Shown one piece after another: positions 1 through 64,000 of a stretch of DNA of 64,000 bases. The DNA is taken from contig NZ_CP128361.1 in NCBI RefSeq assembly GCF_030345075.1, forward strand, positions 248,001 to 312,000, read 5' to 3'. Every line of letters begins with the position of its first letter. Position 1 is the stretch's first letter. A program made the position numbers and the translations under genes. This DNA comes from Solwaraspora sp. WMMA2065 (GTDB lineage: Bacteria; Actinomycetota; Actinomycetes; Mycobacteriales; Micromonosporaceae). The notes under the pieces were generated by a model that saw only the letters and a program-made list of their open reading frames with translations, did not search any database and was not told the origin of the DNA.

Positions 1-1
1 G

Positions 2-46
2 GTCGAGTCCCAGACCCCAGCCGGCGAGCCGGTGGCGCAGGCCTAG
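2..46 (+). CDS. possible 3' end of a truncated upstream gene
   Basis: An open frame enters from the left edge and stops at a TAG at 44-46, encoding a short Ser/Pro/Ala/Gln-rich tail. It could be the C-terminus of a gene cut by the window edge, but 14 codons cannot establish coding. Nothing else is visible before the stop codon of the convergent oxidoreductase gene at 87. Confidence 0.25.
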   Translation, partial: VESQTPAGEPVAQA

Positions 47-86
47 CGCCTGACGTCGGCCGCGCCTGAAGTCCGCCGCGCCGCGA

Positions 87-1736
87 CTAGCGCTCGCCGT
101 GCCCCAGGTCGGTGAGGATCCGCCGGGCGGCGTTGTGCCCGGCGGCACCGATCACGCTGCCCGCCGGGTGGCAGCCGGCGCTGCCCGCGTACAGGCCGGG
201 CAGCCCGGTGGCGTACGGCATCCGGTCAGTGAACGAGACGGTGTTGTCCACGTGGTGGATGTGCCCGCCGGTGATGCCGAAGTGCGCCTCGATGCCGGGT
301 GGGGCGAGCGGCACCGCGTCGGCGACCAGCGCGCTGGTGCCCGGCGCGTACCGGTCGCAGACGGCCAGCAGTTGTTCGACGTACCCGGGCAGCTCGGTCG
401 CCCACGACGAACCCGCCGGCTGCCACGGCACCGACTGGACGAACAGCGCCGACGAGTGGTGCCCGGCGGCGTCGCGCAGCGACGGGTCGACGGTGGTGTG
501 CAGGTACCACTCGATGGTCGGCTCGACCGGCAGCCGGCCGGCCCGCACATCGGCCCACATCGCCCGCAGCGCCGTCATCGGCGACTCGCCGTCGCCGCCG
601 GGCAGCAGCGACGCCGAGCCGGGCAGCAGATGGATGGTGGCCCCGAACGGGCTGGGCGCGGCGTCCGGCAGGCAGCTGAACCGGGGCAGCCCGGTCAGCG
701 CCAGGTTGACCTTCAACGTGCTGCCCGGCCGGCGGGTGGCGGCCAGCCGGTCGGTCAGCTCGGCCGGCAGCACGCCGTCGGGGGCCAGCTCCAGCAGCCG
801 GTACGGGTCACAGGCACCGAGTACCACCTCGGCGGCCACTGACCGGCCGTCGGCGACGACGACACCGCTCGCGCTGCCGGCGTCCACGGTGATCGCGGTG
901 ACCGGCGTGTCGGTGACGATCCGCGCTCCGGCGGCCCGGGCGGCGTCGGCAAAGGTCCGCGACACGGTGCCCATCCCGCCGGCGGCGATCATCCAGGTGC
1001 CGTCCGAGCCGGGCAGTCGGCACATGTTGTGCACCAGGAAGTTGTGACCGGTGCCCGGGTCGTCCGGCCCGGCGGTCAGCCCGCTCAGCCCGTCGGTGAC
1101 GGCGTACATGGCGACCAGCAACTCGGAGCGGAACTCGAAGCGGGCCAGGTAGTCGGCGACCGAGCCGCGGACCAGGTCGACGAGGACCTGCCGCAGCGCA
1201 GGGCGGACATAGCGCTGCGCGGTCTGTTCGACCGGCAGCGGCTCGGCCAGCCAGGCCGGCGCCAGGTCGTCGCGTAGCGCCGCCAGCTCAGCCTGCATGG
1301 CGTCGTCGGCGGCCACGTCGGCGGCGGAGAAGGCGGCGGACATCTGTGCCCGGGTCGCGGCCCGGTCGGTGCCGAACAGCAGGTACGGCGACCCCGGCCC
1401 ACCGGGGGTGGGCAGGAAGTAGTGCGGGTCGCGGCGCAGCACCGGGATGGCCACGTCGAGGGTGGCCAGCAGTTCCGGCGGCATCAGCCCTAGCAGGTAC
1501 GACCCGGTGGAGTGGCGCAGCCCCGGCGCCCGGGCGAACGGCTGCTCGGTGCGGGTGGCGCCGCCGATCACCTCGGCCGCCTCCAGCACCAGCACGTCGA
1601 GCCCGGACCGGGCCAGCAGGACCGCCGCGACCAGACCGTTGTGCCCGGACCCGATGACGACCACGTCGGCGCGGGCGGGCAGGTCGGCGCGCGTCGACGG
1701 GTCGGGTCGCGGCGCCGGAGAGTGTGACGTACCCAT
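87..1736 (-). CDS. NAD(P)/FAD-dependent oxidoreductase, phytoene-desaturase/PYROXD2-like
   Basis: A 549-aa flavoprotein. After a Pro/Arg-rich leader, residues about 25-63 form the dinucleotide-binding fold, with VVVIGSGHNGLVAA followed by an acidic strand end and the GGATRT motif typical of amine-oxidase/phytoene-desaturase relatives. The C-terminus has the second FAD-contact segment (GLYAGSAGCHPAGSV). The best family match by eye is PYROXD2-like/carotenoid-isomerase-like proteins rather than a dedicated carotenoid enzyme, and no carotenoid genes are nearby. It is transcribed away from the MMPL gene across a 54-bp intergenic space, so the two probably share a control region. The substrate cannot be deduced. 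Confidence 0.85.
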   Translation of the reverse strand: MGTSHSPAPRPDPSTRADLPARADVVVIGSGHNGLVAAVLLARSGLDVLVLEAAEVIGGATRTEQPFARAPGLRHSTGSYLLGLMPPELLATLDVAIPVLRRDPHYFLPTPGGPGSPYLLFGTDRAATRAQMSAAFSAADVAADDAMQAELAALRDDLAPAWLAEPLPVEQTAQRYVRPALRQVLVDLVRGSVADYLARFEFRSELLVAMYAVTDGLSGLTAGPDDPGTGHNFLVHNMCRLPGSDGTWMIAAGGMGTVSRTFADAARAAGARIVTDTPVTAITVDAGSASGVVVADGRSVAAEVVLGACDPYRLLELAPDGVLPAELTDRLAATRRPGSTLKVNLALTGLPRFSCLPDAAPSPFGATIHLLPGSASLLPGGDGESPMTALRAMWADVRAGRLPVEPTIEWYLHTTVDPSLRDAAGHHSSALFVQSVPWQPAGSSWATELPGYVEQLLAVCDRYAPGTSALVADAVPLAPPGIEAHFGITGGHIHHVDNTVSFTDRMPYATGLPGLYAGSAGCHPAGSVIGAAGHNAARRILTDLGHGER

Positions 1737-1790
1737 GTCCCGACCCTAGTCGCCGTGCGGCGTCCATGATGGGCCTGCGATAGTCGAGAC

Positions 1791-3983
1791 GTGTTCGCGT
1801 GGTGGGGACGGACCGTGGTCCGGTTGCGATGGGTGGTGCTGGCCGCCGCCGCGTTGCTGGTCGTCGTCGGGGTGACCTGGGGGACCGGCCTGTTCGGGGC
1901 GGTCTCCGGTGGCGGTTTCGCCGACCCGGCGGCCGAGTCGACGCAGGCCCGGGAGCGGATCAACGCCGAGCTGGGCAACCAGGACGTCGACGTGCTGGTG
2001 CTGTACCGCAGCGACGCGGCCACCGTCGACGACCCGGCGTTCCGCGAGCCGGTCACCCAGACCCTGGAGTCGCTGGCCACCCGGCCGGAGGTGACCAGTG
2101 TCACCAGCTACTACGACACCGAGTCGCCGGCGTTGGTCGCCACCGACCGGCGGGCCACCTACGCCCTGGTCCAGCTCGCCGGCGACGACGAGGACGCCAA
2201 GACCGCCGCCTTCGAGCAGATCCGGCCGCTGCTGGACGCACCGGGGCTGGTCACCCGGGCCGGCGGTGCCGTGCCGTTCCTCGACCAGGCCAACGAGCAG
2301 ACCATCCGGGACATCACCCGGGCCGAGCTGATCGCCCTGCCGATCCTGCTGGTGCTGCTGGTGCTGATCTTCGGTGGGCTGGTCGCGGCGTCGATGCCGC
2401 TGCTGGTCGGCGTGCTCGCCATCCTCGGTGCGTTCGTCGCGGTCCGGGCGCTGACCCTGGTCACCGAGGTCTCGGTGTTCGCGATCAACGTGATCACCCT
2501 GATCGGGCTGGGCATGGCGATCGACTACGCGTTGTTCGTGGTCAGCCGGTTCCGGGAGGAGTTGGCCGCCGGCCACCCGACCCCGGAAGCGCTGGTACGT
2601 ACCGTCGCCACCGCCGGTCGTACCGTCGCTGTCTCCGGTCTGATCATCGGTACCTCGCTGATCAGCCTGCTGATCTTTCCGCAGCCGTTCCTGACCGGGA
2701 TCGGCTTTGGCGGGATGGCAGCGGTGCTGGTCGCCATGCTCGCCTCGGTGACCGCACTGCCCGCCCTGTTGGCGGTGCTCGGCCCGCGGATCAACGCGCT
2801 CACCGTACCGTTGCCGTGGCGTCGCCGGTCGGCGCCGCAGCCGGGGGAGGCCGCCCGGGCCGGCGCCTGGGCCCGGATCGCCCGCAGCGTGATGCGGCGC
2901 CCGGTGCGCTACGTCACCGTGGTGGTGGTCGGGCTGCTGCTGCTGGCCACCCCGTTCCTGCGGGCCGAGTTCGGCGGCTTCGACGAGCGGGTGCTGCCGG
3001 CCGGTGCGCAGTCGCGGGTGGTGGCCGAGACGATCGCCGAGGAGTTCCCTGACGGCGCCAGCATCGGCCCGGTCGAAGTGCTGGTCTCCGGCGCCGGCCC
3101 CGACCTGGCGCAAGCCTTCGCCGAGGACATCGCCGGGCTGCCGGGCGCCACCGGTGCCCAGATCGCGGCGGTACGCGACACCTCGGCGCTGATCCGGGTG
3201 AGCTACGTCGGCGAGCCGACCGGCGACGAGGCCGAAGCACTGGTGCGGGCCATCCGGGACCTGCCGCCCCCGGCCGGGGCCGAGGTCCTCGTCGGTGGCC
3301 GCACCGCCGCTGACATCGACATGCTGGACAGCCTCGGCACCTACCTGCCGTGGATGGCGCTGCTGATGGCCACCGCCACCATGGTGCTGCTGTTTCTGGC
3401 GTTCGGCTCGGTGGTGTTGCCGGTCAAGGCGGTGCTGATGAACCTGGTGTCGATCGGCGCCTCGTTCGGCGTGGTGGTCTGGGTGTTCCAGGACGGGCAC
3501 TTCGCCGACTGGCTCGGATTCACCCCGACCGGGTTCATCGATCCGACCAACCCGATCCTGATGTTGGCGGTGCTGTTTGGGCTGGCCACCGACTACGAGG
3601 TGTTCCTGCTGTCGCGGGTGCGTGAGGAGTGGGACCGCACCGGCGACAACACCGCGTCGGTCGCCGCCGGGCTGCAGCACACCGGGCGGATCATCACCGC
3701 CGCCGCGTTGCTGCTGATCGTGGTGGTGGCCGGTTTCGCCGCTGGTGGCATCTCGTTCATCAAGCTGATCGGGGTCGGGATGATCGTGGCGATCGTCGTC
3801 GACGCGACCCTGGTGCGGGTGCTGCTGGTGCCGGCGACGATGCGGCTGCTGGGTCGGTGGAACTGGTGGGCGCCGGGTCCGTTGGGCCGGCTGTACCGCC
3901 GGTTCGGCCTGCACGAGGCCCCGGCGAACCCGCAGTTGGCGTCGGTCGGCTCCGGTGCCGGTCCCGACGGCGCCACCGGCTGA
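1791..3983 (+). CDS. MMPL/RND-family membrane exporter
   Basis: A 730-aa protein with a GTG start. It has the two-fold MmpL plan: an N-terminal membrane helix, a periplasmic domain of about 130 residues, then a helix bundle, with this unit repeated. Each repeat carries the proton-relay helix: GLGMAIDYALFVVSRFREE in the first half and FGLATDYEVFLLSRVREEW in the second. These Asp-Tyr pairs are characteristic of MMPL/RND transporters driven by proton motive force. The family exports lipids or hydrophobic compounds; the substrate here is unknown. The last 224 bp lie antisense to the tail of the BrkB-like gene. Confidence 0.9.
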   Translation: MFAWWGRTVVRLRWVVLAAAALLVVVGVTWGTGLFGAVSGGGFADPAAESTQARERINAELGNQDVDVLVLYRSDAATVDDPAFREPVTQTLESLATRPEVTSVTSYYDTESPALVATDRRATYALVQLAGDDEDAKTAAFEQIRPLLDAPGLVTRAGGAVPFLDQANEQTIRDITRAELIALPILLVLLVLIFGGLVAASMPLLVGVLAILGAFVAVRALTLVTEVSVFAINVITLIGLGMAIDYALFVVSRFREELAAGHPTPEALVRTVATAGRTVAVSGLIIGTSLISLLIFPQPFLTGIGFGGMAAVLVAMLASVTALPALLAVLGPRINALTVPLPWRRRSAPQPGEAARAGAWARIARSVMRRPVRYVTVVVVGLLLLATPFLRAEFGGFDERVLPAGAQSRVVAETIAEEFPDGASIGPVEVLVSGAGPDLAQAFAEDIAGLPGATGAQIAAVRDTSALIRVSYVGEPTGDEAEALVRAIRDLPPPAGAEVLVGGRTAADIDMLDSLGTYLPWMALLMATATMVLLFLAFGSVVLPVKAVLMNLVSIGASFGVVVWVFQDGHFADWLGFTPTGFIDPTNPILMLAVLFGLATDYEVFLLSRVREEWDRTGDNTASVAAGLQHTGRIITAAALLLIVVVAGFAAGGISFIKLIGVGMIVAIVVDATLVRVLLVPATMRLLGRWNWWAPGPLGRLYRRFGLHEAPANPQLASVGSGAGPDGATG

Positions 3984-4776
3984 ACGCCAGCGTGGCGGAG
4001 TAGCCGGCCAGCACGATCACATGCAGCAGGTAGAGCCAGAGCAGCACCGCGACCGCCGCGCCGACCTGGTCGAGCCCGCCGAACGGCACCCCGAGGTCCA
4101 GCGGCAGCGAGCAGAACAGGATGAACCCGTGCAGGAAACCGGACAGGTTGGCGGCGGTGAACGAGCCGACCGCGACCGTGGCCAGCCAGTCCGGCTTGCC
4201 CGGCCCGACCACCCGGAACACCCAGACCAGCACCGGGCTCAGCCCCAACCAGACGGCCAGGAACGACACCACCACCCCGAGCGCGCCGGCCCAGCCGCCC
4301 CGGGCGAACAGCCCGGCGGCCGACGGTAGGGCCAGCAGCACCAGCAGCATCAACGCCGGTGCCGCGCCGAGCAGCGGTAGCAGTAGCACCCGGCCCCGCC
4401 AGCCGACCATCGACTCGGCCGGCTCCGGTGGTGGCGCCACCGACACGAATGCCCGGCGCAGCCCTTCGCCGTACAGCGAGGCGGGCAGCACTGCGGCCAG
4501 CGCCAGCACCGGGGTGAGGTGCAGGCCGGCGTCGATCAGGGCGGCGGCGGCCCGGTCGGCGCCGATCTGTTCGGGCAGGGTGTCGATCGCCGGGTCGGTG
4601 AGCCGACGGATCCGGCCCGCACCAGCGAACAGCCCGGTCAGCCAGATCGCCAGCAGCACCACCGGGACGACCGCGATCGCGCCGAAGAAGGTGATCGAGG
4701 CAGCGTGCAGCGACAGGTCCCGCCCGCGCAGCGGCCGGAATGCTGCCCGGACCAGCCGGCGACCTCGGGAGACCAT
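3760..4776 (-). CDS. YihY/BrkB-family inner-membrane protein
   Basis: A 338-aa protein. Residues 1 to about 265 are the BrkB-like core: the amphipathic N-terminus LSLHAASITFFGAIAVVPVVLL and five to six further membrane helices, including GGLDQVGAAVAVLLWLYLLHVIVLAGYSATLAFS. The core ends almost exactly at the stop codon of the convergent MMPL gene. The remaining ~75 residues are low-complexity Arg/Pro/Ser/Ala and are read antisense to the MMPL C-terminus. That tail may be only an open antisense frame lacking a stop, or a real cytoplasmic extension. The family was once called RNase BN but is now regarded as integral membrane proteins of unclear function. Confidence 0.8.
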   Translation of the reverse strand: MVSRGRRLVRAAFRPLRGRDLSLHAASITFFGAIAVVPVVLLAIWLTGLFAGAGRIRRLTDPAIDTLPEQIGADRAAAALIDAGLHLTPVLALAAVLPASLYGEGLRRAFVSVAPPPEPAESMVGWRGRVLLLPLLGAAPALMLLVLLALPSAAGLFARGGWAGALGVVVSFLAVWLGLSPVLVWVFRVVGPGKPDWLATVAVGSFTAANLSGFLHGFILFCSLPLDLGVPFGGLDQVGAAVAVLLWLYLLHVIVLAGYSATLAFSRWRRRDRHRSRPTPTAGSPGPRAGRTGGTAGPTDPAPTSSTDPAAASSPAPAAPAPGSRRRRSPRSSRPRSA

Positions 4777-4947
4777 GTTCCTCAGCTTTCCCCACCGGGG
4801 CGGTCTCCACTCCCGTACGGCGGTGGCCCGGCGTGGGGTGGCCCGTACGGTCCGGCTTTACGGTCGGCCAGCCGACATGGCCCGGTGCGCCGCCGTGGCG
4901 GGGCGTCGCGGCTAGTCTGGTCGGTGCATCATGTCCCGCGGAAAGGG

Positions 4948-5580
4948 GTGAGCACGTTGGCACAGCCGGCATTCGTGCCCGATCCGGAGCCGCCGCGTGA
5001 GCCGTCGTTCGACGTACTCGGCGATTTCGACGAGCCGTGGACCGCGCAGCTCGCCCTTGACCTGTTGCCGGAGACCAATGGTCCCAAGGTCGAGGTCCTC
5101 AGCGGGAGCGTGATCGTGACACCACATGCCGGGTACGACCATCAGACGATCGAGCTGGATCTGGCGTATCTGTTGAAGCAGGCAGCGCGCCGGGCGAAGC
5201 TCTGGCTGTACCACGAGGTCAACGTCGTCTCGGGCGACGACTTGTACACCCCCGACATCGTGGTGCTCCGCTCACCTGGTGGAGGACACGTCTCGATGCC
5301 GATCTCGGAAGCCGTGCTGCTCGGCGAGATCGTCTCCAAGGGCAACCGGCGCAAGGACGTGATCGACCGGCCACGGCAGTACGCCGCAGCCGGTGTGCCC
5401 TTCTTTCTCCGGGCGGATTTCCGGAACCGGGTGCCGGCACTGGCGTTGCACGAGCTGAGCGACGGGGAGTACCGGCCGGTGGCGGCGGCCGCGGCCGGAA
5501 CCGCGTTCGTGATGAAGGAGCCGTTCGAGTTCACCATCGATCCGGCCGATCTGCTCGACGAGGCCGACGACGCACGGTGA
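4948..5580 (+). CDS. Uma2-family (DUF820) PD-(D/E)XK nuclease-fold protein
   Basis: About 210 aa. It has the Uma2 hallmarks: an early Glu/Val-rich strand (KVEVLSGSVIVTPHAGYDHQ), the central TPDIVVLR strand supplying an acidic metal ligand, and EIVSKGNRRKD, matching the usual EVLSPSTRRKD element. These precede the AAAGVPFFLRAD segment that is normally AGVPEYWLVD. The family has a restriction-endonuclease-like fold and its biological role is unsettled. Start: GTG at 4948 abuts the purine-rich GGAAAGGGG, while the in-frame TTG at 4957 sits about 8 nt from it and may be the true start. The gene stands alone. Confidence 0.8.
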   Translation: MSTLAQPAFVPDPEPPREPSFDVLGDFDEPWTAQLALDLLPETNGPKVEVLSGSVIVTPHAGYDHQTIELDLAYLLKQAARRAKLWLYHEVNVVSGDDLYTPDIVVLRSPGGGHVSMPISEAVLLGEIVSKGNRRKDVIDRPRQYAAAGVPFFLRADFRNRVPALALHELSDGEYRPVAAAAAGTAFVMKEPFEFTIDPADLLDEADDAR

Positions 5581-5650
5581 CGCGGTGTCCCGGTGACTCG
5601 GCGGCGCGCCCGGCGGCCGGGCGGCTGCGGCGCTGCGGGACAATGGGTCG

Positions 5651-6865
5651 GTGACTTCCTCCCCACGGGATATCGTGCTGCTCGGCTCCACCGGCTCGAT
5701 CGGCACCCAGGCGGTCGACATCGTCACCCGCAACCCTGACCGGTTCCGCATCGTCGGGCTCGGCGCCGGCGGGGGAAACGTCGAGCTGCTCGCCGTACAG
5801 GCACTACTGTTGCAGGTCGAGGTGGTGGCGGTGGCCCGGGCCTCGGCGGCGCAGGACCTGCAGCTCGCCTTCTACGCTGAAGCGTCCCGGCGCGGCTATC
5901 CGACCGGTGGGTTCCGGATCCCGAAGATCCTGGCCGGCCCGTCGGCGATGGCCGAGCTTGCCGAGTGGCCGTGCGACGTGGTGCTCAACGGAGTGGACGG
6001 CTCCCGGGGGCTGGCCCCCACCCTGGCGGCGTTGCGGGCCGGCCGGACCCTGGCGCTGGCCAACAAGGAGTCGCTGATCGCCGGTGGTCCGATCGTGCGG
6101 GCCGCGATACAGCGCCCGGACCAGATCGTGCCGGTGGACTCCGAGCATTCGGCGCTCGCCCAGTGCCTGCGTTCGGGCACCGCCGACGAGGTGCGCAAGC
6201 TGGTGGTGACGGCGAGCGGCGGCCCGTTCCGGGGGCGGCCCCGTGCCGAGTTGACCGAGGTCACCCCGGAGCAGGCGATGGCCCACCCGACCTGGAACAT
6301 GGGCCCGGTCATCACGATCAACTCGGCGACCCTGGTGAACAAGGGCCTGGAGATCATCGAGGCGCACGAACTGTTCCGCATCCCGTACCCGCGTATCGAG
6401 GTGGTGGTCCACCCACAGTCGGTGATCCACTCGATGGTGGAGTTCGTGGACGGTTCGACGGTCGCCCAGGCCAGTCCACCGGACATGCGACTGCCGATCG
6501 CGCTGGCCCTGGGCTGGCCGGCCCGGGTGCCGGCAGCGGCCGCGCCGGTCGACTGGACCCGGGCGCAGAGCTGGGAGTTCGCCCCGCTCGACGAGACGGC
6601 GTTCCCGGCGGTGGCGCTGGCCAAGCAGGCCGGCGCGGACGGCCGCTGCCGGCCGGCGGTCTACAACGCCGCGAACGAGGAGTGCGTGGCGGCGTTCGTC
6701 GCCGGCAGGCTACCGTTCCTCGGCATCGTCGACACGGTGGAGCGGGTGCTGCAGGCGGCACCGGACTTCGGCGAACCGGGTACGGTCGACGATGTGCTCA
6801 CTGCGGAATCCTGGGCGCGAACCCGGGCGCATGAGCTGATCGGTGCATCGGCGGAGGGAGCTTGA
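5651..6865 (+). CDS. dxr: 1-deoxy-D-xylulose 5-phosphate reductoisomerase
   Basis: A 404-aa cytosolic enzyme of the MEP isoprenoid pathway. It converts DXP to 2-C-methyl-D-erythritol 4-phosphate with NADPH. Visible motifs are the [11 protein letters not shown] nucleotide-binding loop at the N-terminus, [10 protein letters not shown], the metal/substrate region [21 protein letters not shown], and the [23 protein letters not shown] block. The start is a GTG. The stop TGA shares one base with the ATG of rseP, preceded by GGAGGGAG, so the two are translationally coupled. The order dxr-rseP-ispG is conserved in actinobacteria. Confidence 0.97.
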
Positions 6866-8112
6866 TGGCGTACCTGCTCGGGGTGGTTCTCTTCGCCCTC
6901 GCGATTCTCATCTCGGTCAGCCTGCACGAGGCCGGTCACATGGTGACCGCGAAAAAGTTCGGGATGAAGGTGACCCGGTACTTCGTCGGTTTCGGCCCGA
7001 CCATCTGGTCGTTCCGGCGCGGTGAGACCGAGTACGGGCTCAAGGCCATCCCGCTGGGTGGCTTCTGCAAGATCGTCGGTATGACCCCGCAGGACGACGA
7101 CGTGGCACCCGCCGACGAGTCCCGGGTGATGTGGCGCTTTCCGGTGTGGAAGCGGACGGTGGTGATGTCCGCCGGGTCGGTGACCCATTTCGGGCTGGCG
7201 ATCGTCGCCCTCTGGCTGGCTGCGGTCTTCATGGGCCTGCCGAACCCGGACTTCCCCGCCACCGAGGAGCAGGCCCGTCAGGAGCCGGCGGTGGTCGCGG
7301 TCACCGACTGTGTGGTCGTCGAGTACGTGGCCCGTGCCTGCGAGGCCGGCGACCCGGCCAGCCCGGCCGCGCAGGCGGGCCTGCGTGACGGCGACCGGAT
7401 CCTCGCGGTGAGCGGCACCCCGGTCGACACCTGGGGTGACATGCTGGAGGCGATCCGGGGTGCCGATCCGGGGCCGGCGACCGTCCGGTACGAGCGGGAC
7501 GGGACGACCGGCACCGCCGAGGCGGAGCTCGCCGCAGTGCAGCGCCCCGAGCTGGGCACCGACGAGGGCCCGCTGAGCACGGTCGCCGCGCTCGGCGTCG
7601 GGCTGCGGATCGAGAAGCCCGGCATGGTGACGTACGGGCCGATCGAGGCATTCGGCGCGACCGGCGACTACCTGCGCCAGATGGCGGTCGGCACCGTCGA
7701 GGCGATGATGCGGATCCCGGAGAAGATCCCGGCGCTGTGGGCCTCGATCACCGGCGCGGAGCGCGACATCGACACCCCGATCAGCGTGGTCGGTGCCAGC
7801 CGGCTCGGCGGGGAGGCGGTGGCCAACGATGCCTGGGAGTTGTTCGTGCTGCTGTTCATCTCGCTGAATTTCTTCGTCGGGGTGTTCAACCTGCTGCCGC
7901 TGCTGCCGCTGGACGGCGGGCACATCGCGATCGCCTGGTTCGAGAAGGCCAGGTCCTGGCTGTACGCGGTGCTGGGCCGACCCGACCCGGGGCGGGTCGA
8001 CTACTTCAAGCTGATGCCACTCACGTACGCGGTTCTGCTGATCGGTGGCGCGTTCACGCTGCTGACCATCACCGCGGACGTGGTCAATCCGATCACGCTG
8101 TTCTCGAGGTGA
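6865..8112 (+). CDS. rseP: site-2 protease family zinc metalloprotease (RseP/Rip1-like)
   Basis: A 415-aa membrane protease that performs intramembrane proteolysis, typically of anti-sigma factors. Zinc ligands are visible: HEAGH at residues 21-25 in the first helix, and the third ligand in LDGGH at 349-353 within the last helix pair. A single PDZ-like domain lies in between (GLRDGDRILAVSGTPVDTWGD). The ATG at 6865 overlaps the dxr stop and follows GGAGGGAG; a TTG one codon upstream is also possible. A plausible substrate is a membrane anti-sigma factor, but the anti-sigma protein encoded at 22.0-22.8 kb is not shown to be one. Confidence 0.94.
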   Translation: MAYLLGVVLFALAILISVSLHEAGHMVTAKKFGMKVTRYFVGFGPTIWSFRRGETEYGLKAIPLGGFCKIVGMTPQDDDVAPADESRVMWRFPVWKRTVVMSAGSVTHFGLAIVALWLAAVFMGLPNPDFPATEEQARQEPAVVAVTDCVVVEYVARACEAGDPASPAAQAGLRDGDRILAVSGTPVDTWGDMLEAIRGADPGPATVRYERDGTTGTAEAELAAVQRPELGTDEGPLSTVAALGVGLRIEKPGMVTYGPIEAFGATGDYLRQMAVGTVEAMMRIPEKIPALWASITGAERDIDTPISVVGASRLGGEAVANDAWELFVLLFISLNFFVGVFNLLPLLPLDGGHIAIAWFEKARSWLYAVLGRPDPGRVDYFKLMPLTYAVLLIGGAFTLLTITADVVNPITLFSR

Positions 8113-8120
8113 GTTGAGAA

Positions 8121-9293
8121 GTGACCGCTGTCAGTCTGGGCATGCCCGCAGTGCCGCCGCCGCCGTTGGCGCCGCGCCGGGTCAGCCGGCAGATCATGGT
8201 CGGTCCGGTGCCGGTGGGTGGCGGTGCACCGGTCTCCGTACAGTCGATGACCACCACGGTGACCTCGGACGTCAACGCGACGTTGCAGCAGATCGCCGAG
8301 CTGACCGCGTCCGGCTGCCAGATCGTGCGGGTCGCCGTGCCGTCGCAGGACGACGCGGACGCGCTGCCGACGATCGCCCGCAAGTCGCAGATCCCGGTGA
8401 TCGCCGACATCCACTTCCAGCCGAAGTACGTCTTCGCTGCGATCGACGCCGGCTGTGCGGCAGTGCGGGTCAACCCGGGCAACATCCGGCAGTTCGACGA
8501 CAAGGTGGCGGAGATCGCCAAGGCGGCGTCGGCGGCCGGTACACCGATCCGGATCGGTGTCAACGCCGGTTCGCTGGACAAGCGGTTGCTGGCCAAGCAT
8601 GGCAAGGCGACCGCCGAGGCGCTGGTGGAGTCGGCGTTGTGGGAGTGCTCGCTGTTCGAGGAGCACGACTTCCGGGACATCAAGATCTCGGTCAAGCACA
8701 ACGACCCGGTGGTGATGATCCGGGCGTACCGGCTGCTGGCCGAGCAGTGCGACTATCCGCTGCACCTCGGGGTGACCGAGGCCGGCCCGGCGTTTCAGGG
8801 CACGGTCAAGTCGGCGGTGGCGTTCGGCGCGCTGCTGGCCGAAGGGATCGGCGACACCATCCGGGTGTCCCTGTCCGCGCCGCCGGTGGAGGAGATCAAG
8901 GTCGGTACGGCGATCCTGGAGTCGCTCGGGTTGCGTGAGCGGGGCTTGGAGATCGTTTCCTGCCCGTCCTGCGGGCGGGCGCAGGTGGACGTGTACACCT
9001 TGGCCGACCAGGTGACCGCTGCGCTGGACGGGTTTCCGGCTCCGTTGCGGGTGGCGGTGATGGGATGCGTGGTGAACGGGCCGGGCGAGGCCCGGGAGGC
9101 CGATCTCGGGGTGGCGTCCGGCAACGGCAAGGGCCAGATCTTCGTCAAGGGCGAAGTGATCAAGACGGTGCCGGAGTCGCAGATCGTGGAGACCCTGGTG
9201 GAGGAGGCGCTGCGGATCGCCGACGAGATGGGCGCCGAGTTGCCGGCGGAGATGCGTGAGCTTCTTCCCGGGCCGACGGTCACGGTGCACTGA
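8121..9293 (+). CDS. ispG: 4-hydroxy-3-methylbut-2-en-1-yl diphosphate synthase
   Basis: A 390-aa iron-sulfur enzyme of the MEP pathway that converts ME-cPP to HMBPP. The three cluster cysteines are visible (C281 and C284 in [12 protein letters not shown]316 in [13 protein letters not shown]), with Glu323 as the probable fourth ligand. The N-terminal TIM-barrel has VSVQSMTTT and VRVNPGNI. The GTG start lies 8 bp after the rseP stop. A very strong hairpin follows at 9333-9368, closing the dxr-rseP-ispG transcript. Confidence 0.97.
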
Positions 9294-9332
9294 GGCGTGA
9301 CGCGCGCCGGCCCGGGGCCGGCTGTCGTTTCT

Positions 9333-9368
9333 GATCCCGTTGGCGGACGTCGGTCCGCCAACGGGATC
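9333..9368 (+). terminator. strong terminator after ispG
   Basis: A perfect 16-bp inverted repeat (9333-9348 with 9353-9368) with a 4-nt GTCG loop, followed by the T-rich TCTTTGT. It separates the isoprenoid block from the cellulase gene. Confidence 0.9.
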
Positions 9369-9453
9369 TCTTTGTGCCGGTCAGGGGGCGTTGCCGGCAG
9401 CGGCGGATTGGTCGGGGTGCACCTCCGGGGGCATCAACATCGGCGTGCGCCGA

Positions 9454-9483
9454 TTGACAAAGTTTGGGCTCCCGACTTAGTCT
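9454..9483 (+). promoter_or_regulatory. probable housekeeping-type promoter of the cellulase gene
   Basis: A consensus TTGACA at 9454-9459 and TAGTCT at 9478-9483 are separated by 18 bp. They lie about 95 bp upstream of the cellulase ATG and just downstream of the ispG terminator. I did not find a clear CebR-type 14-bp palindrome. Confidence 0.6.
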
Positions 9484-9578
9484 GCGGCCACTTCGCTGGT
9501 GCTGGCTGCTCGTTTGCGACCGCCGGTGCCCGTCCCTTCGTGCCTGACCCGCAGGCACACCCCACGGCGAGGAGCGAC

Positions 9579-11720
9579 ATGACTCAACAGACAACGACGG
9601 CTCGCGGGAGAAGGTGGCGCGCCGGCCTGGTCGCTGGCGGTGTGACCGCCGCACTGGTCGGCGGAAGCGTCGCCGTCGCGGCCAGCGCGCACGCGGCCGC
9701 CGGCTGCCGGGTGGTCTACTCGGCACCCGCCCAGTGGCCAGGCGGCTTCACCGCCAACGTCAACGTCACCAACCTGGGCGACCCGATCAACGGTTGGCAG
9801 CTGACCTGGGCCTTCCCGTCCGGACAGCAGGTCACCCAGGCCTGGAACGCCACCATCACCAGCTCGGGCAGCCAGGTCACCGCGACCAACGTCAGCTACA
9901 ACGCCAACCTCGGCACCAACGCGACCGTCTCGTTCGGCTTCAACGGCTCCTGGTCGGGCAGCAACACCGCCCCGACGTCGTTCGCGCTCAACGGTGTCAC
10001 CTGCACCGGCAGCGTGGGTCCCACCACGCCGCCGACCGACCCACCGTCGCCGACGGTGCCGCCGACCACCGCGCCGCCGTCCCCGACGCCGACCGCGACC
10101 CCGCGTCCGCCGGGCAACCCGCAGGACGTCGTCGACGCCATGCAGCCGGGGTGGAACCTGGGCAACACCCTCGACGCGACCGGCGACAACGTCGACGGCA
10201 GCGGTGAGACCTCATGGGGCAACCCGTTGGTCACCCGGGATCTGATCCGCACCATCAAGACGCAGGGCTTCAACAGCATCCGGATTCCGGCGACCTGGAC
10301 GCACCACCACGGCGGCGCGCCCAACTACACGATCGACCCCACCCGGCTCGCCCGGGTGAAGCAGATCGTCGACTGGGCCCTCGCCGAGGACCTCTACGTG
10401 ATGATCAATCTGCATCACGACTCCTGGCAGTGGATCAACACGATGCCCAGCAACCGCACCGGCGTCCTGGATCGCTACTCGGCGCTGTGGACCCAGCTGG
10501 CGAACACCTTCCGTGACTCGTCGCCAAAGTTGCACTTCGAGAGCGTCAACGAGCCGCAGTTCAGCAACAGCTCCGGCGATGCCCAGAACGCCCAGTTGCT
10601 CGACGAGCTGAACCGGACGTTCCATCAGATCGTCCGCAACTCCGGCGGCAACAACGCCACCCGGCTGCTCATCCTGCCGACCCTGCACACCTCGTCCGAC
10701 CAGGCCCGGCTCGACGAGCTCGCCAGCACGTTCACCGCACTGAACGACCCCAACCTGATCGCCACGGTGCACTACTACGGGTACTGGCCGTTCAGCGTCA
10801 ACGTCGCCGGCGGCTACCGCTTCGACGCCACCGCCCAGCAGGACGTGATCGACTCGCTCAACCGGGTGCAGAACACCTTCGTGTCCCGGGGCATCCCGGT
10901 TGTCATCGGCGAGTTCGGTCTGCTCGGCTTCGACCGGCACACCGGCACCATCCAGCAGGGCGAGAAACTGAAGTTCTTCGAGTTCTTCGGTTACCACACC
11001 CGGACCCGCGGCATCGCCACCCAGCTGTGGGACAACGGCCAGCACCTCGGCCGGACCAGCTTCCAGTGGAGCGACCCGGAGCTCATCGCCCACATCAAGT
11101 CGGCCTGGACCACCCGCTCCGGCACCGCCGCCAGCGACATGATCTTCGTGCCGCGTACCGGCAGCGTCACCGCCAAGACCCTCGCGTTGAACCTCAACGG
11201 GCTGACCTTCCAGGGACTGCGGCAGGGTAGCACCGACCTTGTCCGGGGGACCGACTACACGGTCAGCGGCAACCAGTTGACGCTGCCCGCGTCCACCGTC
11301 ACCCGCCTGGTCGGCAATCGGGCGTACGGGGTGAACGCCACCCTGCACGCCCGCTTCTCGTCCGGCGTGCCGTGGCGAATCAACATCATCTCGTCGGATC
11401 CGCCGGTACTGGCCAACGCGAGTGGTACCACCTCGTCGTTCAACATCCCGACGACCTTCCGCGGTGACCAACTGGCCACCATGGAGGCGCGGTACGCGGA
11501 CGGTTCCAACGCCGGCCCGCACAACTGGACGTCGTACAAGGAGTTCGACGTCACCTTCCGGCCGAACTACGCCGCGAACACGATCACCTTGACGTCGGAC
11601 TTCTTCGCTGAGGTCAACGACGGCTCCCCGGTGACGCTCACCTTCCACTTCTGGAGCGGTACGACGATCGCCTACACCGTTGCACGTAACGGCTCGGCGG
11701 TGACCGGCACCACCTCGTAA
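9579..11720 (+). CDS. secreted modular cellulase, CBM2-GH5-X2-CBM46-like
   Basis: A 713-aa secreted endoglucanase. Domain order: Arg-rich Tat/Sec-like signal peptide (about 1-40, ending near ASAHA), CBM2 with paired Cys and surface Trp (about 42-145), a Pro/Thr linker with repeated PTTPP-like units (about 148-182), then the GH5 catalytic domain (about 185-510). The general acid/base Glu is in FESVNEPQF and the nucleophile Glu in PVVIGEFGLLG. Next come an Ig-like X2 module (RTGSVTAKTLALNLNG onward) and a C-terminal domain resembling CBM46 (TSYKEFDVTFRPNYAANTITL). This order matches processive GH5_4 enzymes. The ATG follows GGCGAGGAGCGAC. The gene is monocistronic, with its own promoter and terminator. 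Confidence 0.93.
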   Translation: MTQQTTTARGRRWRAGLVAGGVTAALVGGSVAVAASAHAAAGCRVVYSAPAQWPGGFTANVNVTNLGDPINGWQLTWAFPSGQQVTQAWNATITSSGSQVTATNVSYNANLGTNATVSFGFNGSWSGSNTAPTSFALNGVTCTGSVGPTTPPTDPPSPTVPPTTAPPSPTPTATPRPPGNPQDVVDAMQPGWNLGNTLDATGDNVDGSGETSWGNPLVTRDLIRTIKTQGFNSIRIPATWTHHHGGAPNYTIDPTRLARVKQIVDWALAEDLYVMINLHHDSWQWINTMPSNRTGVLDRYSALWTQLANTFRDSSPKLHFESVNEPQFSNSSGDAQNAQLLDELNRTFHQIVRNSGGNNATRLLILPTLHTSSDQARLDELASTFTALNDPNLIATVHYYGYWPFSVNVAGGYRFDATAQQDVIDSLNRVQNTFVSRGIPVVIGEFGLLGFDRHTGTIQQGEKLKFFEFFGYHTRTRGIATQLWDNGQHLGRTSFQWSDPELIAHIKSAWTTRSGTAASDMIFVPRTGSVTAKTLALNLNGLTFQGLRQGSTDLVRGTDYTVSGNQLTLPASTVTRLVGNRAYGVNATLHARFSSGVPWRINIISSDPPVLANASGTTSSFNIPTTFRGDQLATMEARYADGSNAGPHNWTSYKEFDVTFRPNYAANTITLTSDFFAEVNDGSPVTLTFHFWSGTTIAYTVARNGSAVTGTTS

Positions 11721-11736
11721 CATTCCTCTGGCACCC

Positions 11737-11771
11737 GGTGGGTGCCGCCGACACACCCGGCGGCACCCACC
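11737..11771. terminator. terminator between cellulase and MerR genes
   Basis: A perfect 14-bp stem (11737-11750 with 11758-11771) with a 7-nt loop, 17 bp after the cellulase stop. Being symmetric, it can also stop transcripts of the convergent MerR/small-peptide operon. Confidence 0.8.
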
Positions 11772-11806
11772 GGCCCGGTACCCACCCGGCCCTGAGGGCC
11801 GACTGG

Positions 11807-11869
11807 TCAGCAGCAGTCCGGCCCGCAGCAGTCCGGCTCGCAGTCGCAGCGCGTGGTCAGCTCCAGCAT
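11807..11869 (-). CDS. 20-residue Cys-rich peptide coupled to the MerR gene
   Basis: A short frame too small for usual gene calling: MLELTTRCDCEPDCCGPDCC, with six Cys in the last 13 residues arranged as CxC and two CC pairs. It has an unusually good ribosome site: GGGAGGTGATC, matching the 16S anti-SD, lies 7 nt before the ATG. The stop codon of the upstream MerR gene is embedded in that same site, so translation should be coupled. The peptide looks metal-binding (metallothionein- or chaperone-like). This is inference from the Cys pattern and the neighbour; no family is recognised. Confidence 0.65.
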   Translation of the reverse strand: MLELTTRCDCEPDCCGPDCC

Positions 11870-11874
11870 CGTGA

Positions 11875-12387
11875 TCACCTCCCGTCCCCATCCGGTGGGC
11901 ACCATCGGCCCGGTTCCGGTGGCGGGCAGGCCGTGGTCGGCAGCTTCTCAGCCATCGCCGCCATCTCCGCCCGTAGCGCGGTCAGCCGGGCCAGCTCCAC
12001 GTCGACCTCGGCGATCCGGCGGCGCAGCAACTGCTCCGCCGGCTCACACGGGCAGACGCCGGTGTCCCGGACGGCGAGCAGATCGGCGATTTCCCGCAGC
12101 CGGAGCCCGAGTCGCTGACAGCCCCGGATGAACCGGAGCCGGTCGACCGCCGCGGTGCCGTACACGCGGTAGCCGGTAGGGGTCCGCTCCGGCGGGTGCA
12201 GCAGCCCGGCCCGTTCGTAGTAGCGGACGGTGTCCGGCGAGACACCGGCGGCGACGGCGAGTGCGGCGACCCGCAGGCCGCGCCGCCCGGATCCGCCGGT
12301 TCCGGAGGCATCGGTCCCGCACGCCTCATCCGCCCCGGCGGCGCAGCCGGTGAGGTCGAGAACCTCGACTCTTGTGCCCGTGGTCAT
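11875..12387 (-). CDS. MerR-family (metal-responsive type) transcriptional regulator
   Basis: A 170-aa regulator. The MerR winged helix-turn-helix is at about 37-105 (LRVAALAVAAGVSPDTVRYYERAGLL, then TGYRVYGTAAVDRLRFIRGCQRLG). A dimerisation helix and a Cys cluster follow: C112 and C114 in the TGVCPCEP loop, then C154 and C163 in the tail. The CPC loop before a long helix is where ZntR/CueR/ArsR-type MerR proteins place their metal ligands. A 36-residue N-terminal extension adds C15 and C23. The ATG at 12387 coincides with the expected transcription start of its own promoter, so the message may be leaderless. The metal is not identifiable. Confidence 0.88.
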   Translation of the reverse strand: MTTGTRVEVLDLTGCAAGADEACGTDASGTGGSGRRGLRVAALAVAAGVSPDTVRYYERAGLLHPPERTPTGYRVYGTAAVDRLRFIRGCQRLGLRLREIADLLAVRDTGVCPCEPAEQLLRRRIAEVDVELARLTALRAEMAAMAEKLPTTACPPPEPGRWCPPDGDGR

Positions 12388-12396
12388 GTCGACGAC

Positions 12397-12426
12397 GGTA
12401 GACCTCGGAGTGCACTCCAAGGTCAA
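12397..12426 (-). promoter_or_regulatory. MerR-type autoregulated promoter/operator
   Basis: On the minus strand, TTGACC (12426-12421) is followed by a near-perfect 20-bp palindrome at 12403-12422 (19 of 20 bases symmetric) filling the spacer, then TCTACC near 12397-12402. Long spacers (18-20 bp) filled by a dyad are the hallmark of MerR-activated promoters. The site is 10-40 bp from the MerR ATG and 45-65 bp from the divergent DinB gene. Confidence 0.75.
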
Positions 12427-12465
12427 GCCGGTATTCGCTGGCCGTGCCGAAGCAGTCCGTCGATG

Positions 12466-13011
12466 ATGACCGACATGACGATCGACATGTTCACCGACCC
12501 GGACGCCGACCCCCGTACCGATCCGCCGGTGCTCGGCGACGAGCGGGCCACCCTCACCGGGTTCCTCGACTGGCACCGCCGGACCCTGGAGCTCAAATGC
12601 GGCGGACTCGACCCGCAGCAGCTGGCCCGGCGGTCGGTGCAGCCGTCGGCGCTGTCGCTGCTCGGGCTGGTGCGGCACCTCGCCGACGTGGAACGGTACT
12701 GGTTCCGGCGGGTGATGGCCGGCGAGGAGGCGCCGCCCCGCTTCTACTCCGAGGCCGCGCCCAACGACGACTTCGACGCTGCTGTCGCCGACCCGGCGGC
12801 GGTCACCCAGGCGTGGGAGGCGTGGCGGGAGGAGATTGAGTACGCCCAGCGTTTCGTCGCCGACGCGGCCGGACTGGACGTCACGGGCTCGGGCCGGCGC
12901 GGCCCGATCTCGCTGCGCTGGGTGCTGACCCACATGATCGAGGAGTACGCCCGGCACAACGGTCACGCCGACCTGCTGCGGGAATGCATCGACGGGGCGG
13001 CCGGCCAGTAG
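12466..13011 (+). CDS. DinB-family protein (DUF664)
   Basis: About 181 aa. The four-helix DinB fold is recognisable from FLDWHRRTLELKCGGLDPQQL, SLLGLVRHLADVERYWFRR (first metal-binding His) and RWVLTHMIEEYARHNGHADLLRE (the other two His). This is the DUF664 subgroup, related to thiol-dependent (mycothiol/bacillithiol) S-transferases. It is divergent from merR with 78 bp between starts, so it could be co-regulated. Three ATGs (12463, 12466, 12475) are possible starts. A GC hairpin (13015-13036) follows the stop. Confidence 0.85.
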   Translation: MTDMTIDMFTDPDADPRTDPPVLGDERATLTGFLDWHRRTLELKCGGLDPQQLARRSVQPSALSLLGLVRHLADVERYWFRRVMAGEEAPPRFYSEAAPNDDFDAAVADPAAVTQAWEAWREEIEYAQRFVADAAGLDVTGSGRRGPISLRWVLTHMIEEYARHNGHADLLRECIDGAAGQ

Positions 13012-13014
13012 GAC

Positions 13015-13036
13015 CCGCCGGTCCACCCGCCGGCGG
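13015..13036. terminator. hairpin after the DinB gene
   Basis: A 7-bp GC-only stem (13015-13021 with 13030-13036) and 8-nt loop, directly after the DinB stop and before the convergent LtrA stop. There is no T tract, so its function as a terminator is only probable. Confidence 0.45.
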
Positions 13037-13060
13037 CCGAGCTGACCACCCCGTCGAAGG

Positions 13061-15505
13061 TCAACGGGTCCGCGAAGGCGGTTGAGTCCGCAGGTCACCG
13101 ATCCGCACGAACTCGACGGCTGCGGAGATCAGCCCGAATACTGTGAGCGCCGGCAGGCTGATCACAGCGGGCAGTGCGGCGGTCGGGAAGGCCAGCACGA
13201 TGACCGCACCGCCGCTGGCGATCCGGTACCAGCTGATTGCGCGCCAGGTCCGCCACCAGTACACCTGATTGGCGAGCAGGTAGAACCCCACCCCCCAGTA
13301 GAAAGCGTAGTGGCCGAACCGGATACCGGTGTCGTCGCGCGGCACCGCGGCCTGGTGCAGGCCGTACGCGATCAGGATGACGCAGGCGACCATCGGCAGG
13401 TGCAGGTAGGTGAACGCGTCGCGGGCGAGTCTGGCCCGGTCGACGCCGGTCTGCGCGTCCAAGGTGAGGCGGGCCGAGTCGATCGTCGTGGAGTATGGCC
13501 ACCAGAGAGCGCCGACGGTGACCGCCGCCGTGACGACGATGACCATGACACTGGTGGAGACCGGCTGATCCGCGACGGCCAGACCGACCGAGATGATCGT
13601 CTCGCCGAACGCGACGAGCATGATCAGCGCGTACCGGTCCACCCAGTGCCGAGCGGATCGGGGCCGCCAGGATTTCACCCCGGTGGGGTAGCTGCCGGCG
13701 AGTTGGATGGTGAGCGCGGCGACCCAGAGCAGCGTGACGGCCGGGATTCCGGCCAGCCAGTCGGGCGACGCGAACTCCACCACCGCGGACCCGATGAGCA
13801 GCAGCAGCGCGGCCGTCGACGGTACGGCGTTCTGCAGTGCGAGCGCCCCCAGCACCGGCTCGGTACGCGATGCCTGCAGGATCAGCACGGTCTGCATGAG
13901 CTGGGCGCCGAGATAACTGGCGACGATGATCAGCGAACCGGGCAGACTTCCCGGGGCCGGTTCGAAGGCCTGCGGGGTGGCGATCCCGATCGTCAGAACC
14001 GAGGCGGCGATGCCGATCGTGGTGAACCGGACCAGGACCGTATCGGTGCGGACCGCGTTGGTGAGCCAGGAGAAGGAGGTCCAGGCCCACCACAGCAGCG
14101 CCAGCAGGGTCAGCCCTCGGACGAGGCCCCAGACCGAGGCGTGCCGGGTCATCAGCGTGGTGACCTGGATGAACGCGAAGACGAAGACCAGGTCGAGGAA
14201 GAGTTCCCGGGGGGTGACCCCGTGCAGGCGGGACGTCTCGGATTCGGCCAGCCGGTGCAGTTGGACGTGGCGGCGGCGGAACACCGTCCGGTCGGCGATC
14301 AGCATCGCCACGACGCCGACGGCCAGCAGCGCCAACGCGCCCAGCGGTGGGACGCGGGTGGCCACCGGGAGCAGGCCTACTAGCAGGGCGATGCCAAGGA
14401 GCGGGCTGCGACCCAGCAGACGTCCGGACAGCCATTCGAAGGCGACCAGCGCCAGCAGGTAGAGCAGCACGCCGCCGTAGAGGATGGCCGCGTCGGCGGT
14501 GGTCCAGGGGTGTTCGGAGCCGCCGGTGATGGTGGCGGTCGCATGTTTGAGGCCGAGGGCGAAGAAGATCAGCCCACCGATCATCGGCAGGTGCAGGCCG
14601 CTGTACACGTCCCGGGCCATCCGGGTCTGGTCGACGCCGGATCTCCGGGAGAGAGCATGCTCGGCGAGGATCTTGGCTAGATCGAAGTAGGTCCACCACA
14701 GGGCGGAGACGATGACCAGGCCGAGCGTCGCGGCGGCGATCAGCGGCCAGGTGACCGGGAGGTCGGCACCAATACCACCGCCGGTGCCCATCGAGATGAT
14801 CGTCTCGCCGAGCGCGATCAGGACGATCAGCGCGTGCCGTTCCGCCAGATGCCACGGCGAGACGATCTGCCAGCTGCCGCGACCGACCGCGGTCAGCACC
14901 ACGAAGTCGATGGACAGGGCCAGGGCGAACAGCACCAGCCGTACCAGATCGGCGTCGAACCGGGCCGGCAGGTGCGGCGGCAGCAGCGCGGCGGCCAGCA
15001 GCACCGACGCCGACGCGGCGAGCGTCAGCCAGGCGATCGCAGCGGGCCGGCGGCCGGCCGGACCTTCCGACCAGCGGGACCGGGTGAGGACTGTGAGGAC
15101 GCTGACCCGGATCGCCAGGTAGCCGACCACCACCACGACCGGTCCCGGCAATTTGCCGGGCAGGTCGACGAACGTCTCGGGTACGGTCACGCCGATGACC
15201 AGCAGGACGGTGGCGATGCCGGCCATCATCAGCGGCATGCCGCCCCGGTCCAGGTGGACGACGTTGCCGAGCCAGACGACCGGGGTCCAGCAGTGCCACA
15301 GCAGCAGGATCACCAGGACCCCGCGGAGCATGCCGACCGCGGTCAGATCGGCCGCCATCAAGGTGGTGACCTTCAGGAAAGCGAACACGAAGAACAGGTC
15401 GACGAACAGTTCCATCCAGCTGACGTCGCCGGTGACCAGCGGATTCCGGCGCACCAGGCGGAGACCGCCAGCGGTCGGATGCGGGTGCGGGCTGTCGTCG
15501 TGCAC
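13061..15505 (-). CDS. tandem LtrA-family membrane protein (two fused LtrA units)
   Basis: About 814 aa, roughly twice the usual ~400-aa length of LtrA (low temperature requirement A) proteins. The family motif occurs twice: ELFVDLFFVFAFLKVTTLM near residue 30 and ELFLDLVFVFAFIQVTTLM near residue 430. Each is followed by a comparable bundle of helices with WHCWTPVVWLGN / WWAWTSFSWLTN, and each has the HLAERHALIVLIALGETIIS / HWVDRYALIMLVAFGETIIS signature. It is thus an internal duplication-fusion with about 20 helices. The family's biochemical role is unknown. The start is uncertain: GTG at 15505 is preferred; an in-frame GTG at 15535 adds ten residues. Confidence 0.85.
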   Translation of the reverse strand: MHDDSPHPHPTAGGLRLVRRNPLVTGDVSWMELFVDLFFVFAFLKVTTLMAADLTAVGMLRGVLVILLLWHCWTPVVWLGNVVHLDRGGMPLMMAGIATVLLVIGVTVPETFVDLPGKLPGPVVVVVGYLAIRVSVLTVLTRSRWSEGPAGRRPAAIAWLTLAASASVLLAAALLPPHLPARFDADLVRLVLFALALSIDFVVLTAVGRGSWQIVSPWHLAERHALIVLIALGETIISMGTGGGIGADLPVTWPLIAAATLGLVIVSALWWTYFDLAKILAEHALSRRSGVDQTRMARDVYSGLHLPMIGGLIFFALGLKHATATITGGSEHPWTTADAAILYGGVLLYLLALVAFEWLSGRLLGRSPLLGIALLVGLLPVATRVPPLGALALLAVGVVAMLIADRTVFRRRHVQLHRLAESETSRLHGVTPRELFLDLVFVFAFIQVTTLMTRHASVWGLVRGLTLLALLWWAWTSFSWLTNAVRTDTVLVRFTTIGIAASVLTIGIATPQAFEPAPGSLPGSLIIVASYLGAQLMQTVLILQASRTEPVLGALALQNAVPSTAALLLLIGSAVVEFASPDWLAGIPAVTLLWVAALTIQLAGSYPTGVKSWRPRSARHWVDRYALIMLVAFGETIISVGLAVADQPVSTSVMVIVVTAAVTVGALWWPYSTTIDSARLTLDAQTGVDRARLARDAFTYLHLPMVACVILIAYGLHQAAVPRDDTGIRFGHYAFYWGVGFYLLANQVYWWRTWRAISWYRIASGGAVIVLAFPTAALPAVISLPALTVFGLISAAVEFVRIGDLRTQPPSRTR

Positions 15506-15626
15506 GCCCCAACTGTGGCAACCATCGCCCCGCACCGGAGCGGATCGCTGAACTCTCGACTGCCCGGACGCTCGTCCGGGCGGGTCAGCCGAGATACCGC
15601 GGTCGGGTCGGTGAGACCTGGAACGG

Positions 15627-15670
15627 CCGGAGGGCGGGCCCCGACGTCGTTGTCGGGGCCCGCCCTCCGG
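15627..15670. terminator. very strong terminator after the symporter operon
   Basis: A perfect 19-bp GC-rich inverted repeat (15627-15645 with 15652-15670) and 6-nt loop, 31 bp beyond the symporter stop on the minus strand. It insulates the LtrA gene from symporter transcription. Confidence 0.9.
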
Positions 15671-15700
15671 GACTGTCCGGGATTGGAGAAACGGTCCGGG

Positions 15701-17386
15701 TCAGGCCGAGTCGCCGGTGGAGCCGGCCGGCACGGTGCGGCGGGCCGCCGGGTAACGGATGCTCTCCACCATCTCGGAGATCTCCTCCGGTGGCGGCGCC
15801 GTCATCTTCGACACGACGATCGTGACGATGAAGTTGACGACCGCACCGATGGTGCCGATGGCCTCCGGGCTGATGTCGAAGATGTGCGGGTTCGCTGAAG
15901 TGCCGAACACCTCCAACGTGTAGATCATGTACGCGGCGGTGAACGCCATTCCGGACACCATGCCGGCCGCGGCACCGGTGGCGTTACATCGTTTCCAGAA
16001 GATGCCGAGCACGATGATCGGGAAGAAGCTCGCTGCGGCGAGACCGAAAGCGAACGCCACCACCTGGGCCACGAACGCCGGCGGGTTGATGCCGGCGTAG
16101 ACCGAGATCAGTACCGCCAGGCCCATGGCGATCCGTCCGGCGAGCAGCCGCTGCTTGTCCGTCGAGTCCCGCTTCACCCGGCGGAAGTACAGGTCGTGCG
16201 AGAACGACGAGGAGATGACCAGCAGCAGGCCGGCGGCGGTCGACATCGCGGCCGCCATGCCGCCGGCGGCCACCAGGCCGACGATCGGTGCCGGCAGGCC
16301 GGCGATCTCCGGACTGGCCAGCACCAGGATGTCGTTGTTGACGATCAGGTCGGCCCCGGACGTCGGACTGTTGCTGACCGTCTGGATCGTCTGCGCGTTC
16401 TCGTTGACCGTGACCAGGCCGGTCGCCGCCCAGTTCTCGATCCACCTGGGCAATGAGTCCGCCGCCACGCCGTTGACGTCCTGCAGCAGGTTCAGCTTGG
16501 TGAACGCGCCCACCGCCGGAGCGGTGGTGTAGAGCAACGCGATGAAGAACAGTGCCCAGAACGCCGAGTAGCGGGCGCCTCGGACCGTCTTCGTCGTGTA
16601 GAACCGGATGATCACGTGCGGCAGGCCAGCGGTACCGATCATCAGTGACATTGTCACCAGGAACACGTCGATCTGCGGTCGGGCGGAGAACGCCTCGGTG
16701 AACTGGCTCAGCCCCATCTGGGTGCTGAGCGCGTTGAGTTCGCCGAGGATCTGCCCGAAGGTGACCTGCGGGATCGGCAGCCCGGTCATCTGCTGTGCCA
16801 CCGCGATCGCCGGGATCAGGTAGGCGATGATGAGCACCGTGTACTGCGACACCTGGGTCCAGGTGATGCCCTTCATGCCACCGAGCACCGCGTACGCGAA
16901 GATGATCAGCGCCGCGACGATGACGCCGCCGGTGATGTCCAGCCCGAGGAACCGGCTGAACACGATGCCGCCGCCGCGCATCTGTCCGACGACGTACGTG
17001 AAGGAGATGATGATCGCGGCCACGGCGGCGATCGTCCGTACGGTCTCCGAGTAGCGGTCGCCGACGAACTCCGGGACCGTGAACTTGCCCCACTTACGCA
17101 GGTAGGGGGCGATGAGCAGAGCAAGCAGAACGTAGCCGCCGGTCCAGCCCATCAAATAGATGGAACCGTCCGAACCGAGGAACGCGATCAGACCGGCCAT
17201 CGAGATGAACGACGCGGCCGACATCCAGTCGGCGGCGACGGCCGCACCGTTGGCGACGGTCGGGATTCCCTGACCGGCCACGTAGAAGCCGGTCGTTTCC
17301 TTGACCCGGCTGCGCCAGGCGATGCCGAGGTAGAGGGCGAAGGTGAGGATGATGAAGCCGAGCGTCCAGCCCTGGATCTGGGTCAC
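15701..17386 (-). CDS. sodium:solute symporter, large subunit (SSS family)
   Basis: A 561-aa integral membrane protein with about 13 helices. SSS features include AADWMSAASFISMAGLIAFLGSDG near the N-terminus, GQMRGGGIVFSRFLGLD, and the AAGGMAAAMSTAAGLLLVISSSFSHDLYFRR signature of ActP/MctC-like carboxylate symporters. The GTG start overlaps the stop of the preceding DUF4212 gene by four bases. The pairing with DUF4212 identifies the two-subunit type of bacterial sodium/solute symporter. The substrate is probably a small carboxylate such as acetate or pyruvate, by family analogy only. Confidence 0.92.
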   Translation of the reverse strand: MTQIQGWTLGFIILTFALYLGIAWRSRVKETTGFYVAGQGIPTVANGAAVAADWMSAASFISMAGLIAFLGSDGSIYLMGWTGGYVLLALLIAPYLRKWGKFTVPEFVGDRYSETVRTIAAVAAIIISFTYVVGQMRGGGIVFSRFLGLDITGGVIVAALIIFAYAVLGGMKGITWTQVSQYTVLIIAYLIPAIAVAQQMTGLPIPQVTFGQILGELNALSTQMGLSQFTEAFSARPQIDVFLVTMSLMIGTAGLPHVIIRFYTTKTVRGARYSAFWALFFIALLYTTAPAVGAFTKLNLLQDVNGVAADSLPRWIENWAATGLVTVNENAQTIQTVSNSPTSGADLIVNNDILVLASPEIAGLPAPIVGLVAAGGMAAAMSTAAGLLLVISSSFSHDLYFRRVKRDSTDKQRLLAGRIAMGLAVLISVYAGINPPAFVAQVVAFAFGLAAASFFPIIVLGIFWKRCNATGAAAGMVSGMAFTAAYMIYTLEVFGTSANPHIFDISPEAIGTIGAVVNFIVTIVVSKMTAPPPEEISEMVESIRYPAARRTVPAGSTGDSA

Positions 17387-17724
17387 TTCTCTCCCCCTTC
17401 CGCCGGTCGCTCACCGACACCGAACTGGTCGTCCATCCGGTCCATCATTTTCGCGTATACCAGAATCAGAATGACAAAGGTGTAGATTGATCCTTGCTGG
17501 GCGAACCAGAACCCCAGCGGGAATCCAAGAATCTCGATATTGTTCAACGGCTGGATCAACAGGATTCCGCAGACGAACGAGACGACGAACCAGATGGCGA
17601 GCAGGATCACCATGAGGCGCAGGTTCTTGCGCCAGTACTCCTGGCGCCAGCCGTTGTCCGGTGGTGACGTCGCCGGTGGCGGTTCCCCGCCACCGGCGTT
17701 GTTGTCGGGGGTTACGTCAGTCAC
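17383..17724 (-). CDS. DUF4212 sodium:solute symporter small subunit
   Basis: A 113-aa protein. A Pro/Gly-rich N-terminus precedes the DUF4212 core: WRQEYWRKNLRLMVILLAIWFVVSFVCGILL, then PLGFWFAQQGSIYTFVILILVYAKMMDRMD, giving two membrane helices. It is the obligate small partner of the downstream large symporter (GTGA overlap). The GTG start is preceded by AGGAGG at 8 nt spacing. Confidence 0.93.
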   Translation of the reverse strand: MTDVTPDNNAGGGEPPPATSPPDNGWRQEYWRKNLRLMVILLAIWFVVSFVCGILLIQPLNNIEILGFPLGFWFAQQGSIYTFVILILVYAKMMDRMDDQFGVGERPAEGGEK

Positions 17725-18114
17725 TGTGGGGCCTCCTAGTCGTTATGGGAACGGCAGGTGACGGGCCGTGGCGCAGCGACCGGCAGGCCACCGTGCCGCG
17801 ACTGTGCCGCTGTCCGATCCGCACCTCCGCTGGTCGGTCGGGACCGCCCGACGGCTTGTGCGGTCGGTCACACCCTTAATCTGGGAAGAGAACGTGACCC
17901 GGCCCGGACAGGCAATAGTTGATCTGCCTTACGCCGGGTTGGGGCGGTGAACGGTCTACCTGGGCCTGCGAGCGGTCGGCGGTCGTGGATGAGCGGGGGA
18001 GCGTCGCCCGGTTCGCGCGTTTTGTGGTGACTATCTGGCCGCCCAGCGGCCCCGCCCGACCACTCACCGATTGCCGGCTGGGGCACACCAGGGATCCCGG
18101 CCTAGCATCCGGTC
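17725..18114. other. 390-bp divergent control region
   Basis: No coding frame is convincing in this stretch between the symporter operon (leftward) and the small membrane gene (rightward). It holds a CRP-like palindrome at 17857-17872 and, near the symporter start, the good AGGAGG site. No other strong hairpin or promoter was recognised. Confidence 0.6.
17857..17872. promoter_or_regulatory. CRP/GlxR-like operator upstream of the symporter
   Basis: The 16-mer TGTGCGGTCGGTCACA matches the TGTGA-N6-TCACA consensus at 9 of 10 positions. It lies 133 bp before the DUF4212 start. Actinobacterial CRP/GlxR regulators commonly control carboxylate uptake genes, which fits, but binding is inferred. Confidence 0.5.
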
Positions 18115-18528
18115 ATGGCTGACACCGCATCCACCGCCGCCCCCGCCCGTCGGCGCATCCTGCACGCCGGCAGCCTCGGCATGATCATCGGCGGTCTGCT
18201 CGCGCTGGTCGGCTCGCTGCTCCCCTGGGTGATCACCCCGTTCGGGTCGCTCTCCGGTACCGTCGGACCCGGCCTCTGGACGCTGTCCGCCGGATTCATC
18301 GCCGTCGCCGGCGCGCTGCTGCCGTACCGCAAGGTGGCCATCGCACACGCCCTGCTACCCGGGCTGGCGGTCGCCGTCATCATCGGCTGGCAGGCTGCCC
18401 GGCTGATCTACCTCAGTTCGACCACCGGCAGCTGGGGGCAGCTGATGCCCGGCATCGGGATGGTCATGGTCGCCGGCGCCGCCGTCGTGCTGCTGCGTAC
18501 CGCGATCCGGCTGGTCTCGATCCGCTGA
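18115..18528 (+). CDS. small four-helix membrane protein of unknown function
   Basis: 137 aa. A short basic cytoplasmic N-terminus is followed by four predicted helices (about 18-38, 45-65, 75-97, 108-130). Glycine-rich helix 1 (LGMIIGGLLALVGSLLPWV) resembles many unassigned actinobacterial membrane proteins. No enzymatic motif is visible. ATG start; no close operon partner. Confidence 0.7.
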   Translation: MADTASTAAPARRRILHAGSLGMIIGGLLALVGSLLPWVITPFGSLSGTVGPGLWTLSAGFIAVAGALLPYRKVAIAHALLPGLAVAVIIGWQAARLIYLSSTTGSWGQLMPGIGMVMVAGAAVVLLRTAIRLVSIR

Positions 18529-18647
18529 CGGCCCGGTGGACCGGCCACCGGCCGGCCGCTGAGCAGCGACGGAGGACCGGCGGAGGACCGGCGGCGGACG
18601 ACCGAACGTACGGTGTTGATCTCCATCGGAGCTGGGAGACTGAGCCG

Positions 18648-19064
18648 GTGACCTACCCCAACCCGTACCAGTCGGGGCCGCAGCAGCCGATGCCCACCCC
18701 GGCGCAGCCATATCAGGGGCAGCCGTACCAGGGGCAGCCGTACCAGCCGGGCGGCTATGCCCCCGTGCCCGGCCCCGGCCCGGCGGTGCCGAAGTCGGCC
18801 GGCGCGGCGGTGGCTCTGGAACTGGTGCCCGGCCTGTTCGGGATCTTCGGCATCGGCAACATCTACGCCGGCAAAATGGCCACCGGCATCGTGCTGATGG
18901 TCTCGTTCTGGGTGTTCTTCTGGATCAACGTTCTGCTCACGTTCATCGTCATCGGCTGGATAACCCTGCCGATGACCTGGGTGGCCTATCTGGTGGCCGG
19001 CCCGGTCCTGGCGCTGCGGGCGACCGAGAGGTACAACTCGCAGTTGCTGTCCGGCCACCGCTGA
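18648..19064 (+). CDS. TM2-domain-like membrane protein with Pro/Tyr/Gln-rich N-terminus
   Basis: 138 aa with a GTG start. Residues 1-45 are a cytoplasmic low-complexity segment with two perfect copies of the pentapeptide QPYQG. It is followed by a TM2-like core: a helix rich in Gly (LVPGLFGIFGIGNIYAGKMATGIVLM) and two further helices. The Gly-x-Gly-x-x-Tyr-x-Gly pattern is what TM2-domain proteins show. Function unknown. Confidence 0.7.
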   Translation: MTYPNPYQSGPQQPMPTPAQPYQGQPYQGQPYQPGGYAPVPGPGPAVPKSAGAAVALELVPGLFGIFGIGNIYAGKMATGIVLMVSFWVFFWINVLLTFIVIGWITLPMTWVAYLVAGPVLALRATERYNSQLLSGHR

Positions 19065-19099
19065 CCGGCGGCGGGAAACCGCCGCCGGTCAGTCGCCGC

Positions 19100-19714
19100 T
19101 CAGTCGTGCGGCAGCGTCTCCGCTGCGGGCCGCAGCGGGCAGCCACGCACCGTGTACGCCACCAGCCCGGCCACCGCCAGCAGTATGGCGCAGACCGTGG
19201 CGGCGGAGGTCCCGGCCGGCTGAATCAGCCACGCACCGAGCTGCATTCGCAACTGTCCACTGGGCCCCATCCACGGCATGATCGCGACGATGGTCCAGAC
19301 CAGCGGAGCGATCCAGGACAGCGCGGCACCGAGCAGCACGGCACCGAGTGCGGTGAGCCCGAGCAGCCCGGCAGTGTTGCGGGCGACGACACCGAGCGGC
19401 TCGAACCGGGCGTCGGTGAGCGTGGTGACCAGCAGCAGCCCGATCACCGCGGCGGCAGAGAGCAGCAGATGCGCGGCCCGGCGGGTCGGCCAGCTGACCG
19501 CCGCGGTGTGGTCGAGGGCGTCGTCGGCACCGCTGAGCGTGGTGCCGATCGCGACGACCGCGAGCATCACGGTGACACTGATCATCCGGGTGTTGATGGT
19601 CTGCCCGTCGGAGAAGACCGGCCAGCTGATCCAGATCAGCGCGATGACACCGACTACGACGGCGGCGGCCATCGGCACTCGACGGGCGCGAAGGTGCAGG
19701 CCCAGCCACCTCAT
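19100..19714 (-). CDS. membrane protein, third gene of the sigma/ABC operon
   Basis: 204 aa, about six helices, no recognised catalytic motif. Its ATG overlaps the stop of the ABC permease gene by four bases, so it is almost certainly made with the transporter and is probably a second membrane component. Charged loops such as the one around DDALDHTAAVSWPTRR resemble ABC-2-type permease halves, but the match is weak. Confidence 0.7.
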   Translation of the reverse strand: MRWLGLHLRARRVPMAAAVVVGVIALIWISWPVFSDGQTINTRMISVTVMLAVVAIGTTLSGADDALDHTAAVSWPTRRAAHLLLSAAAVIGLLLVTTLTDARFEPLGVVARNTAGLLGLTALGAVLLGAALSWIAPLVWTIVAIMPWMGPSGQLRMQLGAWLIQPAGTSAATVCAILLAVAGLVAYTVRGCPLRPAAETLPHD

Positions 19715-21108
19715 TGGTCACCTGCCAGCAACAGCTCCTCGATCCGGTCGAAGTCGCAGTCGAGAGCCGCGTCGCGGGCCTGCCCGACAACCTGTCGCTG
19801 CTGCTCGGCCGGCAGACCGGTCAACGCCTGGTACGAAGCGTCGGCCAACTGCCGGTCCTCCGGACGCCACCAGCTCTGCGGTTGCGGCGGCCCGCCGACC
19901 AACCAGGCCACCGCGACCTCCTGCGCCAGGTACGGGGCCACCTTGAACACCAGGTGAGGCTCGTCGCCCTCGCACTCCTGTGACCACGCGGACCGCAGCA
20001 ACTCCGCCTGAAAGTACCCGCTGGACAGATCGGCCCGGCCCGTCCGGCTGATGTCCGGGGTATCGAAGACCAGTACGTCCGAGTCGTTGCGGACCGCCGT
20101 CTGCTCGGGTGCGGCCCAGGCGGCCAGCTGGTCGCTCTCCACCGCACGCGTCGGCGGATCCGGCAGCTTGGCCCCCAGCGCAGCGAGCGCCTCCCGGACC
20201 GGTCCGACGACGTCGGGCAGCACCGCCGCGTGCACCCTGCGGACACACACCTGCGGGCGGTCGTCGTCGCAGACCAGCTCGACGGCGACGGGGTCGACGA
20301 CAGCAGCCCCGGTGTATCCGTTGGTGGGCAGCAGCGGTATCGCCACGGCGGCACCGAGGACGGTGGGCAGCACCGCCAGGGCGAGCACACCACGGCGTAC
20401 CGCGCCGATCAGCAGCAGCGCGGTGCCGGCGAGCGCCGTCAACCACATTGCCTGCAGCAGACTGACCGAGGTCGGGATGGTCTGGAAGTCGTCGACTCCG
20501 TTGGGCGTCGCCGGGACGAGCAGCAGCGCCGACGGGTCCGGCCGGGTCTTGACGAAGTTCTCGTCGAAGCCGGACATCGTGACGAAGTCCGGGATCAGAC
20601 CGATCACGGCGAACCCGACGACCGCGAGGACCGGCGCGGTGACGATCCGGGGCACGGCCCGGCCGGCGGCCAGGCCCAACCAGCTGGCGGCGACCATCGC
20701 CAGCGCGCCGACCGCGGTGATGCCGAGGACGGTACCGGAGAAGTAGCTGGCCGTCGGTGCCACCCAGAACGCCCCGACGGCGAGGACCAGCAGGTACACC
20801 GCGATCATGGCGGCCGCGTACCCGACGGTGAGCGGTAGGGTCCGTTGCCAGCGCGGCCGTACGGTGGTGGCGAACAACTCGCCGACACGGTGCTGCCGGT
20901 CACGCCGGCCCAGCCACGCGCCGCCGGCCAGGGCCAGCGGGAACAACAGCAGCAGCGAACCCCGTCCGTACATCGCCAGCTGGGTCCACCGGCCGGCGAA
21001 GGACTGGACAGACGTGAGGGTGACGCCCGCGCCGACCAACACGAGCAGTCCGGCAAGGGCGGGTACCGCCGACCGGCGTACCTCGGTCCGCATGATCCGC
21101 CCGGTCAT
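19711..21108 (-). CDS. ABC transporter permease with large extracytoplasmic segment
   Basis: 465 aa. About seven helices in the first 300 residues (VPALAGLLVLVGAGVTL, LLLLFPLALAGGAWLGRRDRQHR and so on), with the ABC-2-like motif RRDRQHRVGELFATTVRPRWQRTLPL. The C-terminal ~170 residues are soluble, with paired Cys (CDDDRPQVC). The ATG overlaps the ATPase stop. A longer frame extends upstream but only reads the ATPase gene out of frame. It pairs with the ATPase to form an exporter or membrane-stress transporter; substrate unknown. Confidence 0.8.
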   Translation of the reverse strand: MTGRIMRTEVRRSAVPALAGLLVLVGAGVTLTSVQSFAGRWTQLAMYGRGSLLLLFPLALAGGAWLGRRDRQHRVGELFATTVRPRWQRTLPLTVGYAAAMIAVYLLVLAVGAFWVAPTASYFSGTVLGITAVGALAMVAASWLGLAAGRAVPRIVTAPVLAVVGFAVIGLIPDFVTMSGFDENFVKTRPDPSALLLVPATPNGVDDFQTIPTSVSLLQAMWLTALAGTALLLIGAVRRGVLALAVLPTVLGAAVAIPLLPTNGYTGAAVVDPVAVELVCDDDRPQVCVRRVHAAVLPDVVGPVREALAALGAKLPDPPTRAVESDQLAAWAAPEQTAVRNDSDVLVFDTPDISRTGRADLSSGYFQAELLRSAWSQECEGDEPHLVFKVAPYLAQEVAVAWLVGGPPQPQSWWRPEDRQLADASYQALTGLPAEQQRQVVGQARDAALDCDFDRIEELLLAGDQ

Positions 21109-21908
21109 GCCGGAACCTTCCCCCGGTACGCGCGCAGCAGCGCCGAGTAGCCACGTTCGGTGGCGCTGTCCCCGGCGTCCCCGGCGCTGCCCTGCTCGGC
21201 CAGCTGCGCCGGGGTTCCCTGCCAGACCAGCTGACCCTCGTTGACCAGCACTACATCGGTGCAGGCCGCGGCGACGTCCTCGACCAGGTGGGTGGAGACC
21301 AGCACGCAGCTGTCCGAGCCGACCTCGCGCAGCAGCTCCCGGAAGTCCAGCCGCTGCTCCGGGTCGAGGCCGACGGTCGGCTCGTCGAGCAGCAGCACCT
21401 CCGGATCGTTGACGATCGCCTGGGCGATTCCGGCCCGGCGCAGCATCCCACCGGAGAGCGTCTTCAACTTGGAGTCGGCCCGGCTGGTCAGACCGACCCG
21501 GTCGACGGCGCGCTGCACGGCGCCGGTAACGGTGGCCTTCGGCATCTCCTTGAGCCAGGCCATGTACTCGACGAACTCCCGCACCGTGAAGCGCGGATAG
21601 AAGCCGAAATGCTGTGGCAGGTAACCCAGGCGCTGGCGGACCTGGCGCAGATCGGCCCGGCCGGTCACGTCCTCGCCGAGCAGGGCCAGCCGGCCGCCGG
21701 TCGGCTTCAGCACCGTCGCGAGGGCCCGCATCAGGGTCGTCTTTCCGGCGCCGTTCGGGCCGAGCAGGCCGTGTACGCCGGTGCCCAGCGCCAGGTCCAG
21801 CCCGTTGACGGCAAGGTGCCGGCCGGTCCGGACGACCAGGCGCTCGGCGTGCACCGCCCACGCGTACGTGGAGGGTGCGGTCTCTGCCGCGCTGACCGCA
21901 CGCATCAT
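21105..21908 (-). CDS. ABC transporter ATP-binding protein
   Basis: 267 aa. Complete nucleotide-binding domain: Walker A GPNGAGKTT (about 50-58), Q-loop YLPQHFGFYP, signature LSGGMLRR, Walker B VLLLDEPTVGLDP, H-loop STHLVED. The architecture is that of the CcmA/DrrA-like ABC-2 exporters. The ATG at 21908 (or the next ATG) is preceded by AAGGAG at 6 nt. It lies 105 bp after the anti-sigma stop, in the same direction, with two hairpins between. Confidence 0.92.
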   Translation of the reverse strand: MMRAVSAAETAPSTYAWAVHAERLVVRTGRHLAVNGLDLALGTGVHGLLGPNGAGKTTLMRALATVLKPTGGRLALLGEDVTGRADLRQVRQRLGYLPQHFGFYPRFTVREFVEYMAWLKEMPKATVTGAVQRAVDRVGLTSRADSKLKTLSGGMLRRAGIAQAIVNDPEVLLLDEPTVGLDPEQRLDFRELLREVGSDSCVLVSTHLVEDVAAACTDVVLVNEGQLVWQGTPAQLAEQGSAGDAGDSATERGYSALLRAYRGKVPA

Positions 21909-21937
21909 CAATCTCTCCTTAAGTGGACAATTCTGGT

Positions 21938-21997
21938 GCCTGGCGGATCACCGCCAGGCGGGAGACGTGAATCGATCGGCCGTACGTGCGTACGGCC
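21938..21997 (-). promoter_or_regulatory. two hairpins between anti-sigma and ABC genes
   Basis: Two perfect stem-loops: 9 bp (21938-21946 with 21951-21959, ATCA loop) and 8 bp (21978-21985 with 21990-21997, GTGC loop). No U-tract follows either one on the minus strand. They may attenuate or process the transcript between the sigma/anti-sigma pair and the ABC genes, or mark a separate ABC promoter region. Confidence 0.5.
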
Positions 21998-22013
21998 CGG
22001 TCGGTGGGTGGAG

Positions 22014-22823
22014 TCAGGACCGGTCGGACGAGATCCGGTCGAGGCGTAGCCGGTTGTGGTCGCCCGCCCGTACGGCCGTCACGGCCACCAACGCCACGGT
22101 GGCCAGTGCCCAGCCGGGCCAGCTGTCGGACTCCAGGATGACCGGCAGTTGCCGGCCGACCAGACTGGGCAGGATCACCCCGACCGACCAGAGGACCGTC
22201 AGACCGAGCGCGGCTCGGTCCACTCCGACCAGCCCGCCCAGTGCCAGCGCGCCGGTGGTGAAGGCCAGACCGGGCAGCAGCCACAGCGCGGGGGACTGCC
22301 CGGTCGACCAGCCGGCCGCCGCGAGCACCGGCACGACCACGGTCAACACCGCGAGGGTGCGGCGCAGCAGCAACGGCAACCCGGTCCGGGGCATCGTCGC
22401 CATCAGCTCCCAGGCAGGGTCGGTACGGCGGCTCCACGCAGCGGCCACCGGCAGCAGGGGAGCCACTGGAGCGACCAGCAGCACCAGCGAGGGCAGGCTG
22501 GCAAAGGTCGTCTCGAACAGAACCGCGATCAGCATCAACGCGCCGGCGGTGGCCAGCGAGGGGAGGATCCGCGCGGCGAACCCGGAACGCCGCAACCGGC
22601 GCCGACGTACCGGTGCCGGGCCGGCCTCGATCCCGGCCACGACGCCGACCGCCACCCGGTCGAGCAGTTGCCGGTCGGCTGGGCCGACGGCGTCGGAAAG
22701 CTGCGCCCGGCAGGGTGCGCAGGACTCCAGGTGGGCTTCGACCGCCCAGACGGTCGCGTCGTCGACCCGGGGGTCACCGGACGCGTAGCGGGAGATGAGG
22801 GTGGGGGTGGGATGGGTGGTCAA
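22014..22823 (-). CDS. membrane anti-sigma factor with zf-HC2 zinc finger
   Basis: 269 aa. The N-terminal zf-HC2 motif is visible in VEAHLESCAPCRAQL (His-x3-Cys-x2-Cys, residues about 32-39), followed after a basic linker by about six membrane helices. This makes it a membrane sensor that would hold the adjacent sigma factor inactive. The start is a TTG overlapping the sigma stop (TTGA), so it is translationally coupled. RseP-type proteolysis of the anti-sigma is possible but not demonstrated by sequence. Confidence 0.82.
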   Translation of the reverse strand: MTTHPTPTLISRYASGDPRVDDATVWAVEAHLESCAPCRAQLSDAVGPADRQLLDRVAVGVVAGIEAGPAPVRRRRLRRSGFAARILPSLATAGALMLIAVLFETTFASLPSLVLLVAPVAPLLPVAAAWSRRTDPAWELMATMPRTGLPLLLRRTLAVLTVVVPVLAAAGWSTGQSPALWLLPGLAFTTGALALGGLVGVDRAALGLTVLWSVGVILPSLVGRQLPVILESDSWPGWALATVALVAVTAVRAGDHNRLRLDRISSDRS

Positions 22824-23398
22824 GACAATGCCTCCCGTAGCGCGAGCCGGGCCCGCCGCGCGTAGGTCTTCACGGTTCCTTCCGGCATGCCGAGCAGGAC
22901 CGATGTCTCCCGGGTGGTCAGACCGTCGAGCACCATGGCGCGCAGTACCTGCCGCAGGTTGGCCGGCAGGGCCAGTAGCGCCTGTTCCAGGTCGGCGTTC
23001 ATCCGGCCGGCCAGCGCCTCGTCCTCGGCGGCCGGGGCGACGGTGGCGGCGGTCTGCACCGCCGGGACCCGTTCCCGGCGGGCGCGGGCGCGGAACGCGT
23101 CGACCAGCCGGCGGGCGGCGATGGTCCACAGCCAGCCGACCGCGCTGCCCTTCGCCGCGTCCTGAGCCTGGCTGCCGGCCGAGCGCCATACCGCCAGGTA
23201 GGTGTCCTGCAGCACCTCGGCGACCATGTCGTCGTCGGCGCACCTGCGGCGTAGCCGCGCGGTCAACCAGGGCGACGTCCGGCGGTACAGCTCGTCGAAG
23301 GCCCGCCGATCGCCCCGGGCGATGCGGCGCAGCAGCTCACCCTCGTCGAGTGCGTCCAAGCTCCGTCTCACAACAGGCAAGACGATCCGCGCTCCCAC
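22820..23398 (-). CDS. ECF-family RNA polymerase sigma factor
   Basis: About 192 aa. Region 2 is RIARGDRRAFDELYRRTSPWL through EVLQDTYLAVWRSA, with WLWTIAARRLVDAFRARARR closing it. Region 4 is LEQALLALPANLRQVLRAMV with the helix-turn-helix LTTRETSVLLGMPEGTVKTYARRARLAL. The GTG at 23398 is chosen because GGAGAA precedes it by 6 nt; an in-frame GTG at 23371 is the alternative. It heads an operon with its anti-sigma and three transporter genes, so the ABC system is a likely target. Confidence 0.9.
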   Translation of the reverse strand: MGARIVLPVVRRSLDALDEGELLRRIARGDRRAFDELYRRTSPWLTARLRRRCADDDMVAEVLQDTYLAVWRSAGSQAQDAAKGSAVGWLWTIAARRLVDAFRARARRERVPAVQTAATVAPAAEDEALAGRMNADLEQALLALPANLRQVLRAMVLDGLTTRETSVLLGMPEGTVKTYARRARLALREALS

Positions 23399-23413
23399 GA
23401 TGGTTCTCCATCT

Positions 23414-23433
23414 TGCGTGAGCTGGGTCACGCA
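23414..23433. promoter_or_regulatory. CRP-like palindrome upstream of the sigma gene
   Basis: An inverted repeat TGCGTGA-N6-TCACGCA (7-bp arms, 6-bp spacer) only 16 bp upstream of the sigma GTG. It fits the GTGA-N6-TCAC core of CRP/FNR-family sites. Its position across the likely transcription start suggests repression, by inference. Confidence 0.5.
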
Positions 23434-23586
23434 GTGTCGTCAATCGGCCGGTTCGCCGACGACAGAGGTTCCTCGATGTGCGCAACGCCGCTGTTCCCCG
23501 GTGCAGCGCTCTCGCGACCAACCTGGCTGGGTGCGTAGAGTTTCAGGTCGCATCTGCGACGCTCCAGGGACGAGACGGGTACGGGA

Positions 23587-25056
23587 ATGACGGTGGACGA
23601 CGTACGGCCGCTTGATGAGTCGGCCCAGGCCGGGGTCGACCCGGCGCAGCTGGCGGTCTGCCTCGACGTCATCGAGGCGCTGTCGGCGCTGCCGTCCGAC
23701 CATCCGGACGTGGTACGGGTGCAGCGGGCCACCGCGAAGCTGTACAAGTCGGTGAAGCGCCAGCGGCGGGCCGAGCGACGCGACGCCGTCCTCTCCGCCG
23801 ACCGGGCCGTCACCGCCGCGACCGCCACCGGGGCACCCGGGCGCATCGACGACGAGACCAAAGGCATCCCGCTGGTGTCGTCGACCGCCGGCGCCACCGC
23901 CGGCATCCTGCGCCAGCCCCGCGCCTGCTACATCTGCAAGGAGCGCTACCGGGAGGTGGACGCGTTCTACCACCAGCTCTGCCCGCCGTGCGCCAAGCTC
24001 AACCACGAGCGCCGTGACGCCCGTACCGACCTGACCGGCCGCCGGGCGCTGCTCACCGGCGGCCGGGCCAAGATCGGCATGTACATCGCGCTGCGGCTGC
24101 TGCGCGACGGCGCGCACACCACGATCACCACCCGGTTCCCGCAGGACGCCGCCCGCCGGTTCGCCGCCATGGACGACAGCGACCAGTGGCTGCACCGGCT
24201 GCGGATCGTCGGCGTCGACCTGCGCGACCCGGCCCAGGTGATCGCGGTCGCCGATTCGGTGGCCGCGCAGGGTCCGCTGGACATCCTGATCAACAACGCG
24301 GCGCAGACCGTCCGGCGCAGCTCCGGCGCGTACGCCCAGCTGGTCGCCGCGGAGTCGGCGCCGCTGCCCGACGGGCCGCTGCCGGAGATCGTCAGCTTCG
24401 CCTCGGTCGGTGGCCGGGGCGCCGCCGCGACGGCGATCGCCGGACCGTCGCAGCCGTCGGCGATCACCCCCCAGGCGCTCACTGCGTTGGCGTTGACCAG
24501 TGGCTCGGCCACCCCGGACCGGATCGCCCTGGCCACCGCGATCGACGCCGGTGGGCTGGTGCCGGACCTCGACCCGGTGAACAGCTGGGTGCAGCGGGTG
24601 CACGAGGTCGACGCGGTGGAGCTGCTGGAGGTGCAGCTGTGCAACTCCGTCGCCCCGTTCATCCTGATCAGCCGGCTGCGACCGGCGATGGCCGCTGCGG
24701 CTGCCCGGCGCAAGTACGTGGTGAACGTGTCGGCGATGGAGGGAGTGTTCAGCCGCGGCTACAAGGGGCCCGGTCACCCGCACACCAACATGGCCAAGGC
24801 CGCGCTGAACATGCTGACCCGCACCAGCGCGCGGGAGATGCTGACCGATGGAATCCTGATGACCGCCGTCGACACCGGCTGGATCACCGACGAACGGCCG
24901 CACCCGACGAAGATGCGGCTGGCCGACGAGGGCTTCCACGCACCGCTGGACCTGGTCGACGGCGCGGCCCGGGTGTACGACCCGATCGTCCGTGGTGAGC
25001 AGGGCGAGGACCTGTTCGGCTGCTTCCTGAAGGACTACGCACCGGCCGCCTGGTAG
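23587..25056 (+). CDS. atypical short-chain dehydrogenase with N-terminal zinc ribbon
   Basis: 489 aa, much longer than a classical SDR (~250). Residues 1-110 are helical. A zinc-ribbon-like CYIC-x14-CPPC follows (C114, C117, C132, C135). The Rossmann core then starts with RRALLTGGRAKIGMYIALRLL (157-164 replaces TGxxxGxG), with the LDILINNAAQ strand. The NVSAMEGVF serine strand is present, but the usual YxxxK reads TNMAK, with Thr in place of Tyr. Some unrecognised long SDR relatives share this GHPHTNMAKAALN segment, so it may be a distinct subfamily. The final 22 bp overlap the convergent membrane gene. Confidence 0.8.
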   Translation: MTVDDVRPLDESAQAGVDPAQLAVCLDVIEALSALPSDHPDVVRVQRATAKLYKSVKRQRRAERRDAVLSADRAVTAATATGAPGRIDDETKGIPLVSSTAGATAGILRQPRACYICKERYREVDAFYHQLCPPCAKLNHERRDARTDLTGRRALLTGGRAKIGMYIALRLLRDGAHTTITTRFPQDAARRFAAMDDSDQWLHRLRIVGVDLRDPAQVIAVADSVAAQGPLDILINNAAQTVRRSSGAYAQLVAAESAPLPDGPLPEIVSFASVGGRGAAATAIAGPSQPSAITPQALTALALTSGSATPDRIALATAIDAGGLVPDLDPVNSWVQRVHEVDAVELLEVQLCNSVAPFILISRLRPAMAAAAARRKYVVNVSAMEGVFSRGYKGPGHPHTNMAKAALNMLTRTSAREMLTDGILMTAVDTGWITDERPHPTKMRLADEGFHAPLDLVDGAARVYDPIVRGEQGEDLFGCFLKDYAPAAW

Positions 25057-26510
25057 GTCGGGGCAACGTGATCCTTCCGCGGCTGCTGGGCGCGGTACGA
25101 GACCGGTGCGACCGGTGCGGTGCGACCGGTGACGGCCGACCCACTGCCGCCGTCGGCCGCTGGGCTCGCCGGTTCGACCGCTGGTGGCCGTGTGCCATCT
25201 GCTCCGCTGGGACCGCTCGTGGCGACCAGGAGCCATCCCACCGCGCTGAGGCAGGCCAGCATCGCGGTCGGCAGCGTGACCCGGTCCGCTGACGCGCCCA
25301 GCCACCAGGTGATGTCCGATCTGCCGGTGACGTAAATGAGGACCAAGGTGGCCGTGTAGCCGAAGTTGAGCAGCCAGAGCCAACAGTCTGAACCGACGCC
25401 GAGTTCCGTGCGTCGATGCCGTAGGAGAAGGGTGCCGGCGACGGAACAGATGACTGCGGCGGCCGCCAGCGGACCGACGTTTCCCCAGAACGCGTCGAGG
25501 GTCGGCTGCAGCCGGGCGTTGAGGTGCGCGCCGCCCCGGGACAGGTTGCCGAGGGGCCCAGACTCCTGGATGTCCGACGTCGAACCCACCAGCCGTGACA
25601 GCACCACCCAGGCGCCTCCGGCTGCGACGGGGACCCACACCATCCACACCCTGCTGATGCGGTGCCTTTCCCGCAGCGTCACCAGGACAGCCAGGATGCC
25701 CCCGCCTACCAGACCCTCGTTCTTGGTGAGGATCGCGGCGGCGAGCAGGATCAGGGCCAGGGCGGGCTGCCGCAGCGGGTCGGGTGAGAGCAGGAGCAGG
25801 GCTGCGGCGCCGAGCAGGCTGACGGACCACAACGCGTCGGCGTAGCCGGCGGCGACGTACTCACCGCCGGTCGCCCACGTGGAGAGTCCCACTGCCAGCC
25901 CCGCCGACCAGGCGAGTACCGGCCGGGTGCGGGCGAATGCGGTGCGGACGGCGACGACCGCCATCGCAATCGCCGAGAACGTCGTCAGCGCCGACACAAG
26001 CTGAGCGGTGCGGTAACCCTGGCCGAGGAGACTCCAGACCGCGGCGACCGGGGCGGAAGCGAGTGGCGGGTAGTCCGTGTGGGAGAACGCGAACCCGGGG
26101 TCTGCCATCGCGGTCCGGGCGACCTGCCCGTCGAACAGGAAATAGCCCGCATGCAACCACCAGATCGAGTGCGCGTCCCATGCGGTCGGTGGGTGGAGAA
26201 TCGGTAGGAAGGGTGCTGCCAGCACGGCGATGGTGGCGACCGCGGCCCGCCACGACATCGACATGGTGGCGATCCGTGGTCGCGTCAGCCACCAACCGGC
26301 AGCAGCCCAGCTGACGAGGTATGTCGATGCCAGCCAGAATCTGAACGGCAGGCCGATCGTCACCATGAGGACGACAGCCGCCGTGCTGATGAGCGCGGTG
26401 ACCAACGGTGCCAGCAGCAATGCCACGAGCGGGGTACGGACGATCGCGTACGACAGCGGCAGGCTGCCGGCCACGACGAGTGCCGTCGTGAGGAGACAGG
26501 TGTCGATCAT
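25035..26510 (-). CDS. large multi-helix membrane protein, glycosyltransferase-like
   Basis: 491 aa with about 11-12 predicted helices. A conserved-looking early extracytoplasmic loop, HPPTAWDAHSIWWLHAGYFLFDG, followed by DYPPLASAPVAAVWSL, resembles GT-C fold glycosyltransferases, where Asp in the first loop is catalytic. A Pro/Ala/Ser-rich tail of ~60 residues ends the protein. Its ATG overlaps the stop of the preceding single-helix protein gene by four bases. A lipid-linked sugar transferase role is likely; the substrate is unknown. Confidence 0.7.
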   Translation of the reverse strand: MIDTCLLTTALVVAGSLPLSYAIVRTPLVALLLAPLVTALISTAAVVLMVTIGLPFRFWLASTYLVSWAAAGWWLTRPRIATMSMSWRAAVATIAVLAAPFLPILHPPTAWDAHSIWWLHAGYFLFDGQVARTAMADPGFAFSHTDYPPLASAPVAAVWSLLGQGYRTAQLVSALTTFSAIAMAVVAVRTAFARTRPVLAWSAGLAVGLSTWATGGEYVAAGYADALWSVSLLGAAALLLLSPDPLRQPALALILLAAAILTKNEGLVGGGILAVLVTLRERHRISRVWMVWVPVAAGGAWVVLSRLVGSTSDIQESGPLGNLSRGGAHLNARLQPTLDAFWGNVGPLAAAAVICSVAGTLLLRHRRTELGVGSDCWLWLLNFGYTATLVLIYVTGRSDITWWLGASADRVTLPTAMLACLSAVGWLLVATSGPSGADGTRPPAVEPASPAADGGSGSAVTGRTAPVAPVSYRAQQPRKDHVAPTYQAAGA

Positions 26511-26911
26511 CGGTTGATCTCGTTGAACTCGACGTGGTAACGCGTGCCGGTGGACGTACGGCGCTCGATCAGGCGCACCTGGTAGTCGGCCTGCTGGTGA
26601 TCGACGACCAGGGTGCCGCCGGTCAACGCGGTGAACTCGGCGAGTCGTTGGTGCCACAGGTGTCGCAGCGGTGGATCGATGACCACCCGACTGCCGGGTG
26701 GGACAGTCGCTACGAACGTGGCGCGGGCGGCTTCGAAGTCGCGGTGCAGGCGACGCTGCGACGCCAGGTGCTGCGGCGCCCTGGCATAACTGAAGCCGGT
26801 GGTCCCGGCATCGACGGCACCCTGGACTGCCAGGCCGGCGGAGGTGAGGCCGAGCGCGATCACCAGAATCTGTGCCACGTAGCGTCGTGGACCTGTCCCG
26901 CGGACATGCAC
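26507..26911 (-). CDS. single-helix membrane protein partner of the GT-C-like protein
   Basis: About 134 aa from the GTG at 26911; the open frame extends further upstream, so the start is uncertain. One N-terminal helix (YVAQILVIALGLTSAGLAVQGAV) is followed by a ~90-aa soluble domain containing TFVATVPPGSRVVIDPPLRHLWHQRLAEF. This resembles the periplasmic domain found beside GT-C mannosyltransferase-like proteins, where similar 'GSRV' segments occur. ATGA overlap with the next gene implies they act together. Confidence 0.6.
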   Translation of the reverse strand: MHVRGTGPRRYVAQILVIALGLTSAGLAVQGAVDAGTTGFSYARAPQHLASQRRLHRDFEAARATFVATVPPGSRVVIDPPLRHLWHQRLAEFTALTGGTLVVDHQQADYQVRLIERRTSTGTRYHVEFNEINR

Positions 26912-27279
26912 TGCTGATCCCGTTCTCTCCGAATTGTGGCAGGCCGACACTCCGTCCGAGGCAGCTGAGTGATCGCCGGTGGACGCCGGCTCCCAGGTGC
27001 CTCGTCGCGGTAATGATCCCTCGACAGAGGGACGACAGTTGGACAAATCAACGTTTCCGGTGCGCGCGCCGCGGCTTGGTGGCTCTCGGCCGGCTCCGTC
27101 GTGCCGGCCCTGTCGTGCCGGTCGGGTCGTTGGCAAGCGTTTCGGAGAATTTCCCTAGATTCGACACTTGCCGGCGAACCAACGCCAGGGCCGGTGCCGT
27201 CGACACCTGGACACCGGTATATCGGACGGCAGGTGCCGCCTGCGCGATCGCCACGGTGCGGATAGAAAGGACAAGTCGG
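26912..27279. other. 368-bp intergenic region
   Basis: It separates the leftward two-gene membrane module from the rightward crystallin-like gene. I see a small 6-bp hairpin (27018-27033) and an AT-richer stretch ending in TAGATT near 27150 that could be a -10 element. No confident gene. Confidence 0.4.
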
Positions 27280-27633
27280 ATGATGACGCGCTTCAAGAAG
27301 GTCGCCGTCGGGCTGACGGCGGTCGCCGCCCTGACGTTGGGCCTGCCGGCGAGCCCAGCGTTCGCCATCAACCAGGTTTCCTGTGCCGACCGTAACGACT
27401 TCCTGAAGCTGCACATCGATCTCGGTGGTGGCTACCGATTGGTCCGATGCTTCGCGAACGCAGGAGCGACCGGGACGAACATCAGCGGCGTCTACCGGTT
27501 CGACAGCGGCAACAACAAAGCGACCGTCAACTACGAGCGGGATGGCCGCTATTACAGCACGACTCTGGAGAAGTGGTGGGGTACCGATTTCGCGGGTGCC
27601 CGGGTCCGGGTGTACGAGGTACGGATCTGGTGA
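27280..27633 (+). CDS. secreted beta/gamma-crystallin-like small protein
   Basis: 117 aa. A Sec signal peptide (basic MMTRFKK, then a hydrophobic stretch ending in PASPAFA) precedes a ~90-residue domain beginning INQVSCADRNDFLKL and ending VRVYEVRIW. It has two Cys, presumably disulfide-linked (VSCA and VRCFAN). The pattern (DFLK, CFANAG, SGNNK, EVRIW) is the one seen in Streptomyces killer-toxin-like/beta-gamma-crystallin secreted proteins. Function is undefined; inhibitors and antifungal proteins share this fold. Either of two adjacent ATGs may be used; GAAAGGAC lies upstream. Confidence 0.78.
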   Translation: MMTRFKKVAVGLTAVAALTLGLPASPAFAINQVSCADRNDFLKLHIDLGGGYRLVRCFANAGATGTNISGVYRFDSGNNKATVNYERDGRYYSTTLEKWWGTDFAGARVRVYEVRIW

Positions 27634-27730
27634 TCGGCGACTGACCACCTGCCGTCGGCCTGCCCTGCCGCGTCCTGTCGTCCAGCGGAGGGCGGGCCCC
27701 ACGGCGAGCGTTTCGGGCGGTCTCGACGGA

Positions 27731-28203
27731 TCAGTCAGTGACCGGTGGGGCGGTCCGGGTCGCCTCGGCCAGGGCGGCCGCCGCGCTGGCGTACGGGTTG
27801 TGGGTATTAGGCGCGGGCCAGCCCACCGGGGACGGTGAAGTACTCGGCCGACAGCTTCGCCGGATCAGTGGCTATCTCGCCTGGCCGGGGTCGTAGAGCG
27901 GCTGGCCGGAGATGTCGATGGTCGCGCCCGGTGCGGCGTGCTGCCGGCGTTGGCGATGAGCTGCCGGACCTCGTTGTAGGTCGCTCCATTCTGGGTGAAG
28001 ATGCAGATCTGCACCCATACGGCGGTCGGCCGGCCGTACTGGGCGGCTTGCCGGTCGAAGGCCTGCCACGAGCTGGAGTTGGTGTTGGTCCAGGACTGGA
28101 CGACCGCTCCGCCGGTGCCGTAGGGCCCCCACATGCGTTGGCCGCCGATCGCGACGTAGCCCTGGGCGATGTTCTCAGCCATCGAACAGCCGATGAAGCC
28201 CAT
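27731..28203 (-). pseudogene. frameshifted SGNH-like secreted hydrolase remnant
   Basis: Three reading frames must be joined to follow one protein. Frame A (28203 to about 27945) gives MGFIGCSMAENIAQGYVA, GGQRMWGPYGTGGAVVQSW and AVWVQICIFTQNGATYNEVRQLIANA. Frame B continues RQHAAPGATIDISGQPLYDPGQ. Frame C gives AKLSAEYFTVPGG, and a further shift gives PNTHNPYASAAAALAEATR before TGA at 27731. The glycine/Ser start and the catalytic-type 'GCSMAEN' segment suggest an SGNH/GDSL-like protein. At least three frameshifts make it non-functional. Confidence 0.65.
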
Positions 28204-28227
28204 CGATCGGGCAGGTTGCGGTCCGGG

Positions 28228-28348
28228 ATGTTCGTCAACATCGCTGAGCTGTCGGCGTACCGGGGTGGGCAGTTCTGGCGCTGGGTGGCCAACACCGCGC
28301 GGTACGCCGGGGTCGGCGCGGCGGTCTCGGCGGCGCTGTCCGGGCTCA
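28228..28348 (+). pseudogene. unidentified gene fragment left of repeat copy A
   Basis: An in-frame stretch starting MFVNIAELSAYRG and continuing WRWVANTARYAGVGAAVSAAL has a protein-like composition but is cut by the structured repeat at 28349. I do not recognise the family. Upstream the frame overlaps antisense with the SGNH-like remnant, so it may also be a chance frame. Confidence 0.3.
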
Positions 28349-28445
28349 GCGGCTACCGGAATGCGGGCCAGTGCTCCGGCCTTCAGGCCGGGGGTGAAGG
28401 CCCGCGCTGGGAGGGCCGCCAGGGCCCGAGCAGTGCTCTAACCTG
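28349..28445 (+). repeat. ~97-bp structured repeat, copy A
   Basis: Nearly identical (one mismatch) to 29840-29936, same orientation, 1491 bp apart. It contains a CCGGCC-TTCA-GGCCGG hairpin followed by GGGTGAAGG, and a second hairpin GGGCC-GCCAG-GGCCC. The CCGG..TTCA..CCGGGGGTGAAG pattern resembles the right-end/omega-RNA hairpin of IS200/IS605-type TnpB elements. The copy is joined on its right to a LacI-family C-terminus. Confidence 0.75.
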
Positions 28446-28532
28446 GTCCGGTTGCTGCTCGGCCACCTGGCCGGCGACTCACACGCCGCAGTGATCCTGC
28501 CGACCGAACTGGTGGTGCGGGGCAGCGCCTGA
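28440..28532 (+). pseudogene. C-terminal remnant of a LacI-family regulator
   Basis: About 30 codons: NLVRLLLGHLAGDSHAAVI, then LPTELVVRGSA before a TGA. The PTELVVRGS ending is diagnostic of LacI/GalR regulators. Everything upstream of it (DNA-binding and most of the sugar-binding domain) is missing, the junction lying in or next to repeat copy A. Confidence 0.75.
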
Positions 28533-28589
28533 CCCCTGGTGCCCGGATCGGGTCTGCCGGGCGGCATCGGATCTGGCAGGCTGGTAACT

Positions 28590-29429
28590 GTGCTGACGGT
28601 GCCGGTGCGGCAGCTCGGGGAGACCGAGCGTGGGGCGGTGGAGCGGATCCTCGACCTCGACCCCTATGCCGCGCCGCAGGTCGCGGAGCGGATCGCCGCG
28701 CGCGGACTGGCCTGGTGGCGCTCGGACGGGCGGGTCTTCGGCTACGGGCCGCGCCGCCAACTCGAGTCGCTGTGCTGGCTCGGCGGGCATTTGACCCCGG
28801 TGCACGCTTCGCCGGCTGCGGTCGCGGCGTTTGCCGACCGGCTCGCCATCGAGGAACGGGTCTGCTCGTCGATCGTCGGTCGGGCCGACGCCGTACTCGG
28901 GCTGTGGGAGCGGATCGGCGGGCAGTGGGGGCCGGCCCGGGAGATCCGTGCCGACCAGCCGCTGCTGATCGCCGACCGGCCGCCGGCGGTGCCGGCTGAC
29001 CCGGGGGTACGCCTGGTCCGGCCCGACGAGATCGACCTGCTCTTCCCGGCGGCGGTGGCCATGTACACCGAGGAGGTCGGCGTCTCCCCGGTCGCCGAGG
29101 ACGCCGGGCGCGGCTACCGGCGGCGGGTCGGCGAGCTGGTCCGGGCCCGTCGCACGTACGCCCGGATCGTCGACGGCACGGTGGTCTTCAAGGCCGAACT
29201 GGCCGTCGTCACCCGGCACACCGCGCAGGTCCAAGGGGTCTGGGTCGATCCGATATGGCGCGGCCGTGGGCTGGCCACCCCGGCGATGGCGGCGGTGGTC
29301 CGCGACGCGCTGCGCCGGGTCGCGCCGACCGTCAGTCTGTACGTCAACGATCACAACACCGCGGCCCGTCGGGTCTACGACCGGTGCGGTTTCCGCCGGG
29401 TCGGCTCCTTCGCCACCGTGCTCTTCTGA
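28590..29429 (+). CDS. GNAT N-acetyltransferase with DUF4081 N-terminal domain
   Basis: 279 aa, GTG start. The N-terminal ~130 residues match DUF4081 (LGETERGAVERILDLDPYAAPQVAERI). The GNAT domain follows, with the acetyl-CoA loop in QVQGVWVDPIWRGRGLATPAMAAVV and the end helix VSLYVNDHNTAARRVYDRCGFRRVG. In M. tuberculosis the homologue (Rv2867c) directly follows ispG; here it lies 19.3 kb away. It appears intact although both flanks are degenerate. Confidence 0.92.
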   Translation: MLTVPVRQLGETERGAVERILDLDPYAAPQVAERIAARGLAWWRSDGRVFGYGPRRQLESLCWLGGHLTPVHASPAAVAAFADRLAIEERVCSSIVGRADAVLGLWERIGGQWGPAREIRADQPLLIADRPPAVPADPGVRLVRPDEIDLLFPAAVAMYTEEVGVSPVAEDAGRGYRRRVGELVRARRTYARIVDGTVVFKAELAVVTRHTAQVQGVWVDPIWRGRGLATPAMAAVVRDALRRVAPTVSLYVNDHNTAARRVYDRCGFRRVGSFATVLF

Positions 29430-29457
29430 GCCCTGCCATCTGCGGCGTCGGCACGGT

Positions 29458-29501
29458 CCAGCCACTCCTACTCGTCCAGCCAGCCACTCCTACCCGTCCA
29501 G
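29458..29501. repeat. 22-bp tandem direct repeat (two copies)
   Basis: Two adjacent 22-bp units (29458-29479 and 29480-29501) differing at one base, 28 bp after the GNAT stop. They are non-coding. Confidence 0.85.
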
Positions 29502-29535
29502 CGGCCACGGAACCGCGTCCGACAGCGGTGGTACT

Positions 29536-29570
29536 TTGTTCGGCGTTCGTCCAGGACGAACGCCCAACAA
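29536..29570. repeat. long palindrome in the degenerate region
   Basis: A perfect 11-bp-arm palindrome centred at 29553 (29542-29564), extended by imperfectly pairing TTGTT/AACAA flanks. No T-run follows on the plus strand. It could be the terminator of the GNAT gene or a remnant transposon end. Confidence 0.6.
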
Positions 29571-29688
29571 GGTTGGGGAGGCTGAGCGGGCCGGGGTGTC
29601 CGGTCTTGGCGGCGCAGCGCACGCGCGTACCGGCTGGTGCCGGCCAGCCAACCCGCCAGGCAGGTCCATCAGTGAAGGCAACCCGATC

Positions 29689-29842
29689 GTGGCACACGGT
29701 TACCGGGAATTCGTCCGTCGCCAACGGGCCGAGCTGCACGCCGGCAGCACACTGGTCACGACCCGGGCCGGTCTCGTGGAGTACGGGGAGGTCGGCCCAC
29801 CCGCTGGCCGGGCGGTGCTGCTCTTCGCGGGCGGCGGTGGCG
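29689..29842 (+). pseudogene. N-terminal fragment of an alpha/beta hydrolase
   Basis: From a GTG, about 50 residues read AHGYREFVRRQRAELHAG, STLVTTRAGLVEYGEVGPP and AGRAVLLFAGGGGGY. That is the start of an alpha/beta-hydrolase ('TxxGPVEY...GPPxLxxHGxGGGY'). The frame then enters repeat copy B and no hydrolase sequence follows. The gene was truncated at the oxyanion-hole region. Confidence 0.65.
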
Positions 29843-29936
29843 GCTACCGGAATGCGGGCCAGTGCTCCGGCCTTCAGGCCGGGGGTGAAGGCCCGCGCTG
29901 GGAGGGCCGCCAGGGCCCGAGCAGTGCCCTAACCTG
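29840..29936 (+). repeat. ~97-bp structured repeat, copy B
   Basis: Second copy of the element at 28349-28445, with one internal mismatch. It interrupts the alpha/beta-hydrolase fragment. The same two hairpins are present. The two copies flank the GNAT gene as direct repeats. Confidence 0.75.
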
Positions 29937-30018
29937 GACGGTTCTGCTGCTCGATGTGCTGCGTCACGATGCTCGGTGGCGCGCCGGCGCGACCACACGA
30001 CAAGCCAGGTCCACGTTC

Positions 30019-31368
30019 CTAGCCGAGTGACACCCGGTAGAGCCGGCCCGTCGTGACACACGGATCCGGGGTCACCCGGGCGGCGGTGGAGAGCAACGAG
30101 CGTGGCTCGTCGTGTCGCCGGACGGTCCGCGGATCGGCGTCCGCCGGCAGCGGCAGCAGGTGGAGCTGGTCGACTCCCCAGGTGGCGATCCGGTCGCGCC
30201 GTTGCGCGACCGGGATGTCGGCGAAGTTATCCGGGAAGAACGTCGTCCGCCGGCCGGTCAGGGCGCTGTGCCGGCCGACTTCCGTGCTGGTGGCGATGGT
30301 CAGCGTCCCGTCGCTGCGGCAGCGCCGCAGCCCCTGCTCCACCACGCCACCGGTGAGGCTGTCCGGGTCCGGCGGCACGGTGGTTAGCTGGTGTCCGAGC
30401 GCCCAGCCTGCCGGCAGCGTCAGCAGCAGCACGCCGACGGCATGCCCGGTCCGCCGCCCGGTCAGCCGGGCCGGGACCGGGGCCCGCAGGATCAGCACGA
30501 CTGCGGTCAGCAGCGTCAGCAGCACGGCCAGGCTGAGATAGCGTCGGCTCAGGTAGCCGGTGCTGAGCTCTGAGAAGGCGACCTGTGCGGTGAATGCGGC
30601 CAGCGCGGCCAGGCCGACCAGCAGCCATCGCGGCCCATGGCGCAGCGGTCTGCGGCCGCGGCGGAGCAGCAGGCCGGCGGCGACAGTGGTGGCCACGACG
30701 GTGGGTGCCCAGACCGCGGCCTTGGCCGCCTGCAGGACAGCCGCCGGCGCGTTGCCGACGAGCCGGGCCAGCCAGCCGATCGGGTCGTCGGCGGCGGTCG
30801 GAAGCTGGTCGACGTCGATCACGTCGGTGACGTACAGTTGCGGCACGGCCAGCGCGATGATGCGGTTGTCCGCCGGGAACGGCGTACCGAAGTGAACCAG
30901 CCCGTAGACCGCCCACGGCGACATCACGAGGGTGAAGACCAGGCCGGCTGGCAGCAGCCAGCGCCAGTCCCGGCGGCGGATCACGACCAGCTGCACCGCC
31001 AGGAGCAGCACAGCCGGCAGGGTGTCCGGTCGGGGGAGCACCAGGCCGCCGCCGGTGACCCCGACCAGAATCGGCCAGAGCGGACCACAGCCCATCGAGT
31101 ACGGCTCGGGCGACTGGTAGCTGTGCCGGGAGGCGATCCGGAAGAAGTCGCCGCCGAGGGTCTGGGACAGCTCGTAGTAGCGCCACGAGTCCGGGTTCTA
31201 CGGCGGGCCGTCCCAGTAGTAGAGCAGCAGGACGGCCAGTACGCCGACGAGCGTCGCCCAGCCGGCGGCGGGCAGCCAGCCGGGCACCGACAGGGTCCGC
31301 CGGGCGTCGACCGGGTCGCTGGTCGAGTCCTCGGTCGGTCGCCCGGTGAGCCGGGTGAGCGTGCTCAC
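30019..31368 (-). pseudogene. membrane glycosyltransferase (GT39/GT-C-like) with in-frame TAG
   Basis: A GTG at 31368 opens a frame encoding a helix ending in LLYYWDGPP, then TAG at 31200-31198 (codon 57). In the same frame it continues NPDSWRYYELSQTLGGDFF and a further ~390 residues with about eight helices, to a TAG at 30019. 'YYWDGPPxNPDSWRYYEL' is a continuous GT-C first-loop motif, so one nonsense change (a Tyr codon TAC to TAG is simplest) breaks the gene. An ATG at 31095 could restart translation but would lack the catalytic loop. Pseudogene, unless the TAG is read through or is a sequencing error. Confidence 0.7.
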
Positions 31369-32031
31369 GCCCCCGCCCCGATCGTCGCCGCAAGGTCGTC
31401 CGATGTGGCCGGACGGGCCGATGCGGCCCGGGCGGTCGTCCGGTGCGCCGGTCACCTGATCGTGCAGGTATGGCCCTGGTGGTCCGGCGGTACGCCCTGG
31501 TGCCTCGGCCGGCTGGCAGACCACCACGTCGCGGACCGCGTACATCGGCCGGGCCCGTACCTCGACCAGGATCCGCCAGGTACTCGCCGAGCACCCCGAG
31601 GATCAGGAACAGGCCGGTGAATCCGCCGGACACCAGGATCGCCAGGGTGGTCCACCCTTCGATGGGGTCGGACTTGACGAGGAACACCGCGACCGCGTAC
31701 GCGATGCCGGCGAGCGAAAGGGCGCCGAACGTCAGGGACAGTCGGTGTGCCACCCGTGGCCCGAAGTCGGAGAACGACAGCAGGATGTCGAAGGCCAGGC
31801 TCGACGTCTCCCGGTCCAGCCGCCGGCGCGCGGCGGTGTCCACCGTGGTCCGGATGTACCGCAGGTGCTCGTGCCGGTGCCCGAGGATCGCGTACAGGGC
31901 CTTGCGGTAGCGGACCTTTTCCGCATGGCGAGCATCGGGGCCAGCGTGCGCCGGGAGGTCAGTCTCAGACGCTCGGTACGCAGCGGGGTGTCGAGGTCGC
32001 TGTACCGGTTGACCAGGCGGTAGAACACCCG
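31369..32031 (-). pseudogene. frameshifted, 5'-truncated GT2 (GtrB/DPM1-like) glycosyltransferase
   Basis: Joining three frames on the minus strand gives a GT2 C-terminal half: VFYRLVNRYSDLDTPLR, LTSRRTLAPMLAMRK, then (shift) YAILGHRHEHLRYIRTTVD and RRRLDRETSSLAFDILLSFS, a helix pair ending in LFLILGVLGEYLA, then (shift) RILVEVRARPMYAVRDVVV. This is the membrane-anchored end of polyisoprenyl-phosphate glycosyltransferases. The catalytic N-terminal half is absent; sequence stops at 32031, where an unrelated plus-strand fragment begins. Confidence 0.75.
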
Positions 32032-32381
32032 GCGCCGACTACCTGGTCCGGGCGGAGGAGGCGGCGCGGCTGGTGGCCGCCGTCGACTCGCCGGGGCTGC
32101 GGCTGCACCTGGACACCGCCTGCATGGCGCTGGCCGGTGACGACGCGGCGGCCAGCGCCGACCGCTTCGCTCCGCTGCTGCGCCACGCCCATCTCAGCGA
32201 GCCCGACCTGGCGGCGGTCGGCACCCCGGACCGCGCCCACGCCGACTTCGTCGCCGCGCTGCGGGCCGTCGGGTACGACCGGTACCTGAGTGTCGAGATG
32301 CGCCCGACGGACGGCGATCCAGTCGCCGCCGTCGATCGCGCCGCCCGGTACGCCGTGGCACTGTGCCGTGAGCGGCCTTGA
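32031..32381 (+). pseudogene. C-terminal fragment of a sugar-phosphate isomerase/epimerase
   Basis: About 116 codons: GADYLVRAEEAARLVAAVD, then LRLHLDTACMALAGDD, LRHAHLSEPDLAAVG and YDRYLSVEMRP to a TGA. This is the metal-binding second half of an AP-endonuclease-2-type TIM barrel (His/Asp/Glu ligands in LHLDTACM, RHAHLSEP and SVEM). The first half is missing at the junction with the glycosyltransferase remnant. Its stop overlaps the TTG of the next frame (TTGA), so these once formed an operon. Confidence 0.75.
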
Positions 32382-33225
32382 CCGGCACCCGACAACTCGA
32401 CCCCCCAGGCGACCAGGTACCAGGCGACCAGGTACCAGCGCCCTCCCGGAGCGACCGGCGGGTACCGCGTTACGACCGACGCGACTTCGCACCCCGGCGC
32501 AGCCGGTACGCGGTAGTGGTTCCGGTGATCAACGAGGGTGACCTGCTGCGGGCGCAGCTGAGCCGGATGCACGACCACGGTCACGGCCTTGACGTGCTGA
32601 TCGCCGACGGGGCAGCACGGACGGCTCCGTCGCCGACGACTTCCTGGCCGGCCACGGCGTACGGTCGGTGCTGGTCAAACGCGGTCCGGGCCGGCTCAGC
32701 GCGCAACTGCGGATGGCCTTCGCCGCAGCCCTGGACGACGGCTACCACGGGGTGGTCACCGTGGACGGCAACGGCCAGGACGGCGTCAAGGCGATCGGCC
32801 GGTTCCGGGACAGGCTGGACGACGGGTACGACTACGTGCAGGGCTCCCGCTTCGTCCCGGGCGGCGTGGCGGTCAACACGCCCTGGTCCCGGTACCTCGG
32901 CATCCGGCTGCTGCACGCACCGTTGCTGTCGGCCGGGGCGCGGACCTGGTACACCGACACCACCAACGGTTTCCGGGGCCACTCGGCCCGGCTGCTCGCC
33001 GACCCCCGGGTCAACGTGTTCCGGGACGTGTTCGACGCGCACGAACTGCTGGCGTACCTGCCGGTGCGGGCGGCCCGGCTGGGGCTGCGGGTCTGCGAGG
33101 TGCCGGTGACCCGCGCCTACCCGGCGGGAGCGGTGCCGACCAAGATCAAAGGCCTGTCCGGGAACCTGGACCTGCTGGGCGTCGCCGCCCGCGCCGCCAC
33201 CGGCCGCTACGACCCGGCACCCTGA
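32378..33225 (+). pseudogene. GT2 (DPM1-like) glycosyltransferase with single-base frameshift
   Basis: Frame 1 (from TTG 32378) contains SRYAVVVPVINEGDLLRAQLS and HGLDVLIADG. One base appears missing near 32611-32615, after which the second frame gives GSTDGSVADDFLAGHGVRS, AFAAALDDGYHGVVTVDGN, GQDGVKAIGRF and TWYTDTTNGFRGHSARLL to the stop at 33225. The GT2 nucleotide-sugar strand, the DGN metal motif and the acceptor loop are all present, so the gene was intact until recently. A 15-bp direct repeat encoding DQVP twice lies at about 32408-32438. Confidence 0.75.
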
Positions 33226-33280
33226 CCGGCCGCTACGACCCGGCACCTGACCAACCCAGCGGCGGATCGCCCGGCGGAGC

Positions 33281-34843
33281 TCAGCCCAGCAGCAGGGTCA
33301 GGGTGAGCGCGACGGCGGTGACGGTGACGGTGGCCACCAGCCCGGTCCAGCGCAGCCACGGCCGGCCGGACCCGGTCACCGGCAGCCGTCGCCAGCGCAG
33401 CACGCCGGCCGCCACCCCACCGGCGGCGAGTCCGGCGGCCACCGCCCACCAGCCGGCCCACACGTCGTGCCAGGCACCGGCGAGGTGCCCGATCAGCAGG
33501 TAGAGCAGCGCGCTCGACGCCGAGCCGATAACGTTGAGCCGGTCGGTCACCGGCAGCCAGCGCCGCCGGCCGCCGAACGCGGTCGCCGCCGGGGTGGCCG
33601 CGACGGCCAGCAGCAACACCACGGTGACGCCGATCAGCAGCGGCCCGGCCCCGGCGGCGTCGCTGTCACCGGCCACCCCGAGCAGCGCCAGCCCGATCGG
33701 CTCGACACCCTTGTCGGTGTTGCCGAGCACCACGACGCCGTCGCCGGTGGCCGGGTCGAAGCCGACGTACGACCGGAAACCGCCGGTCCCGCCGTTGTGC
33801 CAGGTGATCGCCCGACCGTCGTACGTGGTGGTGAACCAGCCGTAGCCGATCCGGCGGGTGTCGTCGTCGGCGGTGAACCGGGGCTGGGTGGCGTCCGCGC
33901 CGGGCGCGGAGCCGTCGAGCAGCGCGGTGACCAGCCGGGCCAGGTCCGGGGCGGTGGACCACAGGCCGATGCCGGCGCCGGCCAGCCCGGAGCCTTGCCA
34001 CGGATCGGCGGCGCGCCCACCGGCGGTGGATCCGGTCGTCGCACCGGCCGGCAGGTCGGCCCCGTCGAGGGAGTAGCCGGTGTCGCTCATGCCGAGCGGG
34101 CCGATCAGCCGTCGCTCGACCAGCGCCGGGTAGGAGCCGGCGTCGGCCTCTCCAACACTCCCGGTCTGCTCAGCCTGGTCAGTCTGCTCGGCCAGCGCGA
34201 TGCCGAGCAGCGCCGCGCCGAAGTTGGAGTAGTGCACCTCGCCCCGACCGTCACCGACCCGGGCGCGGGTCAGCGCTGCGCGGATCCGGTCGACGTCCAG
34301 ACCGGCGTACGGGTCGGTGCCGCGCAGCGCCCCCAGCGTCATGGTGAGCGTCGCGGTTGCGCCGACCGTCGGCAGCCGGGGCAGCCCGGACCGGTGGCTG
34401 GCCAGCTCAGCCAGGGTGATTTCACCGACCGTCGGGTCGGCGAACTCCTGACCGGGCAGCGCCTCGGCGAGCGTCGTGTCGCCGTCGACCTGCCCGGCGG
34501 CGATCTGGTCGGCCAGCAGCATCCCGGTCAGCGTCTTGCCGATCGAGCCGATCTCGAACGGGGTGTCCGGCCGTACCGGCTCGCTGGCGCGGCCGACGGT
34601 GCCCGGAGCGCGGTCACCGAGTCCGGCGACCCGTACCTGCCCGTCGGCGATCCGCGCCACCGCCAGACCCCGGTAGCCACCGGGGTCGTCGATCACCGCG
34701 CGGACCTCGTCGGCGAGCGCGAGGTCACCGGTGGCGGCGTCGCCGAGGCGGGCCGGCCAGGGCGCGATCAGCGCGGCGAGCAGCCCGCCGACGACGGCGA
34801 CAGCCGCCGCGACGATCAGAGCGCGGGTACGCGTCGGGGTCAT
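33281..34843 (-). CDS. serine hydrolase of the beta-lactamase/PBP4* family with membrane C-terminus
   Basis: 520 aa. N-terminal helix (ALIVAAAVAVVGGLLAALI) as signal/anchor. Beta-lactamase-fold domain about 45-385 with SIGK (catalytic Ser100, Lys103), the YSN triad element (HYSNFGAALLGIALA) and HNGGTGG, the KTG-box equivalent. Four C-terminal helices follow (about 395-520). It is an extracytoplasmic peptidase/esterase rather than a true lactamase, since the helical tail is typical of Micromonospora-type 'serine hydrolase' proteins. The ATG overlaps the stop of the ArsR-like gene, so it is coupled to that regulator. Confidence 0.88.
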   Translation of the reverse strand: MTPTRTRALIVAAAVAVVGGLLAALIAPWPARLGDAATGDLALADEVRAVIDDPGGYRGLAVARIADGQVRVAGLGDRAPGTVGRASEPVRPDTPFEIGSIGKTLTGMLLADQIAAGQVDGDTTLAEALPGQEFADPTVGEITLAELASHRSGLPRLPTVGATATLTMTLGALRGTDPYAGLDVDRIRAALTRARVGDGRGEVHYSNFGAALLGIALAEQTDQAEQTGSVGEADAGSYPALVERRLIGPLGMSDTGYSLDGADLPAGATTGSTAGGRAADPWQGSGLAGAGIGLWSTAPDLARLVTALLDGSAPGADATQPRFTADDDTRRIGYGWFTTTYDGRAITWHNGGTGGFRSYVGFDPATGDGVVVLGNTDKGVEPIGLALLGVAGDSDAAGAGPLLIGVTVVLLLAVAATPAATAFGGRRRWLPVTDRLNVIGSASSALLYLLIGHLAGAWHDVWAGWWAVAAGLAAGGVAAGVLRWRRLPVTGSGRPWLRWTGLVATVTVTAVALTLTLLLG

Positions 34844-35397
34844 CGGTGTGCTCCGGACAGGACGATCAGCAGGGGGACGACCCGTTCCGGCGGTACGGCG
34901 TACTGCCCCCGGGTCGACGTGCGCAGCCAGCCGGCGCTGACCAGTTGCCGCAGGTGGTGGTAGAGCTGACCGGTGGTGCCGAGCCCGTCGATCTCGGCCA
35001 GGGCGGCGACGGTCCGGGTGCCGGCCAGGATGTGCCGGACCAGCAGCAGCCGCACCGGGTGGGCGAGCGCGGTGAGGGTGTCGGCGTACCCGGTCCAGTC
35101 GGCGTCGAGCAGGTCGTCGACGGTGTGCCCGTACTGCCAGTCGTAGTGTTCGCCGGTCGGCAGGGTGACCGTGCCGGTGTAGAGCACCGCGCCGGAGGTG
35201 CCGCCGACCTGGTCCTTGAGTCCGTCGAGCGCCCAGAACGGGTTGCCGGTGTCCGGTCCGACGGCGTTCGGTCCGGTCGACGCGTCGCCGACGGCTCGGT
35301 CGGCGTCAACGGCTCGGTCGGCGTCGAGACGCGCGACGAGGTCCTGCACGGTCCGTTCCAGGGCGGTGACCCGCTCGGTCAACTCCGGCTCAGTCAT
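34840..35397 (-). CDS. ArsR-type winged-helix regulator
   Basis: About 185 aa. A short coiled-coil N-terminus (TEPELTERVTALERTVQDLVARLDA), a variable middle, then a winged helix: LTALAHPVRLLLVRHILAGTRTVAALAEI, TTGQLYHHLRQLVSAGWLRTSTRGQYAVP. The HPVRLLL and GQLYHHLRQL helices are classic ArsR-like. It overlaps the serine hydrolase gene by four bases and probably controls that gene and itself through the palindrome at 35407-35424. No metal-ligand cysteines, so the signal is not a classical metal. Confidence 0.85.
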   Translation of the reverse strand: MTEPELTERVTALERTVQDLVARLDADRAVDADRAVGDASTGPNAVGPDTGNPFWALDGLKDQVGGTSGAVLYTGTVTLPTGEHYDWQYGHTVDDLLDADWTGYADTLTALAHPVRLLLVRHILAGTRTVAALAEIDGLGTTGQLYHHLRQLVSAGWLRTSTRGQYAVPPERVVPLLIVLSGAHR

Positions 35398-35406
35398 CAC
35401 CCCATT

Positions 35407-35424
35407 ATTACGTAGTTACGTAAT
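35407..35424. promoter_or_regulatory. palindromic operator upstream of the ArsR-like gene
   Basis: A perfect ATTACGTA-GT-TACGTAAT inverted repeat (8-bp arms). It is strikingly AT-rich for this genome and begins 10 bp before the regulator start. It lies inside the 3' end of the DUF998 gene. It is the probable autoregulatory operator. Confidence 0.7.
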
Positions 35425-36040
35425 TTCTGCAATCGGAGTGGGTCGGGTCGCGGGCCACCTGCCCCGCCGTCGCCACGCACCACACCACGATCAGCAGCAA
35501 CAGCAGCCGCTCCAACGTGCCGACCAGCAGCCCGCCGCCGACCAGCAGCATGCCCAGCCCGACTGCGGCGGACAGCGGCAGCGCGGCGGCGGCCCCGAGC
35601 AGCGCCAGCCGGCGCAGCGGACAGGTCGACACCGGCGACCAGAACACGGCGATCATCGCGAAGACGCAGCAGGCGACGGCGACGATGCTGGCCCCGCCGT
35701 GCACCAGGTCGGTGGCGGTGACCGGGTCGTGTGGCGGCAACGGGCAGCCGTCCCGGCAGGAGACGGTCGCCGAGACCGTCGTCGCGCCGGCCGCCGCGAC
35801 CAGCAGCCAGGCGGCGGCGCGGACCGGGCGCAGCGCCCCGGCGAGCAGCAGCAGGCTCACCGCCAGGGCGAGCAGCCCCGACTGGTACGCCACCACGGAG
35901 CCGCCGTCGCCGACCCCGGACTCGCTGACGTACCCGCGCAGTCCCGGACCGGGACCGGCGACCACCGCGACCGTCACGGTCACCGCCCCGCCGACCGCGC
36001 CGACCGCCGCCCCGACCGCCCACCACCTGGTACGCCTCAC
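35408..36040 (-). CDS. DUF998-family membrane protein
   Basis: 210 aa with six helices. DUF998 features: first helix, then GYVSESGVGDGGSVVAYQSG (the conserved extracytoplasmic loop), and HDPVTATDLVHGGASIVAVACCVFAM with its His-Gly pair. It ends only 10 bp before the regulator and overlaps the operator. Function unknown. Confidence 0.85.
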   Translation of the reverse strand: MRRTRWWAVGAAVGAVGGAVTVTVAVVAGPGPGLRGYVSESGVGDGGSVVAYQSGLLALAVSLLLLAGALRPVRAAAWLLVAAAGATTVSATVSCRDGCPLPPHDPVTATDLVHGGASIVAVACCVFAMIAVFWSPVSTCPLRRLALLGAAAALPLSAAVGLGMLLVGGGLLVGTLERLLLLLIVVWCVATAGQVARDPTHSDCRNYVTT

Positions 36041-36083
36041 CCGCCTACGGTGTCACGTGGTCCCGGCTCACGTGGCTGCGGTG

Positions 36084-36401
36084 TCACGTGCGCCAGCCCG
36101 GGTCGGTGTCCCCACCTGCCGGGTGTGCCGGTGGCGCCGGCCGGTGGTGCCGGACCGGCCGGATCACGGCGCCCGGCCGCAGCAGCGCCACCAGCCGGGC
36201 CTGGATGTGTCGGGTGACGCCGTCCCGGCCGTCGAAATTGATCTGCGCGCCAATCAGTTGCACCCATCGGATCCCGTCTTCGATCGACACGTCGCCCACG
36301 TGCTGCACCCGCAGTCGGAGCGCGCCGATGCCGTACCGGTAATCGGTTTCCGACATCTTGATCACGTCGCCGACCTCTACCGGAAGATCACTGTTGCTCA
36401 T
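36084..36401 (-). CDS. hypothetical protein, regulator-associated
   Basis: 105 aa. Residues 1-75 look like a compact beta-domain (VEVGDVIKMSETDYRYGIGAL, LRLRVQHVGDV, GIRWVQLIGAQI, RHIQARLVALLRP), followed by a Pro/His-rich tail. Similar small proteins occur beside XRE-DUF397 clusters in actinomycetes. The ATG lies within the end of the upstream gene (14-bp overlap). No function can be assigned. Confidence 0.6.
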   Translation of the reverse strand: MSNSDLPVEVGDVIKMSETDYRYGIGALRLRVQHVGDVSIEDGIRWVQLIGAQINFDGRDGVTRHIQARLVALLRPGAVIRPVRHHRPAPPAHPAGGDTDPGWRT

Positions 36402-36705
36402 TGTCGTCCATCCTTTCCGGGACCATTTCCGGTGGTTGCAGGCCGTGTAGTTGCAGTACCGCGCGGACTCTTCTGGCCGCCGGATCCCGGTGCCGGTCGA
36501 GGTAGGCCAGCGCCTTGCGGAACGGCCGGCAGTACACCTGCCCGCACGGCAGGCAGCCGTCGTTGCGGCGGGGCATGTGCCGGGTGACCAGCCGTCGGGC
36601 GTGGGTGATCACGTCATCGTGTGCGGTGGTGTGCTGCGGGCCGGCGTTGCCGGGCAGCCGGCGTAGTTGTCGCGGTAGTCCGCCGATCCCGTCGTTTCTC
36701 GACAT
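36388..36705 (-). CDS. hypothetical small Cys/His protein
   Basis: 105 aa with a strong site GGGAGGTGA 7 nt before the ATG. The middle has THARRLVTRHMPRRNDGC, LPCGQVYCRPF, a Cys/His cluster that could bind zinc, followed by a helix (FRKALAYLDRHRDP). It is divergent from the XRE regulator gene with a 141-bp intergenic region. Similar zinc-knuckle-like small proteins accompany XRE/DUF397 genes in actinomycetes; role unknown. Confidence 0.6.
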   Translation of the reverse strand: MSRNDGIGGLPRQLRRLPGNAGPQHTTAHDDVITHARRLVTRHMPRRNDGCLPCGQVYCRPFRKALAYLDRHRDPAARRVRAVLQLHGLQPPEMVPERMDDNEQQ

Positions 36706-36846
36706 CCGTTCACCTCCCTGGTGGAGTGTCGAGCCGAATTTCCATCCACTCCACCCTGGACTTCTCCAGCCGGTCAGCGGAAGATAGGTCAGCGGCAATC
36801 CGCACCCATCTACCGGACAATCACCTGTATCCGAAAGGTGTGCACT

Positions 36847-37650
36847 GTGAATACACTTCCGGAAATCCTCCGTCAGCTGCGCAGCGAGCGCTCCGTCACC
36901 CAGGATCAGGTCGGTGAGGCGATCCTGGTCTCCGGCTCACTGATCGCAGCCTTCGAGCAGGGCCGGCTGGTCCCGCAACCGGACACCGCCGCGCGACTGG
37001 ACGAGTTCTTCGGCTCGGGTGACCGGGTCCGCAAGTCGGCGGCCGAGGCGGCCGAGGCCCGTGAGCTGGAGCGGGAGCGGCGTCGGATGGCCCAGGCGGT
37101 CTGGTTCCGCCCGTGGGTCCAGCTGGAGGAGTCCGCCACCACCCTGCGGTACTACCAGGCGTCACTCATCCCCGGCCTGCTGCAGACCGAGGAGTACGCC
37201 CGGTCGGTGCTGGACAGCGGCCTGCGCAGTCAGCGCGAGGTCGACGAGCTGCTCGCCGTCCGGATGGAGCGCCAGTCCGTCGTGCTGGGCCGCGAGGACC
37301 CGGCGATCTGCGTGTTCATGATGGACATGGCGGCGCTGCGCTCGGCGCACCCGGCGATGGCCAAGGCGCAGCTGGAGCGGCTGCTGGCCGAGTCGGAGCG
37401 CCACCGGACCTTCGTGCACGTGGTGCCGGACGGGGTCGGCATGCACATCGGCCGGTCGGTGTCGTTCGTGCTCGCCTCGCTCGACAACGGCGCACTCGCT
37501 GGATACATGGAGGATATTTTCGAGGGCCGGCTTGTCACGGAGCCGGCGCGGGTGACCGGGCTCGATCGGGCGTGGCACACTGTCAACGCGCTCGCCCTGA
37601 ACGCGGCCCAGTCCCGGGATCTGATCCGGCAGATGGTGAGGGAGCTATGA
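36847..37650 (+). CDS. XRE-family regulator with DUF5753 domain
   Basis: 267 aa. N-terminal helix-turn-helix at 1-60 (LPEILRQLRSERSVTQDQVGEAILVSGSLIAAFEQGRLVP). The DUF5753 domain follows, beginning FRPWVQLEESATTLRYYQASLIPGLLQTEEYAR and including RMERQSVVLGREDPAICVFMMD. The GTG at 36847 has GAAAGGTG 6 nt upstream. Its stop overlaps the DUF397 gene start (ATGA). Such pairs (BldD-era/WhiJ-like) are abundant in actinomycetes, where they act in developmental regulation. Confidence 0.93.
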   Translation: MNTLPEILRQLRSERSVTQDQVGEAILVSGSLIAAFEQGRLVPQPDTAARLDEFFGSGDRVRKSAAEAAEARELERERRRMAQAVWFRPWVQLEESATTLRYYQASLIPGLLQTEEYARSVLDSGLRSQREVDELLAVRMERQSVVLGREDPAICVFMMDMAALRSAHPAMAKAQLERLLAESERHRTFVHVVPDGVGMHIGRSVSFVLASLDNGALAGYMEDIFEGRLVTEPARVTGLDRAWHTVNALALNAAQSRDLIRQMVREL

Positions 37651-37829
37651 CCACCGAGCCGATGTGGCGCACGTCCCGCCGCTCGAACGCCTCCGGCGGT
37701 GACTGTGTCGAGGTCGCCGACAACCTGCCCGGCCGGGTGCTGGTCCGCGACTCCAAGGACCGCACCGGCGGCACCCTGGCCTTCGACCCGCCCGCCTGGT
37801 CCGCCTTCGTCGCCACCGTCAAACGCTGA
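37647..37829 (+). CDS. DUF397 protein
   Basis: 60 aa. The whole DUF397 signature is present: WRTSRRSNASGGDCVEVAD, VLVRDSKDRTGGTLAFDPPAWSAFVATVK. It is the small partner of DUF5753/XRE regulators and probably binds the regulator. ATGA overlap with the upstream gene. Confidence 0.95.
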   Translation: MTTEPMWRTSRRSNASGGDCVEVADNLPGRVLVRDSKDRTGGTLAFDPPAWSAFVATVKR

Positions 37830-37835
37830 GCCGCA

Positions 37836-37859
37836 TCAGTCGCTGTAGTGGTACCGGGC
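37836..37859. repeat. 24-bp direct repeat, left copy (yoeB 3'-end sequence)
   Basis: Identical to the last 24 bases of the yoeB gene at 44423-44446 (ARYHYSD plus TGA on the minus strand). It starts 6 bp after the DUF397 stop and ends abruptly; neighbouring bases differ. Together the two copies bracket 6.6 kb containing the STAND gene. Confidence 0.85.
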
Positions 37860-37918
37860 GTACCTCCGAGCCCGCCGCCGTTCTCCGGTTACCAGGGAGC
37901 AGGCCGGGCTGGGGTGGG

Positions 37919-40900
37919 CTATGAGCGGTCTCCCTGTTGGGGAATCCAGCCCGAGCCGTTGGCAATGGAAGCCACGGACCGGTGCAGCCGGCGGCGGGCG
38001 CGCGGGTCGAGGTGGTCGCCGTCGAGCGTCTGGAGCGCGTCGCGGGCGGTGCGCTGGTGTGAACGCGCCGTCTTGGCCAGGGCTTCGGCCGCCCATCGCC
38101 GGTGATTCAACGGGCTTCCGGCGTCGGTGATCACCGCGAGCAGGCGGCGTGCGCATGTGCCCGCTTCCGCGAAGTCCATCTCGGGGATCGCGGCCAGCGC
38201 CATGAACCGCACGTACGGATGCGTTGCCGGGTTGTCGGCCAGTTGGCGCATCGTCGTCGCGGCGGCTGCGCGGTCCGCCCAGACTCCCGTGCCGCCGAGT
38301 GCCCGCGCGGCGGTCAGGATCGTGTACGGCTTGGCGCCCGGCAGTGCCAGCAGCTCTCGCATGCGCATGGACGCCGACGGCTCCCGTGGGCATAGGCGAA
38401 CGGCCGGCTCCGGACCGTCGGTGCGTAGCACCGCGACAGCTGCTGCCAGGCGATCGTCCGGGGCGGCGTCCAGTACCAGAAGGCGTGCCCGAGTCTCCGC
38501 GCGCCGTGGTCCGGGCGCGTCGAGCAAGGTCTGACCGGCGAGCACCCGGAGGTAGCCGGGCGTGCCTGGGTTGTCCAGCAGGTCGTGGAGCACGTCGTGT
38601 GCCGGCCGCGCGGCGGCGCCCGATCCGAGGCCTAGCAGGATGGTGGCCGCTCGGATTCGGACGAACGGTGGCAGGTCGGGGTCGGTGGCGATGCTGGTCG
38701 CCTCGGTCACCACTCTGTGTACGGTGCCCGGAAGCATCCGAGCCAGTAGGGCGAGCAGCGCGGCCCGGCGCGCCGGGGTGAGCTCCGAACGTTCGAGGAT
38801 CTCCTCCATCGCCAGGCCAGCGCGAAGTCGCTGAACGGGCGTGCCCGCAGCCAGCGTTTGCACGATCTCGATGACGGTGCCGAAGGGGGTGTCGCTGGCG
38901 GTCAGCAGCGCGAGGAGTTCGGTGAGGGGCTCGTCCTGCTCAGGATCGACAGTCACCATGGCCAGTTGGACGGTGGTCCGGGCGGTCCTGTTGTCAGCGG
39001 CGGTCAGCATGCTGCGAAGCCGGTCAAGGGTGTCGGCCAGGGTGCCCGGCACCTCGCCTGCTCGCCGCACCAGGGCGGCGCAGCGGTCAGCCAACGACAG
39101 CCGCTCGTCACACGACTCCGCGAGGAACGACAGGTCGGCGTGCCGGAGCCCGTGCGGACCGCCGTCTTTGGCCAGGATGGCTCGGGCCTCGCGGCGGCGG
39201 CGCCAGGTCTCCTTGTTGTCACCGGTGGCCGTCGCGAGCGCCGCGCCGGCCTCGGCTCTGCTGTGGACGACCTGGTAGAGCAACCGGGCGGCGTCGACCG
39301 GGTCGATCGGTGGCGGCACCAGGTCGTCGCCGGGCGGGCGCAGCGCGGCGTGAAGGATCTCTATGGCGGGTATGCGGTGCGCTGGCGACAGGTCGAGTTG
39401 CAGTTCCAGAACCTGGGCTCGGTCCTCTGGCGTGGCGGCGGGCTCGTCCAGGATCCGCTGGATGCCGGTCAGCGCTGCGGATTCCTCCTCCGGGAAGGCC
39501 ATGACGGCGGTGGTGACCGCCGCCGTTGTCGGCGGCCGGGCAGCCAGGGCGGCGCGGACCGCCGTTTCGGCACCGTCGATGCGGGCCAGTCGACGGACGG
39601 TCTCGGGCGAGACATAGCCGCCGAGGGGATATCGCCGCGTCAGCGATCGAAGAAGTAGGTCACCGATCGCCCGTTGCACGGCCGTGTCGCGCCCCCACTG
39701 CGTGCGGAACAGAATTTCGGCTGTGCGTTGGGCGTCGTAGACGGAAGGAACTTTGGTCCACAGCAGATCGTCTGCCAGCTGCAGTGGGGGAACGTGCCGG
39801 TCGTCCCCGTGGCGCAGGAGCACCTGGAGCGCCTGTACCCGGTACTCAATCGGCTCGTACCTGTCGGAGAAGAACGACAGCAGCCCAGCATCGTACCGGC
39901 TGGTTCCATTCGTCTCGGTCTGCGCCAACCAGGCAAGAGCGTTGACGCGTTCCACGTTCGGGGCGTAAACGTCGGATGCGGCCAGCTCCAACACCTGAAC
40001 GGCATCGGCCACCGCCCGGTTCTCCGCCAGCCTGATCGCGATCGAGCGACGATCTTGGAGGTCGTTGGTCCGCTCCGCCAGCATGTCCCGCAACAGTGCC
40101 AGCCACTCCGCCGCCCGCTGTGGCGCCCGGTCGATGAGTAGTGGGATCACATCAACCCGGTATGCCGTCTCTATGTGCGGATCTCGTGCATAGGTCTCCA
40201 GGACCCCGAGGGCGGAAGCGTGCCGGCTGACCAGACCGCTGTATGCATTGAACAGCTGCCACCGCTGCCAGGGCGGGACATGAACATCGAGAATAGCTTT
40301 CGTCGCTGCGGCGCTGTGCAAGGGGTTGTCCATGAGGGCAAGCGCCGCATCGATACGTGCTTGCGCCCGTGTCGACGACCCGATCATCAATCCTTGGAGC
40401 AACGACTCGACAACAGGGTCGGGACGATACGCGTGTATGGAGCGCGCCGTGGCGCGCACGGTCTCATCGGGCAGATCGACCTCAGGGCTCGCAAGAAGCT
40501 GTTTCAACTGCCGATCGAACTCGGCGGCGACTGGGAGAGAACAGTCGCTGGACAGTGCGATGAGGCTTGTTGTCTCCTTGACGGCCCATGAGCAGCCGGC
40601 GGCAGCTCGCAGGACGTCGTCCGCATCGGGCTGAAAACGAGGGTCGAGGTCGACGGCTGAAGCTCGGATGCGGGACACCTCGGCGGTGTCGAGCGTTGAT
40701 TCGCCGGTCAGCGTTTCGATCGCATCCGCGATCCGATCCCGCAGGTCACGTTCGATCTTCCGCAAAAGCCAATATGGCACGAAACCTCGGGTCGACCTGC
40801 CGCTGTCATACAGTGCACGACATATCGCTTCGACCACCTCGGGCCAGTGTTCCTCGCCCACTCGTGCCAGGCTTACGGCAGCCTGCGTGCGAATGTAAGG

Positions 40901-43507
40901 AATGACGTCGTCACCGGATGACAGGTGGCGCAGGCACCGGATCCCGTCCGGGCGATACTCCGGCCCCAGTTCGGTCAACAGCCGCGCGGCCTGAATGCGA
41001 TTGTCGTCCTCGATATTCATCTCGGACAGGAAGTACGCGCAGCGACCAGCGATTTCGGCCCGGCAGGTCTGGTCGACGGCGAGCATGGTCTCCGCTGTGT
41101 CGGTCAGCTCGTAGACGTTGAGATCCGGTTTGTCGAGGGTGAAGCGAAGCTCGGCGAGGATCAGCTGACGGGATGCGTCGTCCCACTCGGCCAGGGCCTC
41201 CGCCGCCACCCGTCGTTCGGATGGTTGCGCGGCGACATCGCCGAGGGTTTCCCGCATGACCTGGAGCGCCCGGTCCCTCGGGTCGCCTTCCCGGTCGATG
41301 AGGTGGCTCGCGACGTCGACCCGCTGCGAAATGGTGCCGCTGGCCGTCGTCAGTGCGTCCGCGAGCAGCCCGGCGAGCTCCGCCTCCTGGGTTGAGCCGA
41401 TGTTCTCCAGGGCGATCACCGAGGTTAGCCGCGCGGTCAGCGAATCGCCCCCGCCTGCCTGGGCCAACAGTTCTGCCTCCAGGGCCGGCCGTCGTGAGCG
41501 ATCCCGGTCGGCGAGCAGGGCGGCTAGCGCGGCCCACGCCGCCGAGCCAGGCTCCGCGAACTCGAGGTATCGGGCGAGCCAGCCGACGAGGACCGGCGTG
41601 ACCGGAAATCGGCGTAGTGGGGCGACCAGTTCGACCGCCCCGGGCGGTGAAGCCCCCCACAGCTGGTCGGAAAGCGAGTCCAGGCAGGCGGCGAGCTGCC
41701 GGTCGGTGGCCGCAGCACCCTCGGCGACCAGCCGCACCGCGGCGGCCCGGTGGGCGGCCCCGCCGCTGAGCAGCCAGCTCAGCAGGTCCCCGTCCTCTGG
41801 ATGGAACCTGGTCCACCTGATCAGCACCGCCATCGCGCCCGGCTCGTTGCGGACGGCGAGGTGCAGCGCGCGGCGCCATCCCGTGTCGTCCGCGTCGAAA
41901 CGGTCCGGCAATTCGGCGGCGAACCGCCGGGCGGCGAAGTGCTCGGCGAACGTCAGGTGGATGAAGTCCGGTCCTGCGTCCCGGCGGCTGAGCAGTCCCG
42001 TGCTGAACAGCACCTCGGAGACGAGTTCCGCCATGTCCTCGGGCGGTCTGCCGCTGACCGGACCGGCCTCGCGGCGCAGCCACTCCATCGCGGTCAGGAC
42101 CAGCGAGCGGCGGCTGCGCACCCGTACCACCGCGAGTTCTTCGACCAGATCGTCCGTGCGGTCGCAGAGCGCGGCGACCAGTTCGGAGTTGTTGCGGTCA
42201 CCGTCCAGTGCGGCGGTCAGCGCGGTGCGGGCCGAGTTGCGGCGGGCCGCGTTGTGCTGCCGGAGCCAGTGCAGGCAACGCTCGTAGAGGTCGTGGCGGT
42301 TGCGCGGCAGGCGGGAGTCGGGATCGTCCGCGTACACGTTGATCGCGATGGTCGCCATCAACGGCACCGCCGCCATTTCGTGCAGGCCGGCTGACGCGAC
42401 CTGAGACAGGAAGCCAGCGGCCTGGTCGGCGCCCTCCGGCGACGGACCGAACCAGCGGTGGGCGAACTCGGCGAGCATCCGTCGGTCGAACGGCAGCAGT
42501 GTGTAGTGGCCGATCGCTCCGGCGCCGAGCATCGCCGTGGCGTGCCCGACCAGCGGCCGGGTCGTGATCAGCAGACGCCACGGCCGATCGGCGGCGGCCG
42601 TCCATCCGGACAGCACCGCCATGAAGGTCTCCCGCTCATCGCTCGGGACCTCGTCCAAACCGTCGATCACTATCAGCCACTCGGTGCCGTCGACCGGACC
42701 GGCGAGCAGCGCCGGATCGACCGAGTCGCGGGCGGCCATGCCGAGGCCCTGTGACGCGGCCGCCGCCAGTGCTTCCGGCCACTTCCGGCCAGCGTGGGCG
42801 GCCAGCGACCGCGCCGTGACCAGCAGTGGCAGTAAAGGCTTAGCGGTCAGCCGACGCCCGTGTTCGTCGGCGTGCAGCCAGGCCCTGGCCAGCTGACGAC
42901 AGATCTGCGCCGCCGTGGTCGACTTGCCGGTGCCGGGGCCGCCCTCGATCAGCAGATGACGGTGCTGGTCGAAGACCTTTTCCAGCGGCCGGCGCACCGG
43001 GATCACCCGGGGGCGCTCGTCGAACGGAAGGAACAGCCGCTCGTCGGCGAAACGGCTCAGCCGACGCCGCCGTTCGTCGGCGCGGCTCTCGGCGGACTGT
43101 GGCTGTTCCACCCGCTGCTGAACGTAGACGGTGGACACCTCGTTCCGCCGGTTGCGCAACAGCCGGCTCGGTGACAGGTCGGCGGCGGCCTCGATGTCCT
43201 GGAGCAGCCGCCATACGTCGTCGCGCAGCGGACGGCGGCCCCAGGCGGTCCGGTGTCGCCGGGTCCGCACCGGTGACGTAACCGTCCGGCCCTGACGCAC
43301 AGCGATCACGGCCGCGCCAAAGGCGAGGACCCCGATGAACATCGCGACGACGCTCGCGAGCTGATCGGCGCGCTCCAGGCCGAGGCGGCTGAGGATTACG
43401 GCGAGGCCGCCCAGGAAGAGTGCGGTGAGGGCCAGGATCCCGGCGGCGATGAGTCGTCCGGACGAGGGGGTTCGCACTCGGTCATCATCCCAAGCGAACG
43501 CACCCAT
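37919..43507 (-). CDS. membrane-anchored NACHT STAND ATPase with ~1300-aa helical repeat domain
   Basis: 1862 aa. Two N-terminal helices (about 17-40 and 50-70) anchor it in the membrane. A NACHT-type P-loop module follows: Walker A GGPGTGKST (189-197), Walker B LIVIDGLDE (278-286, the extended NACHT acidic box), sensor ITTRP (314-318), and the winged-helix end FIHLTFAEHFAA (515-526). Residues ~530-1862 are alpha-helical with many HEAT-like units (for example LRHLSSGDDVIPYIRTQAAVSLARVG). No nuclease, TIR or protease effector is visible, so the membrane helices may be the effector. Codon GC falls visibly in the middle (about 39.6-41 kb), a sign of transfer. STAND proteins of this shape include antiviral Avs/bNACHT systems. 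Confidence 0.85.
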   Translation of the reverse strand: MGAFAWDDDRVRTPSSGRLIAAGILALTALFLGGLAVILSRLGLERADQLASVVAMFIGVLAFGAAVIAVRQGRTVTSPVRTRRHRTAWGRRPLRDDVWRLLQDIEAAADLSPSRLLRNRRNEVSTVYVQQRVEQPQSAESRADERRRRLSRFADERLFLPFDERPRVIPVRRPLEKVFDQHRHLLIEGGPGTGKSTTAAQICRQLARAWLHADEHGRRLTAKPLLPLLVTARSLAAHAGRKWPEALAAAASQGLGMAARDSVDPALLAGPVDGTEWLIVIDGLDEVPSDERETFMAVLSGWTAAADRPWRLLITTRPLVGHATAMLGAGAIGHYTLLPFDRRMLAEFAHRWFGPSPEGADQAAGFLSQVASAGLHEMAAVPLMATIAINVYADDPDSRLPRNRHDLYERCLHWLRQHNAARRNSARTALTAALDGDRNNSELVAALCDRTDDLVEELAVVRVRSRRSLVLTAMEWLRREAGPVSGRPPEDMAELVSEVLFSTGLLSRRDAGPDFIHLTFAEHFAARRFAAELPDRFDADDTGWRRALHLAVRNEPGAMAVLIRWTRFHPEDGDLLSWLLSGGAAHRAAAVRLVAEGAAATDRQLAACLDSLSDQLWGASPPGAVELVAPLRRFPVTPVLVGWLARYLEFAEPGSAAWAALAALLADRDRSRRPALEAELLAQAGGGDSLTARLTSVIALENIGSTQEAELAGLLADALTTASGTISQRVDVASHLIDREGDPRDRALQVMRETLGDVAAQPSERRVAAEALAEWDDASRQLILAELRFTLDKPDLNVYELTDTAETMLAVDQTCRAEIAGRCAYFLSEMNIEDDNRIQAARLLTELGPEYRPDGIRCLRHLSSGDDVIPYIRTQAAVSLARVGEEHWPEVVEAICRALYDSGRSTRGFVPYWLLRKIERDLRDRIADAIETLTGESTLDTAEVSRIRASAVDLDPRFQPDADDVLRAAAGCSWAVKETTSLIALSSDCSLPVAAEFDRQLKQLLASPEVDLPDETVRATARSIHAYRPDPVVESLLQGLMIGSSTRAQARIDAALALMDNPLHSAAATKAILDVHVPPWQRWQLFNAYSGLVSRHASALGVLETYARDPHIETAYRVDVIPLLIDRAPQRAAEWLALLRDMLAERTNDLQDRRSIAIRLAENRAVADAVQVLELAASDVYAPNVERVNALAWLAQTETNGTSRYDAGLLSFFSDRYEPIEYRVQALQVLLRHGDDRHVPPLQLADDLLWTKVPSVYDAQRTAEILFRTQWGRDTAVQRAIGDLLLRSLTRRYPLGGYVSPETVRRLARIDGAETAVRAALAARPPTTAAVTTAVMAFPEEESAALTGIQRILDEPAATPEDRAQVLELQLDLSPAHRIPAIEILHAALRPPGDDLVPPPIDPVDAARLLYQVVHSRAEAGAALATATGDNKETWRRRREARAILAKDGGPHGLRHADLSFLAESCDERLSLADRCAALVRRAGEVPGTLADTLDRLRSMLTAADNRTARTTVQLAMVTVDPEQDEPLTELLALLTASDTPFGTVIEIVQTLAAGTPVQRLRAGLAMEEILERSELTPARRAALLALLARMLPGTVHRVVTEATSIATDPDLPPFVRIRAATILLGLGSGAAARPAHDVLHDLLDNPGTPGYLRVLAGQTLLDAPGPRRAETRARLLVLDAAPDDRLAAAVAVLRTDGPEPAVRLCPREPSASMRMRELLALPGAKPYTILTAARALGGTGVWADRAAAATTMRQLADNPATHPYVRFMALAAIPEMDFAEAGTCARRLLAVITDAGSPLNHRRWAAEALAKTARSHQRTARDALQTLDGDHLDPRARRRLHRSVASIANGSGWIPQQGDRS

Positions 43508-43581
43508 CAGTGTCCGTCACTGAGCAGCAGCGCGGACCGTACGAATGATCCACTCCATCAGCCGTATAGCGGCGGCGGCGA

Positions 43582-43932
43582 TCAGCGACCTTTGTCCTGG
43601 CGGCTGCGCGCCAGGAGGTAGCCGGCGTAGGCCGCCAGCGCCACGGCTGCCAACGCCGCAGGCGGGCCGATCAGCGCGCCGGCCCGCTCACGGGAGCCCA
43701 TCACGGCTCCGAAGGAACGGTCAGCCATCACCGACCAGCGGGACCGCCAGGACAGGGCCGACCCGATCGAGAGCGCGGAGCCGACGGACAGCACCGATCC
43801 TGCGGAGCCGACGCTGCCGACGGAGGCGATCGAGCCGACGCTGCCGATGGACAGCACCGAGCCATGGGATCCGATCGACAACAGCGAGTCGGTGGACCAC
43901 AACGACAGCCATGACGAGCCGGTAGCTTTCAT
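43582..43932 (-). CDS. small Ser/Gly hexad-repeat membrane protein
   Basis: 116 aa. Residues about 8-62 are a repeat of Ser-Val/Ile/Leu-Gly-Ser units (WLSLWSTDSLLSIGSHGS, VLSIGSVGSIASVGSVGS, AGSVLSVGSALSIGS), followed by WRSRWSVMADRS. One helix (about 87-106: LIGPPAALAAVALAAYAGYLL) and a basic end follow. The regular Ser spacing suggests a stacked beta-coil like pentapeptide or glycine-serine solenoids. It ends 74 bp before the STAND start, in the same direction, so the pair may be one operon. No named family. Confidence 0.65.
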   Translation of the reverse strand: MKATGSSWLSLWSTDSLLSIGSHGSVLSIGSVGSIASVGSVGSAGSVLSVGSALSIGSALSWRSRWSVMADRSFGAVMGSRERAGALIGPPAALAAVALAAYAGYLLARSRQDKGR

Positions 43933-43956
43933 GGGGAGAGTATGCGCCCCCTGCTT

Positions 43957-44239
43957 TCACAGGTCGTCGGGCAGGACCCGGAACGCCGTGTGCCCGCTCA
44001 ATGGACGGATGGCCCGAAAATCCCGCCGATCCAGTGTCAACACCGCATCCGTCTCGTACTGCTCGGCAACCACGACATTCACGGCGTCCGTGAGATCCAG
44101 GCGCAGTGCCCACGTACCGTGACTGGACGGTGCGGGCTCCGCGCAGCACGGTCGCGGTCACTTCCGGGACCAGGACCCGCAGGTTTCGCTCCTGCCCCAG
44201 CAGCCAGTCCTGCACAGCGTGGGCCGTCTCGCGGTCCAC
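43957..44239 (-). pseudogene. frameshifted PIN-domain (VapC-like) toxin remnant
   Basis: Two frames must be joined: DRETAHAVQDWLLGQERN, LRVLVPEVTATVLRGART and QSRYVGT, then (shift near 44110) LRLDLTDAVNVVVAEQYET, DAVLTLDRRDFRAI and LSGHTAFRVLPDDL before TGA at 43959-43957. The LTLDRRDFRAI...LP ending is diagnostic of VapC-type PIN toxins. The N-terminal Asp-bearing strand is missing, so it is inactive. Confidence 0.7.
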
Positions 44240-44286
44240 GTGCCGAGTGGCTGTGTTGGCCGACGGCTGACGCTGACGGTGACGAC

Positions 44287-44311
44287 GGAACCCCGGCTCC
44301 CCCGGGGTTCC
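44287..44311. repeat. hairpin between PIN remnant and yoeB
   Basis: A perfect 10-bp GC-rich inverted repeat (44287-44296 with 44302-44311) with a 5-nt loop, in non-coding sequence downstream of yoeB. It may be a yoeB-operon terminator although no T-run follows. Confidence 0.6.
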
Positions 44312-44422
44312 GTCGAGCCCTGTCGCGTCGGGAGGTGTGGGCTCACCCGCGACGACATCCGCACCATCAACAGGTGCTGGAGGCTGCCGTCAGCGCGCAA
44401 TGCCCGGCTGGGGCGAGACCGG

Positions 44423-44446
44423 TCAGTCGCTGTAGTGGTACCGGGC
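44423..44446. repeat. 24-bp direct repeat, right copy (3' end of yoeB)
   Basis: It covers the codons for ARYHYSD and the stop of yoeB, identical to 37836-37859. A copied gene 3' end is the usual footprint of site-specific integration, but conserved protein sequence plus GC-biased codons could also preserve it. Confidence 0.8.
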
Positions 44447-44686
44447 CTTAATGATCTTCACTTCCTTCTCGTCGGCCCGGTACACGAGGCGGTGTTCGTC
44501 ATCGATCCGCCGCGACCAGTAGCCGGTCAGGTCGCCTTTCAGTGGCTCCGGCTTGCCGACGCCGGCGAACGGGTCACGCTGGATCTCGCCGATCAGACGG
44601 GTGATCCGGCGCGCCTTCTTCCGATCCGAGGCGAGCCAGAAGAGCAGGTCCTCCCATGCGTCGGGATCAAAGTTGACCCCCCTCAC
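44423..44686 (-). CDS. yoeB: YoeB-family toxin (Txe/YoeB mRNA interferase)
   Basis: 87 aa, standard length. Ribosome-dependent endoribonuclease of the RelE fold. Conserved active-site residues align with E. coli YoeB: Glu47 (KPEPLK), Arg66 (EHRLVYR), His84 and Tyr85 (ARYHYSD). GTG start overlaps the antitoxin stop (GTGA). The last 24 bases recur as a direct repeat at 37836-37859. Confidence 0.93.
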
Positions 44687-44958
44687 TCCTCGCCCCCGGC
44701 CATCTCCCGTAGCTCATCCATGGTCCTGGCGATCGAGGGGCCGCCCGCTCGGTCCCGGGCGACGGCCTCCATGAGCCGCCTCGCGTTCGCGGGAGACCGG
44801 AGCAGGTACACGGTCTCTTGCCAGGCGTCGTAGTCCTCCGCCGACATGAGCACCACGTCCCCGCTGCGCGAGCTGATGCGTACCGGGTCGTGGTCGTCGT
44901 TGACCCGCTCGATGAGGGGGAACAGGCGCTGCCGCGCTTCGCTTGCGCTGATGGACAT
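44683..44958 (-). CDS. yefM: YefM/Phd-family antitoxin
   Basis: 91 aa. N-terminal Phd/YefM DNA-binding domain ([28 protein letters not shown], then [22 protein letters not shown]), with an acidic C-terminal toxin-binding tail ([14 protein letters not shown]). The ATG follows GGAAGGAG at 7 nt. It forms a module with yoeB (4-bp overlap). The operator region upstream has four GTAC cores. Confidence 0.93.
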
Positions 44959-44977
44959 GGTTGCGCTCCTTCCAGCC

Positions 44978-45020
44978 AGTACAGGAATACCGTACCATTG
45001 TCGTACCTAAAACCTGTACG
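44978..45020 (-). promoter_or_regulatory. YefM operator/promoter region with four GTAC cores
   Basis: GTAC occurs at 44979, 44992, 45003 and 45016, at 13/11/13-bp spacing, including AGTACA and TGTACG. This matches the TGTACA-core repeats known for YefM autoregulation in E. coli. The region is AT-richer than its surroundings and lies 20-62 bp upstream of the yefM ATG. Confidence 0.6.
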
Positions 45021-45164
45021 ACTTTGGTCGCTGAATGGCGAAGCGCGCGGCGGATGCCGGGCTGGCGTCGAGGATGCGTACGAGGCGGCGCTTCAGGCAC
45101 CAAACCCGGCGATAGCGCAGCGTGACGGTTAGCCAACCGGGCGACGTGCTTGCGTCGTCGAGGG

Positions 45165-45851
45165 TCAGTTGCCGGTGCCGAGGTTGGCCATCATCGCGGC
45201 CGGGTAGCGGTCGCCCCGTGCCGAGCCGGCCGGCACGGCCTTCTCGATCTCGGCCAGGTCGTCCGCGGAAAGCACCAGGTGGGCGGCGGGCAGGGCCTCG
45301 GTCAATCGATTGCGGGTACGGGCGCCGACGAGCGGGACGATGTCGCCGCCCTGAGCCGCCACCCACGCGATCGCCAGCTGAGCCACGGTGCAGCCCTTCG
45401 CCTCGGCCACCCGCCGCAGCGCCTCCACCAGGGCCAGGTTGTGTTCGACGTTGTCACCCGAGAACCGTGGCATCCGGCGGCGGTGGTCACCCGGTCGCGC
45501 TTCGACATTCTGCCAGTGGCCCGAGATCAGGCCTCGGCTCAGGACGCCGTACGCGGTCATCCCGACGCCCAGCTCCCGCAGCGTCGGCAGCACATCGGCC
45601 TCCACCCCGCGCGAGATCAGCGAGTACTCGATCTGCAGGTCGGCGACCGGGTGCACGGCGTGCGCCCGGCGGATCGTCTCAGCGCCCACCTCGGAAAGTC
45701 CCACGTGTCGTACGTACCCGGCTTCGATCATGTCTTTGATCGCACCCATCGTGTCCTCGATCGGCACCTCCGGGTCCAGTCGCGCCGGCCGGTAGATGTT
45801 GACGTAGTCGACACCCAGCCGGGTCATCGCGTTGACGAAGACGAGGAGCAT
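45165..45851 (-). pseudogene. 5'-truncated aldo/keto reductase
   Basis: From an internal ATG, 228 codons cover the second two-thirds of an AKR barrel: TRLGVDYVNIYRPARLDP, YVRHVGLSEVGAETIRR, QIEYSLISRGVEADVLPTLR, the NADPH segment VPLVGARTRNRLTEA, and the end helix. The first ~110 residues, including the catalytic Asp/Tyr/Lys, are absent and the upstream DNA is unrelated. It is therefore a remnant. Confidence 0.75.
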
Positions 45852-46049
45852 GATCCTGATCGGCTGCGAGAAGTCGCGCGGCCGGGTAGGACCCGCGAAG
45901 CAGGCGCCAGATGACCCGGCCGGCAGGGCCGCACGAGGTCTGTCTGCAGCCCGACCAGCCTCGATCAGTAGATCAGTTGAGAGGTTTGAATGTATCGATA
46001 ACTGCCGGTAAGGTCGTGCTTGCATGTCGTTACCGAGATGGGAGCATCT

Positions 46050-47336
46050 GTGAGCAAGATCAGAAGCATCTTGGTAGGGGGCATCATCGTCGCGTTGGTC
46101 GCAGCCGTGCCTGCGCCAGCCTCGGCAGAGCCTGGGAAGTCGGAGGTGTCTGACATCGCGCCGGCGATAGAACCGGCCACAGACGAAGCGCACAAGTACG
46201 CCCAGCTCTTCGCTCGCCAGGAGAAACTCAACGATGCGGCTGACGCCATCCGGGTGGCAGCCGGCGACCTGGCTCTGTCGGGTTTCGCTGGTGACCGAGT
46301 TGATCCCGCCGCCAACACCCTGACTGTTTACTGGCACGGTGAGCTGACAACGGCGGTCGAGATCGTTATCGCGAAGGTGCGCCGGGCTGGAATTGACGTC
46401 GAGGTGCGGGCCGCAGCCTACTCGCTGCACATCCTCGAAAAGGAGGCTGACCGTCTCGCGGGACAACAATTCTCGTCTGGCCGCGTCGTGCTCGTCGGCC
46501 CGGCCCCGGACGGCAACAGCCTTGAAGTCGGTGTCACACTGGCCGACGGCGACAGGCGCGCATCTACCGATCTGCGCCAGGTGTCTGACGAGCTAACCGG
46601 TAGCGTGAAACTGGACGTGTCGCTCGAGTCGCCCGCCGAATTTACGACCCGGTTCGCGGACACCCAGCCCTACTGGGGTGGCGCGCTCATCCTGAATGGC
46701 GGTGCCTGTACCTCAGGCTTCGGTGTACGGGGCAACAACGGCGCAGCCCGCTACCTGCTCACTGCGGCGCATTGCGGTGCTGGGCAATGGCGAACGGGCA
46801 ACGGCACCGTGATCGGCAACACCCTCTCCAACACGACGGTCGAGTACGACGGCATGCTGATCCTCACCAACGCTGGCTACAGCGTGTACGAGGGCCCATC
46901 CTTCGCCAGCGGCGACACCAACACGGGTCGCAACATCAGCGCTGCGTCCACCAACCACGTCGGCAACCTCGTCTGCTCCGGTGGATCCTTCTCCGGCTCC
47001 GCCTGCGGCTGGACCGTCCAAGCGCTCAACCAGACCCTCACGCCCATCGGCGGACCCACGATTCGAGGCTTGGTCCGAGCTGAGGGCGCGAACCGCGTCG
47101 CCGCTGTCGGCAACGGCGACAGCGGCGGCCCGGTCTATGTGCAGTCCGGCAACAGCGGCACGGCCCGCGGCATCATCAGCCTACGCTCGGCGAACCGCGA
47201 CGAAATTGTGCCCTGCAGCGGAGTACCCAGCGGAGACATCAACGATCCCAACTCCCGGCAATGCTCGTGGAAGTGGTGGTACGTCGACATCAACGAGCAA
47301 CTTTCCCGGCTCAGTGTGAACTTCCTCACCCCCTGA
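46050..47336 (+). CDS. secreted trypsin/alpha-lytic-type serine protease with propeptide
   Basis: 428 aa. Signal peptide (SKIRSILVGGIIVALVAAVPAPASA), a ~190-residue propeptide, then an S1 catalytic domain with ARYLLTAAHC (His), YDGMLI (Asp) and GNGDSGGPVY (Ser). Cys pairs suit the bacterial alpha-lytic/streptogrisin group. The GTG at 46050 is chosen because GGGAG precedes it by 5 nt and it begins the signal peptide; an upstream TTG frame extends further. Base composition is visibly less GC-rich than neighbours. Its transcript ends at the 34-nt palindrome shared with the convergent lipoprotein gene. Confidence 0.88.
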   Translation: MSKIRSILVGGIIVALVAAVPAPASAEPGKSEVSDIAPAIEPATDEAHKYAQLFARQEKLNDAADAIRVAAGDLALSGFAGDRVDPAANTLTVYWHGELTTAVEIVIAKVRRAGIDVEVRAAAYSLHILEKEADRLAGQQFSSGRVVLVGPAPDGNSLEVGVTLADGDRRASTDLRQVSDELTGSVKLDVSLESPAEFTTRFADTQPYWGGALILNGGACTSGFGVRGNNGAARYLLTAAHCGAGQWRTGNGTVIGNTLSNTTVEYDGMLILTNAGYSVYEGPSFASGDTNTGRNISAASTNHVGNLVCSGGSFSGSACGWTVQALNQTLTPIGGPTIRGLVRAEGANRVAAVGNGDSGGPVYVQSGNSGTARGIISLRSANRDEIVPCSGVPSGDINDPNSRQCSWKWWYVDINEQLSRLSVNFLTP

Positions 47337-47345
47337 CATTATCGT

Positions 47346-47888
47346 TCAGCTACTGGTCGGTCCGGACGGAATTCCGTCCGGACCGACCGAGAAAGGCGCG
47401 AACTCAGCCGAGCCCCGTTCCACCACGATTGGCTTCCGATAATGGTCAGATAGTCTCTCCGCCTCACCTGCTGCCCCATCCACCGTCATCACCAGCACAG
47501 CTGAGCCGTCGGGCGACGGACCCGCGCCAGAAACAGCGATACCTTCGCTGCGCCAGTACTCCACATCGGCCATGACCTGCTCGGTCAACACCAGCATCTC
47601 CTGCTCCGAGAGCCGGGCGTCCGCGAATCGGATGTCGACGTTGGCGAACCGATTCCGGACCACCACGTCGAGATCGCTGCCCGGCTTACGATAGACGGTC
47701 ATCGTCCCGGCGGGCTCATCCAATATGATACCCGCATACCATCGTGCGTACCTCGTGCGCAGCAAATCCTCTACCTGCTCCGCAGCTTGGTCAGGCCTGG
47801 CCCCACCAACGTCGTCTCCCACGGCGCACCCAGTAGCGGCCAGCACCACGGCGACAACCAAGGCCAAGATTCTAGTCTTGCTGGGCAC
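47346..47888 (-). CDS. secreted lipoprotein of unknown function
   Basis: 180 aa from the GTG at 47888 (GAGGAGAAG upstream). Signal peptide with lipobox LAATGC, then a ~155-residue domain (VEDLLRTRYARWYAGIILDEPAG, MLVLTEQVMADVEYWRSEGI). No enzymatic motif. It is convergent with the S1 protease gene and its last codons lie inside the shared terminator palindrome. Its propeptide-like partner relation to the protease is possible: both have similar 'TVYW/TVYR...' strand-helix segments, by eye only. Confidence 0.75.
   Translation of the reverse strand: MPSKTRILALVVAVVLAATGCAVGDDVGGARPDQAAEQVEDLLRTRYARWYAGIILDEPAGTMTVYRKPGSDLDVVVRNRFANVDIRFADARLSEQEMLVLTEQVMADVEYWRSEGIAVSGAGPSPDGSAVLVMTVDGAAGEAERLSDHYRKPIVVERGSAEFAPFSVGPDGIPSGPTSS
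47355..47388. terminator. bidirectional 34-nt palindromic terminator
   Basis: Perfect 15-bp arms (47355-47369 with 47374-47388) around AATT. It lies between the stop of the S1 protease gene and the stop of the lipoprotein gene, overlapping the latter's final codons. Confidence 0.85.
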
Positions 47889-48144
47889 TACGCTTCTCCT
47901 CACTACACGAGTACTACCTCTCGCATTCGACGCTGCACGGGCTGCCCGGGTTCCCGTCCTGCTGCATCCCATGGGTCCTCGCATGGGGACGGTGAGCGCG
48001 CGGTGGGTCGGCGGATTGAAGCAGGCACAGATTGTCTTTGTCGACCATCACGGTTGGCGCCACGTCGTCGGACACACCCTGGGCTCCCGGGAGCCGGCAC
48101 GGACACTTCGCTGACGGCCTGAGCCGTCCGGCCGGCGATCGACG
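47889..48144. other. 256-bp intergenic region
   Basis: Between the lipoprotein start and the stop of a GNAT gene, both leftward. A 14-bp perfect palindrome (48082-48095) is the only structure seen. One open plus-strand frame crosses it but has no recognisable protein character. Confidence 0.4.
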
Positions 48145-48717
48145 TCACCGCAGATCGAGCCGCATGAGCACCCGCGCGAACCCGGCGAGTACCGAGGCGG
48201 TGTCGGCTACCTTCACGAAACCGGCGTGCTCGAAGGCCGCGCGGGTACCGACATAGGCCATCGTGAGGTCCACCTTTTCGCCACTGTTGTCGACGGGGTA
48301 ACCCTCGATCGCTGGCGCGCCGCGCTCGCGGGCGAAGGCGACGGCACCGGCGAGCAGGTGGTGCACGACACCCCGCTTGCGGTGGCCCGGCCGAACCCGG
48401 AAGCACCACACGCTCCACACATCGAGATCGTCGATGTGCGGGATCCGCCTGTTGCGCGCGAAGCTCGTTGCGGCTCGCGGGTGCACCGCCGCCCAGCCGA
48501 CGACCTCGTCGCCGTCGTAGGCGAGTACTCCGGGAGGTGGATCGAGTCCGACGAGTTCGCGCACCCGCTCACCGCGCATCGGTCCGCGCAGCAGCAGGTT
48601 TTCCTTCGAGCCGATGCGGTAGCTCAGGCACCAGCACACGTTCGCGTCCGGTCGCTTCGGGCCGACGACAGTCGCGACGTCCTCGAACACCGTCGCCGGG
48701 CGGACTTCGATCGTCAT
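48145..48717 (-). CDS. GNAT-family N-acetyltransferase
   Basis: 190 aa. Acetyl-CoA motif in WCFRVRPGHRKRGVVHHLLAGAVAFA, preceded by DEVVGWAAVHPRAATSF and followed by the end helices (AAFEHAGFVKVADTASVLAG). The N-terminal CWCLSYRIG segment is typical of the 'GNAT with VCWCLSY' subgroup of actinobacteria. ATG at 48717 begins MTIEVRP; a longer frame upstream is unlikely. Substrate unknown. Confidence 0.85.
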   Translation of the reverse strand: MTIEVRPATVFEDVATVVGPKRPDANVCWCLSYRIGSKENLLLRGPMRGERVRELVGLDPPPGVLAYDGDEVVGWAAVHPRAATSFARNRRIPHIDDLDVWSVWCFRVRPGHRKRGVVHHLLAGAVAFARERGAPAIEGYPVDNSGEKVDLTMAYVGTRAAFEHAGFVKVADTASVLAGFARVLMRLDLR

Positions 48718-48754
48718 GACGCCTACCCTGCCACCGTCCACCGACACACGGCGG

Positions 48755-49276
48755 TCAGCTGCGGCGCGGTGTCGCTCGGCGGCGCGGCTGCGGCACCGGC
48801 GGCACCGGGACGCCGGCGGCCTCCAGCGCCTCCCGCTGACCGCGAGCGGCGAGCCGGTCGGCGCGCTCGTTCTCCACGTGACCGGCGTGGCCCTTCACCC
48901 AGTGCCAGACGACCTCGTGGTGACGGGCGACGGCGGCGTCGAGCTCCCGCCACAAATCCTCGTTCTTGACCGGCTCGCCGGCTTTCGTACGCCAGCCGTT
49001 GCGTTTCCAGTTCGCCATCCACGACAGGACACCGTTACGGACGTACGTGCTGTCGGTGTACAGGTCGACGGTGGACGCCCGGGTCAGCGCGGCCAGCGCC
49101 CGGATCGGGGCGGTGAGTTCCATCCGGTTGTTCGTCGTCGCGCCGGCCTCACCGCCGCACAGTTCCTTCTCGGCCTCGCCGTAGCGCAGCAGGGCGCCCC
49201 AACCGCCCGGCCCCGGATTGCCGCTGCACGCGCCGTCGGTCCAGATCTGCACCCGCGTCGTCCTCAGCCCTGCCAC
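48755..49276 (-). CDS. rnhA: ribonuclease HI
   Basis: 173 aa. Degrades the RNA strand of RNA-DNA hybrids. Catalytic acids visible: Asp14 ([16 protein letters not shown]), Glu53 (NNRMELTA), Asp75 ([11 protein letters not shown]), Asp140 (ENERADRLA), with His130 in WVKGHAGH. A ~30-residue Pro/Arg-rich tail follows. Standard bacterial RNase HI. Confidence 0.95.
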
Positions 49277-49406
49277 CCGGACAACCTACTGGTCGGCTTG
49301 ACCGCGGTCGTCCCGGCACGGCCGTTCACTCCGGTACCCACCGTTTCGCGACAGCAGGCGGAAGGGCGGAGCGGTACGTCGAGTCGTCAACTCCGTGTCG
49401 GCAACC

Positions 49407-50126
49407 TCAACCCTGCACGTCGAGGTCACGCAGCGCGTACCGCAGGTGCGACCACTCCTCGTCGAGGATCACGTGAAGGCAGTGCAGGACGGACACGTCG
49501 TGCTCGGGTGACCACGCGCTCGGTCGGGGCTCGGCGAGCAGGTCCGCCGTGACGGTGGTGAGGAACTCCCGGACCATGGCCTGCCGCTCGGCACGTAGCT
49601 GGAGCACCACCGTGAGGGCCGGCTTCTCCGTCGCGAAGATCGACATGTCGAAGCCGTCCAACTCGTACTCGGCGTGGGGCTGGCCGAGCGGGTGGAAGGG
49701 CTGAGGCAGGCGCAGGATCGCCTTGCCGAGCCAGGCGTCGGTGGCGAACACGAGGTGGCGAAGCGTCTGCGCGAAGGACCACTCACCGTCGACCGAGACG
49801 TCGACGGCACCCTCGGGCAAGGACGGAATACGGTCAACCGCGGCCGCCCACGCCAGTTCGAGTGCCCTCCACGCCGTGCGCAGACCGTCCGGATCCTCGG
49901 CCCGCATCAGCTCACGCCCGGGGAACCGCCGGTTGAGTTCGGCCTCGACGAGCGGCACGACGTCGACCCCGTTGACCAGCAGCGCGCCGTCGGCAAGCCA
50001 CGGCGCGTCGATGTCCAGCCCGCGCACGTCGACGCCGCGCATCACCGCGCCGGCCAGCGTCGACCGGTTGAACCGGGCACCCCGCAGGTCCCGGTCGACG
50101 AAGCTTGTGACGTCCTCCCGAGTCAT
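49407..50126 (-). CDS. DinB-family protein with N-terminal pentapeptide-like segment
   Basis: 239 aa. Residues 1-45 contain FVDRDLRGARFNRSTLAGAVMRGVDVRGLDID, a pentapeptide-repeat-like coil. The DinB four-helix bundle follows: WSFAQTLRHLVFATDAWLGK (His ligand) and HCLHVILDEEWSHLRYALRDL (two further His). ATG start at 50126. A plausible thiol-dependent transferase of unknown substrate. Confidence 0.82.
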   Translation of the reverse strand: MTREDVTSFVDRDLRGARFNRSTLAGAVMRGVDVRGLDIDAPWLADGALLVNGVDVVPLVEAELNRRFPGRELMRAEDPDGLRTAWRALELAWAAAVDRIPSLPEGAVDVSVDGEWSFAQTLRHLVFATDAWLGKAILRLPQPFHPLGQPHAEYELDGFDMSIFATEKPALTVVLQLRAERQAMVREFLTTVTADLLAEPRPSAWSPEHDVSVLHCLHVILDEEWSHLRYALRDLDVQG

Positions 50127-50190
50127 CGCACTCCTCCTGTCCTCTCGGCTCCGGTCCCCCCGGCTCCCGCCGTCGGCGACCGCAGCGAGG

Positions 50191-51168
50191 CTACCGCCCG
50201 GGTACGACGCGGGCTGGCGTCTCTGCGGCGCCGACCGTTGGGCGCAGCGGCAGTCGGAGTGCGAGGCCGACAACGGCCAGGCCGTACCCGAGGAAGACGG
50301 GTTGGAGCCAGGAGACCGGACCGATGACGGCGACCTGGACGACGATCCACAGGACCAGTGCGGCCCCGACGACGAGGTGGCCGAGCGGTGCCCACGACCG
50401 CCGGCTGACCGCGGCGACCACCACGACGCCGGGCAGGACCCCGTTGACCGCCGCCAGGGCGGCGCCGGCCAGCACCGGAGAGGCAAACGGCAGGTCAGCG
50501 GTGACGGGCCCGAGGTCCATGCCGCCGGTGGTCAGCCCAACGGCACCGCCGACCGCGCTGACGGCGAGGAACGTTTCGAGCCCGATGAGAACCCGCTCCC
50601 GGCGGAGCAGTCGCCGCCGGTCGGGGAGTCCACGCTCCGGCGCGGCCTGCCCTACCTGCTGACCGGGCGCGACGTCGCGGTCCGGGGTCAGCGCCAGCGA
50701 GCGCCGCAGCGACGCGGTCGAGCACAGCCCGACGAGCCCGGCCGCCAGGATGCCGTAGAGCGCCTCGATGATCGACCGCTGCGGCAGCAGGACGACCTCC
50801 AGCAGGATCCATCCGCCGAGCGCGATCCCCGACACCCCGGTGGCGGCCCACGACCAGTGCCGGCCGGTCACCCGTTGCACCGGGGCGAGCCAGCGCCACC
50901 GTGGTCTGCGCAGCAGCCCGAACGCGCTGACCAGCGAGCCGAGACCGAGACCGGCCCCCAGCACCAGCCCGGGTAGCCGCCAGGTGTCGATCAACGGCAG
51001 GTCACGGAGCCATTCCGTACGCACGAATTCGTTGCCGTACGGGTACAGCCACATCTCCACGCCGCCGCCGACCGCCGTGACGCCGACGAAGATCAGCAGG
51101 CCGGCCGCCACCCGTACCGTCCACGGGCGGGACCGGATCGGCTCGGGAAGCCCGGTGGTTGAGCCCAT
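50191..51168 (-). CDS. multi-helix membrane protein of unknown function
   Basis: 325 aa with about eight helices, grouped as four (VAAGLLIFVGVTAVGGGVEMWL through the region around 160) then four after a cytoplasmic basic loop (PERGLPDRRRLLRRERV). No recognised family motif. ATG start. The neighbours (DinB, IclR) suggest no function. Confidence 0.7.
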   Translation of the reverse strand: MGSTTGLPEPIRSRPWTVRVAAGLLIFVGVTAVGGGVEMWLYPYGNEFVRTEWLRDLPLIDTWRLPGLVLGAGLGLGSLVSAFGLLRRPRWRWLAPVQRVTGRHWSWAATGVSGIALGGWILLEVVLLPQRSIIEALYGILAAGLVGLCSTASLRRSLALTPDRDVAPGQQVGQAAPERGLPDRRRLLRRERVLIGLETFLAVSAVGGAVGLTTGGMDLGPVTADLPFASPVLAGAALAAVNGVLPGVVVVAAVSRRSWAPLGHLVVGAALVLWIVVQVAVIGPVSWLQPVFLGYGLAVVGLALRLPLRPTVGAAETPARVVPGR

Positions 51169-51297
51169 ACCTCAACAGTGGCCGCCCGGCGCTGCGCCGG
51201 CATTGGGCCGAAGGTCCCGGACGGGCCGTTTCGACCGGGTCCCCGGCCCCGGTCCGGCCCGGTCACCGGTTCGGCGGGTACGGCGGGTGCGGCGCGG

Positions 51298-52104
51298 TCA
51301 GGCGCCGGGCAGCCGGGTGGCCCGACCCGGCGCGGCGATCCGCAGATCGGCCTCGATCTTGGCGGCGGTGGCCAGCAGGTGCGGCAGCAGTTCGCGGCGG
51401 ATCGACTCGACGGTGTTGCGGCTGGCGTGCACCGAGATGTTCACCGCAGCGACCACTTTGCCGGCCCGGTCCCGGATCGGTGCCGCCACCGACCGCAGAC
51501 CTTCCTCCAACTCCTGGTCGACGATGGCGTAGCCCTGGGCGCGGACCCGGTCCAGCTCCGCCCGCAATGCCGCCATGGTGTGGGCGGTACGGGAGGTGAG
51601 CCGGTCCAGCCGGCTGCGCTCCAGCCGGGCGAGCACCTCCTCCTCCGGCAGGTGCGCCAGCAGCACCCGGCCGACCGAGGTGGCGTACGCCGGGAACCGG
51701 GTCCCTACGTTGATCGACACCGTCATGATCCGCGAGGTCGGCACCCGGGACACGTAGACGATCGAGTCGCCGTCCAGCACGCACACCGACGACGACTCGT
51801 GCACCTGGGCGACCAGCCGTTCCAGGTGCGGCTCGGCCACCTCGGGCAGCGAGATGGCCGACAGGTAGGCGTAGCCCAGCTCCAGCACCCGGGGAGTGAG
51901 CGAGAACATCCGTCCGTCGGTGCGGACGTAGCCGAGGTCGACCAGGGTGAGCAGGAACCGGCGGGCGGCGGCGCGGGTCAGGTCGCAGATCCGGGCCACC
52001 TCGCTGAGTGTCAACTCAGGATGCTGGGCGTCGAAGGCGCGGATCACGGCCAGGCCGCGTTCCAACGACTGCACGAAGTGAGCTTCCCGCCCGTGCTCGC
52101 TCAT
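51298..52104 (-). CDS. pcaR: IclR-family regulator (PcaR/PcaU/PobR type)
   Basis: 268 aa. IclR helix-turn-helix at about 10-70 (SLERGLAVIRAFDAQHPELTLSEVARICDLTRAAARRFLLTL, YVRTDGRMFSLTPRVL) and effector domain after that (ATSVGRVLLAHLP, VVAAVNISVHASR). Within the IclR family this has the PcaR/PobR-type spacing. It is the last gene of the pca run (29 bp after pcaC). Three palindromes of the PcaU/PcaR type (15 bp, GTTC...GAAC) near pobA and pcaI are its probable sites. Expected to respond to 4-hydroxybenzoate, protocatechuate or 3-oxoadipate; which one is not deducible. Confidence 0.88.
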   Translation of the reverse strand: MSEHGREAHFVQSLERGLAVIRAFDAQHPELTLSEVARICDLTRAAARRFLLTLVDLGYVRTDGRMFSLTPRVLELGYAYLSAISLPEVAEPHLERLVAQVHESSSVCVLDGDSIVYVSRVPTSRIMTVSINVGTRFPAYATSVGRVLLAHLPEEEVLARLERSRLDRLTSRTAHTMAALRAELDRVRAQGYAIVDQELEEGLRSVAAPIRDRAGKVVAAVNISVHASRNTVESIRRELLPHLLATAAKIEADLRIAAPGRATRLPGA

Positions 52105-52133
52105 GGCTCTCCTGTGGTGATGGTCGCAGAACC

Positions 52134-52640
52134 CTAACCGGGTTCCACCGTGCCCGGATCCACCGGTGGCCCTGCTTCGCTGTCGGAGATCCGACCACCC
52201 GGTCCCGGGTTCTCGGCCAGCACCCGCTGGGCCACCGCGTACGCGCTGTTCGCGGCCGGTACGCCCGCGTAGACCGCCGTGTGCAGCAGCACCTCGCTGA
52301 TCTCCTGTGCGGTCAACCCGTTGCGCAGCGCGGCCCGCACGTGCATCGCCAGCTCGTCGGTGCAGTGCAGGGCGGTCAGTACGGCGAGCGTGACGCAGCT
52401 GCGGGTCCGCCGGTCCAGCCCGTCGCGGGTCCAGACGCTGCCCCACGCGTACCGGGTGATGAAGTCCTGGAAGTCGGCGGTGAACTCGGTCGTGTTGGCC
52501 ACCGCCCGGTCCACGTGCGCGTCGCCGAGGACCGCCCGGCGTACCGCCATCCCGGCGTCATACCTCGGATCCGACGACGACGGTGCGGCCCGAGGGCCGG
52601 GCGACGGAGTCGTGGCGTCAACCGGCGGATCGGTCGGCAT
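52134..52640 (-). CDS. pcaC: 4-carboxymuconolactone decarboxylase
   Basis: 168 aa including a Pro/Ser-rich leader of ~28. The AhpD-like decarboxylase core is DFQDFITRYAWGSVWTRDGLDRRTRSCVTLAVLTAL...HVRAALRNGLTAQEISEVLLHTAVYAGVPAANSAY. It converts 4-carboxymuconolactone to the enol-lactone. In many actinomycetes it is fused with PcaD (PcaL); here it is separate but overlaps pcaD by 23 bp. Confidence 0.93.
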   Translation of the reverse strand: MPTDPPVDATTPSPGPRAAPSSSDPRYDAGMAVRRAVLGDAHVDRAVANTTEFTADFQDFITRYAWGSVWTRDGLDRRTRSCVTLAVLTALHCTDELAMHVRAALRNGLTAQEISEVLLHTAVYAGVPAANSAYAVAQRVLAENPGPGGRISDSEAGPPVDPGTVEPG

Positions 52641-53436
52641 CGCCGGTCACCTCCTGTCCGGTGAGATGCGTCAGGATCAACTCGGACACCTGATCGGCCT
52701 GCTCGACGCTGGCCAGGTGCGCGGCGTCGGCGACGATCTGCAGGGTGGCGTCGGGGATGCCGGCGACGATCGTCTCGCTGTGCGACGGCGGGGTGGCCGG
52801 GTCGTCGGCGCCGGCGATCACCAGGGTCGGCGCGGTGATCCTCGGCAGCAGCCCGGTCAAATCCATCTGTCCGATCGCGACGCAGCAGCCGGCGTACCCC
52901 TCGGCCGGGGTGGCCGCGATCATCGCGCGGGCGGCGGCGAAGACGTCGGGTCGCCGGGCGGCGAACCCGGGGGTGAACCAGCGGGCCGCGACCGTGTCGG
53001 CCACCACGCCGGTGCCTTCGGCCCGCACCGTGGCCGCCCGGTCGGCCCATGCCTGGGCCGGGCCGAGCAGCGCGGAGGTGCAGCAGAGCACCAGCCGGTC
53101 GACCCGGGCGGCGGCGTGTCCGGCCAGCCACATCCCGGTCATCCCGCCGAGGGACACCCCGGCCACGTGGACCCGGTCCAGCTCCAGCCGGTCGAGCAGG
53201 GCGAGCACGTCGGCCCCGAGATCGTCCAGACTGTACGGACCGGGCGGTACGGGGGAGCGGCCGTGCCCCCGGGTGTCGTAGCGCAGCACCCGCAGCCCGG
53301 CACCGGTGAGCACCGGCACCTGCGGATCCCACATCGCCCGGGTGCTGCCCAGCGAGTTGGCCAGCAGCACCACCGGCGCGCCGTCGGGTCCGACGATCTC
53401 GTGGTCGACCTCCACCGGGTGGCGGTCGGTGGTCAT
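52618..53436 (-). CDS. pcaD: 3-oxoadipate enol-lactone hydrolase
   Basis: 272 aa alpha/beta hydrolase. Nucleophile elbow GVSLGGM, oxyanion region LANSLGSTRAMWDPQ, catalytic His in DAAHLASVEQ, Asp in AGADDPATPP. It hydrolyses the enol-lactone to 3-oxoadipate. Its ATG shares one base with the pcaB stop. Confidence 0.93.
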   Translation of the reverse strand: MTTDRHPVEVDHEIVGPDGAPVVLLANSLGSTRAMWDPQVPVLTGAGLRVLRYDTRGHGRSPVPPGPYSLDDLGADVLALLDRLELDRVHVAGVSLGGMTGMWLAGHAAARVDRLVLCCTSALLGPAQAWADRAATVRAEGTGVVADTVAARWFTPGFAARRPDVFAAARAMIAATPAEGYAGCCVAIGQMDLTGLLPRITAPTLVIAGADDPATPPSHSETIVAGIPDATLQIVADAAHLASVEQADQVSELILTHLTGQEVTGDADRSAG

Positions 53437-54827
53437 CAGCGGTCCTCCTGAGTCAGTCGGCTGCGGTGGGCGCGCAGCGCCCGGTCGATCAGTTCGCGGT
53501 ACGCACCGAGGTAGCCGGCCGGGTCGAGCAACTCGTCCAGCTGGGCCCGGGTGAGCACCGCGCTGACCTGTGGGTCGGCGGCCAGCCGTTCGGCCAGCCC
53601 GGCGGCGGGACCGCCGGTGACCGCTACCTTGACGATCTCGTTGGCCCGGTGCCGGCCGAGCTGCCCGGCGAGTGCGCCGCTGACCCGTTCGGCGAGCAGC
53701 CCACCGCCGGTCAGGTCGAGGTTGGCCCGCATCCGCACGGCATCGACCCGTAACCCTTCCAGGCAGGTACGTAGCCAGTAGGCGGCCGAGCCGACCGACT
53801 CCAGCAGGCTGCGCAGCGCCCGCCACTCGGCGTGCCAGCCGCCGGCCGCCCGTTGGTGCTCCTGGGCCATCGCGGCAAGCAGGGTGGCGACCAGGCCGGG
53901 CGCCTGGTCGGCGCAGGCGACGGCGGTGACGGCCGCGACCGGGTTGCGTTTGTGCGGCAGGGTCGACGATCCGCCGGGGCGTTCCTCGGCCAGCTCGGCG
54001 ACCTCGGTCTGGGCGTGCAGCGTGACGTCGCGGGCGATCTTGCTGATGCTGCCGGCGGTGCCGCCGAGCACGCCGGCCAGCTCGGCCAGCCGGCTCCGGT
54101 CGGTGTGCCAGGGCAGCTGCGGGGCGGCCAGGTCGAGCTCGACGGCGAGCCGATTGACCAGAGCCGGGCCGTCGGTGCCGAACGCGGCGAGGGTGCCTGC
54201 GGCGCCGCCGAGCTGAACGGCGGGGACCTCGTCCCGGACGGTGCCCAGCCGGCGGGCGGCGGTGTCCAACGCGGTCAGCCAGCCGGCGGCGACCAGTCCG
54301 AAGGTGGTCGGCAGTGCCTGCTGCAGCAGGGTCCGGGCGGGCAGCAGGGTGTCCCGGTGTGTGGCGGCCAGCCGGGCGGCGGCCGAGGCGGTCCGCCGTA
54401 CGTCGTCCAGCATCGGACCCAGCGCCCGGCGGACCACCAGCATTGCGGCCGTGTCCAGGATGTCCTGGCTGGTGGCCCCGGCGTGCACGTACCGGGCGCT
54501 GTCCGGCCCGACGGCGGCGCGCAACGCGGCGACCAGCGGCACCACCGGGTTGCCGGCGCCGGTCGCACCCGCGCCGATCGCCGCCGGGTCGAACCGGTGG
54601 TCGCGGGCGGTGGCGGTGATCGCCTCGGCGGCGGCCGACGGCACCGACCCGCCGGCCGCCTGGGCGCGGGCCAACGCCGCTTCGGCGTCGAGCATGGCGC
54701 GCAGCCAGGCCCGGTCGTCGACGGCGGCCCGGACCCCGCCGGCGGCGAGCAACGGGTCGAACAGACCGACCGGCTCGGGATCGTCGATGGTGGACTCCGG
54801 GTCAGACGGCGAAGAAAACGGTTTCAT
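53436..54827 (-). CDS. pcaB: 3-carboxy-cis,cis-muconate cycloisomerase
   Basis: 463 aa, fumarase/aspartase superfamily. Signature GSSTLPHKRNPV, and the first conserved segment AGATSQDILDTA. It cyclises 3-carboxymuconate to 4-carboxymuconolactone. The start overlaps the pcaG 3' end by 26 bp. Confidence 0.95.
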   Translation of the reverse strand: MKPFSSPSDPESTIDDPEPVGLFDPLLAAGGVRAAVDDRAWLRAMLDAEAALARAQAAGGSVPSAAAEAITATARDHRFDPAAIGAGATGAGNPVVPLVAALRAAVGPDSARYVHAGATSQDILDTAAMLVVRRALGPMLDDVRRTASAAARLAATHRDTLLPARTLLQQALPTTFGLVAAGWLTALDTAARRLGTVRDEVPAVQLGGAAGTLAAFGTDGPALVNRLAVELDLAAPQLPWHTDRSRLAELAGVLGGTAGSISKIARDVTLHAQTEVAELAEERPGGSSTLPHKRNPVAAVTAVACADQAPGLVATLLAAMAQEHQRAAGGWHAEWRALRSLLESVGSAAYWLRTCLEGLRVDAVRMRANLDLTGGGLLAERVSGALAGQLGRHRANEIVKVAVTGGPAAGLAERLAADPQVSAVLTRAQLDELLDPAGYLGAYRELIDRALRAHRSRLTQEDR

Positions 54828-55389
54828 GCTCGCCCTGCAGTCGGATGTCGAACCGGTAGCCGTCCGGCTCGGCGGCCGCGATCACCGTGCCGCGTCGGGC
54901 CTGCGGCAGCCCGGCCAGCACCGGGTCGGCGGCGTTCGCGTCGGCCTCGTCCGGGAAGTAGATCCGGGTGACGACGCGGTGCAGCAACCCCCGGGCGAAC
55001 ACCGACACGGCGATGTGCGGGGCCTGCGGCTGTCCGTCCAATCCAGGTACCGGCCCCGGTTTGCGGGTGCGTACCGCCCACCCGCCGGTCCCGTCGGTGG
55101 GGCAGCGGCCGAAGCCGCGGAACCCGGCCACCGCGCCGCGCGGATCGTCCGGGTGGTCGAACCGGCCCTGCGGGTCAGCCTGCCAGGTCTCGATCAGACC
55201 GTCCGGCACCGGTTCGCCGGCGCCGTCGAGGAGCCGGCCACGCAGCCAGATCGCCGCCGGGTCGGTCTCGTCGACCACGAACGGCCCGTCCGGCCAGGGC
55301 AGGCCGATCCCCAGGTACGGTCCGACGGTCTGCGCCGGGGTCAGCCCGGTCTGCTGGTCCCAGTCCGACGCGGTCACGCTGATGGTCAT
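54802..55389 (-). CDS. pcaG: protocatechuate 3,4-dioxygenase alpha subunit
   Basis: 195 aa. Intradiol dioxygenase fold: TPAQTVGPYLGIGLPW, then WLRGRLLDGAGEPVPDGLIETWQADPQGRF, HIAVSVFARGLLHRVVTRIYFPDE. It lacks the iron-ligand set found in the beta subunit, as usual for PcaG. The ATG overlaps the pcaH stop (ATGA). Confidence 0.95.
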   Translation of the reverse strand: MTISVTASDWDQQTGLTPAQTVGPYLGIGLPWPDGPFVVDETDPAAIWLRGRLLDGAGEPVPDGLIETWQADPQGRFDHPDDPRGAVAGFRGFGRCPTDGTGGWAVRTRKPGPVPGLDGQPQAPHIAVSVFARGLLHRVVTRIYFPDEADANAADPVLAGLPQARRGTVIAAAEPDGYRFDIRLQGEHETVFFAV

Positions 55390-56132
55390 GATTCCTCCAT
55401 CGGGGTCGCCTCGGTGCCGCGCAGCACGATGTCGAACCGGAAGCCGAGCGCCCATTCCTCGACCGTGTTGGCCAGGTCGAAGCTGGCGATCAGCCGTTGC
55501 CGGGCGGCCGGGTCGGGGATCGAGTTGAAGACCGGATCGTAGGGGAACAGCGGGTCGTCGGGGAAGTACATCTGGGTGACCAGTCGCTGGGTGAAGGCCC
55601 GGCCGAACAGCGAGAAGTGGATGTGCGCCGGCCGCCACGCGTTGGAGTGGTTGCGCCACGGGTAGGCGCCGGGCTTGATGGTGACGAACCGGTAGCGGCC
55701 CATCGAGTCGGTCATCGCCCGGCCGACGCCGGTGAAGTGCGGATCGAGCGGTACGTCGTGCTGGTCGAGCTTGTGCAGGTAGCGCCCGCCGGCGTTGGCC
55801 TGCCAGACCTCCACCAGGGTGTCCGGCACCGGTCGGCCGTCGCTGTCGCGGACCTGGCCGTGCACGATGATCCGTTGCCCCTGGGCTTCGCCGTCGCCGC
55901 TGCGGCTCAGGTCGGCGTCGGTCGCGCTGACCCGGCCCTCGCCGAGCAGCGGGCCGGTGATCTCGGTGAGCGTCTGCGGGAGCAGCACCGGCGACTGGGC
56001 GGGGGCACGCAGCACGGTGGACTTGTAGTCGGGGGAGAGCAGCGGCGGGTGCACGGCGGTGTCGTCGCGTCGGTAGCGCGGCAGGAGCAGCTCGCCGGGG
56101 CGGTCGGCCCGTACGGGCGTGGTGTCGGGCAT
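55386..56132 (-). CDS. pcaH: protocatechuate 3,4-dioxygenase beta subunit
   Basis: 248 aa, catalytic subunit. Iron ligands correspond to Tyr in NAGGRYLHK, Tyr in KPGAYPWRN and the two His in RPAHIHFSLFG. The N-terminal arm precedes ITGPLLGEGRV. It forms the (alpha-beta)n holoenzyme with PcaG and cleaves protocatechuate between its hydroxyls. GGAGG 8 nt before the ATG. Confidence 0.96.
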   Translation of the reverse strand: MPDTTPVRADRPGELLLPRYRRDDTAVHPPLLSPDYKSTVLRAPAQSPVLLPQTLTEITGPLLGEGRVSATDADLSRSGDGEAQGQRIIVHGQVRDSDGRPVPDTLVEVWQANAGGRYLHKLDQHDVPLDPHFTGVGRAMTDSMGRYRFVTIKPGAYPWRNHSNAWRPAHIHFSLFGRAFTQRLVTQMYFPDDPLFPYDPVFNSIPDPAARQRLIASFDLANTVEEWALGFRFDIVLRGTEATPMEES

Positions 56133-56167
56133 GGCGGTGCCTCCTTGGTCAGCTGTCCCCGCCGGGG

Positions 56168-56935
56168 TCAGGGGTTCAGCAGCTGGCGCAGGGCGGCCAG
56201 CTCCTGCGGGGTGGGTTCGTCGGTGGTCGTCAGGTCGGCGGCGACCTTCAGCGGCCAGCCGGTGGCCGCCACGGCCTGCTCGACACCCACTCCGGGGTGC
56301 AGCTGGGTGAGGGTCAGCTCGCAGGTGTCCGGGTCCGGGCGCAGCATGCCGAGGTCGGTGATGACCAGGGTGGGACCCCGGCCGCGCAGGCCGAGGCGTT
56401 GCCGGTCGCCGGGGCCCGCGCCGAAGCCGACCGAGGTGACGAAGTCGACCCGGTCGACGAACGTACGCCGACTCTGCGGCACGATGACGATCACCTCGCC
56501 GCACGAGGCGGCGATTTCCGGTGCTCCGCCCGCGCCGGGCAGCCGTACCAACGGGTCGGTGTAGTCGTCGCCGATCACCGTGGTGTTGATGTTGGCGTAC
56601 CGGTCTATCTGCGCGGCACCGAGGAAGCCGACGTCGATCCGGCCGGGCTGCAGCCAGTAGTTGAAGATCTCCGGCACCGACACGACCGTGTCGGCGGTCT
56701 CGGCGAGCACCCCGTCGCCGATGGACAGCGGCAGCCGGCCGGGCTTGGCGCCGATGGTGCCGGACTCGTAGACCAGCACCAGGTCGGGGGAGTGGGTCCG
56801 CCGGGCCAGGTTGGCTGCGGTGCTGGGCCGGCCGATGCCGACGAAGCAGCGGGCGTCGTCGCGCAGCGCCCGGGCGGCGGCGACGGTCATCATCTCGTCG
56901 CGGGTGAACCCCTCGACGGCTTGCGGCTCGTTCAT
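56168..56935 (-). CDS. pcaJ: 3-oxoadipate CoA-transferase subunit B
   Basis: 255 aa. Class I CoA-transferase beta-subunit, catalytic Glu in VLVYESGTIGAKP, with FVDRVDFVTSVGFGAG and the end HPGVGVEQAVAATGWPL. It overlaps pcaI by four bases and gives 3-oxoadipyl-CoA with it. Confidence 0.93.
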   Translation of the reverse strand: MNEPQAVEGFTRDEMMTVAAARALRDDARCFVGIGRPSTAANLARRTHSPDLVLVYESGTIGAKPGRLPLSIGDGVLAETADTVVSVPEIFNYWLQPGRIDVGFLGAAQIDRYANINTTVIGDDYTDPLVRLPGAGGAPEIAASCGEVIVIVPQSRRTFVDRVDFVTSVGFGAGPGDRQRLGLRGRGPTLVITDLGMLRPDPDTCELTLTQLHPGVGVEQAVAATGWPLKVAADLTTTDEPTPQELAALRQLLNP

Positions 56936-57771
56936 TCCGCACCACCGTACGTCGCGTCGGTCCCCGCCGCGGCCAGGACGTGTTCGTCGAGCCAGCGGGT
57001 GAAGGTGTCCCGGTCCCGGCTGATCTCGTCCCACTCCTGGTAGTAGTCGTTGGCCCGGTCGCTGTAGTCCATCGCGTACGACGGGTGCGCCCCGCCGGGC
57101 ACCTCGGCGACCCGGGTGACCGCCCAGCCGGGCAGCACCACGGCGCCGGGTCGGGGGGTCAGCTCGTCGACGATCTCCTCGACGGTGACCAGGGACCGTG
57201 CGGACGCCAGTACGACCTCCTTGTGGACCCCGGTGATGCCCCAGATCTGCACGTTGCCGTGCCGGTCGGCGCGTTGGGCGTGCACGATGCCGACGTCGGG
57301 GTTGAGCGCCGGTACGGCGGTGAGCACTTCGCCGGTGAACGGACAGGTGATGGGCGCGATGGTCGGGGTGCGGTCGGCGAGGTCGGTGCCGACGTAGCCG
57401 CGGAGTACGGCGAACGGCAGGCCGGCGGCGCCGGCGACGTACCGGTTGGCCATCCCGGCGTGGCTGTGCTCCTCGATCTCCAGCGGACGGGGCCAGCCGC
57501 GCTGTACCGCGTCGCGGAACCGGTGCAGCGAACCGACCCCGGGGTTGCCGGCCCAGCTGAAGATCAGCTTTTTGGCGCAGCCGGCGCCGATCAGCTGGTC
57601 GTAGACGACGTCCGGGGTCATCCGGATCAGCGTGAGGTCGCGTCGGCCCTGCCGGATGATCTCCTGCCCGGCCGCGGTCGGGATCAGGTGGGTGAATCCC
57701 TCCAGGGCGACGCTGTCGCCGTCGTGGACCAGGTCGGCGACACCGTCCGCCAGCGAGGAAATTTCAGCCAT
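56932..57771 (-). CDS. pcaI: 3-oxoadipate CoA-transferase subunit A
   Basis: 279 aa. CoA-transferase alpha-subunit; DGDSVALEGFTHLIPTAAGQEII and FSWAGNPGVGSLHRFRDA, with a C-terminal extension containing DYSDRANDYYQEWDEISRD. Length suits the actinobacterial 'CoA transferase subunit A' type. The operator palindrome at 57803-57817 is 31 bp upstream. GTG/ATG: ATG start. Confidence 0.93.
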   Translation of the reverse strand: MAEISSLADGVADLVHDGDSVALEGFTHLIPTAAGQEIIRQGRRDLTLIRMTPDVVYDQLIGAGCAKKLIFSWAGNPGVGSLHRFRDAVQRGWPRPLEIEEHSHAGMANRYVAGAAGLPFAVLRGYVGTDLADRTPTIAPITCPFTGEVLTAVPALNPDVGIVHAQRADRHGNVQIWGITGVHKEVVLASARSLVTVEEIVDELTPRPGAVVLPGWAVTRVAEVPGGAHPSYAMDYSDRANDYYQEWDEISRDRDTFTRWLDEHVLAAAGTDATYGGAE

Positions 57772-57802
57772 GCATCATCCCCGGTGCGTGTGATGAACAA
57801 AA

Positions 57803-57817
57803 GTTCGCTAAGCGAAC
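57803..57817. promoter_or_regulatory. PcaR/IclR-type operator upstream of pcaI
   Basis: GTTCGCTAAGCGAAC: a perfect 7-bp-arm inverted repeat around one base. It closely resembles the known PcaU/PcaR-type consensus GTTCGATAATCGCAC. It overlaps the pobA stop and sits 31 bp before the pcaI start. Confidence 0.75.
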
Positions 57818-59031
57818 GGTACGGTCGGGGTCACCGGCGTGTCAACGCGGCTGCTCCAGTCCAGCGGTAGTCCCACGTAGTTCTCCGCCAGGGTGGTCGC
57901 CGCCGCGGTGGAGGTCGTCACGTACTCCAACTGGGCCACCTGGAGCCGGTGACTGAACTCGTCGGCGTCGGCGGGCCGGTGCAGCAGCCCGGTCATCCAG
58001 GAGGAGAAGTGCTGGACCCGCCAGATCCGGCGTAGGCACCGGGCCGAGTACTCGTCCAGCCCGGTCCCGCGTCCCTGACGGAACCAGGTGGTCAGCGCCT
58101 CGGCCAGGAAGCGGACGTCGGCGACCGCCAGGTTCAGCCCTTTCGCGCCGGTCGGCGGTACGATGTGCGCCGCGTCGCCGGCCAGGAACAGCTGGCCGTA
58201 GCGCATCGGTTCGGTAACGAAGCTTCGCATCGGGGTCACCCCCTGCTCCAGGATCGGGCCCTCCTGCAGGGTGAAGCCGTCGTTGGTCGCCAGCCGGGTG
58301 TGCAGCTCGTCCCAGATCCGCGCGGTCGGCCAGTCGCTCGATTCGGTCCGGTTGGGCACCTGGAGGTAGAGCCGGGTCACCTCGGGGCTGCGCATGCTGT
58401 GCAGGGCGAAGCCGCGTTCGTGCTGGGCGTAGATCAGCTCGTGCGCCGAGGGGGCGGCCTGGGCCAGCACCCCGAGCCAGCTGAACGGGTACGTGTGCTC
58501 GACGGTGCGTCGGGCCGAGGCGGGGATGCTGCCCCGGGAGACCCCGTGGAAACCGTCACATCCGGCAACCACCAGGCAGTTCAGTTCGCGTATCGTGCCC
58601 TCGTGCGCGAACCGGATGACCGGGGCATCGCTGTCGATCCCGGCCAGCTCGACGTCGGTGACATCGAACAGGATCTCGCCGCCGGCTGCCAGCCGGGCGG
58701 CGATCAGGTCCTTCACCACCTCCTGCTGACCGTAGACGGTGATCCCTCGACCGCTGGTCAGCGCGGCCAGGTCGATCCGCCGGCTGACGCCTTCGAAGCG
58801 CAGCTCAAGGCCGGTGTGCACGAGTCCTTCGCGGCGCATCCGGGCGCCGACGCCGGTGTCGGCGAGCAGTTGCGCCGTGTCGTGTTCGAGCACCCCGGCC
58901 CGGACCCGGCTCTCCACGTACGCCCGCCCGCGGGTCTCCAGCACGACCGAGTCGATACCCTCGAGACGCAGCAGGTGGGCGAGCATCAAACCCGCTGGTC
59001 CCGCTCCGATGATGCCAACCTGGGTTCGCAC
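57808..59031 (-). CDS. pobA: 4-hydroxybenzoate 3-monooxygenase
   Basis: 407 aa. FAD-binding loop VGIIGAGPAGLMLAHLL at the N-terminus, ETRGRAYVESRVRAGVLEHDT next, and GQLFLAGDAAHIVPPTGAKGLNLAVADV for the second FAD contact. It hydroxylates 4-hydroxybenzoate to protocatechuate using NAD(P)H. GTG at 59031 is chosen: GGAGGGAG lies 5 nt upstream; the open frame continues to 59082 without a good start. First gene of the leftward catabolic run. Confidence 0.95.
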   Translation of the reverse strand: MRTQVGIIGAGPAGLMLAHLLRLEGIDSVVLETRGRAYVESRVRAGVLEHDTAQLLADTGVGARMRREGLVHTGLELRFEGVSRRIDLAALTSGRGITVYGQQEVVKDLIAARLAAGGEILFDVTDVELAGIDSDAPVIRFAHEGTIRELNCLVVAGCDGFHGVSRGSIPASARRTVEHTYPFSWLGVLAQAAPSAHELIYAQHERGFALHSMRSPEVTRLYLQVPNRTESSDWPTARIWDELHTRLATNDGFTLQEGPILEQGVTPMRSFVTEPMRYGQLFLAGDAAHIVPPTGAKGLNLAVADVRFLAEALTTWFRQGRGTGLDEYSARCLRRIWRVQHFSSWMTGLLHRPADADEFSHRLQVAQLEYVTTSTAAATTLAENYVGLPLDWSSRVDTPVTPTVPFA

Positions 59032-59108
59032 GACGCTCCCTCCACCTGCCAGATTGGCAGGGACTCTTCCGATATGTGACATTGACGTGGGCCCTCGCTG
59101 GGTCGTAC

Positions 59109-59123
59109 GTTCATCATAAGAAC
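59109..59123. promoter_or_regulatory. second IclR-type half-site pair upstream of pobA
   Basis: GTTCATCATAAGAAC keeps the GTTC-N7-GAAC frame of the operator family but is less symmetric inside. It is centred 19 bp from the next site, compatible with side-by-side dimers. Confidence 0.5.
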
Positions 59124-59127
59124 CACC

Positions 59128-59142
59128 GTTCGGTCAGCGAAC
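59128..59142. promoter_or_regulatory. IclR-type operator between pobA and the ABC genes
   Basis: GTTCGGTCAGCGAAC matches the site upstream of pcaI at 12-13 of 15 positions. It is located in the 155-bp divergent intergenic region, so it can control both the catabolic and the transporter genes. Confidence 0.7.
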
Positions 59143-59186
59143 ACCCCTGACCGGCTCAACCTCGAACCCATCCCCCTGGAGGTCCC

Positions 59187-60149
59187 ATGCGACGGCCCCT
59201 CGTCGCCCTCACCCTGGCTGCCGCGCTGCTGGTCACCGCTGCCTGTGGTTCCGACTCGTCCACCGACGAGGCCGGCGGCACCGAAGAGGTCACCGACGTC
59301 ACCGTCGGCATCATCCCGATCGTCGACGTCGCGCCGATCTACCTCGGTGAGGAGAAAGGCTTCTTCACCAAGCGCGGCATCAACCTGACCATGGAGAGCG
59401 GTCAAGGTGGTGCCGCCATCGTCCCCGGCGTGGTCAGTGAGCAGTTCCAGTTCGGCTTCAGCAACGTGACCTCGCTGCTCACCGCGCAGACAGCCGACGT
59501 GCCGGTACAGATCGTGGCCAACGGTGTGGCCTCGACCGGCAACCCCGAGGCCGACTTCGGCGGCGTGGTGGTCCGTGGGGACAGCCCGATCCAGACCGCC
59601 GCCGACCTGGCGGGCAAGAAGGTCGCGGTGAACACGCTGAAGAACATCGGCGACACCAGCGTCCGCGAGTCGGTACGCAAGGCCGGTGGCAACCCGGACG
59701 AGATCGAGTTCGTCGAGATGGCGTTCCCGCAGATGCCGGCCGCCGTCGAGGGCGGCCAGGTCGACGCCGCCTGGATGGTCGAGCCGTCGCTCGCCATCGC
59801 CAAGGACGCCGGTGGCCGGGTCGTCGCCTGGAACTTCGTCGACACCGCCCCGAACCTGACCGTCGCGGTCTACTTCACCAGCACCAAGCTCGCCCAGGAG
59901 AACCCCGACCTGGTTGCGCGGTTCCAGGAGGCGATGGCCGAGTCGCTGTCCTACGCCAACGCGCACCCCGACGAGGTGCGCACAGTGCTGCGCAGCTACA
60001 CCGACATCGACCAGGCGATCCTGGACGCGATGACGCTGCCGATGTGGCCGGCCGAGATCAACCGGGCGTCGATCGAGCGGGTCGCCGAGCTCGGTCTCGC
60101 CGACGGTGTCTTCGAGTCCGAGCCCGATCTGGACGCGCTGCTGCCGTGA
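59187..60149 (+). CDS. ABC transporter substrate-binding lipoprotein (NitT/TauT, SsuA/THI5-like)
   Basis: 320 aa. Lipobox VTAAC, then a periplasmic-binding fold typical of NMT1/THI5-like proteins (VGIIPIVDVAPIYLGEEKGFF, GGQVDAAWMVEPSLAIAKD). It is divergent from pobA and shares its operator region. Its stop overlaps the permease GTG. Aromatic acid uptake is the inferred role; the family also carries taurine, nitrate, pyrimidine precursors and phthalate. Confidence 0.9.
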   Translation: MRRPLVALTLAAALLVTAACGSDSSTDEAGGTEEVTDVTVGIIPIVDVAPIYLGEEKGFFTKRGINLTMESGQGGAAIVPGVVSEQFQFGFSNVTSLLTAQTADVPVQIVANGVASTGNPEADFGGVVVRGDSPIQTAADLAGKKVAVNTLKNIGDTSVRESVRKAGGNPDEIEFVEMAFPQMPAAVEGGQVDAAWMVEPSLAIAKDAGGRVVAWNFVDTAPNLTVAVYFTSTKLAQENPDLVARFQEAMAESLSYANAHPDEVRTVLRSYTDIDQAILDAMTLPMWPAEINRASIERVAELGLADGVFESEPDLDALLP

Positions 60150-61015
60150 CAGCGGTCGACAACACCCCGGTCGGGGCCGGCTCCGCCGGCCCCGACCGGG
60201 GCACGTCAGCAACAGCCCACCGGGCCGCACCCAGCCGGCGACGCCGACCACCGACAGCGCTGCTCGGCGTCGCCGGCCTGGCCGGCCTGCTGGTCCTGGT
60301 GCAGGTCCTCCCGTCGACCCCGCTCGTCTCGGCGCGCTACCTGCCGCCGGCCACCGAGATCCTCGCCGCCCTGGTCGAGCTGCTCGGCGACGGTGCCTTC
60401 TGGTCGGCACTCCGTGACACGCTGACCGGCTGGGCGATCGGCCTGGCCATCGCGGTCACCGCCGGCATCGCGTTCGGCGTGGTCATCGGTTCGGTGCCGG
60501 CCCTGCGCGCGGTCACCGCCTCGACCATCGAGTTCCTGCGGCCGATCCCGTCGGTCGCGCTGATCCCGCTCGCCGTGCTGCTCTACGGCACCGGCCTCGA
60601 ATCCACCCTGCTGTTGGTCGTCTACGCAGCGTTCTGGCAGGTGCTGGTCCAGGTCCTGTACGGCGTACAGGACGTCGACCCGGTCGCCGACGAGACCGCC
60701 CGCAGCTACGGCCTCGGCCGGTGGGCCCGAATCCGCCACGTCGTCTGGCCGACCTCGCTGCCGTACGTGATGACCGGTGTGCGGCTCGCCGCCGCCGTCG
60801 CCCTGGTGCTGGCGATCACCGCGGAACTGGTCATCGGCGCTCCCGGGCTGGGCAGCCGGATCGCGGTCGCGCAGACCTCCGGCGCCGTTGACCTGATGTA
60901 CGCCCTGGTGGTGGTCACCGGACTGCTCGGCGTCGGGATCAACCTGATCGCCCGCGCGGTCGAGCGGCGGGCACTGTCCTGGCACCAGTCGATGCGCGGC
61001 GAGGTGATCGTGTGA
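60146..61015 (+). CDS. ABC transporter permease 1 (NitT/TauT type)
   Basis: 289 aa, GTG start overlapping the binding-protein stop. Disordered cytoplasmic N-terminus of ~35 residues, then six helices. The EAA loop is ARSYGLGRWARIRHVVWPTSLPYVMTGVRLA. It overlaps the next permease gene by four bases. Confidence 0.9.
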   Translation: MTAVDNTPVGAGSAGPDRGTSATAHRAAPSRRRRPPTALLGVAGLAGLLVLVQVLPSTPLVSARYLPPATEILAALVELLGDGAFWSALRDTLTGWAIGLAIAVTAGIAFGVVIGSVPALRAVTASTIEFLRPIPSVALIPLAVLLYGTGLESTLLLVVYAAFWQVLVQVLYGVQDVDPVADETARSYGLGRWARIRHVVWPTSLPYVMTGVRLAAAVALVLAITAELVIGAPGLGSRIAVAQTSGAVDLMYALVVVTGLLGVGINLIARAVERRALSWHQSMRGEVIV

Positions 61016-61794
61016 GGGCGGCCGGGGTGCTGAAGCGGGCCGGGCTGGTCGTCGCGTTGCCGGCCGTACTGCTCGCCGTCTGGTGGTTCAGCAGCGCCGG
61101 TAGCACCAGCTTCTACGCGCCGCCGCTGAGCAGGATCCTCGGCTCCTTCGCCGAGACCTGGACCGTCGAGCGCCTGCGGGCCGACGTGCTGCCCAGCCTG
61201 CTGCGGCTGGCCGCCGGTTACGCGGTGGCGGTGTTCGTCGGCGTCGCGCTCGGCGTACTGGTCGGCAGCATCCGTACCGTGCGGGCCACGCTGGAACCGG
61301 TGCTGGAGTTCTTCCGGGCCATCCCGCCGCCGGTGCTGGTGCCGATCATCATGCTCTTCGCCGGCATCGAGAACACCATGAAGATCGTGGTGATCGCGGC
61401 CGGCTGCGTCTGGCCGATCCTGCTCAACACCGTCGAGGGCGTGCGCGCCACCGACGAGGTGCTCTCCGACACGGCCCGCTCCTACGGCCTCAACGGCCCG
61501 GCCCGGCTGCGGCACCTGGTGCTGCCGGCGGCCAGCCCGCAGATCGCCGCCGGCATGCGCCAGGCACTGTCGATCGGCATCATCCTGATGGTGATCAGCG
61601 AGATGTTCGCGGCCAGCAACGGTCTCGGGTTCACCATCGTGCAGTTCCAGCGCACCTTCGCGATCCCGCAGATGTGGACCGGCATCCTGCTGCTCGGTCT
61701 GCTCGGCTTCGCCCTGTCGGTGCTCTTCCGCTTCGTCGAGATGCGGGCGTTGGCCTGGTACCACGGCCTGCGCCAGGCACAGCGCGGCACATGA
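61012..61794 (+). CDS. ABC transporter permease 2 (NitT/TauT type)
   Basis: 260 aa, GTG start. Six helices; EAA loop ARSYGLNGPARLRHLVLPAASPQIAAGMRQAL. Two different permeases imply a heterodimeric channel, unusual for this family where one permease gene is more common. Confidence 0.9.
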   Translation: MRAAGVLKRAGLVVALPAVLLAVWWFSSAGSTSFYAPPLSRILGSFAETWTVERLRADVLPSLLRLAAGYAVAVFVGVALGVLVGSIRTVRATLEPVLEFFRAIPPPVLVPIIMLFAGIENTMKIVVIAAGCVWPILLNTVEGVRATDEVLSDTARSYGLNGPARLRHLVLPAASPQIAAGMRQALSIGIILMVISEMFAASNGLGFTIVQFQRTFAIPQMWTGILLLGLLGFALSVLFRFVEMRALAWYHGLRQAQRGT

Positions 61795-61857
61795 TCCGCT
61801 GCCCGGCGCGGCCGGCCGACGTGGCGGCGCCGGAAACGATAGAGAGGTAACGAGCCC

Positions 61858-62655
61858 ATGCTCGATGTCCAGGGCCTGCGCAAGGTCTACGACGGGCGGC
61901 AGCGCCAGGTCGAGGCGGTGCGCGACCTCACCTTCACCATCGAGGACGGCGACCTGGTCTGCCTGGTCGGCCCCTCCGGCTGCGGCAAGACCACCCTGCT
62001 CAAGTGCATGGCCGGGCTGCTGCCGCCGACCTCCGGCGAGGTCCGGCTGCGCGGTAGGCCGATCACCGGGCCGCCGCCCGGCATGGCGGTCGTCTTCCAG
62101 GAGTACGGGCGCAGTCTGTTCCCGTGGATGAGCGTGCGGGACAACGTCGAGCTGCCGCTGCGGCAGAAGCGCATCGCCCGGGGCAAGCGCCGGGAACTGG
62201 TCGACGAGGCGCTGGCCGCCGTCGGTCTGGCCGACACCCACAACGCCTATCCGTGGCAGCTGTCCGGCGGCATGCAGCAGCGGGTGGCGATCGCCCGCGC
62301 GGTCGCGTACCAGCCGGATGTGCTGTTGATGGACGAGCCGTTCGCGGCGGTCGACGCCCAGACCCGCGCGGACCTGGAGGACCTGATCCGCCAGCTGTGG
62401 CAGCGGCTCGGGGTGACCATCCTGTTCGTCACCCACGACATCGACGAGGCGGTCTACCTGGGGCAGCGGGTGCTGATCCTGTCCTCGTCGCCGACCGTGG
62501 TGCAGGAGAGCCTGCGGATCGACCTGCCGGACGACCGCGACCAGCTGCACACCCGCGCCGAGCCGCGCTTCACCCAGCTGCGCGGGCACGTCTACGAGCA
62601 GATCCAGGCGGCCAAGCGGGGGCAGCGACCACCCGCCCAGGCCGGCCGGCCCTGA
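61858..62655 (+). CDS. ABC transporter ATP-binding protein (NitT/TauT type)
   Basis: 265 aa. Walker A GPSGCGKTT, Q-loop VVFQEYGRSLFPWMSV, signature LSGGMQQRVAIARA, Walker B VLLMDEPFAAVDAQTR, H-loop FVTHDIDEAV. It completes the importer. AGAGAGGTAAC precedes the ATG. Confidence 0.95.
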   Translation: MLDVQGLRKVYDGRQRQVEAVRDLTFTIEDGDLVCLVGPSGCGKTTLLKCMAGLLPPTSGEVRLRGRPITGPPPGMAVVFQEYGRSLFPWMSVRDNVELPLRQKRIARGKRRELVDEALAAVGLADTHNAYPWQLSGGMQQRVAIARAVAYQPDVLLMDEPFAAVDAQTRADLEDLIRQLWQRLGVTILFVTHDIDEAVYLGQRVLILSSSPTVVQESLRIDLPDDRDQLHTRAEPRFTQLRGHVYEQIQAAKRGQRPPAQAGRP

Positions 62656-62684
62656 CCCTTTCCGCCCTTCCGAGGAGGACCGAG

Positions 62685-63890
<1,206 letters not shown>

Positions 63891-64000
63891 GATGGTGTCG
63901 ATCCGGTGGGCGGATCTCGGGCCGGATGAGGGCAATGTCGTGAACCTGCCAACGGTGCACATTCCACCGTCGCGGCGTTAGCATTGGCCGGCGCCCGGTG
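63891..64000. other. right edge, no feature recognised
   Basis: 110 bp after the pcaF stop. I see no gene start or terminator hairpin of convincing strength. Confidence 0.5.

Follow-up and report, generated by a model that had tools for sequence, protein, structure and literature searches.

The window, a stretch of 64,000 nucleotides from Solwaraspora sp. WMMA2065, carries one very large gene on the reverse strand. The genes and features of this locus are as follows.

36721..37829, forward strand: XRE-DUF5753 regulator and DUF397 protein, the left neighbours, with uncertain starts (Pfam)
37919..43507, reverse strand: 2TM-NACHT-solenoid protein of 1862 aa (ORF, Pfam, orthologues, shared architecture)
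38138..41710, reverse strand: helical solenoid, residues 600-1790, candidate sensor (AF2, generic HEAT-type matches, omega)
41918..41965, reverse strand: conserved FIHLTFAEHFAARRFA segment, residues 515-530 (alignments of relatives)
42554..42568, reverse strand: ITTRP motif, residues 314-318 (sequence, alignment)
42650..42676, reverse strand: Walker B LIVIDGLDE, residues 278-286 (sequence, Pfam, alignment)
42917..42943, reverse strand: Walker A GGPGTGKST, residues 189-197, all invariant except T193 in an eight-protein alignment (sequence)
43298..43450, reverse strand: two TM helices with a conserved turn, residues 20-70, candidate effector module (hydropathy, low-confidence AF2, conservation, module elsewhere)
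43582..43932, reverse strand: neighbouring Gly/Ser hexad-repeat ORF with a C-terminal hydrophobic helix (genome searches)
44423..44958, reverse strand: toxin-antitoxin pair of YoeB (44423-44686) and YefM (44683-44958) (Pfam)

The original prediction described two N-terminal helices, complete NACHT motifs and a long helical C-terminus, and all three were recovered. Hydropathy places the TM segments at residues 20-38 and 52-70, and AF2 places the N-terminal helices, with low confidence, at 15-41 and 47-72. The Walker A, Walker B and ITTRP motifs are all present, Walker A and B being conserved across the eight proteins aligned, and the protein scored above the Pfam cutoffs for NACHT (PF05729, 29.5 bits against 26.7) and NPHP3_N (32.4 bits against 24.8); the FIHLTFAEHFAARRFA segment presumably closes the winged-helix part of NACHT. 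For residues 1-700 AF2 gave a poor model (pLDDT 55, pTM 0.46), which lends no support to any hairpin geometry or oligomer. The model of residues 600-1790 (pLDDT 78, pTM 0.66) consists of helices alone, and its fold matches are of a generic HEAT type and nothing more specific. Solved structures searched by sequence with the N-terminal and full profiles gave chance-level matches alone (E 0.07-0.09). The metabolic or developmental family that had been considered as an alternative identity of the C-terminus did not appear in the Pfam search.

Pairwise omega among the three same-genus copies is 0.30-0.34 overall, 0.13-0.18 in residues 1-540 and 0.36-0.39 in residues 541-1862, and the ORF is a real gene under selection. 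Eight proteins of 1830-1878 aa have one architecture. These are the window protein, those of genomes G001, G004 and G071, and four from loci in Actinoplanes couchii, Amorphoplanes auranticolor, Actinoplanes aureus and Paractinoplanes ovalisporus, which came from a genome-contig scan with four aligned orthologues as query; an earlier scan with the single protein as query found no relative. Identity to the four named relatives is 82, 61, 44 and 47% over residues 1-700, and to the same four it is 63, 34, 24 and 24% over residues 600-1790. Because omega and identity both indicate lower constraint on the solenoid, the NTPase appears to be held while the solenoid drifts in a sensor-like manner. In the hairpin, residues invariant in all eight proteins include L42, G43, L44, A47, D48, Q49, L50, S52, V53, F57 and G59, and the turn between TM1 and TM2, LGLxxADQLxSV, is unchanged in every one. 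We infer that this conservation exceeds the needs of an anchor; the conserved hairpin also fits a sensory or an anchoring role.

Full-length orthologues, 92% and 90% identical, are encoded in two of the six other genomes of the genus that were searched (G001 and G004), and the gene is therefore present at full length in three of seven with its own genome included. In G006 the left flank is as in the window and is followed at the same spot by different genes, and the surroundings of the orthologues vary among species. Because of this patchy distribution, the other cargo in G006 and the varying surroundings, the window gene is best read as a living accessory gene, and the core genome position that would speak against a defence gene was not found. 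The GC3 of the NACHT gene (0.74-0.82) lies under the neighbour median (0.83-0.92, the neighbours being ORFs of at least 120 aa that pass a codon-position filter) in all eight loci, and five of these loci also include neighbours with GC3 even lower than that of the NACHT gene. Phage records contained no match to the window protein, and 13 plasmid records contained a partial match, from residue 159 onward and with identity under 60%; these results weigh against a conflict receptor.

A survey of homologue neighbourhoods had been proposed in the original prediction. A further STAND or MoxR-type NTPase lies near two of the three orthologue loci scanned with Pfam, from five other loci in all. A MoxR-type AAA ATPase and an NB-ARC-TPR protein stand downstream on the opposite strand at L111, a second NACHT protein comes after the orthologue at L112, and an EVE protein does so at L081, whereas the genes viewed by eye at L110 and L113 included no defence-like neighbour of this kind. 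At L111 the NB-ARC-TPR protein, a linker ORF and the MoxR-type AAA (17095-22368) adjoin the 2TM-NACHT orthologue, a gene set reminiscent of ternary conflict systems. Among the neighbours scanned in the window nothing was recognised as a defence system, and of nine neighbours and relatives run through PADLOC, two had matches, all of them weak.

The N-terminal position of the hairpin is exchanged among NACHT relatives. Residues 1-602 matched 48 of the 101 genomes of the family, the own genus included, and 26 NACHT-matching ORFs were found among the 31 loci then read. Their N-termini consist of the same 2TM hairpin in four, TIR in one, trypsin-like domains in 13 (named by eye, with both of those tested confirmed by Pfam), DUF4062 in one, other TM segments in two and EAD- or HTH-like helices in two (by eye), and three are unassigned; at L082 the 2TM lies in a different frame from its NACHT ORF. 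Pfam identified the slot domains of relatives as TIR_2 (E 2e-29), Trypsin_2 (E 2e-12 and 5e-14) and DUF4062 (E 8e-20), and the NACHT domains of these slot-swapped relatives matched that of the window protein with E from 2e-58 (TIR) to 1e-15 (DUF4062). A NACHT tree of 33 rows groups the nine long 2TM rows in a single clade (100/99) amid mixed effectors, with a TIR protein as its weakly supported sister (82/50), and places the short 2TM-NACHT of L153 elsewhere on a very long branch. Judged by these comparisons, the 2TM hairpin fills the effector slot where NACHT relatives carry TIR, trypsin-like or DUF4062 domains. A DUF4062-NACHT-HEAT protein (L109, 7610-13774) has an additional TIR domain at its C-terminus.

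The hairpin is also found in small proteins, where it was first seen as weak matches. A profile of the hairpin (A3) had matches at E<=1e-3 in 41 of the 101 family genomes, and in 31 of these the match reached E<=1e-5. At E<=1e-5 it matched two of the 148 further genomes in a phylum sample, which was scored with fewer candidates per genome than the family search. Since profile A3 included two standalone copies, a fused-only profile was used for a retest. Six fused hairpins compared with nine other standalone hairpins gave a probability of 97.9 and E 3.8e-13, and the fused-hairpin profile recovered all nine standalone copies at E<=8e-8 from a pool of 338 hairpins, many of which are copies of the 2TM module brought in by the earlier search. 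Among hairpins from loci outside that search, the next after a TM-NACHT protein of genome G061 (L107, 7797-11819; E 9.5e-6 against the fused-2TM profile) came from E 0.065. The L107 protein may be a distant member of the module.

Thirty of the 61 match rows of profile A3 had loci and were classified for linkage to a Walker-A ORF. The hairpin is fused to such an ORF in nine, lies immediately upstream of one in 15 and is unlinked in six. A link is thus present at 24 of 30 loci, or at 20 of 26 when the window orthologues L114, L115 and L116 and the frame-broken L118 are set aside, and the linkage is less certain at L118 and L136, which have long ORF overlaps. The same test linked two of 46 small TM proteins and four of 163 other controls. 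A stricter first Walker pattern gave 9 and 10; it was loosened after A was seen replacing the first G, so that the looser pattern was chosen after the pairs had been viewed, and the controls were scored with this same pattern. In 13 of the 15 adjacent pairs the gap, as the script computes it, is -3 to -88 nt. Pfam on ten partner or fused proteins gave NACHT or NB-ARC over the cutoff in five, NACHT/AAA_16 below the cutoff in four and nothing in one. The own genome has a second fusion, a 2TM-NB-ARC-TPR protein (L156, 5865-8471), and an AfsR-like ORF, seen by eye, adjoins this second 2TM protein. These data indicate that the hairpin is a module which recurs within or directly beside other Walker-A/STAND proteins.

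This module has no curated family in the scans made: the fused form has none in Pfam, PADLOC or NCBIfam, and the standalone form none in Pfam (five proteins) or PADLOC (one). Standalone 2TM proteins gave sub-cutoff Pfam matches only, holins and PycTM among them. Searches of open-licence PMC papers brought up none that describes the hairpin in its title or in the opening of its abstract. Two 2TM proteins of greater length, at L144 (5396-6214) and L086 (6538-7323), have an additional hydrophobic segment and, by eye, an Hsp70-like gene nearby, and no STAND gene adjoins them.

How the standalone copies might communicate with their partners was assessed in nine overlapping pairs, chosen by eye from 14 loci viewed. 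The small protein has in its tail a segment of about 20 residues or more that recurs at the head of its STAND neighbour, and the tail/head score lies above all 500 shuffles in eight of the nine pairs; in the ninth (L085) it was matched by 10 of 500. The motif cross-scores form four groups (L085/145/146/152; L148/150/155; L151; L154). The own partner is the top scorer in three of nine pairs only, because related motifs inside a group match too. These motifs suggest a relay between the STAND protein and the standalone 2TM protein. Linker residues 71-175 of the window protein score 16-30 against the nine motif heads, which is about the shuffled level. The window protein looks like a one-polypeptide form of the relay pairs.

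Amyloid-signalling NLR pairs (BASS) consist of adjacent or overlapping genes with a motif at the NLR N-terminus and the effector C-terminus, and a membrane-targeting effector, BELL, has been proposed for such pairs (PMC7889193, PMC8086366, PMC12261475). BELL itself is a bundle of helices that includes a hydrophobic TM helix (PMC7889193). The standalone 2TM relatives are like these two-gene systems in having an overlapping pair and a motif common to the effector tail and the STAND head, although the amyloid nature of this motif is putative and drawn from sequence alone. Unlike them, the window protein is a direct fusion; it was rejected as a BASS two-gene system since its linker has no relay motif and its 2TM lies in the same polypeptide.

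The plan of an N-terminal effector, a central NACHT and a C-terminal sensor is that of bNACHT proteins (PMC12169576). The window protein is like these and other NLR-related proteins (e.g. bNACHT25) in its tripartite layout, with putative effector and sensor roles, and in its NACHT over the Pfam cutoff. Unlike its 2TM hairpin and long solenoid, bNACHT25 and bNACHT32 carry a PD-(D/E)XK DNase, and an effector is described as not readily discernible in clade 14 bNACHT proteins in the same source (PMC12169576). TIR, trypsin, caspase and EAD domains are swapped N-terminal to NACHT or other STAND NTPases in multicellular bacteria (PMC8195603), and the slot exchange in the window relatives is of this kind; the part of that account considered here makes no mention of the 2TM hairpin. 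Avs proteins are STAND NTPases with a swappable N-terminus and a variable C-terminal sensor (PMC10907252), which the window family resembles with its own STAND NTPase, swappable N-terminus and variable C-terminal candidate sensor. No Avs model is among the five weak PADLOC matches of the window protein at E<=0.1, a missing match that does not exclude Avs. SLATT is a 2TM effector named in PMC7159879. No SLATT match was obtained in Pfam for the window protein (E<=0.1), L085 (E<=0.01) or four further 2TM proteins of the standalone kind (E<=1). The Pfam copy searched presumably includes SLATT models.

The reading that we favour, with a confidence a little above even, takes the window protein for an NLR-like conflict receptor of the STAND/NACHT type, complete in one polypeptide and with the 2TM hairpin as its membrane executioner. 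The C-terminal solenoid would bind an invader or stress ligand, and this binding would release the NACHT ATPase, which by analogy with STAND biochemistry would oligomerise with ATP. The N-terminal hairpins would be embedded in the membrane and the NACHT part would be cytoplasmic, and clustering of the hairpins may disturb the membrane and lead to cell arrest or death. TM proteins of known systems are thought to act as suicide effectors (PMC9122126). Because the hairpin occupies an enzyme-domain slot and separate small-protein copies lie beside similar switches, this giant NLR relative is probably an alarm complete in itself, either attacking the membrane or anchored in it, and it might be a hard-wired version of the standalone-2TM relay. 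The proposal of a defence or signalling candidate gains from the NLR-like STAND make-up and the accessory status of the gene, but PADLOC on the window protein yielded weak P-loop matches only; an anti-phage purpose is one that we infer and put no more firmly.

A wider proposal is put forward tentatively, as a possibility that we rather doubt. The LGLxxADQ hairpin might be an undescribed family of NLR executioners, concentrated in one actinobacterial family and used in two interchangeable wirings, either fused to NACHT/NB-ARC or as a small membrane protein recruited via several types of amyloid-like motif (four in the pairs compared). If so, the same membrane executioner would be wired to NLR-like switches by fusion or by a short prion-like motif, and the bacterial wiring would mirror the cell-death wiring of fungi and animals. 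The role of the relay is testable because fused and relay forms both occur in related genomes, and the window protein, if it is the relay-free form, offers a direct test of the added value of the amyloid relay. The results also point to a small effector module outside the curated families scanned.

The strongest doubt about the effector reading is that the hairpin is merely an anchor. In this main rival, which we consider unlikely but of real weight, the 2TM only positions a STAND receptor at the membrane, for example to watch for entering phages, and a different protein or a conformational output serves as the effector. The hairpin consists of two plain hydrophobic helices with no catalytic domain, as an anchor would, and membrane-associated conflict systems have been proposed to intercept invaders at entry (PMC7159879). 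The six of 30 2TM loci without a Walker-A link favour the anchor and count against the conflict-receptor reading. However, TIR and protease-like domains occupy the same slot in relatives, the turn is constant across the eight proteins, and the standalone 2TM tails match the STAND head as in published effector proteins. A membrane effector is therefore the likeliest reading of the 2TM; the earlier suggestion that the helices are the effector is strengthened by the slot and by the module fused or adjacent to STAND proteins, with the anchor still standing beside it.

STAND regulators of the MalT/AfsR type are common in actinobacteria, and the window protein could be a transcriptional or developmental regulator of this type, as the AfsR-like ORF beside the second 2TM protein of its genome might hint. 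We regard this as improbable: Pfam found no DNA-binding family in the whole 1862 aa (E<=0.1), the N-terminus is predicted to be membrane-bound, the gene is patchy within the genus, and its relatives have swapped effectors. Far less probable still is a 6.6-kb genomic island at the yoeB 3' end with the NACHT gene as cargo and repeats as att sites. A perfect 24-bp direct repeat (37836-37859 and 44423-44446) does bound the interval exactly, its right copy being the last 24 nt of yoeB, and the genome has no further copy with up to three mismatches. However, G001 and G004 have the NACHT gene and a continuous left flank without the left copy, for which reason such an island is rejected, and no integrase was noticed between the repeats by eye in the ORF list.

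The repeat-rich membrane ORF described earlier is present (hexad [IV]-[GA]-S-x-G-S, with a weak, sub-cutoff NCBIfam match to HxsA4), but its role as a conserved partner was rejected, as G001 has the NACHT gene but no match to this ORF, and G003 has a relative of the ORF, beside an acetyltransferase-like gene (by eye; L159), but no NACHT orthologue. The XRE-DUF397 pair was uninformative as a dedicated regulator, with 55-71 related DNA matches per genome. The description of the gene as lying among toxin genes holds for the intact YefM-YoeB pair (PF06769, E 1e-38; PF02604, E 2e-21), but not for a PIN-like toxin remnant at 43960-44157 on the reverse strand, which was seen by eye and given no confirmation by Pfam. 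As to the repeat, G001 retains the right copy, and the left site in relatives has about 8-11 other nucleotides where the repeat has 18. Because G001 and G004 are without the left copy, the repeat is probably local and private to the own genome, where a copy of the yoeB end seems to have arisen locally at the left site.
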